Below, piece by piece: positions 1 through 39,104 of a stretch of DNA of 39,104 nucleotides. The notes beneath the pieces were generated by a model. It searched no databases. It was not told where the DNA came from and worked only from the letters and a program-made list of their open reading frames with translations. Each line of letters opens with the position of its first letter. Within the stretch, counting starts at the first letter, position 1. Position numbers and translations under genes: made by a program. Source of the stretch: Patescibacteria group bacterium (GTDB lineage Bacteria > Patescibacteriota > Minisyncoccia > Phycocordibacterales > Phycocordibacteraceae); the NCBI GenBank assembly GCA_018970465.1, contig JAGWWI010000006.1, positions 1 through 39,104 of the forward strand, read 5' to 3'.

Positions 1-1
1 G

Positions 2-133
2 AAAGAGGGGTTCTCGATGCACGACGCGAAGGACATCCCGCTCTTCGTTGACTGGTACAACACGGAGCGGCCGCACATGGGCATCGGCTGCAGAACGCCC
101 GCTGAAATGCTGAAAGCGATTCCAAGGTGTTGA
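2..133 (+). CDS. DDE transposase/integrase, C-terminal fragment (5' end off the contig)
   Basis: Frame 2 reads KEGFSMHDAKDIPLFVDWYNTERPHMGIGCRTPAEMLKAIPRC*; the WYNxxRPHxxxxxxTPAE motif is typical of the C-terminus of rve-type transposases. Confidence 0.8.
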   Translation, partial: KEGFSMHDAKDIPLFVDWYNTERPHMGIGCRTPAEMLKAIPRC

Positions 134-139
134 ACTCTA
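126..139. repeat. Candidate right terminal inverted repeat of the IS element
   Basis: ggtgttgaactcta overlaps the transposase stop; its reverse complement tagagttcaacacc resembles tagagtgtcacc at 39009-39020. Confidence 0.4.
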
Positions 140-172
140 TTCGGTTTCGCGCCGCGGGGCAGGGGAGTGCGG

Positions 173-1135
173 TCAGTTCTCCATCTCTTTGCCGCCGTGG
201 AAGCGCTCGTGGATGTCGCGCAGGCGCTTGTTGGTAACGTGCGTGTAGATCTGGGTGGTGGCGACGTTCTTGTGGCCCAAGAGTTCTTGGACGGAGCGCA
301 GGTCGGCGCCGTGCGAGAGGAGGTCGGTCGCGTAGGAGTGGCGGAGGGTGTGCGGCGTGACCTTCTTCGATAGCCCGGCGAGGCGCGCGGCGCGCGAGAT
401 CATCGCCTGGATCGAGCGCGGCGTGAGCCGCGATCCGTCATCGTCCTGGATCTTGTGATTCACGAAGAGCGGCTTGAAGACGTCTTTGCGCGAGGCGAGG
501 TACTTGCGCACCCACTCGGCCGCGCGCGGCGAGATGAAGATCGTGCGCACGTATTTGCCTTTGCCGACGATCGAGAGCTCGTACGTGCGGTCCGTCCGCT
601 TGTCGTCGAGCATAGAAAGCCGGTCGGCGTCGAGCGCGACGAGCTCCGAGATGCGCATGCCAGAAGAGAAGAAGAGCTCCATGATCGCGCGGTCGCGGAG
701 CCCGTGCTGCGTCGCCGTGTCGGGCACCGCGAGCATCCGCTCCACGTCGTGCGCATCGAGGAACGAGATCGTCTCGTCCGACCTCTGCTTCGCCAATTTG
801 ACCTTGGGGGAGGGAAGCGTGTCGATATCCCTATCGGCCAGATAGTTGAGGAGGGCGCGGAGCGCGATCAAGTAGTAGTTCTGCGATTTGCGCGAGAGAT
901 AGCTCCCGCGCGGCGTCTTGTAGGAGCGGGCGAGGTAGAGGCGGTAGTCCCAGATATGCTTGGGGGTGAGCTCGTGGGGCAGGAGAGTCCCCTGCCCAGA
1001 GACCTCAAGCCACTTCACGAAGAGCGCCAAATATTGCTTGTAATTCTTCTGCGTGTTGTTCGACAAACCCTTCTCGATCTCGCAGTAATCGAGGAAGGGG
1101 AGGATCTGATCCTTCAGTGGTTCCGTCGTGCGCAT
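173..1135 (-). CDS. Tyrosine recombinase XerC/XerD-like
   Basis: 320 aa; phage integrase catalytic motifs HTLRHSYATDLLSHGADLRSVQELLGHKNVATTQIYTHV. Confidence 0.93.
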   Translation of the reverse strand: MRTTEPLKDQILPFLDYCEIEKGLSNNTQKNYKQYLALFVKWLEVSGQGTLLPHELTPKHIWDYRLYLARSYKTPRGSYLSRKSQNYYLIALRALLNYLADRDIDTLPSPKVKLAKQRSDETISFLDAHDVERMLAVPDTATQHGLRDRAIMELFFSSGMRISELVALDADRLSMLDDKRTDRTYELSIVGKGKYVRTIFISPRAAEWVRKYLASRKDVFKPLFVNHKIQDDDGSRLTPRSIQAMISRAARLAGLSKKVTPHTLRHSYATDLLSHGADLRSVQELLGHKNVATTQIYTHVTNKRLRDIHERFHGGKEMEN

Positions 1136-1212
1136 GGGCTAAGAATAGCCTGGAGAAGAACTTCGCACAATATATGTAAAACGAAACAGATGGGGATAAG
1201 AATGGAGAGGCC

Positions 1213-1410
1213 CTATGCCCGCACGGTCTCGATCTGCCGGCTCACCCACACAGCGTACGCTTGAAGCAAGTGCCAGGCCGAGATTGCTAGATAAGTAAGA
1301 TACGCGAGGTTTGCCTGGCCGGCTGGGCTCTCGACGATCGAGCGGATCGAGATGCCGAAGAACGACAATGCGAGAAAGAGGACGCAGAGCCAGAAAAGGG
1401 TCCGGATCAT
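1213..1410 (-). CDS. Small membrane protein, 65 aa
   Basis: MIRTLFWLCVLFLALSFFGISIRSIVESPAGQANLAYLTYLAISAWHLLQAYAVWV; hydrophobic helices; internal ATG chosen because the upstream ORF extension overlaps alkA. Confidence 0.5.
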   Translation of the reverse strand: MIRTLFWLCVLFLALSFFGISIRSIVESPAGQANLAYLTYLAISAWHLLQAYAVWVSRQIETVRA

Positions 1411-1437
1411 GGATGGGCCTAATGGTACCATGCGTCC

Positions 1438-2088
1438 ATGACTGCCCGGGACGAGGCCCTGCGCCACTTCAAGCGGCACGATCCGCGCTTCTTCGCGGCT
1501 ACGAAGCCGCACCACGGGGCTCTAGCGCCCGCACTCGCGGGTAAGCGGACGCGTAAGGACCTGTTCTCGGCGCTCGTCTCGATCGTCGTCTCGCAGCAGC
1601 TTGGCGTCGCAGCCGCTGACAGCATCTTCAAGCGCGTTAGGGAGGCGTGCGGTGGTGCGTTGACGCCAGAGTCGATCCTAGAGGCGCGGGACGCGACGCT
1701 TCGCGCAGCCGGCCTCTCGGCAGCGAAGGTCAAGACGCTCAAAGCTATCGCCGAAGAAGTCAAGGCGGACAGGATCGATCTTATCTCGCTTAGACGAGAT
1801 TCCGTCCTTGAGGCGACCGCAAAGCTCGTCGCGATATGGGGCTTGGGGCCGTGGTCGGCAGAGATGTTCCTCATCTTCGCCGCGGGGCATCCGGACATCT
1901 TCTCTCCCGGCGACCTGGCGCTCGTGCGCGCTGCGGAGCGCATCTACGGCCTCGACAAGGGCGACCGTACTTCCCTCCTCGCTATCGCCGAAAAATGGTC
2001 GCCCTACCGCACCTGGGCCTGCCTCTTGCTCTGGAAAAGTTACCGCGCGACTCCCCTGCCCGCCGCCGCTTCGGGCCGACACCGCTAG
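1438..2088 (+). CDS. DNA-3-methyladenine glycosylase II (AlkA-like HhH-GPD)
   Basis: FSALVSIVVSQQLGVAAADSIFKRV and WGLGPWSAEMFLIFAAGHPDIFSPGDLAL are typical of AlkA. Confidence 0.9.
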   Translation: MTARDEALRHFKRHDPRFFAATKPHHGALAPALAGKRTRKDLFSALVSIVVSQQLGVAAADSIFKRVREACGGALTPESILEARDATLRAAGLSAAKVKTLKAIAEEVKADRIDLISLRRDSVLEATAKLVAIWGLGPWSAEMFLIFAAGHPDIFSPGDLALVRAAERIYGLDKGDRTSLLAIAEKWSPYRTWACLLLWKSYRATPLPAAASGRHR

Positions 2089-2091
2089 AGG

Positions 2092-3465
2092 CTAGAGGTA
2101 GGAGAGCGGGTTGAGGTAGGCGGCGAGGGTCGCGACCGGCATCACAGCCTTCGAGCAGGGGCCGTCGGTGGTGCCGAGGTGCGCCCCGAGATCCATGATC
2201 TCGGTGCCATCGGTGGCATAGACGCCGAAGTGGAGATGCGGGCCTGTGGCGTAGCCTGTCATGCCCGAGAGGCCGATCACCTGCCCGGTCTCCACCGCCT
2301 GGCCTTGCGCGACCTCGATCTGCGAGAGGTGCGCATACATCGTGTTCAAGCCATTGCCGTGCTTGATCATCACCCACTTGCCGAAGGAGTAGCACTGCTG
2401 GCCCTTCGAGTTATGCGAGAGGTCGGTGTTGCCGACGCCAAGGACGGTCCCGGCAAGAGCCGCGTGGACGGGCGTCCCGATAGGGGCTGCGATATCGATC
2501 GCATTGTGGCCGTGGCCGTTGTAGATCTGCGGGTTCTTGGTCGAGAATGGCGTATTGCCGAAGTACTGCGTGATGCAGAACTTATTGCCGAAGGTCCCTG
2601 CGCGCGCGGCGCAGCTCGTCATGAACGCGACCGAGAAGGGCCAGGAGAGGACGCCGGTGCCGACCGCAGGCAGAGAGCCCGGGTTCACGATCAGGTTCAG
2701 CTGGCTCTGGAGCTGGTTCAGTTCGCTCTCGAACTGAGTCTCCGCGGCCTTCTTCGCGGCGATCAGCTGCTGATAGCTCGCTTCTTTATTCGAGGTCTGG
2801 TTGATGAGCTGCTTCTCCGAAGCGGCGTTCGCGTCGACGCCCTGCTTCTGCGTGGCGAGGTCGGAGGAGAGTGCGGCGAGCTGGTTCTTCTGGCTCGCGA
2901 CCTGGTCGCGATCTGCCGCGAGCGCGACTTGCGCTCCGCGAAGCGCGTCGATGTTCTTGCTGAGCGCGCGATTGAGCTCGACCGCTTGGTCGGCCGTCTG
3001 CCAGGCGGCCGACAGCGACTCCGAGGAGATGAGCGCCGCCACGAGCGGAACGGATTCGTTCTCGTTGATTGCGCGGAGCATCTTCGCGATCGCGTCCTGC
3101 TCGGCGGCGATCTCGGACTGCTTCTCCGTTATCGAGCCGTTCAAGGATTCGATCTGGAGCTCGGCGGCGGCGATCTTGTTCTGCGTCGCCCTGATCTGGG
3201 TCGCGAGCTGCTTTGCGGTGACGGTGAAGCCGGCGAGGGCGGAGTTCAAGGTCTTCTTCTCGGCCGCGAGGGCGTCGAGCTGCTTCTGATACGCGGCGAT
3301 ATCAGCCTCGAGCTGCGCGATCTGGCTATTGTGCGCATCGATCTGGGACTGGATATCGCTCGCCGCATCGGCCTTGACGAGCGCCGGGTACGCGAAGAGA
3401 TACGCGCCCGCTGCGCCGGCAGTAAGCGCAAGCACCGCAGCGAAGAAGACGGAACGCGTCATCAT
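2092..3465 (-). CDS. Murein hydrolase activator EnvC-like: coiled coil plus M23 peptidase
   Basis: Signal/TM N-terminus, long coiled coil, M23 motifs HNAIDIAAPIGTPVHA, YAHLS, GPHLHFGV. Confidence 0.9.
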   Translation of the reverse strand: MMTRSVFFAAVLALTAGAAGAYLFAYPALVKADAASDIQSQIDAHNSQIAQLEADIAAYQKQLDALAAEKKTLNSALAGFTVTAKQLATQIRATQNKIAAAELQIESLNGSITEKQSEIAAEQDAIAKMLRAINENESVPLVAALISSESLSAAWQTADQAVELNRALSKNIDALRGAQVALAADRDQVASQKNQLAALSSDLATQKQGVDANAASEKQLINQTSNKEASYQQLIAAKKAAETQFESELNQLQSQLNLIVNPGSLPAVGTGVLSWPFSVAFMTSCAARAGTFGNKFCITQYFGNTPFSTKNPQIYNGHGHNAIDIAAPIGTPVHAALAGTVLGVGNTDLSHNSKGQQCYSFGKWVMIKHGNGLNTMYAHLSQIEVAQGQAVETGQVIGLSGMTGYATGPHLHFGVYATDGTEIMDLGAHLGTTDGPCSKAVMPVATLAAYLNPLSYL

Positions 3466-3474
3466 ACAGTCTCG

Positions 3475-3480
3475 AGTATA
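3475..3480 (-). promoter_or_regulatory. -10 box TATACT upstream of the EnvC-like gene
   Basis: agtata on + (TATACT on -), 9 nt before the ATG at 3465. Confidence 0.5.
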
Positions 3481-3545
3481 GCTAGCGCGGAGGGCCTCGC
3501 CAAGCGCGCGGTAACCGGGACGCCGGCTCGAGCGTCTTCTCCGTA

Positions 3546-3551
3546 TATACT
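3546..3551 (+). promoter_or_regulatory. -10 box TATACT, 8 nt upstream of the 3560 ATG
   Basis: TATACT followed directly by agagcgat-ATG (one base shared with the tagagcga reading); near-leaderless spacing. Confidence 0.55.
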
Positions 3552-3559
3552 AGAGCGAT

Positions 3560-4831
3560 ATGCGCGGGAGGCTCCTTATGCTGTGCGCGGGATCGTGCGC
3601 TTTCGCCGCTGCCCTCGCCGCTGCCTCCCTCTCCCCTCCCCCGCGGGCGCTCGCGGAGAGCGCCTCAAGCTCGCTTGCGAGCCAGCTCTCTGCCCAGGAC
3701 GCCGAAATCGCGCAGCTGAATGCCGAGATCGCGCAGTATGAAGCCGAAATCCAGAAGGCGGGCGCGAACAAGGCGACCCTGCAGAGCGCTCTCGCGAGCC
3801 TCAACCTTGAGAAGAGCAAGCTAGAGGCGCAGATCAATCTGACGCAGCGGCAGATCAGCCAGACGCACACGAAGATCGCGCAGCTCGGCGCGAGCATATC
3901 GAGCACCGCCGACTCCATCGATACGGGCCAGGCAGGCCTCGCCGAAGACCTCCGGAGCCTCGCGGAGAGCGACAACGAGCCGCTTGTCGCGGCGATCCTC
4001 TCTTCGGACAGCCTTGGCGCGATGTGGAGCGATATTGACGCTGATATCACGCTCCAGGGCTCCCTCCGAACGCACATCGCGACGCTGCGGGGGCAGAAGC
4101 AGGTCCTTGCCGCCTCGCAGGGCGCCGCCCAGGCCGAGCAGCAGACGCTCACTTCGCAAAAGGAGCAGCTCACCTCGCAGCAGACCTCGCTCACGGCGAC
4201 CGCCAAGCAGAAGCAGCAGCTCCTCGCCGAGACATCGGCGCAGCAGTCGCAGTACGAGAAGCTCCTTGCGGCGGCGAAGGCGGAGCTCGCCTCCTTCTCC
4301 ACCTTCGCCGCGAACGCGACGAGCAAAGGCATCCTCGAGAACCAGACGTCCTGCGACGCCTGGGGCTGCTACTACAACCAGCGCGACTCCCAGTGGGGCA
4401 ATAGGGCGCTCGACGGCACCTCCTACACGATGAAGAGCGACGGCTGCTTGGTGACCGCGCTCGCGATGGTCATGACGCACTACGGCTACGCGGGCGTGAC
4501 GCCTCTTACGATCGACAGCAACCCCGCCGACTTCGCCTCCTACTTCCCCGCCAATCTCCTCGTGAGCAATGTGCCGATCGGGGGCGCGATCGTCTCGCGC
4601 GTCGCGGTCGGCCCGTCGATCAAGAAGATGGACGCTGCGCTCGCGACCGGCAATCCACTCATCGTCGGCATTCACGCCTACGGCGGGACGCATTACATCG
4701 TCTTCGTGTCGGGCGCGAATGGGCACTACGTGATGCGCGATCCGTATCAGCCGAGCGCCAAAGACGTCCCGTTCACGCAGTATTATCAGCTCTCGGAGAT
4801 CTTCAGCGCGGCGAAGGTGGTGCTCAGCTAG
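3560..4831 (+). CDS. Secreted coiled-coil protein with C39-like cysteine peptidase domain
   Basis: Coiled coil similar to the 2092-3465 product; C39-like motifs YYNQRDSQWGN, SDGCLVTALAMVMTHYG, GTHYIVF, MRDPY. Confidence 0.85.
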   Translation: MRGRLLMLCAGSCAFAAALAAASLSPPPRALAESASSSLASQLSAQDAEIAQLNAEIAQYEAEIQKAGANKATLQSALASLNLEKSKLEAQINLTQRQISQTHTKIAQLGASISSTADSIDTGQAGLAEDLRSLAESDNEPLVAAILSSDSLGAMWSDIDADITLQGSLRTHIATLRGQKQVLAASQGAAQAEQQTLTSQKEQLTSQQTSLTATAKQKQQLLAETSAQQSQYEKLLAAAKAELASFSTFAANATSKGILENQTSCDAWGCYYNQRDSQWGNRALDGTSYTMKSDGCLVTALAMVMTHYGYAGVTPLTIDSNPADFASYFPANLLVSNVPIGGAIVSRVAVGPSIKKMDAALATGNPLIVGIHAYGGTHYIVFVSGANGHYVMRDPYQPSAKDVPFTQYYQLSEIFSAAKVVLS

Positions 4832-6170
4832 CGCCGAGGAGCGCGAGCGCGTGGCGGAGGCGCGAGAGCGCTTCGTCCGCGCCGAGTATGTAGATGATCG
4901 TGAAGGGGTCGGGCGAGCGCTCGCTTCCCGAGAGCGCGTAGCGCAAGGACCAGAGGAATGCTCCCCTGCTCCCCTTCCCTACCGCTTCAAGCTCTTCGGC
5001 GATCGGCATGAGCGCGTCTTTGGCGGAGTTGGCAGCGATCTCGCTCCCGAGGCCCGCTAGCGCCTCGAGAGCGCGCTCAAGGGCCCTCTGCACCTCGGCC
5101 CCGCGCCCCGCGGGGGTCTTCGCGAGGAGCGCCTCCTTCGAGACTGAGGGCGGCGCGAAGAGGAACGCGAGCTCGCCGCCAAGCATCTCGCGCGCCTCGC
5201 CGAAGGTGCGCGCGCGCTCCTTAAGCAAGGGGACGATCTTGCCGATATTCGAGAGATCAAGTTCCGGATCGAGGTCGTTTAGGTGACTCACATAGGCTTC
5301 GTCCGAGAGCTTGCGCATCCAACGCTGATTGACCGACAAGAGCTTCTCCCGGTCGAATGCCGCGCCGGACTTCTGCACGCCCGCGAGGGAGAAGGCCTCG
5401 ACTAGTTCCGCGAGCGAGAAGTCCTCCCGATCGGAGCCAGGGTTCCAGCCGAGAAGCGCGAAGTAGTTCACCAGCGCTTCAGGCAGGAATCCTTCGGCGC
5501 GGTAGTCCATCACGCTGGTCGCGCCGCTGCGCTTCGAGAGCTTAGCGCGCTTGGCGTCGAGGATAAGCGGGATGTGCGCGTAGACGGGCCGGGGCGCGCC
5601 CAGAGCCTCTTGGATGAGGATCTGCCGCGGCGTGTTCGAAATGTGGTCTTCGCCGCGGATCACGTGGGTTACGCCCGCGTCCCAGTCGTCGGCGACGACG
5701 GCGAAGTGGTAGAGCGCGTCGTCCCGGGAGCGCGCGATGACGAAGTCGCCGAGCTCCGTCGTGTCGAAGGTGATCTCGCCGCGGATCTCGTCTGTGAAGG
5801 TGATCGCGCGGCCCGGGTTCTTGAGGCGGACGACCTCGACCTCGCGCGACGGGTCGTCTTTGGCCGGTTCCTTCGAGACGAACGCCTTCTCTGCCCTGAT
5901 GAGGCCGTCGAGGAGTTCGGTGTGACGCGCCGCGTGTTCGCTTTGGCGCGAGAAGTCGTCCCAGTCGAGCCCGAGCCAGTGGAGGCCTTCGACGATCTCA
6001 TCTTCGTGCTCCCGCTTGCTCCGCGTGCGATCGGTGTCCTCGCTCCGGAAGACGATGCGCCCGTCCGCGTGCCGCGCGAAGAGATAGTTGAAGAGCGCCG
6101 TGCGTGCCGTGCCGATATGGAGGCGGCCGGTCGGCGAGGGCGGGATGCGGACAGTGACGTTAGTGCTCAT
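4824..6170 (-). CDS. gltX: Glutamyl-tRNA synthetase
   Basis: RIPPSPTGRLHIGTARTALFNYLFARH and KLSKRSGATSVMDY. Confidence 0.97.
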   Translation of the reverse strand: MSTNVTVRIPPSPTGRLHIGTARTALFNYLFARHADGRIVFRSEDTDRTRSKREHEDEIVEGLHWLGLDWDDFSRQSEHAARHTELLDGLIRAEKAFVSKEPAKDDPSREVEVVRLKNPGRAITFTDEIRGEITFDTTELGDFVIARSRDDALYHFAVVADDWDAGVTHVIRGEDHISNTPRQILIQEALGAPRPVYAHIPLILDAKRAKLSKRSGATSVMDYRAEGFLPEALVNYFALLGWNPGSDREDFSLAELVEAFSLAGVQKSGAAFDREKLLSVNQRWMRKLSDEAYVSHLNDLDPELDLSNIGKIVPLLKERARTFGEAREMLGGELAFLFAPPSVSKEALLAKTPAGRGAEVQRALERALEALAGLGSEIAANSAKDALMPIAEELEAVGKGSRGAFLWSLRYALSGSERSPDPFTIIYILGADEALSRLRHALALLGAS

Positions 6171-7296
6171 GTTGAAGCGCGATCGAGAGCACGGCGTCGG
6201 CGAGGATCTTCGCGGCGTCGGGGTCGGTGAAGCCTTTGGCCGAGGCGCGCATCGCGTCGGCGGCGGCGGGGTCCTCGAGGACGCGCTTCACCTCGGCGAC
6301 GAGGAGGTGCGGCGAGAGGTTCCCTTCTTCTACCACGATCGCGGCGCCGGTCCGGGCGTAGGCGTAGGCGTTCGTGCGCTGGTCGTGTGAGATTGACTCG
6401 GGGATCGGGATGATGATCGACGGCTTGCCCCAGGCGGCGATCTCGGCGATCGCCGTCGCGCCCGCTCTTGAAACGATCAGGTCGGCTGCTCCGGCTGCTT
6501 GGCGCATCGCGCGCTCGTCGAGGAAGCCGAAGGCGCGGTAGCGATCCTTGTGCGGGTTGTCGGTGAGGATGACGCGCGCGACCTTCTCGACCTCGAGGAT
6601 GTTCGCGGGCCCCGTCTGGTGGATCACGTTGGCGCAGGCGACGAGGTCGGGGAGCGCGGAAAGAACCGTCTCGTTGATCCGCAGCGCGCCTGAGGAGCCC
6701 CCGATGATGAAGACGGTCGGAACCGACGCGTCGAGTCCGAGCTCCTCGCGCGCGCCCGGCTCGGTCGTGAGGAGCGCCTTGCGGATCGGGATCCCGGTGC
6801 GCGCGATCTTATCCTGCGCCTCCTTCGGGAAGTAGGCGGCCGCGCTGTCGAAGGAGATCGCGATCTTGACCGCCTGCTTGGCGGCGAAGAGGCTCCCCCG
6901 CCCCGGCTTCGCGTCCGATTCGTGGATGACGACCGGGATCCGGAGGATGCGCGCGGCGAGCAAGGAGGGCACGGAAGCGTAGCCGCCTTTCGAGACGAGG
7001 ACGTCAGGGTAGATGCGCACCAGCTCGACGAAGGCGCAGAGCGTGCCCCAGAGCGTTACGAAGATATCGGAAACATTCTGGAGCGAGAAGTAGCGCCGCA
7101 CCTTCCCCGCCGGGATGCGGACGAAGACCAGGCGGTTCTCGAAGAGGGCCTGCGCGTCGTAGGGCTCGGGGGCGAGGTAGTAGAGTGCGGGCGCTACGAG
7201 CTGCATCTCGCGCACGCGGTCATTGATCGCCTCCGCGATCGCGATAAGCGGGTAGAAGTGCCCGCCCGTCCCTCCGCCCGTGAAGGCTATCGTCAT
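6160..7296 (-). CDS. murG: UDP-N-acetylglucosamine--lipid II transferase
   Basis: MTIAFTGGGTGGHFYPLIAIAEAI; GGSSGALRINETV; SRAGATAIAEIAAWGKPSIIIPIP. Confidence 0.96.
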   Translation of the reverse strand: MTIAFTGGGTGGHFYPLIAIAEAINDRVREMQLVAPALYYLAPEPYDAQALFENRLVFVRIPAGKVRRYFSLQNVSDIFVTLWGTLCAFVELVRIYPDVLVSKGGYASVPSLLAARILRIPVVIHESDAKPGRGSLFAAKQAVKIAISFDSAAAYFPKEAQDKIARTGIPIRKALLTTEPGAREELGLDASVPTVFIIGGSSGALRINETVLSALPDLVACANVIHQTGPANILEVEKVARVILTDNPHKDRYRAFGFLDERAMRQAAGAADLIVSRAGATAIAEIAAWGKPSIIIPIPESISHDQRTNAYAYARTGAAIVVEEGNLSPHLLVAEVKRVLEDPAAADAMRASAKGFTDPDAAKILADAVLSIALQHEH

Positions 7297-7318
7297 GTCT
7301 CTCTATTCTACCCCAACC

Positions 7319-8419
7319 TTAGCCACGCCGCCCCTCGCGGGCGACGTTCAAGACCAGGCCGCAGGAGAGAAGGAGCGCGAGGAGCGCGGTGCCGCCGTGG
7401 GAGACGAACGGGAGCGGGAGGCCGGTCAAGGGGATGATGCCGAGCATCGCCGAGATGTTGATGAACGCCTGGAAGATGATGAGAAAGGAGATGCCGAGCG
7501 CGACCAGCCCGCCGTAGAGCTCGCGCGCGTTCCCCGCGATCACGATCCCCCGCGCGGCGATCCCGACGAAGAGCGCGAGCAGGAGCACTGCGCCGATGAA
7601 CCCGGTCTCTTCGGCGAAGACGGCGAAGATCGAGTCGCCGTCCGGCTCCGGAAGGTAATTGAACTTCGCGACGCTCTCGCCGAAGCCGCGGCCCGTGATC
7701 CCGCCGGAGCCGACCGCGATCAGGGACTGCTGGATCTGATAGCCGCTCCCCAATGAGTTCGCGGAGGGGTGGATGAAGGTCTCGAAGCGCTGCAAGACGT
7801 AGGGCCGGAGGGCGACGACGGCGCCGAGGCCGAGGACGACGCAGGCGATCAGGATGCCGAAGTCGCGCCACGGCGCGCCCGCGGCGAAGTACATCACCGC
7901 GCCGGTCGCGACGACGAGCATCGTTGTCGAGGTGTTCGGCTCAAGGAGGAGGAGCCCCACCGCGGGCGCAAGGTACGCGAGGAACGGCACGAGCCCCTTC
8001 TTGAAGTCTGCGAGCTGCCGCGCCTTCGGCGCGAGCCACGCCGCCCACGCGAGAACGAAGCCGATCTTCAGGAATTCGCCCGGCTGCATGGTGGTGAAGC
8101 CGATATTGATCCAGCGCGTCGCGCCATTCGCGCGGAGCCCCACGCCAGGGATGAACACGAGCGCAGTGAGGAGGAGCGTCGCGGCGTAGAGATACGGGGC
8201 GTACTTCTTGATCATCGGGAGCGGCACGAGCGCCGCGATCGCGAGCGCGACGAAGCCGCCGCCGAGCCCGAGGCCCGCCTGGAGGAGGATGTCGTGGGAG
8301 ATGCCCGGGTTCTCCCGCGCGAGGAGCCCGAGGGTCGCGGAGGAGAAGATCGCGAGGCCGGAGAGGGACGCGGTCGCGACGAGCGCGAAGAAGGTCTTGT
8401 CGGCCGCGAGGCGCTTCAT
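7319..8419 (-). CDS. ftsW: Peptidoglycan polymerase FtsW/RodA/SpoVE family
   Basis: Polytopic; GYQIQQSLIAVGSGGITGRGFGES, LPEPDGDSIFAVFAEETGF, LPFVSHGGTALL. Confidence 0.94.
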   Translation of the reverse strand: MKRLAADKTFFALVATASLSGLAIFSSATLGLLARENPGISHDILLQAGLGLGGGFVALAIAALVPLPMIKKYAPYLYAATLLLTALVFIPGVGLRANGATRWINIGFTTMQPGEFLKIGFVLAWAAWLAPKARQLADFKKGLVPFLAYLAPAVGLLLLEPNTSTTMLVVATGAVMYFAAGAPWRDFGILIACVVLGLGAVVALRPYVLQRFETFIHPSANSLGSGYQIQQSLIAVGSGGITGRGFGESVAKFNYLPEPDGDSIFAVFAEETGFIGAVLLLALFVGIAARGIVIAGNARELYGGLVALGISFLIIFQAFINISAMLGIIPLTGLPLPFVSHGGTALLALLLSCGLVLNVAREGRRG

Positions 8420-9480
8420 GGCAGCCGCGCGGTGAGCGCGATCGCGAGCCCCAAGACCCCGGCGATGATCGTGATGACCCAGTAGCGCATCGTCACCTTC
8501 GCGGCAGGCCAGCCGAGAGCCTCGAAGTGGTGGTGGATAGGCGCGACGAGGAAGAGCTTCTTATGGAACGCCTTCTTCCAGAATACCTGCAGCAGGGTCG
8601 TGACGACCGTCGCCGCCAGGGGGAGCGCGATGAGGGGGAGGACGAAGACGCCGACCCCGCCGGCCAAGGTGTCGGACGCGAACGCGATCATCGCGAGCGC
8701 GAGCGTGAGCGCCATCGAGCCCGTCTCGGACATGTAAAAGCGCGCGGGCGGGATATTGAACCAGAGGAACGCCAAGGTCGCGCCCGCGACCGAGGCGGCG
8801 AAGGCCGCGAGCGAGACCTGGCCCTCGCCGAGCGCGATGCCCGCGTAGGTCATGAAGATGACGCTGAAGACGCCGCCCGCGAGTCCGTCTATGCCATCGA
8901 TCGTCCCGCCCGCGTAGATCGCGAGGGTGACGAGCGCGAAGAACGGCACGACGAATACGCCGAGGTAGAGGGGCGCCCCGAACGGCACGCCGATCGCGAC
9001 GACGCCGAGCTTCGCATAGAACCACCAGCCGGCGATCGCGCCGATCGTCCCGACGATCGCGAGCCGGCGCGCGAGCGGGAGGCCGCCCTTCCCTTCCCGG
9101 ATCTCGAGGAGGTCGTCGATGAGGCCCGCGACCGCGCCCGCCGCGAGCGCGAAGAGGGGGAGCCACGTCTCGCGGCGGTTGACGAAGTCGAGCGCAGCCC
9201 AGGTGCCGGCGTGCGTCCGCGCGAGGAGCCAGAAGAGCGCCGCGGTCGCGAGGACCGAGCACCAGATGAGGATGCCGCCCATCCGCGGGGTCGACACCTC
9301 GCGCTCCTTGTGGAGTTCGTTGAAGATGGGCGTGCCGCCGCCGCCGATGCCCTCTTTGCCCCCACGCTTCTTCCACGCCTTGTGCCGATACAGGATGCCC
9401 GCCAGGATGGGCGCGATCGCGATGCCGAGCGCGAACGCGGTCGCGGAGGGGATCAGCACTCTCGCGGCCGCGCCGATCAT
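8416..9480 (-). CDS. mraY: Phospho-N-acetylmuramoyl-pentapeptide transferase
   Basis: TIDGIDGLAGG, MSETGSMAL, LFLVAPIHHHFEALGW. Confidence 0.96.
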   Translation of the reverse strand: MIGAAARVLIPSATAFALGIAIAPILAGILYRHKAWKKRGGKEGIGGGGTPIFNELHKEREVSTPRMGGILIWCSVLATAALFWLLARTHAGTWAALDFVNRRETWLPLFALAAGAVAGLIDDLLEIREGKGGLPLARRLAIVGTIGAIAGWWFYAKLGVVAIGVPFGAPLYLGVFVVPFFALVTLAIYAGGTIDGIDGLAGGVFSVIFMTYAGIALGEGQVSLAAFAASVAGATLAFLWFNIPPARFYMSETGSMALTLALAMIAFASDTLAGGVGVFVLPLIALPLAATVVTTLLQVFWKKAFHKKLFLVAPIHHHFEALGWPAAKVTMRYWVITIIAGVLGLAIALTARLP

Positions 9481-10427
9481 GGCGTCGCGTGGGCGAAGTA
9501 CGTCTCGGCCGCTGCGACGAGCGCGGCGCCGTCCGTGAAGCGCGCGTCCTTCGACGAGCCGAGCACCACGACCGCGACCGGGTGCTCGATCCCCGCGTCG
9601 AAGACGAGCGCGAGATTGCCGCCCGCAAGGTCGGTGAAGCCCGTCTTCGAGAGGAGGAGGCCGGGGAAGTTCGGCGTCATCGGGTCCGTATTCTTGACGG
9701 TGATGCTCGCACCATTCTCGGCGCTCGCCGAGGCGGTCTGGCGCGTAGTCGCAAGCGCGATCGAGGGAGCCTTTGCAACCAAAGCGCCCGCAAGCCGGGC
9801 GATGTCGAACGCCGATCCGTAGCCGCCCGACTGCGTCGTCGAGAGATCGAGACCGTTGCCATTCAGCGCATACGTCTGCGAGAGGTCGAGCGCGGCCGCC
9901 GCGCCGGCCAAGGCCTCGCTCGTCGAGCGGGACTCGGCCGCGGCGACGGTGTCGGCGATCGCGGCGGCGCCGTCGTTCAAGGACGCGGTCAGCGTGAGTC
10001 GCGCGATGTTCTGGAGCTCGTACGTAGCGCCGGGCGCGAAAGCGTGCGGCATATCGACCGCGGTGTCGGAGGCAGACACGGTCACAGTCGCTGCGAGCGG
10101 GAGCTCCGAGACGGCCGCATAGACGGTAAGTAGCTTCGTGAGCGAGGCTAAGGGGAGCTGCGCGCCGGCGTTCTTGGCGTAGAGGGTTTTGCCGTCGGTA
10201 AGGTCGTAGACGATAGCCGCCTTGGCTTCGATCGGCGGGGCGACGAATACGGCCGGCGTAGTCGACGCGAGCGCGGCGGGCGCAGGCTTCGCCTTCTCGG
10301 GCGCGAGCGGGATGAAGAAGAAGATCGCGAGGACTGCAGAGGAGAGGAGCAGTGCGGCACCCGCCTCGCGGAAGCCGCGGTGCCGGTGCGCGATCGCGGC
10401 GAGCTCTTCAGTCGAGACGGTAGTCAT
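9477..10427 (-). CDS. D-alanyl-D-alanine carboxypeptidase (serine peptidase S11)
   Basis: SLTK (SxxK), ASLNDGAAAIAD (SxN), SKTGFTDLAGGNL (KTG). Confidence 0.9.
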   Translation of the reverse strand: MTTVSTEELAAIAHRHRGFREAGAALLLSSAVLAIFFFIPLAPEKAKPAPAALASTTPAVFVAPPIEAKAAIVYDLTDGKTLYAKNAGAQLPLASLTKLLTVYAAVSELPLAATVTVSASDTAVDMPHAFAPGATYELQNIARLTLTASLNDGAAAIADTVAAAESRSTSEALAGAAAALDLSQTYALNGNGLDLSTTQSGGYGSAFDIARLAGALVAKAPSIALATTRQTASASAENGASITVKNTDPMTPNFPGLLLSKTGFTDLAGGNLALVFDAGIEHPVAVVVLGSSKDARFTDGAALVAAAETYFAHATP

Positions 10428-10990
10428 GGTGTTTCGCGAGAGACGTCCGCCTCTCCGGCCGCAATCGCCTCCCCTGCTCCGCGCGCGAGCTCCTCGTAGC
10501 GCGGCAGGCTTGAGCGCTTCGAGATGCCGAGGTGCGCGAGCGCCTCGGTCGTGAGCGCGTAGCGCATGCGCCGGCGGTCAGCCGGGTCCTCCCTCCCCTC
10601 GATCAATCCGCGCAGGAGAAGCGTGCGCACCGACGCGGAGGAATTGACGCCGCGCACCCAGTCGATCTCGCTCCGCGTCACGCCCGCTTCGCCGGCTTGG
10701 TAGGCGATCGTCGCGAGGGTCTCGAGCCCCGCCTTGCCGAGGTCGCGTGAGCGCTCGCTCTCCCAGAGCTTCTTGACCAAGGGCGCGGCCTCGGGCGAGG
10801 TGCGGAGCTCAACCTCCTCGCCCGTCTCGATGAGCGCGAGGCCGGCGATCTCGACCGATTTGCGCAAGGCCGCGAGCACCGGTTCGAGCTCGCGCTCCTT
10901 GATCTCCAAGAGGCCCGCGAGCTGCTTCTTCGCGAGCGGCTCCCCTGCCGCGAACAAGATGGCGAGTGCCGCTCCCGGTGGGGTCAACAT
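10424..10990 (-). CDS. scpB: Segregation and condensation protein B
   Basis: KAGLETLATIAYQAGEAGVTRSEIDWVRGVNSSASVRTLLLRGLI; start moved to MLTPPGAALAIL. Confidence 0.93.
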   Translation of the reverse strand: MLTPPGAALAILFAAGEPLAKKQLAGLLEIKERELEPVLAALRKSVEIAGLALIETGEEVELRTSPEAAPLVKKLWESERSRDLGKAGLETLATIAYQAGEAGVTRSEIDWVRGVNSSASVRTLLLRGLIEGREDPADRRRMRYALTTEALAHLGISKRSSLPRYEELARGAGEAIAAGEADVSRETP

Positions 10991-11048
10991 TCCCCCTATT
11001 CTACCTCCGCCGCCCGGCCCCACAACCCTCGGGCTTGGGGACGTCGCG

Positions 11049-11780
11049 CTACCCGTAGCGCGGGACGGCCTCGGGGGCGGTGTGGCTGATGCGGATGTCG
11101 CCGTACTGCTCCCACTGCTCGGCGGCGACGGCGCCCTGCTTGACGAGCTCGAGGAGCGCGAGGAAGGAGACGATCACCTCGACTTTCTCCTTCGCGCCCC
11201 CGGCGAATTCTTTAAACGACAGGTTCATCGCCTGCTGCACCCGCGCCGCGAGGCGGTCCATCATTTCCTCGATCGTCACCAACGGCTTCACTTTGTGCTC
11301 CGGGAGCTTCTCGACCGCCTCGCGCGCGGCGAGGAGACGCGACAGCGTCTCCGCGAGCGCCTCTGATGACAGGTCTTTACTTGGCGCGAAGAAGACCTCG
11401 GGCGCGCGCTCTCCTGCCGGATACATCGGCGCGCGGCCGTAGAGCCGCGCGAGCTCCGCGGAGGCTTCGCGCACTTTCGCGTATGCCTCGAGCCGGCGCT
11501 TCAGGTCTGCGACGTCGGCGCTCTCCTCCTCGGTCAGGGAGAGGTCAGGGAGGAGCGACTTGCTCTTCACGAGAATCAAGGTCGCGGCGATCGCGATGAA
11601 TTCGGTCACGTCCTCGATCGGGAAGGCCTCTTGACTCTTCACATGCTGTACGAAGTCGTCCGTGATCGAGGCGAGCGCGAGGTCGTTGACGAGAAGCTTC
11701 CTCGCAGCGATCAGGTCGAGGACGAGGGAGAGGGGCCCCTGGTAGGCGTCGGTCTTGATCTCGTACGCTAGTTCACCCAT
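11049..11780 (-). CDS. scpA: Segregation and condensation protein A
   Basis: YQGPLSLVLDLIAARKLLVNDLALASITDDFVQHV...EFIAIAATLILVKSKSLLP. Confidence 0.95.
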   Translation of the reverse strand: MGELAYEIKTDAYQGPLSLVLDLIAARKLLVNDLALASITDDFVQHVKSQEAFPIEDVTEFIAIAATLILVKSKSLLPDLSLTEEESADVADLKRRLEAYAKVREASAELARLYGRAPMYPAGERAPEVFFAPSKDLSSEALAETLSRLLAAREAVEKLPEHKVKPLVTIEEMMDRLAARVQQAMNLSFKEFAGGAKEKVEVIVSFLALLELVKQGAVAAEQWEQYGDIRISHTAPEAVPRYG

Positions 11781-13182
11781 CTTTGGTTTGCCATTGCTCG
11801 ATGAAGCGGACGAAGAGCCGCACCGGCGAGCCGGCGGCTCCCTTCGCGAGCTTGTCGCTCTCGATCGCCGTCATGCGTGGCGCGATGTCGAGGTGCGCCC
11901 AGGGGCAGCCGAGATCCTTCGCGAACTGCCAGAGGAGCGTGGCGGCGTTCACGACATCGCCAAACTTCGCCGCGCCCACCGGCGCGTTCGTATAGTCGGC
12001 GAAGGTCGCCTTGATATTCTCCTCGTACTCCTCCCACAAAGGCATCCGCCAGAGGTAGTCGCCCGAGGCTTCGCCGAGTTCGTTCAGCCGGTCGGCGAGC
12101 CGTTCATCGTTTGCAAAATATGCGACGGCGCGCAGGCCGAGCGCGGAGATCGAGGAGCCGGTCAGGGTCGCGGCGTCGAGGACGACGGCCGGGTTGAAGC
12201 GCTTCGCGTAGCAGAGCGCGTCGGCGAGGATGAGGCGGCCCTCGGCGTCGGTGTTCGCGACCTCGATCGTCTTCCCCGAGAGCGTCCGCAGGATGTCGCC
12301 CGGGCGCATCGCCTCGGAGGCCGACATGTTCTCGACCGCAGGGACGAGCGCCACCACGCGCTTCTTCACGCCGAGCTTCGCCGCGGTGACGATCGCGGCG
12401 ATCGCGGCCGCGCCGCCCGACATATCCATGTGCATCTCGTACATATGGTCGCCGGTCTTGATATTGAGGCCGCCGCTGTCGAAGGTGACGCCTTTGCCGA
12501 TGAGTACGATCGGCTTCCCTTTCGCGCCGGCATATTCCATCACGATGAAGGCTGGTTCCTCCGCCGAGCCCTTCGCGACGCCGGCAACCGCGCCCATGCC
12601 TGCCTTCTCGATCTCTTTGCGCCCCCAAACGGTCACCTTGATCGGAAGGCCCTTCGCAGCCTTCTTCGCCGCCGCGGCGAGAGAGCGCGGCGTCATCGCG
12701 CCGCCCGGGGTGTTCGCGAGTTCGCGGCAGGCGTTCACGCCCTCGCCCACTATTTGCCCCACGGCGAAGCCCTTCTTCATCTCCGCAGGCGTCTTGCCGC
12801 AGATGAGGATTTCTTCGAGCGGCTCGGGTCGGTCGGGGGCGGGAGACTTAAACGAGTCGAAGTCGTAGTCGGCCATCACGAAGTTCTCGGCGACTTCGCG
12901 CGCGAGCTCCGGCAACGAGAGCGAATTGAGGTGCGGGAACGGCGACTTGTTTAACTGTAAGGCGATTCGCGTCGCCTTCTGCGCCTTGGCCTGCCGCACG
13001 ATCTCGCGGCAGATGAGGCGGAACTTCCTGAGCGTCACGTCCGCCCACGGCCCCGCACCAATTTCAATCCACTCGACGCCGTCTTCGCGCACCGCGCGCA
13101 CGGTCGCCCCCTCGGTCACGCGGACGCGCACGTATCCGGCCGGAGCGTTCTCGATCGGCTTGTCGGTAAAGGCGATCTTCAT
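11773..13182 (-). CDS. pepA: Leucyl aminopeptidase (M17)
   Basis: VLIGKGVTFDSGGLNIK, NTDAEGRLILADALCYA. Confidence 0.95.
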   Translation of the reverse strand: MKIAFTDKPIENAPAGYVRVRVTEGATVRAVREDGVEWIEIGAGPWADVTLRKFRLICREIVRQAKAQKATRIALQLNKSPFPHLNSLSLPELAREVAENFVMADYDFDSFKSPAPDRPEPLEEILICGKTPAEMKKGFAVGQIVGEGVNACRELANTPGGAMTPRSLAAAAKKAAKGLPIKVTVWGRKEIEKAGMGAVAGVAKGSAEEPAFIVMEYAGAKGKPIVLIGKGVTFDSGGLNIKTGDHMYEMHMDMSGGAAAIAAIVTAAKLGVKKRVVALVPAVENMSASEAMRPGDILRTLSGKTIEVANTDAEGRLILADALCYAKRFNPAVVLDAATLTGSSISALGLRAVAYFANDERLADRLNELGEASGDYLWRMPLWEEYEENIKATFADYTNAPVGAAKFGDVVNAATLLWQFAKDLGCPWAHLDIAPRMTAIESDKLAKGAAGSPVRLFVRFIEQWQTKDG

Positions 13183-13185
13183 AGT

Positions 13186-14541
13186 TTAGAGTTCGGTCTC
13201 TGCAGGGGCGCCGGAGAGCAGGGAGTCGATGCGGTGCATGTCGCGCGGGAACATGCTCGCCTGGCGGATGTTCTTCAATCCCAGTATCTGCATCGTCATG
13301 CGCTCTGCGCCGAAGGCGAATCCGCCTTCAGGCGGCACGCCGTAACGGAATGCCTCGAGGAACATCTCGATCTTCTTCGGGTCCATCTGCCACTTCTCGA
13401 CGTGCTCGAGTAGCTGCTGGTAGTCGTTCACGCGGCGGCCGCCGGAGAGCCACTCGACGCCCCGGCAGAGGAGGTCCATGCCCTCGTTGAATTCAGGCTG
13501 CTCCGGGTTCGGGTAGACGTAGAACGGCTTCTGGCGCGTCGGGTAGCCGTAGACATAGACGAAGTCCGAGCCGGTCTCCTCTTTGATGATCTGGCAGAGT
13601 TCGCGCTCGTCCTCCGGATTGAGGTCCTTCTCGCCGCGTATGTCCCGACCGGTCTTCGCGAAGATCTTCTCCTGCGCTTCTGTCAGGGAAAGTGTCGGCG
13701 TCTTTTCGATCATGACTGGCAGCGTCGCGCCAAGGAACGCGAGCTCGGAGGCGCAGCGTCGGCCCACCTCGTCGAGGATGTGCCGGACGGTCGCCTCGGA
13801 CATGTCACGCACATCACGCCACGAATCGATGAAGCCCATCTCGGCGTCGAGGGAGACGATCTCCGTGAGGTGACGCGTGGTGGCCGAAGGCTCGGCGCGG
13901 AAGACCTTGTTGACCGAGAAGACGCGCTCGAAGGCGGTCATCACGATCTGCTTGTAGAGCTGCGGCGACTGCGTGAGGTAGGCGCTCTTGCCGAAGTAGT
14001 CCACCTTGAAAACCTCCGCACCGCCCTCGGCGGTCGCGGGCGTGATCGCGGGGGCCTGGAACTCGAAGAAGTCCTGCGACTTCATAAATTCGCGGAACGA
14101 GTCGATGATGACGCTCTGGACCTTGAAGATCGCGCGGAGCCGCGGGTGTCGCAGGGTCAAGGCGCGATGGTCGAGCTCGGTCGCGAGGTCGAGGTTGAAG
14201 CCTTCGGCCGAGAGGTCGAACGGCAAGGGCTCGGCGGGAGCGAGCACCTCGATCGCCTTGATCTCGAGCTCGATATCGCCGTTCGCCTTCCCGACTTGTA
14301 CGTTCTTCTCGGGGCGCTTATTGACGAGGCCTCCGACACGGACGACATACTCATTCCGCAATTCTTTCGCGGCCTCCATCGCGGGCGAATTCGGCAGCAC
14401 GACGCCTTGCACCGTGCCCGAGCGGTCGCGCAGGTCGAAGAAGACCATCTTGCCCTGGTCGCGGCGGACATCGACCCAGCCGGAGATGCTGACCTCCTGC
14501 CCGACCTTCTCCCCGAGTTTTCCTATGAGCGTGCGTTCCAT
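13186..14541 (-). CDS. aspS: Aspartyl-tRNA synthetase, short archaeal-type
   Basis: 451 aa, no GAD insertion; SGWVDVRRDQGKMVFFDLRDRSGTVQGVV, FRAEPSATTRHLTEIVSLDAEMGFI, FAFGAERMTMQILGLKNIRQASMFPRDMHR. Confidence 0.88.
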   Translation of the reverse strand: MERTLIGKLGEKVGQEVSISGWVDVRRDQGKMVFFDLRDRSGTVQGVVLPNSPAMEAAKELRNEYVVRVGGLVNKRPEKNVQVGKANGDIELEIKAIEVLAPAEPLPFDLSAEGFNLDLATELDHRALTLRHPRLRAIFKVQSVIIDSFREFMKSQDFFEFQAPAITPATAEGGAEVFKVDYFGKSAYLTQSPQLYKQIVMTAFERVFSVNKVFRAEPSATTRHLTEIVSLDAEMGFIDSWRDVRDMSEATVRHILDEVGRRCASELAFLGATLPVMIEKTPTLSLTEAQEKIFAKTGRDIRGEKDLNPEDERELCQIIKEETGSDFVYVYGYPTRQKPFYVYPNPEQPEFNEGMDLLCRGVEWLSGGRRVNDYQQLLEHVEKWQMDPKKIEMFLEAFRYGVPPEGGFAFGAERMTMQILGLKNIRQASMFPRDMHRIDSLLSGAPAETEL

Positions 14542-14558
14542 AGATAAGAAAGTTGTGG

Positions 14559-15512
14559 TTAAGCGACGCCGATCGCGGCGCGGACCCGTTCCATCTTCGC
14601 ATTCGCGACGGCGCGGGCCCGCTCCCCGCCCTTCGCGAGGACGTCGGCGATGAGGGTGTCGTCGCCTTTGAGTTCGTCATACTTCGCGCGGATGGGGGCG
14701 AAGTAGGCGTCGAGGTCCTCAATGAGTGCCTCTTTGAGCTCTTTGTATTTGCCGCGCTTCTCCTCGTAGAGGGCCATAAGCTCGCCCTCGGGCCGGACGA
14801 GCCGGTGGATCGCGAAGACGTGCTCGGGCTTGTCGCCCTTCGAGTCGGTGGTGATGCTCATCACAGCCTTCGCGATCTCGTCGCGGGAGGCGAAGAGCGG
14901 GATCGTGTTGCCATAGCTCTTGCTCATCTTGCGGCCGTCGGTGCCGGGGACGACCGCGACCTCCTCCTGGATGATCGGCTCGGGGAGCGTGAAGACCTCC
15001 TCTTTGAACACGCGGTTGAACTTCTCTGCCGTGTCGCGGGCATACTCGACGTGCTGCTTCTGGTCGGCGCCGACGGGGACGACGTTCGCGTCGTAGAGGA
15101 GGATGTCGGCGGCCATGAGCATTGGGTAGTTGAAGGTGCCGACCGACACCTCCCTCCCCTTCGCCTCAGCGTCTTTGTAGGCGTGCGCGCGCTCGAGGTA
15201 CGGCATCGTGGTGATGGTGTCGAAGATCCAGCAGAGTTCGGTGTGCGCGGTCACCTCCGACTGCTTGAAGACGACCGCCCGCGCAGGGTCGAGGCCGGCG
15301 GCGAGGTATGCGAGGATGCACTCGCGCGAGAGGCGGCGCATCTCCTCAGCGTCTTGGATGAAGTTGAGCGTGTGGTAGTCGGCGAGGAAGAGGTAGGCGT
15401 TGTACTTCCCCGTCATGAAGAGGTCGATGGCGGGCTTCAATGCGCCGAAATAGTTGCCGATGTGGAGGTCGCCGGTCGGCTTGATGCCGGTCAGGAGGAC
15501 GGGTTTTGCCAT
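14559..15512 (-). CDS. trpS: Tryptophanyl-tRNA synthetase
   Basis: TGIKPTGDLHIGNYFGALKP; VPVGADQKQHVEYARDTAEKFN; DGRKMSKSYGNTIPL. Confidence 0.97.
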   Translation of the reverse strand: MAKPVLLTGIKPTGDLHIGNYFGALKPAIDLFMTGKYNAYLFLADYHTLNFIQDAEEMRRLSRECILAYLAAGLDPARAVVFKQSEVTAHTELCWIFDTITTMPYLERAHAYKDAEAKGREVSVGTFNYPMLMAADILLYDANVVPVGADQKQHVEYARDTAEKFNRVFKEEVFTLPEPIIQEEVAVVPGTDGRKMSKSYGNTIPLFASRDEIAKAVMSITTDSKGDKPEHVFAIHRLVRPEGELMALYEEKRGKYKELKEALIEDLDAYFAPIRAKYDELKGDDTLIADVLAKGGERARAVANAKMERVRAAIGVA

Positions 15513-15538
15513 GGCGCTACTCTAGCATAAAAATGACT

Positions 15539-15568
15539 CGCCGCCGGACTCCTTTCGGGCCGGCGGCG
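15539..15568 (-). terminator. Intrinsic terminator of the Gre-like gene
   Basis: cgccgccgg-12 nt-ccggcggcg; on the minus strand followed by AGTCATTTTTATG. Confidence 0.8.
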
Positions 15569-15598
15569 CGGTTCAGTTGGCGGCGTGCCGAGGAAGGC

Positions 15599-16084
15599 TC
15601 AGGCAGCGAGCCGTTCTGGGCGGTACCTTGCCGCCTCGTCAAGCGGTTCGACTTTTTCGATGGTGACCTTACAGGTCTTGCCCCCCATCTGCACCCGACG
15701 AGTCTCGCCGACTTTGCGGCCGAGGAGCGGCTGGATGGAGAGAGCAAAGTAGCTTACCACTTGGGGCCAAGGGCCTGGCGTGGGTTCTGCGTAGCCATCG
15801 ATCATGAAGACCTTCTGGCTCGCCCTAGTCCCGTTGTCGATGGTGAGCGTGACCACTTGGCCGATGGCGACACGCTTGAACTGCCGGGCCAGTCCGACGA
15901 GTTCGACGCCAGCGGGATCACGCAGGATCCTGCAGATTTCCTGAATCTGCGCTTCCACCGCGGCGCTTCCGGTGCCAGAGTTCGCGACGCCCTCCTGACT
16001 GAGAACGCTTTTTCCTTGTTGGCCGAGGTCGCGCAGCAGAGCCGTGAGCTGCGTGTGACCCCAAGTCGTGATCTTTCGAGCCAT
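15599..16084 (-). CDS. GreA/GreB-like transcription factor, short
   Basis: C-terminal VSYFALSIQPLLGRKVGETRRVQMGGKTCKVTIEKVEPL resembles the GreA/GreB C-terminal domain; start preceded by SD AGAAGGGGG. Confidence 0.75.
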   Translation of the reverse strand: MARKITTWGHTQLTALLRDLGQQGKSVLSQEGVANSGTGSAAVEAQIQEICRILRDPAGVELVGLARQFKRVAIGQVVTLTIDNGTRASQKVFMIDGYAEPTPGPWPQVVSYFALSIQPLLGRKVGETRRVQMGGKTCKVTIEKVEPLDEAARYRPERLAA

Positions 16085-16105
16085 GTTTCCCCCTTCTGAA
16101 AACAA

Positions 16106-16122
16106 CAATCGGCCCCCGATTG
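16106..16122 (-). promoter_or_regulatory. Leader hairpin with U-rich tail (candidate attenuator/terminator)
   Basis: caatcgg-ccc-ccgattg; on the minus strand followed by TTGTTTT, then SD and ATG. Confidence 0.5.
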
Positions 16123-16143
16123 GGCCAAGTGGATGATACTGCG

Positions 16144-16149
16144 ATTGTA
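16144..16149 (-). promoter_or_regulatory. -10 box TACAAT upstream of the Gre-like gene
   Basis: attgta on +; gives a leader of about 55 nt. Confidence 0.4.
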
Positions 16150-16157
16150 GGCTAATG

Positions 16158-16175
16158 CAAGAGCTTGCGCTCTTG
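16158..16175 (-). terminator. Hairpin with GCAA tetraloop downstream of tRNA-Tyr
   Basis: CAAGAGC-GCAA-GCTCTTG on the minus strand; no long T-tract. Confidence 0.4.
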
Positions 16176-16203
16176 GCGCTGTTCACAAATTGCACAGGTT
16201 GAT

Positions 16204-16290
16204 TGGTGCGCCGGGTTGGATTCGAACCAACGTAGGGCGATGCCCGACAGATTTACAGTCTGTTGCGATTGACCACTCCGCCACCGACGC
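16204..16290 (-). tRNA. tRNA-Tyr (anticodon GTA), CCA encoded
   Basis: Acceptor GCGTCGG/CCGGCGC (one T-G wobble), anticodon stem-loop ACAGA-CTGTAAA-TCTGT, long variable arm GGGC-ATC-GCCC, T-arm GTTGG-TTCGAAT-CCAAC, discriminator A, CCA. Confidence 0.97.
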
Positions 16291-16918
16291 GCTTGTTCGT
16301 CAAGTCCTGGCGGTACTCCCCTATCCAGGCGAGTATCTGCGCCAGCAACTTCTTATCACTATAGCATATATGCACCAAGCCGTTAGTCATGCGCGGCCCC
16401 CGAGGGCCGGGCGCTGCCGCCTTCTTTATGTACGGCTTTATAAACTGCTCTTTTGGTATTTGCAGCAACTTGCTCCAATAGGTCGTCAGCATAGCCGGAT
16501 CCTGTCCTTCATAGCAGTAGATATGGCCCCTAACACGCGTTTCGTCGACTCGACAAATCTCAGAAAGAAATCTTCGGAATATAAGCGCAATCTCAGGGTC
16601 GGAATTGGCGAAGTCGACAGTATGCGTCCCAGCCTTGTACCCCTCTGCCCAGTAGAGCATAACCGCCGCTAGCTTCAATCGTTCCTCCTTTGGCGTTTGC
16701 CGATTTTTAATGCGATAAGACAGAGGCTTCGCGTCAAAGCGGATCCGGCTGTTCTCAGATGCCGAACGTCGCGCTATATCATGCTTGCGTAAGGCGTAGT
16801 AGACCGCATCTTTCTTCACCTCGAATGCTTCGGCCACTTGTCGAGCGCTCTTCCCAGTTTTATAGAGATGGATCGCCCTCAGCTGATCTTTATCTGACAA
16901 TGCTGCCACAAATGGCAT
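16253..16918 (-). CDS. HTH protein with LAGLIDADG-like C-terminal half (putative homing-endonuclease relative); ORF runs into tRNA-Tyr
   Basis: N-terminal HTH TGKSARQVAEAFEVKKDAVYYALRKHDI; then LKLAAVMLYWAEGYKAGTHTVDFANSDPEIALIFRRFLSEI; stop TAA lies in the tRNA anticodon loop. Confidence 0.6.
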   Translation of the reverse strand: MPFVAALSDKDQLRAIHLYKTGKSARQVAEAFEVKKDAVYYALRKHDIARRSASENSRIRFDAKPLSYRIKNRQTPKEERLKLAAVMLYWAEGYKAGTHTVDFANSDPEIALIFRRFLSEICRVDETRVRGHIYCYEGQDPAMLTTYWSKLLQIPKEQFIKPYIKKAAAPGPRGPRMTNGLVHICYSDKKLLAQILAWIGEYRQDLTNKRVGGGVVNRNRL

Positions 16919-16978
16919 ACAGCAATTATGCTGCGCTTACCTCAGAGAAGTCAATCTGAACTATCCACGGAGAGTCTC

Positions 16979-18235
16979 CTATTTGAGTTTCAAAATCAAT
17001 ACGTCTCTCTTGCCCTTGCGGATGAGGGCATGGCCGCCCGAGAGGTCGCCGGGGTAGAGCTTCTGGTCTGGGTCGGTGATGGGGAGGCCCGAGAGGGTGA
17101 TGCCCTTCCCCTCGATCAAGCGGCGGGCGTCCGACTTCGAGGAGGCGAGGCCGCCCGCAACGAGGGCTTCGGCGAGCGAGTAGCCGGCCTCAAGCTCGCT
17201 TTTACCGAGCATGAGCGAGGGCGCCTCGGCGAGGGCGACTGCGCGCGCCTCGGCCGAGAGCTCTTCGAACGGCGTGTCGCCGTAGAGGGCGTCGGTCGCC
17301 GCCGCGGCTTGCGCCGCGGCTGCAGGCCCGTGAACGAGCTCGGTGACCTGGCTCGCCAAGACCTCCTGCGCCTCGCGCTCCTGCGGAGCCGCCCGGTGGC
17401 GGAGCATGAGGGCCTCGATTTCGCCGAGGGAGAGGAAGGTATACATCTTCAAATATTTCTCGAGGCCGTCGTCCGGGAGCCGGAGCCAGAATTGGTAGAA
17501 CGCGAAGGGCGACGTCTTCTTCGGGTCGAGCCAGACGGCATTCCCCTCGCTCTTGCCGAACTTCTTGCCGACTGCGTCAGTGACGATGGGCACCGTGAGC
17601 GCGAAGGTTTCCTGCCCCGCCTTGCGCCGGATGAGCTCGACGCCCGAGAGGATGTTCGTCCACTGGTCGGAGCCGCCGATCTGGAGGTCGACGCCGCGCT
17701 CCTGGTGGAGGACGTAATAGTCGTAGCCCTGGAGGAGGCTGTAGGCGAACTCGGTGTAGCTGATGGACTCGTCCGGCGTCTCGAGGCGGCGGCGGATCAC
17801 GTCGCGCTTCACGAGCTCGTTCACCGTGAAGTGCTTGCCGATGTCGCGGAGGAAGTCGACGAGCTTCTCCTTGAGGAGCCAGTCCGCGTTGTTGACCATC
17901 TCGAACTTCTGCTCGCTCCCGAGGATCGTGCGGAGCTGTTTCTCGAGGGTGCGGACATTCTTCTCGATGGTCTCCACGTCGAGGAGGGGGCGCTCCCCCG
18001 CCTCCTTCGGGTCGCCGATCATGCCGGTGCCGCCGCCCACTAAGAAGACGAGCTTGTGCCCGGCCCTGCCAAGCCGCTTCATGAGAAGGACGGAGACGAG
18101 ATTCCCGGCGTGAGCCGAGTCGGCCGAGGGGTCGATGCCCCAATAGACCGTCCGCTCTCCCCCAAGGATCTTCTCGGCAGGCGCCGAGCTCTGCTCGATA
18201 AGCCCGCGGGCCGCTAACTCTTCAGCAAGGGTCAT
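16979..18235 (-). CDS. tyrS: Tyrosyl-tRNA synthetase
   Basis: VYWGIDPSADSAHAGNLVSVLLMKRL, QIGGSDQWTNILSGVELIRR, KFGKSEGNAVWLD, C-terminal S4-like domain. Confidence 0.97.
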   Translation of the reverse strand: MTLAEELAARGLIEQSSAPAEKILGGERTVYWGIDPSADSAHAGNLVSVLLMKRLGRAGHKLVFLVGGGTGMIGDPKEAGERPLLDVETIEKNVRTLEKQLRTILGSEQKFEMVNNADWLLKEKLVDFLRDIGKHFTVNELVKRDVIRRRLETPDESISYTEFAYSLLQGYDYYVLHQERGVDLQIGGSDQWTNILSGVELIRRKAGQETFALTVPIVTDAVGKKFGKSEGNAVWLDPKKTSPFAFYQFWLRLPDDGLEKYLKMYTFLSLGEIEALMLRHRAAPQEREAQEVLASQVTELVHGPAAAAQAAAATDALYGDTPFEELSAEARAVALAEAPSLMLGKSELEAGYSLAEALVAGGLASSKSDARRLIEGKGITLSGLPITDPDQKLYPGDLSGGHALIRKGKRDVLILKLK

Positions 18236-18250
18236 GGGCCGATTCTAGCA

Positions 18251-20038
18251 TCATTCATGCAGCCCGACATGGAGCTCGTAGAGGTGGCGGTAGACGCCGT
18301 TCGGGATCGCAACGAGTTCGTCGTGCGTGCCGCGCTCGGCGATCGCGCCGTCCTTGAGGACGAGGATGAGGTCGGCCTTGCGCACGGTCGAGAGTCGGTG
18401 TGCGATGATGAAGGTCGTCCGGCCCTGCATGAGCTCGTCGAGCGACTGCGTGATGTACTGCTCCGTCTCCGCGTCGAGTGCGGAGGTCGGCTCGTCGAGG
18501 ATGAGGATCTTGGGGTCGCGCAGGATCGCGCGGGCGATCGCCACGCGCTGCTTCTGCCCCACCGAGAGCTTCACGCCGCGCTCGCCGACCTCCTGCTCGT
18601 ACTTCTTCGGGAAGCGTTCGATGAAGTCGGCCGCATGTGCCCGCGTGGCCGCCTGCCGCACCGCCTCCTCGCTCGCGTCCGGACGCCCGTAGCGGATATT
18701 GTCGGCAATCGAAGCATTGAAGAGCACGACCTCCTGCGGGACGACGGCGATTTGTGAGCGCAGCTCGACGAGACTCACGCGGCGGATGTCGTGTCCGTCG
18801 ATCTCGACCGAGCCGCTGTCGGCGAAGTAGTAGCCGGAGATGAGTTCCGCAGTGGTCGACTTTCCTGCTCCGGTCTGCCCGACGAGCGCGATGATCTGGC
18901 CGGGCTTCGCGTCGAACGAGAGCCCTGCGAGCACCTCGGGCTGGTCCGGCTCGTAGCGGAAGTGCACGTCGGTGAATGTGACGGCTCCCGCGAGCGCGCC
19001 GAGCGGCTCGGCTCCCGAGGGGTCGTACAGCTCCGGCGGGAGCTTGAAGATCTCGTCGAGCGCCGCGAGCGTCGTCAGGCCGTTCTGAACCGTCTGCCAC
19101 TGGGTGCCGATCGAGACGAACGGGCCGATGATCATCCCCGCGTACGCGTTGAACGCGATCAGGTCGCCGATCGTGATCTCTCTCTTAGTGATAAGGAAGA
19201 CGGAGAAGAGGAATATCGCGCCCTGCGTGAGCGTCACCACGATGCGCTGCCACGTGTTGACCTGGCTCCAGAGGCGCTCAAGCTGGTGCCAGAGCGGGAT
19301 GGCGCCTTCGGAGAAGCCTTTCCGTATCCGCGCAGCCTCGAAGCGCTCGGCGCCGGCCTGCTTCACCGTGGTGACGTTCGCGTAGGCGTCGGCGGCGTCG
19401 CCGTGCGCGTTCCGCCAGACGCGGAACGCCTCCTCCTGCCGCTTCGCGGTAAAGGGCAGCGTGCGGATGAGCACGACGCTGTAGACGGCAATGCCGCCGA
19501 GGAGCATCCAAGCAAGCGAGGCGCGGATCGAGAAGGCGATGCCGATGCCGATCACGAGCGTGAGGAGCTGCGGCGTGATCGAGAGCGCCGTGTTGACCAT
19601 GCTGTCGAGCATCCAGCTCGCGCGGCCGATCGTGTCCATCACCTCGCCGGCGCGCTGCTTCTTGTGGAAGGAGATGGGCAGGGTGAGCGCGAAGGAGTAG
19701 CCCTGCGCCTCCATGCTGCCCTGGATCTCGGTCGTGAGGAATCGGGTGCGGCGATCGGCGACGACGTTGATCGCGTTGGTGATGAGCTGGATAGCGGCCC
19801 AGAGCGAGAGGAGCCACGCCCAGACCGGCACCGAGCCGAGCCCGAGGAACGAGAGCTCGCGGGGCGTGATGAGCGCGTCGAAGAAGCGGCCCGTCACGAG
19901 CGGGATGACCGCGTTGCCGCCCGCTATCACGATCTCCGTCGCAGCCAAGAGGAGAAGCGGCCGGCGGTAGGGCGCGAGCTGGCGCGCGAGCGCTTGGTAC
20001 TTCTGCCGCCAGGTAAATGTCGGCTTGTCTTCAGGCAT
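18251..20038 (-). CDS. ABC exporter, fused permease and ATPase (MsbA/MdlB-type)
   Basis: Walker A GQTGAGKST; LSVGQKQRVAIARAILRDPKILILDEPTSALD. Confidence 0.95.
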   Translation of the reverse strand: MPEDKPTFTWRQKYQALARQLAPYRRPLLLLAATEIVIAGGNAVIPLVTGRFFDALITPRELSFLGLGSVPVWAWLLSLWAAIQLITNAINVVADRRTRFLTTEIQGSMEAQGYSFALTLPISFHKKQRAGEVMDTIGRASWMLDSMVNTALSITPQLLTLVIGIGIAFSIRASLAWMLLGGIAVYSVVLIRTLPFTAKRQEEAFRVWRNAHGDAADAYANVTTVKQAGAERFEAARIRKGFSEGAIPLWHQLERLWSQVNTWQRIVVTLTQGAIFLFSVFLITKREITIGDLIAFNAYAGMIIGPFVSIGTQWQTVQNGLTTLAALDEIFKLPPELYDPSGAEPLGALAGAVTFTDVHFRYEPDQPEVLAGLSFDAKPGQIIALVGQTGAGKSTTAELISGYYFADSGSVEIDGHDIRRVSLVELRSQIAVVPQEVVLFNASIADNIRYGRPDASEEAVRQAATRAHAADFIERFPKKYEQEVGERGVKLSVGQKQRVAIARAILRDPKILILDEPTSALDAETEQYITQSLDELMQGRTTFIIAHRLSTVRKADLILVLKDGAIAERGTHDELVAIPNGVYRHLYELHVGLHE

Positions 20039-20060
20039 TGCTTAACCCTAGCACGAGCGG

Positions 20061-20588
20061 CTATTTCGCGAAGAAGAAGAGGCCCACTGCGGGCCCGGCG
20101 AACCACCAGAAGAAGTACTGCTTCGGCGAGAAGAACGGGTCGAGCGCAGCGTTGAAGTGATAGACCGAGGAGACCGGGAAGACGTGATACGCGAGAGCAA
20201 GGAGGAACGCCGAGCCGAGGAGCGATAGAACGAGGAGGCCGACGAGTCCGATGTAGAGGAAGTCGGATACCACCACCCGCCGCAGGATGATGTAGAAGAG
20301 GAAGACGAGCGCTGCGTAGATCCCGAGCCTCGTCGCGAGCGCGGTAATCGCGGGCGCGGTTGGCAGGAGCGCGACGTACGGGAAGGCCGCGTAGAGAGCG
20401 TACGCCGCGTAGAACGCGAGGAGAAGCGCGACGTATTGCCCCTTCCCCACGTAGCGCGAGAAGAGAACGAGGAGGAGGGCGGGGATGATGAGGACGAGGA
20501 ATCCCGACACGGCTGCCCATACGGTGATCGCCGAATGCGTCGCAAGCGTCGACACCTGCCCCAAGCTCGCGACGTCTATGCCCGACAT
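20061..20588 (-). CDS. Multi-pass membrane protein of unknown function
   Basis: Several hydrophobic helices; start set at MSGIDVASL, preceded by CATACT-6 nt-ATG. Confidence 0.65.
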   Translation of the reverse strand: MSGIDVASLGQVSTLATHSAITVWAAVSGFLVLIIPALLLVLFSRYVGKGQYVALLLAFYAAYALYAAFPYVALLPTAPAITALATRLGIYAALVFLFYIILRRVVVSDFLYIGLVGLLVLSLLGSAFLLALAYHVFPVSSVYHFNAALDPFFSPKQYFFWWFAGPAVGLFFFAK

Positions 20589-20643
20589 TCCCACAGTATG
20601 CCGCATCCGGCGCGACTCTGGGAGCGCCGCCGTGGTGATAAAG

Positions 20644-21735
20644 CTAGAGCCCTTCCTCCCTCAGTTGCTCGACGGCCTGCTTCGCCTTGTGGGAGAGTTT
20701 GTGCGGGAGGGCGGCTTCGAGGCGGATAATGAGGTCGCCACGCGTCGAGCCCGAGCTGTCGACGGGGACGCCGCGGCCGCGCACCCGCAAGAGCTCCTCC
20801 GCCCGCTTCATCGCGGGGACTTTGACCTCCAGGGTCTTCCCTTCCAGAGTCTCGATCGAGACGCTCGCGCCGAGCAGGGCGTCGGTCAGCTTCACGGGCA
20901 AGGTCATCACGAGGTTCGCGCCTTCGCGGTGGAATACCTTGTGCGGCGCGACGTGGACCTTGACGTAGAGGTCGCCCGCCTGGCCGGCCTTCACCGCCTC
21001 GCCTTGGCCGGGCAAGCGGATCATCTCGCCGTCTTCGATGCCGGCCGGGACCGTGATGCCAATCTCGACCTCGCGCCGACGGACGCCGTGGCCCTTGCAC
21101 TCGAGGCACTTCTCCTTCGGCACCTTGCCCGAGCCTTCGCAGGTGCCGCAGACGCGCACGCTCGTGAATTCGCCGAGGATCGAACGGCGCGTCTCGTGGA
21201 CGCGGCCCGAGCCGTTGCAGGTCTTGCAGGTCTCGAGCTCGGTGCCGGGTGCGGCGCCGTTGCCGCCGCAGAGCTCGCACGTCGAGACGCGCGCGAGGAG
21301 CACGGTGCGCTTGGTGCCGAACACCGCGTCCTTGAAGGGGATCTCGAGATCGATGGAGATGTCGCGCCCGCGCGGCTCTCGCCCCCGCGCGCCGCCCCGG
21401 CCCCCGAAGAGGTCGCCGAAGATATCGCCGATGTCGAAGTCGGCGCCGCCGAAGCCGCTTCCCGCCTGCTGAAAGCCGGAGAAGTCGAACCCGCCGAACC
21501 CTGAGGCCCCCGCCGAAGGGCCGCCGCCCGGGAATGCTTGACCGTATGCATCGTATTCGCGGCGCTTCTTGTCGTCGCCGAGGACCGCGTAGGCTTCGGT
21601 GACCTCCTTGAACTTCGCCTCGTCGCCGCCCTTGTCGGGGTGATACTTTTGCGCCAGCTTGCGGAAGGCTTTCTTGATGTCGTCCGTGCTCGCTTTCTTA
21701 TCGACGCCGAGCGTCGAGTAATAATCCTTCGCCAT
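20644..21735 (-). CDS. dnaJ: Chaperone DnaJ
   Basis: [13 protein letters not shown]...HPDKGG; four CxxCxGxG motifs ([32 protein letters not shown]). Confidence 0.97.
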
Positions 21736-21769
21736 TAGGTCTGATTATACTCGTGCGCTTTTGCGAGCG

Positions 21770-23653
21770 CTACTCCGGCTTCTCTTTGAACTCGGCGTCG
21801 GTCGCGCCGGCCTCGGGCGGCGGCTGGCCGCCTTCGCCGGTGCTGGTCTGCTGCGACTTCATCATCGCCTCGCCGATCTTCATGAGCGCGGCGGAGAGCT
21901 GCTCGGTCGCGGCCTTGATCGCGGCGGCGTCTTCGCCGTTGCGAGCCGTCTTCACCGCATCGATCTCGCGCTGAACATCAGCTACCACTTCCGCTCCTGC
22001 TTTTTCTCCGTTCTCTTTGACGGCCTTCTCGGCGGCGTAGACGGCCTGGTCGGCGATGTTCTTCGCTTCGACGAGCTCCTGGCGCTTCTGGTCGTCGGCC
22101 GCGTGCGCCTCGGCATCCGCCTTCATCCGTTCGATGTCGTCCTTCGAGAGGCCGGTCGAGCCCTCGATGCGGATCGACTGCTCCTTGCCGGTGGTCTTCT
22201 CCTTCGCCTTCACGGTGAGGATGCCGGAGGCGTCGACGTCGAAGGTCACCTCCACCTGCGGCATGCCGCGTGGCGCGGGCGGGATCCCGTCCAACATGAA
22301 CTTGCCGAGCAATTTATTGTCCGCGCTCATCGCGCGCTCGCCCTGCGTGATGACGATCTCGACCGAGGGCTGGTTGTCGGAGGCGGTCGAGAAGGTCTGC
22401 GAGCGGCTCGTGGGGATCGCCGTGTTGCGCTCCACGAGCTTGGTCGCCACCCCGCCCATCGTCTCGATCGCGAGCGAGAGCGGGATCACGTCGACGAGGA
22501 GGATGTCCTTCACGTCGCCCTGGAGGATGCCCGCCTGGATCGCCGCGCCGATCGCGACTACCTCGTCCGGGTTGACGCTCATGTTCGGCTTCTTGCCGAA
22601 GAACTTTTCGACAGCAGCCTGGATCATCGGCATGCGCGTCTGGCCGCCGACGAGGATCACTTCGTTCACGTCGCCGACCGCAAACGGCGAGGCCTCCATC
22701 GCGCGCTTGGTGATCGCGAGGGCGCGCTCGACGTACTCGCCCGCGAGCTCCTCGAGCTTGGCGCGCGTCATGCGGATCAGGAGGTGCTGCGGCCCCGCGT
22801 CGGTCGAGGTGAGGAACGGGATGTTGACCTCGGTCTCCATCGCCGAGGAGAGCTCGATCTTCGCCTTCTCGGCCGCCTCGTCGAGCCGCTGGCGCGCCAA
22901 GGGGTCGGTAAGGACGTCGACGCCGCTCTCCTTCTTGAATTCGTCCGCGAGCCAGCCGATCACCTTCTGGTCGATATCCTTGCCGCCCAGGTGCGCGTCG
23001 CCGTCGGTCGACTTCACCTCGATCACGTCGTCGCCCACCTCGAGGATCGAGACGTCGAAGGTCCCGCCGCCGAAGTCGAAGACGGCGATCTTCTCGTCCT
23101 TCTTCTTGTTCGCGCCGTAGGCGAGGGCTGCCGCGGTGGGCTCGTTGATGATGCGCTTCACGTCGAGCCCGGCGATCTCGCCCGCAGCCTTCGTCGCCGA
23201 GCGCTGGTCGTCGTTGAAGTAGGCGGGGACGGTGATGACCGCCTCGGTGATCTTCTCGCCGAGCTTGGCCTCGGCGTCGGCCTTGAGCTTCCCGAGGATC
23301 ATCGCGGAAATTTCCTCCGGCCGATAAAACTTGTCGCCCATCTTCACCTCGATGCCGCCATTCTCGGCCTTCCGCACCTCGAACGGCACGACCTTGATAT
23401 CCTTCTGCACCTCCGGCTCGTCGAAGCGGTGGCCGATGAAGCGCTTGATCTGGTAGATCGTATTCAGCGGATTCGTCACCGACTGGCGCTTCGCGAGCGT
23501 CCCGACGACGCGCTCGCCGTTCTTCCCGACCGCGACGATCGAGGGGGTCGTGCGCGCGCCTTCCGCGTTCTCGAGGACGCGCGGCTCGCCGCCTTCGACG
23601 ACGGCCATCGCGGAGTTGGTAGTGCCCAAATCGATCCCAAGAATTTTTGCCAT
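21770..23653 (-). CDS. dnaK: Chaperone DnaK (Hsp70)
   Basis: [68 protein letters not shown]. Confidence 0.98.
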
Positions 23654-23679
23654 GGTGATAAAAGTATTACGCTGTGCGG

Positions 23680-23708
23680 ATTATAATGAAAGCCGAAAAA
23701 GCTCGCAA
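23680..23708 (-). promoter_or_regulatory. dnaK promoter TTGCGA-17 bp-TATAAT
   Basis: On + attata 23680-23685 and tcgcaa 23703-23708; leader of about 20 nt. Confidence 0.7.
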
Positions 23709-23787
23709 GTTCTTCATGCCCCCTTCATGAGCTAGTATCCATGATGCGAACGGTACGATCCACTTACCCCTCGCTAGCCCAATCCGT

Positions 23788-24408
23788 ATGATCAATCGAC
23801 GCTATCTGCTCCTCTCGCTCGCGACGGCGATCGGCATAACGGCCGCCAGTTTCGCTGCCCCCGGCCTCGCGCAGTCGACGCTCTCCTGCTCGACGCCGAC
23901 GCCGGTCGTGAGCCCCAATCAGACCGCCGTCTTCACCGCCTTCGGCGGCACCGGCTCCTACACGTGGTCCGGGCAGAATCTTTCGGTGACGAATCCGACC
24001 GGCTCGCAGTTCTCGGTGAGCTACCCTGGGACCGGCTCCTACACGATCTCGGTCGCGAGCGGCGGCCAGGTCGCCACCTGCGGGCTCACCGTCTCGGCTG
24101 GCGGTTCGTCCTCCTCCTCGGGCGGCCTCTCCTGCACGCCCGCGGTGCAGAACGTCACGCTCGGGCAGACGGCGTTCGTCTCGGCCGCAGGCGGCACCGG
24201 CTCCTACACCTGGTCGGCGCCCGGCCTCCTGGTGACGAACCCGACGGGTTCCGGCTTCAGCGCCTCCTACGCGAGCGCCGGCACGAAGGCTATCACGGTC
24301 ACGAGCGGCAGCGCCTCGGCGAGCTGCATCGTGAACGTCCTCGCGGGCGGCTCGTCGGGCGCTTCGCCCGGGATGCCGAACACTGGCGGCGGATACGGGC
24401 AGCCGTAA
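23788..24408 (+). CDS. Secreted protein with two Ig-like tandem repeats and near-terminal MPNTGG
   Basis: Signal peptide; repeats LSC..GGTGSYTWS..L.VTNPTGS.FS.SY...SC.; ends PGMPNTGGGYGQP*. Confidence 0.8.
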   Translation: MINRRYLLLSLATAIGITAASFAAPGLAQSTLSCSTPTPVVSPNQTAVFTAFGGTGSYTWSGQNLSVTNPTGSQFSVSYPGTGSYTISVASGGQVATCGLTVSAGGSSSSSGGLSCTPAVQNVTLGQTAFVSAAGGTGSYTWSAPGLLVTNPTGSGFSASYASAGTKAITVTSGSASASCIVNVLAGGSSGASPGMPNTGGGYGQP

Positions 24409-24418
24409 GGCAAGCGCC

Positions 24419-25042
24419 ATGCGCCTTGCGCAGAAGCGCTCGTTCGCCGTCCTCGCGACGCTCCTCTCCCCCGTCGCCGCGGGCTTCATCGGGATGAGCG
24501 CGTCGCTCCTCCTCTATCCGTATGCGCAGGCGGCATTCGAAGCGCCCGCGGCCGACGGCTCGGGGACGTCGAGCTTAGCGCAGCCGGCGCCCTCCGCGCC
24601 GACGCGGCTCGTGATCCCGGCGATCGGCGTCGACGCGGCCGTGCAGTCTGTGGGTCTCGCGAAGAGCGGCAACGGCGCGATGGGCGTGCCGTCGAACTTC
24701 ACCGACGTCGCGTGGTACGACCAGGGCCCCCTGCCAGGCGCGCCGGGCGACGCAGTGATAGACGGGCACCTCGACGGGCGCGCGGTGCCAGAGGCGGTCT
24801 TCTATCGCCTGGGCGACCTCGCGCCGGGCGACGCCGTCCTCGTCGAGGAGCAGGCGGGGCACCTCGAGCGCTTCGTCGTGACGAAGGTCGCGCGCTATCC
24901 CTACGACGCCGACACGAGCGCGATCTTCGCAGGCGACGCCTCCGGCGCACACCTCAATCTCATCACCTGCGCGGGCGACTGGCTCGCCGGCCGGCACCTC
25001 TACAACGAACGCGTCGTCGTCTTCACCACCCGCGCAAGCTGA
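24419..25042 (+). CDS. Sortase, class F-like
   Basis: TRLVIPAIGVDAAVQSVGL, DAVIDGHLDG (His), LNLITCAGDW (Cys), YNERVVVFT (Arg). Confidence 0.88.
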   Translation: MRLAQKRSFAVLATLLSPVAAGFIGMSASLLLYPYAQAAFEAPAADGSGTSSLAQPAPSAPTRLVIPAIGVDAAVQSVGLAKSGNGAMGVPSNFTDVAWYDQGPLPGAPGDAVIDGHLDGRAVPEAVFYRLGDLAPGDAVLVEEQAGHLERFVVTKVARYPYDADTSAIFAGDASGAHLNLITCAGDWLAGRHLYNERVVVFTTRAS

Positions 25043-25044
25043 AT

Positions 25045-25191
25045 TCAGGCCTTGGGCGTCTCAACCGTCACCCACAGATCATCCGCTCGGCAAACTAGCC
25101 GTTCCCGATCGTAGCGCTTGCCATGGTTCGCATTATGGCTCTCGTCGAGCGAAAAACGCTCCATCTCCTTGCCGCATTTCGGGCAGTTCAT
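25045..25191 (-). CDS. Small zinc-ribbon-like protein, 48 aa (not in the supplied ORF track)
   Basis: MNCPKCGKEMERFSLDESHNANHGKRYDRERLVCRADDLWVTVETPKA*; ATG is 2 nt after the upstream stop. Confidence 0.6.
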   Translation of the reverse strand: MNCPKCGKEMERFSLDESHNANHGKRYDRERLVCRADDLWVTVETPKA

Positions 25192-25193
25192 AG

Positions 25194-25607
25194 TTACTGT
25201 TCGCTATGGGGCTTAGACTCTGAGCGTTTTTGATATATGAAAGCCGCTACGATTACTCCGAGAGGCACGAGAATCGACGCAAGACCGGACCCACTATAGC
25301 CTCGTGTCACGAGCAAAACTCCGCCAATTACGCCCGCCAAGGCTATAACCAGTCCAAACAAAAGCCCGAGGGTTGCACGCGTTCCGTCGAACCAGATAAC
25401 CCGGGATTCCAAGGATTGTCGATGTTTCGCTTGTGACTCTGCCATTGCCATGATCCGATCCGCCAGACCAGGCAAGACTTGCTCATAGCGAGCCAGGTCT
25501 TCTGGAGCAGGTAGCGGCCCTGCATGAATGGTAGTGGTCTGCTGGTGGGCCATGAGGGCCCGCGGAGGTTCTTGGTTAGCGGGCAATCTGTTGTTTTCCC
25601 CAGACAT
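25194..25607 (-). CDS. DUF2335-like membrane protein
   Basis: QQTTTIHAGPLPAPEDLARYEQVLPGLADRIMAMAESQAKHRQSLE plus two TM helices; start moved to the ATG MSGENN. Confidence 0.75.
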   Translation of the reverse strand: MSGENNRLPANQEPPRALMAHQQTTTIHAGPLPAPEDLARYEQVLPGLADRIMAMAESQAKHRQSLESRVIWFDGTRATLGLLFGLVIALAGVIGGVLLVTRGYSGSGLASILVPLGVIVAAFIYQKRSESKPHSEQ

Positions 25608-25806
25608 AGGCGAGCTCAATATCTTTACCTACGGCGCGCCAGTCCGCGGCTAGGGCGCGCGCATCCGCTTCTTTTTCTGTTGCGCTTGTCGCAAAGCGAC
25701 GCTGCACCTCTGAGAAATCCAACAATTCTGATACGCCTCCGAGGAATGTACGGCGTCGAGGCATGAGCACGAATGTTTCCCGCCCGATGGTGGTACTGCT
25801 TGTCAT
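25576..25806 (-). CDS. Hypothetical protein, about 76 aa, overlapping the DUF2335-like gene
   Basis: ATG at 25806 preceded by TGCTATAAT-7 nt; overlaps the next gene by 32 nt. Confidence 0.55.
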   Translation of the reverse strand: MTSSTTIGRETFVLMPRRRTFLGGVSELLDFSEVQRRFATSATEKEADARALAADWRAVGKDIELAYVWGKQQIAR

Positions 25807-25833
25807 GCACAAAATTATAGCATATTGACCTTT

Positions 25834-26370
25834 TCAGTCTGTGCGATAGATGCGCACCTTCGCCGGTCGGATCGTGCGCCCACCGAGGCGGTAGCCCTTT
25901 TCGAGAATCGCCGAGACGGTATCGTCCTGACCGGCATCGTCGGTCGAGTCTTGGCCATAGGCCTCATGAATCGCGGGATCGAAGGGCTCGCCGACGGCAC
26001 CGACCGGCTCGAGCCCGAGCTCTTTGAAGGCGCTCGCGAGCTGCTTCGCGATCGCTTCGAACCCTGCGGGGATTTCGCCGTGTTCCTTCGCGCGCTCAAG
26101 GGCGTCGAAGGCGGGGAGGAGCGTCTCGGCCGCCTTCTCCACCCCACGCCCGCGCTCCGCCTTCTTCTCCTCTTCGAAGCGCCGCAGGGCGTTCACGTAG
26201 TCGGCCTTCGCCCGCTGCCAGCCGTCCATGTACTCTTGCTTCTCCTTGCGGAGTCGTTCGATCTCCTCGCGCAACTTCTTCACTCGCGCCTCCGCGCGCT
26301 CGTCACCCGCCTCCTCTTCTCCGGGTTCGACCACGCTCTCTTCGTCTATGTCGTCGCCGCGCCATTCCAT
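25834..26370 (-). CDS. grpE: Nucleotide exchange factor GrpE
   Basis: ADYVNALRRFEEEK, LLPAFDALERAKEH, FDPAIHEAYGQ, VSAILEKGYRLGGRTIRPAKVRIYR. Confidence 0.92.
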   Translation of the reverse strand: MEWRGDDIDEESVVEPGEEEAGDERAEARVKKLREEIERLRKEKQEYMDGWQRAKADYVNALRRFEEEKKAERGRGVEKAAETLLPAFDALERAKEHGEIPAGFEAIAKQLASAFKELGLEPVGAVGEPFDPAIHEAYGQDSTDDAGQDDTVSAILEKGYRLGGRTIRPAKVRIYRTD

Positions 26371-26413
26371 ACCGGAAACTATGCCCGAATCACCGCGCAT
26401 AGTCAAAGAAGAC

Positions 26414-26433
26414 GGGCCGCCAGCAGGCGGCCC
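26414..26433 (-). terminator. Intrinsic terminator
   Basis: gggccgcc-agca-ggcggccc, followed on the minus strand by GTCTTCTTTGACT. Confidence 0.75.
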
Positions 26434-26442
26434 GGGAAGTTG

Positions 26443-27051
26443 TTAGTCAGTTTGTACTCGTGCTCGTGCGGCAGCAAGCCGTTCGGCTACCCCAGCGAGG
26501 TATACCTCCGGCGTGAGGCCGCGCAGCCGGGACGTGAGGATGAGGCCGTAGAGAATTCTCTCGTCGGTGCCCATCCGCATGATGAGGCCTCCGCCGAAGC
26601 GCATCGCGGTGACGAGCTGCAACTTGAGAACTCCGTAGTGCTCGACGTTGCGGAGCAGTCGCACGCCCCGTCTGCCCTGCCAGCCACAAAGGTCGCCCGC
26701 CAAACAGTCTGTGCAGACGCCGATTACCGGCGGCTCTTCTGCCTCTTGCCGCCGCGAATTCCGCACGCAGATCATCCGCGCAGCGCGCTGCCCTGCCCTG
26801 TGCACCAAGTCGCAGCGGAGCTCAAGACGGGCGCGGCAGTCTGCGCAGCACGAGACGATCTCGACCGGCCCGATCAGCAGATTGGTGGGCTCGTGGAGTG
26901 CCACCTGCGTCAGTCCGTGCGTCTGCGGACACCAAGCGCATTTATTACCCGACAAGACACGGCGCGCCGTTCCGCGTACTGGTGCGAGGACAGCGCCGAA
27001 CCAGGTGCTAATCGCCAGTATCCCGCCAAGTACGACCAGATATGCAATCAT
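26443..27051 (-). CDS. Membrane-anchored Cys-rich protein of unknown function
   Basis: N-terminal TM MIAYLVVLGGILAISTWFGAVL; motifs CAWC, CCADC, CTDC...C; SD GGGGAG 7 nt before ATG. Confidence 0.6.
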   Translation of the reverse strand: MIAYLVVLGGILAISTWFGAVLAPVRGTARRVLSGNKCAWCPQTHGLTQVALHEPTNLLIGPVEIVSCCADCRARLELRCDLVHRAGQRAARMICVRNSRRQEAEEPPVIGVCTDCLAGDLCGWQGRRGVRLLRNVEHYGVLKLQLVTAMRFGGGLIMRMGTDERILYGLILTSRLRGLTPEVYLAGVAERLAAARARVQTD

Positions 27052-27109
27052 CGCCCATCTCCCCATTGGATTATTCCATCTGCCGCGACTCTAACACACA
27101 GGGGACGCA

Positions 27110-27131
27110 AAAGCGCCCGTTCGGGCGCTTT
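27110..27131 (-). terminator. Intrinsic terminator after rpsI
   Basis: AAAGCGCCCG-TT-CGGGCGCTTT. Confidence 0.85.
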
Positions 27132-27152
27132 ATCAGGCCGGACGCTCTGCGC

Positions 27153-27548
27153 TTAGCGCTTCGACCACTGCGGGGCCTTGCGGGCTTTCTTGAGGCCCGG
27201 CTTCTTGCGCTCCTTGGCGCGGGGGTCGCGGGTAAGGAGATGCGCGGACTTGAGGGCGGCGCGGCGGTCAGGCTCGGCGGTCTGCAGGGCGCGGGCGACC
27301 GCGTGGCGGACGGCGTCGGCCTGGGCCGCGAGGCCGCCGCCTTCGACGTGCGCGGCGACGGCATAGTTCTTGGCCGCCTCCGCGACGGTGAAGGCTTCGA
27401 GCGCCGCGCGGGCGCGCGTTTCGGTATGGAAATAGTCCTTGGGGCTCTTGCCGTTCACGGTGAGCGAGTTCTTGTCAGCTTCGTGCATGCGGACGGCGGC
27501 GTGCGCGGTTTTGCGGCGGCCGACGGAATGGGTGAAGGTGGTAGCCAT
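27153..27548 (-). CDS. rpsI: 30S ribosomal protein S9
   Basis: GRRKTAHAAVRM..; C-terminal KKPGLKKARKAPQWSKR. Confidence 0.95.
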   Translation of the reverse strand: MATTFTHSVGRRKTAHAAVRMHEADKNSLTVNGKSPKDYFHTETRARAALEAFTVAEAAKNYAVAAHVEGGGLAAQADAVRHAVARALQTAEPDRRAALKSAHLLTRDPRAKERKKPGLKKARKAPQWSKR

Positions 27549-27555
27549 AGAGTGA

Positions 27556-27927
27556 TTACGCCTTGACGACGAGATTCTTCATGCGCGGCGCGCGGAGCCG
27601 GTTGCGCGGGATCATGCCGTCGACGGTGCGGCGGAGGACCTCCTCGATCCCCTTCTTGGCGATCAGTTCGGCCATGCCGGTCGAGCGGAGGCCGCCCGGG
27701 TAGCCCGTGTAGTGGGTGTAGACCTTTCCGGCGACGCGACGCGCGGGCAGGTGGAGCCTCGACGCGTTCTCGATCGTGACCGTGATCGGGTGCGCGCGGT
27801 GGCCGGAGACCTGGGGAGAGCGCTTGCCGAGCAAGGCGTGCGCCGCCTCGCTCGCCACCCGGCCGAGGGTGCGGTCGGTCGCGTCGATCGTATAGCTCAT
27901 CGGGGCCGGGGCCTTAACGGAGGTCAT
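27556..27927 (-). CDS. rplM: 50S ribosomal protein L13
   Basis: IDATDRTLGRVASEAAHALLGK; YTHYTGYPGGLRS; VDGMIPRNRLRAPRMKNL. Confidence 0.95.
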   Translation of the reverse strand: MTSVKAPAPMSYTIDATDRTLGRVASEAAHALLGKRSPQVSGHRAHPITVTIENASRLHLPARRVAGKVYTHYTGYPGGLRSTGMAELIAKKGIEEVLRRTVDGMIPRNRLRAPRMKNLVVKA

Positions 27928-27942
27928 AACGGGCTCAAAATA

Positions 27943-28296
27943 CTAGACAAATGCGATGTAGGCAAGCTTGCGCGCGTCGTTCGCCCCGCGCGCGGCGCGC
28001 TTGACGATTCGCGTGTAGCCGCCCGCGCGGCTCACGTAGCGCGGGGCGATGGCGTCGAAGAGCTTCTTCACGGCCGCGTCGTCGCCGAGGCGGCTCTTGG
28101 CGAGCCGGCGGGAGGCGACGGTTCCCGACTTACCGTAGGTCACGAGGCGCTCGACGAAGGGGCGGAGCTCCTTGGCCTTCGCTTCCGTCGTCGAGATCCG
28201 CTCGTGGAGGATCAGGGAGCGGGCCTGAGCGCGGAGCAGCGCCCGCCGCTGATTAGCTGGGCGATTGAATGCTCGAGGCTTGGCGCGCTGGCTCAT
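27943..28296 (-). CDS. rplQ: 50S ribosomal protein L17
   Basis: RPANQRRALLRAQARSLILHERISTTEAKAKELRPFVERLVT. Confidence 0.95.
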   Translation of the reverse strand: MSQRAKPRAFNRPANQRRALLRAQARSLILHERISTTEAKAKELRPFVERLVTYGKSGTVASRRLAKSRLGDDAAVKKLFDAIAPRYVSRAGGYTRIVKRAARGANDARKLAYIAFV

Positions 28297-28320
28297 GGTG
28301 AATCAGGTTACCGCTCTTGC

Positions 28321-29274
28321 TCAATCCTTCAAGGCGAAGCCGCGCGCCGCGAGCGCGTCGGCGACCTCGTCGACTGCCTTCTCGCCGATGCCGTCGAGCT
28401 CGAGGAGCGAGGCCTTCGAGCGGCGCAGGAGCCCGGCGACCGACTTGATCCCCGCCTCCTCGAGAGCTCCGGCGACGCGCGCCGAGAGCCCGAGCTCGGA
28501 GAGCTTGACCTTCGCCGCGTCGGAGGCCCCTTCGGCAGACGCCTCGTCGGCCGCGGGCTTGCCGTCCGCAGCCTCTCCGAGCGACGGCTCCTGGAAGCCG
28601 ATCACCGCCGAGAGCTGGTGGATCATCGTCTCGATCGACTGCTCCAGGGCCGCGCGCGGGGCGACGGTACCGTTCGTCTCGATGAGGATGCGAAGGCGGT
28701 TGAAGTCCGTGCGGTCCCCGACGCGCATGTTCTCGACCTCGTAATTGACGCGGCGGATCGGCGTGAAGGTCGCGTCGAGCGCGATCGTGCCGATGTCGAC
28801 CTTCTCCTTCGAGAGGACTTCGCGCGGGATGTAGCCGAGGCCGCGCTCGATCGTCGCCTCCAAGGAGAGCGCCGCCTTGCCCGAGAGCGAGGCGAGGTGC
28901 TGGTCGGGATTCGCGATCTCTACCTGCGAGGGGAGCTTGAAGTCGCCTGCCGTGACCTCCTTCGTGCCGGAAGCTGAGAGCTGGATCGTCTGCGGCTCGT
29001 CGCCGTGGAGGACGAACTGCACGCGCTTCAGGTTCAAGAGGAGCTCCATCACCGTCTCGCGCATGCCTTCGATGGTGGCGAATTCGTGCGGGACGCCCTC
29101 GATCTTGACCTGCGTCACTGCGGCGCCGGGCAAGGAGGAGAGGATGATGCGGCGGAGCGAATTCCCGAGCGTGTGGCCGTAGCCCGGGTAGAGCGAATCG
29201 ATCTCATACATGCCCTGGTTCGCCTCTTCCGAGACGATGCGGGGCTTACTGGGGAGCGTGATGTGGTATTCCAT
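28321..29274 (-). CDS. rpoA: RNA polymerase subunit alpha
   Basis: PGYGHTLGNSLRRIILSSLPGAAVTQVKIEGV; alpha-CTD LLRRSKASLLELDGIGEKAVDEV. Confidence 0.97.
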   Translation of the reverse strand: MEYHITLPSKPRIVSEEANQGMYEIDSLYPGYGHTLGNSLRRIILSSLPGAAVTQVKIEGVPHEFATIEGMRETVMELLLNLKRVQFVLHGDEPQTIQLSASGTKEVTAGDFKLPSQVEIANPDQHLASLSGKAALSLEATIERGLGYIPREVLSKEKVDIGTIALDATFTPIRRVNYEVENMRVGDRTDFNRLRILIETNGTVAPRAALEQSIETMIHQLSAVIGFQEPSLGEAADGKPAADEASAEGASDAAKVKLSELGLSARVAGALEEAGIKSVAGLLRRSKASLLELDGIGEKAVDEVADALAARGFALKD

Positions 29275-29315
29275 GACTCAATCGGTTACCGTGAAATTTT
29301 TAAATATTCAAACAT

Positions 29316-29927
29316 TTAACGCGTGTAGAACGAGAGCACGGCGCCGAGGTCGCCCGCCGGGTCGGCCGTCTCGGTCGACGGCTTCGCGATGACAGAGCCC
29401 TCGAGCTTCTTGGCGTCGAGCGCAAGCCACGAGGGCGTGCGGCTCTCGGCCGCGCGCTCGCCGAAGCCGATCAGCGAGCCGTGCCTCTTCGAGCCCTCGC
29501 GGACTCCGACCACGTCGCCGACACCAAGCGCGTAGGACGGGATCCGCACCTTGCGGCCGTTCACCGTCAGGTGCCCGTGCGCGGCCATCTGGCGCGCCGC
29601 GCGGCGGGTCGCGGCGAGGCCGAGGCGCCACGCGACGTTGTCGAGCCGCAGCTCGAGCTCTTGGTGCAGGTGCTCGACCGGCTTCGCGTCGTGCGCAGCG
29701 AGCGCCTGGTCGACATACCGGCGGAACTGGCGCTCTGGGAGCCCGTAGGTGACGCGCACCTTCTGCTTCTCGAGCATCTGGCGGCCGTACTCGCTCTGCC
29801 GCGAGCGGCTGCGGCGCTTGTTGCGGGCGGCGCGATCCGCGGAGAGGGCGAACTTCTGCGTCTGCGCCTTCTCGAAGACGGTTGCGCCGAGGCGCTTGGC
29901 GAGCTTGTAGCGAGGTCCGGTTTTCAT
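29316..29927 (-). CDS. rpsD: 30S ribosomal protein S4
   Basis: RQSEYGRQMLEKQKVRVTYGLPERQFRRYV; S4 domain RLDNVAWRLGLA. Confidence 0.96.
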   Translation of the reverse strand: MKTGPRYKLAKRLGATVFEKAQTQKFALSADRAARNKRRSRSRQSEYGRQMLEKQKVRVTYGLPERQFRRYVDQALAAHDAKPVEHLHQELELRLDNVAWRLGLAATRRAARQMAAHGHLTVNGRKVRIPSYALGVGDVVGVREGSKRHGSLIGFGERAAESRTPSWLALDAKKLEGSVIAKPSTETADPAGDLGAVLSFYTR

Positions 29928-29933
29928 AGGGTG

Positions 29934-30368
29934 TTAGACGCGGCGGGGCTTAGGCGAACGCGGGCCGTTGTGCGGCACGGGCGTCGCGTCCTTGATCGCG
30001 CGGATCTGGATGCCCTTCCCCGCGAAGGCGCGCAAGACGCTCTCGCGGCCGGCGCCGACCCCGCGGATGACGACCGCAGCCTCCTTGAGCCCGATCTGCA
30101 TGCCCTTCTCGCCCAAGAGTTCGCCGACCTTCGAGGCCGCATACGGCGTCGACTTGCGCGCGCCCGAGAAGCCGAGGGCGCCAGCGGAGCTACCGATGAC
30201 GACATTCCCGCTCTCGTCGGTGACGACCGCCTTCGTGTTGTTGAAGGTCGCCTCGATATGGAGGATGCCCTTCTCGAGGCGGCGCTTGGTCGCTTTGGCG
30301 AGGGCGCGATCCTTCCGGCCTTGGTCGAGGCCGCGTCCGCGCTTCTTGATGATGCGTTTCTTTCCCAT
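29934..30368 (-). CDS. rpsK: 30S ribosomal protein S11
   Basis: HIEATFNNTKAVVTDESGNVV; C-terminal PVPHNGPRSPKPRRV. Confidence 0.96.
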   Translation of the reverse strand: MGKKRIIKKRGRGLDQGRKDRALAKATKRRLEKGILHIEATFNNTKAVVTDESGNVVIGSSAGALGFSGARKSTPYAASKVGELLGEKGMQIGLKEAAVVIRGVGAGRESVLRAFAGKGIQIRAIKDATPVPHNGPRSPKPRRV

Positions 30369-30400
30369 AAAAGATTTAAACGTTTAAATATTTAAATTTT

Positions 30401-30781
30401 CTATGTCTTCTCGAGGGTACGGCGGCCGCTCGTCATCGTCTTGCGGACGTTGCCGCGGCGCGTGCGCGAGTTGGTCGACGTCCGCTGGCCGCGGACCGGG
30501 AGCCCGCGCTCGTGGCGCACCCCGCGGATGGAGCGGATATCCTTCAAGCGCTTGATGTTCTGGCCGATCTCGCGGCGGAGGTCGCCCTCGATCAGGTAGC
30601 CCTCCGCGAGCGTGCGGATCTTCTGCTCCTCCGCGTTCGAGAGCTCGCTCCCCTTCTTGGTGTGCTGGACGCCTGCCGCGTCGAGGATCGCCCGCGCGCG
30701 CGCGGGGCCGATGCCGAAGATCAACGGCAGCGCATACGCGAGCTGCTTGTCGTCGGAGATGGTCATGCCGGCAATACGCAT
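30401..30781 (-). CDS. rpsM: 30S ribosomal protein S13
   Basis: MRIAGMTISDDKQLAYALPLIFGIGPARARAIL; IRSIRGVRHERGLPVRGQRTSTNSRTRRG; start moved from the ORF-track start. Confidence 0.96.
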   Translation of the reverse strand: MRIAGMTISDDKQLAYALPLIFGIGPARARAILDAAGVQHTKKGSELSNAEEQKIRTLAEGYLIEGDLRREIGQNIKRLKDIRSIRGVRHERGLPVRGQRTSTNSRTRRGNVRKTMTSGRRTLEKT

Positions 30782-30792
30782 ACGAAAAAAGA

Positions 30793-30909
30793 TTAGCCCT
30801 GGCGCGCCTTGCGGCGCGGATTGCGCTTGTTGATGCGGTAGAGCCGCCCGCCGCGGCGGACGATCTGATCTCCCGGCTGCTGCACCTTGATAGAAGCGCG
30901 AACTTGCAT
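30793..30909 (-). CDS. rpmJ: 50S ribosomal protein L36, Cys-less form (not in the supplied ORF track)
   Basis: [38 protein letters not shown] between infA and rpsM. Confidence 0.93.
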
Positions 30910-30935
30910 GAAATGGAATCGGGTAAAGGGTTGAA

Positions 30936-31175
30936 TTACGTAAGTCGCCGCACAATCCGCGCCCGGCCGCCGTACGGGTCGAGCACCATCTCGACCTGGT
31001 CGCCGACGAGGACCCGGATCCGATGCAGGCGCATTTTCCCGGCGAGATAGGCGAGGACGAGATCGCCCTGCCCCTCTTCGCCTTCGGGCGCAGGCATCCG
31101 GACGCGGAATAGCGAATCAGGCAATACCTCTTCGACAGAGCCGACTGCCGTTTTCTTGTCTTCGCTACCCTCCAT
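30936..31175 (-). CDS. infA: Translation initiation factor IF-1
   Basis: [16 protein letters not shown]...[38 protein letters not shown]. Confidence 0.93.
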
Positions 31176-31225
31176 GCGGATACCGTGCCACTGTAGCAGA
31201 GCCCTGAAGCGCCGTCAAACGGGGG

Positions 31226-32428
31226 TTAGGGGGCGTCCGGCGCCTCGGTCGTCACCGTGATCTGCGAGGGGTCGGCCGGGAAGCTCCCGCGCCAGAAGGG
31301 GCGCAGGATGAGGATCGCGCTCTTGACCTCGGGGTAGTTCGCGAGGGCGATCTGGGCTTCGCTCCTCGACTTCCCGGCGACGGCGGTCGCGATCGTCGCC
31401 GGGTCGACCTTGGCGACGAGGATCGCCGTCCCGGAGAGCGCGAACGAAAACGGGTCGTTCGCGGTCGCCGGGAAGGCAGAGGTTGGGGCGAGGGTGAGCG
31501 TCGTGCCGCTCCCGAGCGTCGCGCCTGCGCCGGTCGTTGTCCCGGAAGCGGCAAGCGCTCCGGCCAATGCGGTTTCCGGGAAGGCGACGCCCTCCGCGAC
31601 CGCCTCGACCGTGACCGTCGCCTGTCCGGCCGTGCCGGATGACGCGAGCGGCAGCTCTTGATACGTAGTCGTCGCCGCGCCCGGGAGAAGGATGTAGCCC
31701 GCTGGCGCCTTGAGCGAAGCGGCAAGGTCGCTCCCCATCGAGCTCTCAAGCGAGGCGGCGGCCTGCGCCTCGGCTGCCGGATCGACCACCGGGACCGTGC
31801 CCGAGGCGCCGCCCGTCATTGCGGCCGTCGAACGGGCGTAGACCAGCGCCGCTTCTGGCGTGCCGGCGAGGCCGGGAACGGTGAAGGACGCGGGCGCGAT
31901 ATCGTACATCTCTCCTGGCTGGTCAGCGTACGCGGTCGCCACCACCGTGCCCGGCTTCGCGCTCGTCCCTGCCGGGACGGTCACGCCCTTGTGGATGCGG
32001 AAGATGAGCCCCGCAGCCGTCGCGAAGCGCGTGTTGGCGACAAGGGTCTGCGGCTTCGCCTGCGCGTTGTAGATGGTGATCGGCCCGGAGGCGGCGGTCG
32101 AGACCTGCTTGGTGCCGGAAGAGGCGACGGGAGCGGTAGCCGACTTCTTCGCGGTGACGATCGTGAACGGGAGGTCGCCCGCGGGCCCGGCGGTGAAGGA
32201 ATCCTGGACAGGCACTGTGGTCGTCGTCGGTGTGATCTTGATCTTCGCCCCGGAGAAGTAGACGAGGGCCGCGGCCGACCCGGCGATGATGACGAGCGCG
32301 ATCCCTGCGATCGCATACGGGAAGCGCCCGTGCGGGCCCGGAGGAGACATGCGCCGAGGCGGCGGGGGCGGTGGAGCATCATGCCCTACCCTGCGCGAGG
32401 GCGGGATGATGTCGTCAAACGTACGCAT
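31226..32428 (-). CDS. Single-TM, baseplate J-like domain protein
   Basis: Poly-Pro cytoplasmic N-terminus, one TM, IYNAQAKPQTLVANTRFATAAGLIFRIHKGVTVPAGTSAKPGTVVATAYADQPGEMYDI. Confidence 0.65.
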   Translation of the reverse strand: MRTFDDIIPPSRRVGHDAPPPPPPRRMSPPGPHGRFPYAIAGIALVIIAGSAAALVYFSGAKIKITPTTTTVPVQDSFTAGPAGDLPFTIVTAKKSATAPVASSGTKQVSTAASGPITIYNAQAKPQTLVANTRFATAAGLIFRIHKGVTVPAGTSAKPGTVVATAYADQPGEMYDIAPASFTVPGLAGTPEAALVYARSTAAMTGGASGTVPVVDPAAEAQAAASLESSMGSDLAASLKAPAGYILLPGAATTTYQELPLASSGTAGQATVTVEAVAEGVAFPETALAGALAASGTTTGAGATLGSGTTLTLAPTSAFPATANDPFSFALSGTAILVAKVDPATIATAVAGKSRSEAQIALANYPEVKSAILILRPFWRGSFPADPSQITVTTEAPDAP

Positions 32429-32484
32429 ACGGGGAGTATAGCAAAGCGCCGCCTGAGCGAAAGGTGCGCGTGTGCATACGGCTG

Positions 32485-33528
32485 CTACTCATATTCGGGG
32501 AGCGCAGCCGCGAAGGCCGCAAGCGCGAGGCGCATGTCGGGGAGCGCCTGCGGCGCGAGCGCGACTGCTCCGGCCGCGACGCGCGGCACCGCGATAATGC
32601 GCGGCGGCGTCTCGGCGAACCAGAGCGCGCCGATGCCGCTCGTCTCGAGCGCCGTCTGGCGCTTCGCGGCCGCGTCCCCCTCGGCGGCGAGGAGGATCGT
32701 GCGAGGCAAGGGATACTTCGCGGCGAGGTCGCGGAGCGCGCCCTCCGTCGCGCCGGCCCACGCCTCGCCGCCGCCGACATTGAACTCATGGAGCGCGACA
32801 AGCGTCTTCCCCCGCACGAGCGAGAGCGCCGCCGCGGAGCCGGTCGCATCGAGGATGAGGAGATCGCGCTCGTGGGGGAAGAGTGCGGCGAGTGCGCGAT
32901 ACCGGAGCGCCGCGCCGGCGACGATGCGCGGCGCCTGGATCTGGAAGCGCTCGCGCGCAAGCTTCCGCACGGATTCGCCCACGTCGCCCGCAATCTTTGA
33001 GACGAGGATGACGAGCGACGCGCGGTGCGCGACTCCGTCCATCGGGTCGGCTGTCGGGTAGCCATTGAGGCGCGCGCCGACCACCTGCTGCTCGATCCGG
33101 TCGCCGAGCCCAGCCGCGGCCGCGCGCTCGGCGCGGCGGAGCATCTCCGCGAGGAGGCGCTTCGAGAAGACGAACGGGCGTCCGCCTGCCGGGCGCTCCT
33201 CTTCGACGCGGATGGCTGCGCTCGCCCACGGGGCGTCGAGTGCGGCGAGCGCGCCCGCGAGGCGCGTGCCGGGGGCAAGCCGGGCGAGCGCAGTCATCCC
33301 GTTGCTCTCGAGCGCGCCCGCGATGAGCGCGAGCGCCCGGCCGAGCGCCGCGCTCTGCGTATCGCCCTCGTGCACCTCGACGGGCACGCGCTTCGCGTAG
33401 GCGATGGTCGGCGGCCGCCCGGGAAGAAGGAAGACGCACGCGCCCGCCGCCGAATCGGCGCCGATATCGAAAAGGATGCGCGCGCTCGCGCGAGCGGCGC
33501 GCGCGGATGCAAACGGCCACGCGCTCAT
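32485..33528 (-). CDS. Actin-like/PilM-like ATPase-fold protein (tentative)
   Basis: ILFDIGADSAAGACVFL and LLILDATGSAAALSLVRGKTLVALHEFNVGGGEAW resemble actin-fold phosphate-binding segments. Confidence 0.5.
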   Translation of the reverse strand: MSAWPFASARAARASARILFDIGADSAAGACVFLLPGRPPTIAYAKRVPVEVHEGDTQSAALGRALALIAGALESNGMTALARLAPGTRLAGALAALDAPWASAAIRVEEERPAGGRPFVFSKRLLAEMLRRAERAAAAGLGDRIEQQVVGARLNGYPTADPMDGVAHRASLVILVSKIAGDVGESVRKLARERFQIQAPRIVAGAALRYRALAALFPHERDLLILDATGSAAALSLVRGKTLVALHEFNVGGGEAWAGATEGALRDLAAKYPLPRTILLAAEGDAAAKRQTALETSGIGALWFAETPPRIIAVPRVAAGAVALAPQALPDMRLALAAFAAALPEYE

Positions 33529-33568
33529 GCGCGCATCTTAGCATCGACCGCGGACGCGCTCGTGTCCC

Positions 33569-35506
33569 CTATTGCAAAACGGCGCGGATGCGGCGCACCC
33601 CAGCCGATGAGGCTTCTTCTTTTGCGATCTTGAATTGCTTGCCGCCCTCGCCGAGCTCGGCGGTGTTCTCGACATGGGGCCCGCCGCAGAATTCGATCGA
33701 AAATGCTTCGCTAAACTTCGGATCAGCTTCGCTCGCACCCTTCGGGCCCACGGAATAGACCGAGACCTGCTCGGGATAACTCGCGCCGAATTCGTGCTCG
33801 GCGCCGAGCTTTTCGGCCTCCGCCTTCGGCATGACCGTGCGCGTCACGGGCAGGGCCTCGGCGATCTTTTCGTTCACGATCCGCTCCGCCTCGGCGATCT
33901 CCTCCGGCGTCATCTTGCGGGCGAAGGAGAAGTCCATGCGCATCCGCTCGCTCGTGATATTGGAGCCGCGCTGATGCACCTCGGGCCCCAACACTTTTTG
34001 CAATGCCTTGAGCAAGAGGTGATGCGCGGTGTGATACTTGATCGTCTGCTCCTGGTGATCGGCCAATCCCCCGGCGAATTTCTGGGCCGCTCCGGCGCGG
34101 CTCTTGGCCTGGTGTTCGTCCATGAGCTTCCCTACCGCGTCCATATCGAGCGTGAGACCACGCTCCGCTACCATCTCCGCCGTCATCTCGAGCGGGAATC
34201 CGTAGGTCGTATAGAGCTCGAACGCCGCTGCCGGCTCGATGTGGGACGTCGGACGTCCCACATGCTTGTCGAACTCGCGGAGGCCTTGGGCGAGGGTCTT
34301 ACGGAACTGCGCCTCCTCCTTCTCCAATTGTTCGCGGATGAAGGCCGCGTTCGCTTTGACGAACGGATACGCCTCGGCGTAGGCGTCGCCATAGCCCTCG
34401 GCGACCTCGGCGAGAACGGCGTCCTTGATCCCGAGCTTGTCGGCCTCGCGGATGGAGCGGCGGATGAGGCGGCGAAGGACGTAGGGCTGTTCGCTATTCC
34501 CCGGCACGACGCCCGTCGCGAGCATGAATGACGCGGCACGCATGTGATCGAGGATGATGCGATAGGAGCGCGTGGCGCTCGCGTCGTCGCCATAGCGCTT
34601 GCCGCTGCGCGCCTCGAGGACCCGGCGCGCTTCCTCGAAGACATCGGTCAAGAAGACATCCGGATTCGCGCGCGTCGCGGCGGCGAGGCGTTCGAGCCCG
34701 CCGCCGAAGTCGACGTTCTTCTTCGGCAGCTCCTTGAACGAGCCGTCGGGCTGCTTGAGGTATTGGATAAAGACCGAGTTGCCGATCTCGATGAAGCGGC
34801 CGCAGTCGCAGTTGGGGTGGCACTCCCTGCCGAACTTTCCGTCGTGCGGGAGACCGAAGTCGTAGAAGACCTCCGAGTCGGGGCCGCCGATCTCGCCCGG
34901 GGGCATCTTGGCGGGCACTCCTGATCTCGACCACCAATTCTTCTTCGCGCCGTAGGAGAAAATGCGCGCACTCTTGCCTTGTTCGTCTGCCATCCCCTTC
35001 TCCGCGGCCTCTGCCTCCGTGCCCATCTCTTTGAAGGGCGCCTCGATCCCCTTCTCCTTGAAGAGCGTTTGCCAGATCCCCACCGATTCGTCGTCTTTCT
35101 CCATCTTGCTCTCCGCATCGCCGCCGAAGACGGTCACGTAGAGATTCTGCGGGTCGAGGCCGAGGCCCGCCTCCTTGTTCGTGAGGAATTCGAAGAACCA
35201 CGGCAGCTGCTCGGCCTTGAAGTAGTCGCCGAGGCTCCAATTGCCGAGCATCTCGAAGAAGGTCGTGTGGCGATTGTCGCCCACCTCCTCGATGTCCTCC
35301 GCGCGGAACGAGAGCTGGCTGTCCGCGAGGCGCGCGCCCTCCGGGTGCGGCTGGCCGAGGAGGTAGGGCACGAGGGGCTGCATGCCCGAGGAGGTGAAAA
35401 GGGTCGTCGGGTCGTTCTCGGGGACGATCGGCGCAGAGGGGATGATCGCGTGCCCGCGCGACTTAAAGAATTCCAGATAGCGGCTCCGGACTTCGTTGAC
35501 GGTCAT
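33569..35506 (-). CDS. alaS: Alanyl-tRNA synthetase, without C-Ala/DHHA1 domain
   Basis: MTVNEVRSRYLEFFKSRGHAIIPSAPIVPENDPTTLFTSSGMQPLVPYLLG; editing motifs HTAHH and CGGPHV; ends right after the editing domain. Confidence 0.95.
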   Translation of the reverse strand: MTVNEVRSRYLEFFKSRGHAIIPSAPIVPENDPTTLFTSSGMQPLVPYLLGQPHPEGARLADSQLSFRAEDIEEVGDNRHTTFFEMLGNWSLGDYFKAEQLPWFFEFLTNKEAGLGLDPQNLYVTVFGGDAESKMEKDDESVGIWQTLFKEKGIEAPFKEMGTEAEAAEKGMADEQGKSARIFSYGAKKNWWSRSGVPAKMPPGEIGGPDSEVFYDFGLPHDGKFGRECHPNCDCGRFIEIGNSVFIQYLKQPDGSFKELPKKNVDFGGGLERLAAATRANPDVFLTDVFEEARRVLEARSGKRYGDDASATRSYRIILDHMRAASFMLATGVVPGNSEQPYVLRRLIRRSIREADKLGIKDAVLAEVAEGYGDAYAEAYPFVKANAAFIREQLEKEEAQFRKTLAQGLREFDKHVGRPTSHIEPAAAFELYTTYGFPLEMTAEMVAERGLTLDMDAVGKLMDEHQAKSRAGAAQKFAGGLADHQEQTIKYHTAHHLLLKALQKVLGPEVHQRGSNITSERMRMDFSFARKMTPEEIAEAERIVNEKIAEALPVTRTVMPKAEAEKLGAEHEFGASYPEQVSVYSVGPKGASEADPKFSEAFSIEFCGGPHVENTAELGEGGKQFKIAKEEASSAGVRRIRAVLQ

Positions 35507-35532
35507 GCTCGGCAAGATACCACACATGGCGA

Positions 35533-35562
35533 ACGCCCGCTCGGTCTTGAGGACACGAGCGG
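35533..35562 (-). terminator. Intrinsic terminator-like hairpin after the 97-aa membrane gene
   Basis: gcccgctcg-loop-cgagcgggc between the 35577 stop and the alaS start. Confidence 0.65.
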
Positions 35563-35576
35563 GCGCGGTGTGGCTC

Positions 35577-35870
35577 TCACACGAAGAAGTGCACGACCCA
35601 ACCGATGATGACGGCCATGATTGGGATGCCGACGAGAACCACGCATGTCTCGTAGAAGGCCTCACTTTCTGGCCGCCAGACTTTTGCGGTTAAGCAACCG
35701 GCAATAAGCGTTATGCCGATAGCCGCTGGAAGATGCAGTTCTGGCAGGCGGAACGTCGGCACGATAAACCACTGCCAGAGAATTGACAGGACGAAGCCGT
35801 CGAAGGCAGCAGACGCGGCCACTAACACGAAAAAGACGGCTAGGGGAGCTGCCAGGATAAGCGCGGGCAT
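35577..35870 (-). CDS. Small membrane protein, 97 aa
   Basis: Three hydrophobic segments; SD AGGAGGT 8 nt before ATG. Confidence 0.6.
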   Translation of the reverse strand: MPALILAAPLAVFFVLVAASAAFDGFVLSILWQWFIVPTFRLPELHLPAAIGITLIAGCLTAKVWRPESEAFYETCVVLVGIPIMAVIIGWVVHFFV

Positions 35871-35921
35871 GGGCGGGTACCTCCTGGGTGGAATCTCTGG
35901 ATGACTTTAACTAGATTTGAG

Positions 35922-37673
35922 CTACCGAGTCAAGCGTTCAAGTTCTTTCACATCCGCCTCAATCGCAGCGAGGCCTTCTTTGAAGATCGCGGGCTTGTTG
36001 GTGTCGAGGCCACAGGATTTGAAGATGTCGTAGGGCGAGGCGCTCTCCCCTGCCGCGAGGAAGCCGTCCACCTTCTCGATGAATCGGGGATCCTTCTCGA
36101 GGTGCCGATGCAAGGCCGATGAGATGAGCTGCCCGTAGGCGTAGGAGTAGACGTAGAAGAAGCGGCGGATGTGGCTCCAGTTGACGAAGAAGTAGCCGTC
36201 CGCGCGCTCGAGCTCGAACACGGGGCCAAGGTAGTGCCGCATGTGCGCGTTCATGAGGTCCGCAATGCGCTCCTTGGGCAGGTAGCCCTCCTTGCGGATC
36301 GCCTCGTGCAACGCGCGCTCGAAGGAGAAGCACGCGATCTGGCGGAAGACCGTCGCCACGTTGTCCTGCGTCTTGTCGTGAAGGGCGACGAGGCGCTCAC
36401 GCTCGGGCAGCGTCGCGATGATGCGATTCAAGGCCGCCGTCTCGAAGAAAGTCGAGGCCGTCTCCGCAGTCGAGATCGGGTGGCCCTGGTAGAGGGGGCG
36501 CTGGCTCTTGGCGCGCTCGGCGTGGATCGCGTGGCCCATCTCGTGCGCCAGCGTCTTCAAGGATTCGAAATTGTCGATGTGGTTCAGGAGGAGCATCGTC
36601 GGGACGTTCACCCCGGAGGCGCAGAAGGCCCCGCCCGTCTTGCCCTTCTTGGGGTAGACGTCGACCTGGCCGTTCGCGAGGAGTCGGTCGAAGATGTCCG
36701 CGTAGCGGGGGTCGAGCTCGCCGAAGACCTCGCGCACCATCCGGGTGGCCTGCTCGAACGGGACTTTGGTCTTGACCTCCCCCACCTGCGCAGCGCGGTC
36801 GGCGTAGGTGAGGCGCTTCTCCTTGAGGAGCTTCGCTTTCACTTTATAGAACCGATGCGAGATAGAGACGCTCGCGGAGACGGCGTCGACCAAGGCGAGG
36901 ATCGACTGCACATCATTCTGATAGCCCTTGATGATCGCCTCGTAGGGCGTCGCGAAGTGCCGGAGCTCGTCCTCGATCTTCTTGGTGGTGTACACAGCAT
37001 TGATCTCGGCCTCGGCGACCTCGCCGACGCTCTCATAGACCTCCCGCACGCGGCCGTAGAGCGCGCGGCGCTCCTTGGTCGGCAGGGTTTGGACGAGGGC
37101 GCCAGCCTCGGGCAAAGGAAGCGTCTTCCCTCTCCAGGCGACCGTCTTCTTGTTCAAGATGTTGTCGGTCGCCTGGAGCCAGCGGCCGAAGGCGACGTCG
37201 CCCAAGAGGTTGAGGATCTTCTCCTCCGGCTCGGTGAGGTCGTGCTTGGCGTGCTCGAAGAGCTCCTTGAGCCAGTAGCGGTAGGGCGCGAGCTCTTTGG
37301 CGGCGAGGAACTTCTTCTGCACGGCCGCCGGCACCTTGCCGAGCTCGAGCGTGAAGTAGAGCATCTGGTTGCCGCGCTTCACGGCGCGCTCGTCGAGCTT
37401 CGCGGCCAGGGCCTCGGCTGCCTTGTCTTCGACGTCGAGCTCCTTGCGGAAGGAGGTGTAGTAGCCGGCCTTGACCGAGGGCCGGCCGATAAGGGACTCG
37501 TAGTCCGCGAGCGCTTTGGCGAGCGCCTTCGGGTCCTTCAGGTGCTTCTTATTCTTGCGGTACTTCTCGGCGAAGGCTTTGACGCGCTTGTCGGCATCCC
37601 GCTGATCCCGCTCGATCTGCGGATCCTTCAGTCCTTTATAAAACAGCTTGTCGAGCTCCCAGGCGGTCTTCAT
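35922..37673 (-). CDS. M3-family oligoendopeptidase F
   Basis: ESLKTLAHEMGHAIHAERAKSQRPLYQGHPISTAETASTFFE. Confidence 0.93.
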   Translation of the reverse strand: MKTAWELDKLFYKGLKDPQIERDQRDADKRVKAFAEKYRKNKKHLKDPKALAKALADYESLIGRPSVKAGYYTSFRKELDVEDKAAEALAAKLDERAVKRGNQMLYFTLELGKVPAAVQKKFLAAKELAPYRYWLKELFEHAKHDLTEPEEKILNLLGDVAFGRWLQATDNILNKKTVAWRGKTLPLPEAGALVQTLPTKERRALYGRVREVYESVGEVAEAEINAVYTTKKIEDELRHFATPYEAIIKGYQNDVQSILALVDAVSASVSISHRFYKVKAKLLKEKRLTYADRAAQVGEVKTKVPFEQATRMVREVFGELDPRYADIFDRLLANGQVDVYPKKGKTGGAFCASGVNVPTMLLLNHIDNFESLKTLAHEMGHAIHAERAKSQRPLYQGHPISTAETASTFFETAALNRIIATLPERERLVALHDKTQDNVATVFRQIACFSFERALHEAIRKEGYLPKERIADLMNAHMRHYLGPVFELERADGYFFVNWSHIRRFFYVYSYAYGQLISSALHRHLEKDPRFIEKVDGFLAAGESASPYDIFKSCGLDTNKPAIFKEGLAAIEADVKELERLTR

Positions 37674-38248
37674 GGTGCCCCGAGGATAGCACGCTCGCGC
37701 GCGTGCGCCTCGCCTAGGCGCTTCGTGAGCCGGTGCTCGGGGAGGCGCGCGGACGCGATGCGGGCGGCCTCGCCGTGATACCAGAGGTAGTCCTCTTGCG
37801 GGCGCTTCCACCTCGCTAAGAGCGCCTTGCCCTCCTGCGCTAATGCTTCGAGCTTGCTTTCGATGTTGTCGATCTTGTCCGCGATCGCGATCAGGAGCGC
37901 GTCATCGGGCGCCTCCTCGAGATGCGCGAGGTAAGCGGCCTTTCGTTCCTTCCAATCCAGCTTCTTCCCATCGCGCTCCTTGACCTCGCTCACGTGCTCG
38001 ACGAGCTCGGCGACCCGTTCATTGAAATGCTCGACGAGTTCTTCGCGTGTCGTCTCGGTATCCTCGAGGGTGTCGTGCAAAAGTGCCGCAGAGACAACAT
38101 CATCCTCCGCCCCATCCTCGGCGACCAAGAGCGCGACCGAGAAGAGGTGCGTGATATAGGGCAACGGCTCTGTCTCGGCGCGAAAGTGTCCGTTGTGCTT
38201 CCTCGCTGCGAACTGGATCGCCTGCTTGGTCTGGGGCGTGTGGTTCAC
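37670..38248 (-). CDS. Standalone HD-domain hydrolase (SpoT/MESH1-like), GTG start
   Basis: AIQFAARKHNGHFRAETEPLPYITHLFSVALLV...VSAALLHDTLEDTETTREEL; TATAAT-6 nt-GTG. Confidence 0.82.
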   Translation of the reverse strand: MNHTPQTKQAIQFAARKHNGHFRAETEPLPYITHLFSVALLVAEDGAEDDVVSAALLHDTLEDTETTREELVEHFNERVAELVEHVSEVKERDGKKLDWKERKAAYLAHLEEAPDDALLIAIADKIDNIESKLEALAQEGKALLARWKRPQEDYLWYHGEAARIASARLPEHRLTKRLGEAHARERAILGAP

Positions 38249-38268
38249 TCCCTCATTATAAACGAATC

Positions 38269-38293
38269 CGGGCCCCGCGCAGTGCGGCGCCCG
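38269..38293 (-). terminator. Terminator-like hairpin
   Basis: cgggc-c-ccgc-gcagt-gcgg-c-gcccg; tail GGATTCGTTT on the minus strand. Confidence 0.55.
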
Positions 38294-38309
38294 AGAGGAG
38301 ACCATCAGT

Positions 38310-38555
38310 TCAGAACTTGAAGGTGACGACGGCACGCACGACCGGGATGCGCTCGACGAGAGCGAGGTTGAACCCCTGATCCTCCACGCCAATCTGCCAC
38401 TCGTGGAATTGCAGCGCATTTCGGACCACCTCGGCGATGGACTGTGCTCCGCTCCGTCGTTGTATCGCTTCGATTCGCCGGAGGGCATCGTCGGTCAATT
38501 CGAACTGCACACGCACTGGCTCCTGCGGAGCGGCACTACCCGTATTCGTTTGCAT
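38310..38555 (-). CDS. Small protein with ribbon-helix-helix-like segment
   Basis: VRVQFELTDDALRRIEAIQRRSGAQSIAEVVRNALQFHEWQ; SD AGGAAGGAG 7 nt before ATG. Confidence 0.6.
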   Translation of the reverse strand: MQTNTGSAAPQEPVRVQFELTDDALRRIEAIQRRSGAQSIAEVVRNALQFHEWQIGVEDQGFNLALVERIPVVRAVVTFKF

Positions 38556-38615
38556 GAAAGAGCTCCTTCCTGCTGACACGTGAAATATACCACGCTCGTC
38601 CACACAAACGAATCC

Positions 38616-38643
38616 GGGCGCCTGCGAATCTCCGCAGGCGCCC
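38616..38643 (-). terminator. Intrinsic terminator
   Basis: GGGCGCCTGC-8 nt-GCAGGCGCCC, tail GGATTCGTTT on the minus strand. Confidence 0.75.
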
Positions 38644-38650
38644 GAATAGT

Positions 38651-38959
38651 TCAGAATTCGCCGGTCGTGCCCCAGTTCTTGGCGACGAAGTAGCGCGCCG
38701 CCTCGATTTCGGACGCTACGAGCGTCCTGATCGTCGGGAGCCGACGGCGATCGGGCTGGGTACCGGACATGAAGTACGGCTCCAAGTACTGCAGGAGCCT
38801 ACCGCCGTGCTCACGTTCGAGAAAGCGTTTATCACCGAACCGGTGTTCGACGATGCACCGGCTGATTTCGAGCACGATGCGATCGCGTTCGTCGTCTGCG
38901 GTGAAGTTCGCCGGCAGCATCAACTGCTCGGGTTCTTCGACAACGGCCAAGTGCAGCAT
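38651..38959 (-). CDS. Hypothetical protein, 102 aa
   Basis: ATG preceded by SD-like AGAGGA and followed by its own terminator. Confidence 0.5.
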   Translation of the reverse strand: MLHLAVVEEPEQLMLPANFTADDERDRIVLEISRCIVEHRFGDKRFLEREHGGRLLQYLEPYFMSGTQPDRRRLPTIRTLVASEIEAARYFVAKNWGTTGEF

Positions 38960-38999
38960 TACTCAATCCTCTTTCTCCGTGCATTCCGGAATGAGTTAG

Positions 39000-39017
39000 G
39001 ACACTCGCTAGAGTGTC
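39000..39017. repeat. Perfect inverted repeat just upstream of the transposase start
   Basis: GACACTC-gcta-GAGTGTC. Confidence 0.8.
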
Positions 39018-39020
39018 ACC

Positions 39021-39104
39021 ATGAAGCAGAAAGGAGATTTGAGCCGTGCAGAACGTCTTGAAATAGGGATTTTGTTAGGGAAAGGGTATTCGCATCGGGC
39101 CATC
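39021..39104 (+). CDS. IS30-like transposase, N-terminal fragment (3' end off the contig)
   Basis: MKQKGDLSRAERLEIGILLGKGYSHRAI resembles the IS30-family N-terminal HTH. Confidence 0.75.
   Translation, partial: MKQKGDLSRAERLEIGILLGKGYSHRAI

Follow-up and report, generated by a model that had tools for sequence, protein, structure and literature searches.

Within the window, the 39,104-nucleotide stretch of a Patescibacteria genome analysed here, an open reading frame (ORF) on the minus strand runs into the gene for tRNA-Tyr(GTA) and ends inside its anticodon loop, which raises the question of what kind of gene this is and whether its borrowed stop codon matters. The source genome measures 0.8 Mb in 37 contigs, and its named relatives are Kaiserbacteria and other Patescibacteria. 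The features involved are the following:

16979..18235, minus strand: tyrS; in empty sites the tRNA start lies mostly about 32-65 nt past the tyrS stop.
16925..16954, minus strand: promoter-like TTGACT-18-CATAAT, 6 nt before the ORF ATG, which would serve ORF and tRNA; weak, as the shuffled expectation is also about 1.
16253..16918, minus strand: ORF of 221 aa starting with ATG, predicted free-standing homing endonuclease (helix-turn-helix plus a single LAGLIDADG-like motif).
16784..16894, minus strand: N-terminal helix-turn-helix (HTH), residues 9-45 (helices 9-20, 25-31 and 36-45); Pfam HTH_23, E 1.6e-4, under the Pfam curated cut-off.
16634..16660, minus strand: LAGLIDADG-like motif MLYWAEGYK, residues 87-95; E92-G93 is invariant in 101 homologues.
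16358..16363, minus strand: TATAGT within the ORF, a possible internal -10 box for the tRNA (pattern only).
16204..16290, minus strand: tRNA-Tyr(GTA), by ARAGORN and Rfam.
16256..16291, minus strand: last 12 codons of the ORF (RVGGGVVNRNRL), supplied by the 5' part of tRNA-Tyr.
16247..16263, minus strand: anticodon arm ACAGA CTGTAAA TCTGT, the putative homing target; the common stem is kept in the window genome.
16253..16255, minus strand: TAA stop of the ORF, U35 A36 A37 of the tRNA-Tyr anticodon loop.

The first-pass annotation had described an ORF running into tRNA-Tyr(GTA), a stop in the anticodon loop, a tRNA-encoded C-terminus and DNA poorer in G+C than its surroundings, and all of this is confirmed. 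On the minus strand the anticodon GTA occupies 16256-16254 and the TAA stop 16255-16253; the protein ends in ...NKRVGGGVVNRNRL, its last 12 residues being tRNA sequence. The interval given earlier began at 16204 by taking in the rest of the tRNA; the ORF proper spans 16253-16918. G+C content is 51.6% in the ORF DNA upstream of the tRNA, against 65.4% in tyrS and 65.0% in the window. Ahead of the tRNA-coded tail, the window ORF carries a four-residue insertion (LTNK) that the 20 other sequences in the clade alignment lack. The tRNA is the sole tRNA-Tyr found in the genome by BLAST. No intron is seen at the locus, Rfam matching only the tRNA between 15900 and 18400; the ORF does not lie inside a self-splicing intron, as an intron-encoded homing endonuclease gene would. 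A tblastn search for phage relatives gives no match to the protein.

The ORF is quite probably a free-standing homing endonuclease gene from a Patescibacteria-wide family in which each clade would be specific for the gene of one isoacceptor, cutting intact anticodon arms and spreading by co-conversion; recoding of the stem, or an intron, would shield the resident tRNAs. This reading is drawn from comparative sequence analysis, and it is set out below with its rivals.

The first-pass annotation proposed an N-terminal HTH and a LAGLIDADG-like segment. For the HTH, the structure model of the window protein (mean pLDDT 92) places confident helices in residues 9-45, and the HTH_23 match falls short of the curated cut-off. 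For the LAGLIDADG likeness, helix 76-92 of the model ends at the invariant E92-G93, giving LYWAEG the helix ending in an acidic residue and glycine that is typical of the motif; strands and helices alternate thereafter, and by our reading the order of elements would fit a LAGLIDADG core into which one helix and one strand have been inserted. A profile of the C-terminal domain (99 sequences), searched against the whole PDB set, has a sole match at E<=10, namely I-DmoI at a weak E of 0.014-0.018; only 46 profile positions align, and they place window E92 (LYWAEG) on I-DmoI E117 (LYVAEG), which we take to be a catalytic residue. On the other side, no LAGLIDADG Pfam model matches the window protein, none stands among the 25 Pfam families most matched by 101 members, and Foldseek searches of PDB and viral sets with the whole model or the C-domain, both confident, return nothing below E 1e-3. 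The absence of curated models lowers the case for membership in a named LAGLIDADG family, not for LAGLIDADG-like working.

Mobility is indicated by the tRNA-Tyr loci of relatives. Typically, tyrS is followed by a short spacer with a TATAGT or TATACT box and then by tRNA-Tyr; a homing endonuclease gene, if present, lies in between. Among 87 tRNA-Tyr loci, 11 carry this gene, 4 another homing endonuclease gene (one of them a remnant) and 72 neither, which makes 72 of the 83 loci scored empty; phylum-wide conservation at this position, an outcome contrary to insertion of a mobile gene, is not what is found. Ten carriers lie scattered on the TyrS tree, needing nine changes, no fewer than random. 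Distances between the endonucleases are uncorrelated with those between the TyrS proteins (rho 0.11 and -0.03), and the endonucleases are the more similar of the two in 16 of 45 pairs. The counts alone leave gain and loss undistinguished; these 16 pairs favour transfer. Decayed or broken family copies are frequent. Empty alleles and a spread that does not follow hosts, the marks of intronless homing, are both present, and the earlier proposal, that a mobile gene of homing type was inserted where the tRNA gene begins, is borne out in kind. Two loci are odd in other ways: at L004 (G014) the tyrS beside the endonuclease gene apparently contains a premature stop, some 1.1 kb ahead of the tRNA, from a frameshift or an assembly error, and at L075 (G045) a 313-aa ORF with the look of an IS30-type transposase lies about 190-1120 nt upstream of tRNA-Tyr, with no tyrS nearby.

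The family's other branches adjoin other tRNAs in the same manner. A survey of 106 genomes of the same bacterial family finds a homologue at E<=1e-5 in 59; 99 loci were fetched, the window included, and since L014 and L205 stop at a contig end, 97 are assessable. Each of the 97 adjoins the 5' edge of a tRNA gene; 84 are in line with the tRNA, 6 are divergent, and for the remaining 7 the tRNA is interrupted within its anticodon loop. The in-line members end between -38 and +93 nt from the first base of the same-strand tRNA, and their share (84/97) compares with a chance expectation of about 0.4% for an in-line tRNA neighbour; the divergent ones are all 5' of tRNA-Val(TAC). The place of all 97 beside a tRNA gene, their presumed target, together with the lack of an intron at the window locus, fits a free-standing homing gene, which lies outside any intron or intein. 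Homologues sharing the C-terminus with no tRNA nearby did not appear. Seven apparent members without a tRNA (L015, L020, L028, L148, L158, L179, L190) were rejected as such, their split tRNAs having been missed by ARAGORN. Phylum-wide, homologues occur in 79 of 287 genomes, and at 28 of 30 loci the gene is in line with a tRNA. At L258, one of the other two, a group I intron (Rfam 81.1 bits) interrupts the adjoining tRNA, which by eye is probably tRNA-His. The second, L237 (G367), stands tail to tail with tRNA-Ile, at the 3' end of that tRNA, and is the one clear departure from the 5' placement.

On a tree of 101 proteins (a quick one, some groups having just 80-90% support), 18 tRNA identities form 18 clades; the 17 changes needed are the minimum, against a shuffled mean of 73. 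In the sequences compared, each protein clade goes with the gene of a single tRNA isoacceptor. The tRNA-Tyr clade alone covers Kaiser-, Moran-, Nomura- and Campbellbacteria.

A second family shares the niche. Its members combine an HTH with two clear LAGLIDADG_3 motifs (Pfam E 2e-17), and its profile matches 2dch, a putative homing endonuclease, at E 5.7e-11. They are in line with a tRNA in 26 of 29 cases, at the 5' edge of tRNA-Tyr (L132, L133, L135) and elsewhere of tRNA-Ser and tRNA-Gln. Profile comparison between this family and that of the window is modest with the HTH (E 7e-5, prob 62) and weak without it (prob 11). The occurrence of LAGLIDADG_3 proteins at the same tRNA edge gives indirect support to the nuclease reading of the window family. 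HTH plus LAGLIDADG_3 genes at the tRNA-Tyr 5' edge are recorded as L206-L209 (G058, G086, G082, G095) and, N-terminally incomplete, L210 (G048). The window genome itself holds three more genes of these kinds: one of the window family at tRNA-Val(GAC) (L002, G000:C21), and two of LAGLIDADG_3 type at tRNA-Ser(GCT) and tRNA-Ser(GGA) (L223, G000:C9; L230, G000:C34).

These observations also bear on whether the protein might be a domesticated, WhiA-like HTH protein with a nuclease-dead LAGLIDADG domain, regulating the adjacent tRNA with one paralogue per tRNA. Such a regulator would suit the HTH domain, the one clade per isoacceptor and the fixed position on the promoter side of the tRNA; it is nevertheless unlikely, given that the gene is absent at the same tRNA in most relatives, that decayed copies exist and that the spread does not follow hosts. 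Moreover, nuclease-dead relatives usually lose the acidic residue, whereas E92 is invariant here, and the same niche is occupied by LAGLIDADG_3 proteins that are evidently endonucleases.

Carriers and empty relatives tend to differ in the anticodon arm. The common anticodon stem occurs in 1 of 11 carriers against 45 of 72 empty loci for tRNA-Tyr (p 0.0019), and in 6 of 15 against 46 of 54 for tRNA-Gly (p 0.00097); BLAST, used to collect the tRNAs, overlooks those that are strongly recoded, and the Gly count sets aside 7 uncertain loci, all with the common stem, any of which would weaken the result if counted as a carrier. In recoded stems both strands change together and pairing is kept. By tRNA region, the carrier shift is strongest in the anticodon stem and weaker in the D arm and variable loop, with no significant effect in the acceptor and T stems. 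Once phylogeny is controlled, the Tyr stem association keeps its direction (about 5.6 vs 0.8 pairs) and is not significant (median p 0.125). The window tRNA-Tyr has the common stem ACAGA and is identical to an empty-site tRNA over 85 bases; it therefore lacks the proposed stem protection, and the window enzyme is either inactive, or recent, or its target is protected otherwise.

Where these marks lie matters for the idea that a transposition- or integrase-like reaction, and not homing, places the element directly at the 5' edge of tRNAs. The gene is indeed flush with the tRNA, and its HTH resembles those of transposases and resolvases. However, the marks are densest in the anticodon arm and not at the edge where the gene is inserted, and the pattern of one clade to one tRNA is strict. 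No recombinase or transposase catalytic domain was found, matches being confined to the HTH region, and the protein lacks the integrase or transposase domain that characterises tRNA-targeted integrative elements. Nor was a target duplication or flanking repeat seen at the Tyr sites when the left flanks of the 11 carriers were inspected by eye. Direct insertion is on these grounds quite improbable.

The anticodon arm is also where some of the adjoining tRNAs are interrupted. The seven split loci read as a tRNA 5' half, an insert in the anticodon loop and a 3' half; five are tRNA-Thr(GGT) with the gene in line and two are tRNA-fMet with the gene divergent. The tRNA-fMet inserts are group I introns by Rfam (L190 at 71.8 bits; L179 at 43.1 bits, under the cut-off of 50). 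The Thr(GGT) insert, roughly 180-260 nt long and placed between nt 36 and 37 (L015, L020, L028, L148, L158, L365-L373; in L028 the contig ends within it), is not recognised by Rfam; its placement, and the fact that both tRNA halves are intact, are the grounds for calling it an intron. At tRNA-Thr(GGT) the gene stands beside 5 of the 14 copies whose anticodon loop is split and beside none of the 29 uninterrupted copies (p 0.002), a result that backs the anticodon arm as the target independently of stem recoding; the 14 were picked from the matches listed and from the homing endonuclease loci and are not a full census. About half of the split genes have no adjacent homing endonuclease gene. The intron points, 33/34 in fMet and 36/37 in Thr, flank the centre of the anticodon arm. 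In default mode, ARAGORN misses the group I introns in anticodon loops (L179 and L190 in tRNA-fMet; L258 probably in tRNA-His); since such split tRNAs escape it, tRNA counts in these genomes are too low.

Some LAGLIDADG proteins are maturases, and with some members adjoining tRNAs split by a group I intron, the protein could be imagined as a maturase-like RNA-binding protein that helps to process or splice the adjoining tRNA. That role is scarcely probable, as 90 of the 97 members adjoin tRNAs that ARAGORN finds intact and the same tRNA exists in empty relatives without the gene.

The stop codons remain to be explained. Only 32 of the 84 in-line members overlap the tRNA, and 49 stop 0-30 nt ahead of it; within the tRNA-Tyr clade itself, two members stop 6-8 nt ahead. 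A UAG at nt 8-10 of the tRNA (U8-A9-G10) serves as the stop in 16 members. Any tRNA-Tyr supplies UAA at 35-37 in the frame concerned, one of three. Because only a minority of the in-line members overlap the tRNA and the stops vary, the borrowed anticodon-loop stop is incidental, merely the first in-frame stop that the ORF meets. The same figures led to the rejection of the anticodon-loop stop as a conserved device. A single reading frame common to all tRNAs was likewise rejected, since stops at nt 8-10, 13-15, 20-23, 33-35 and 36-38 imply different frames. In L046, L052, L053 and L054, family ORFs read through the entire tRNA gene and stop just beyond. Gene callers append tRNA-coded tails to family proteins.

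The first-pass annotation had also suggested that making protein and tRNA from one transcript would compete, with RNase P cleavage removing the end of the ORF, and that this could act as a feedback. As a mechanism this is not borne out, with 32 of 84 overlapping, 49 stopping short and few reading through. A shared transcript cut by RNase P is plausible, and in the window protein and tRNA production may be coupled, because the cut would remove the ORF stop; coupling is not a family property. In Gly(GCC) carriers (e.g. L161, L177, L174), a TATA-like box falls in the last ORF codons, some 10 nt ahead of the tRNA, so that these codons look as though they also provided the -10 box of the tRNA. That an unrelated ORF merely reads through into the tRNA, without significance, has practically no probability: any tRNA-Tyr does yield UAA at 35-37 in one frame of three, but all 97 of 97 members adjoin a tRNA edge, where chance would put about 0.4% in line with a tRNA, and the homologues already refute it.

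The free-standing homing endonuclease reading implies a sequence of events. The single-motif LAGLIDADG protein would act as a homodimer and recognise the roughly palindromic anticodon-arm DNA of intact tRNA genes entering by DNA uptake or recombination. The cut is predicted to fall in the anticodon arm because a homodimer is expected, the arm is an inverted repeat and the intron points flank its centre. Repair from the allele bearing the endonuclease gene would copy this gene and the adjoining tRNA 5' half. The outcome would be intronless homing with co-conversion, of which flush insertion, patchiness and horizontal spread are observed. The resident tRNA would escape through paired stem recoding or an anticodon-loop intron; the associations are observed, and a causal role is what we infer. 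As the endonuclease gene separates an essential tRNA from its native promoter, it probably supplies the promoter from which the tRNA is now transcribed, an arrangement that would discourage loss of the gene.

A wider proposal could go either way: a phylum-wide guild of free-standing endonucleases, which two different LAGLIDADG families have joined, may have specialised on the anticodon arms of a large part of the tRNA genes, with a separate clade for each isoacceptor, and its repeated homing and co-conversion may drive stem recoding and the spread of anticodon-loop introns in Patescibacteria. If true, cellular tRNA genes would be a standing niche for homing endonucleases in one of the largest bacterial groups, and the odd anticodon stems and anticodon-loop introns of Patescibacteria genomes would be explained. 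Target specificity could be read from the protein tree, so that a whole set of natural enzymes whose targets can be predicted would be at hand. Intronless and collaborative homing, described mainly from phages in the sources cited below, would gain a cellular setting.

Among known systems, I-DmoI, a two-domain, intron-encoded archaeal enzyme, is the only PDB relative by C-domain profile, with LYVAEG and E117 aligned to E92. One intron-encoded enzyme, of PD-(D/E)XK type, targets the anticodon region of a tRNA gene, the presumed target here too, whereas the gene described here is not intron-encoded. The rRNA-intron enzymes of the CPR share with it the Patescibacteria host and the single LAGLIDADG domain; I-ShaI, a single-domain LAGLIDADG_1 protein for which a homodimer is shown, lies within a group I intron in 23S rRNA (PMC11270868). 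The main text of that paper mentions neither tRNA nor HTH, and no description of tRNA-edge homing genes in Patescibacteria was found in the open-access literature.

Collaborative homing, between free-standing endonucleases and ORF-less group I introns, is described for phage genes (PMC3984707; PMC10448857). The likeness is that a free-standing gene adjoins a gene whose presumed target is split by an ORF-less intron; here, by contrast, the genes concerned are tRNA-fMet, a tRNA read as His and tRNA-Thr(GGT) (with its Rfam-negative insert), and most members have no intron. Intronless homing is known from the free-standing endonucleases SegF, SegG and MobE of phage T4, and from SegB in the T4 tRNA cluster (PMC2988022). 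Under the proposed mechanism, the features shared with T4 would be a free-standing endonuclease gene beside its target, co-converted neighbours and embedded promoters that make loss costly; SegB sits between tRNA genes (PMC2988022). The T4 enzymes are phage GIY-YIG or HNH proteins, and SegB targets a tRNA intergenic region, whereas the present ones are LAGLIDADG-type, reside in cellular genomes, form a clade per isoacceptor and lie flush with tRNA 5' ends. Judged from the genes compared, the system would be intronless homing, with signs of collaborative homing, moved to cellular tRNA genes and specialised by isoacceptor.
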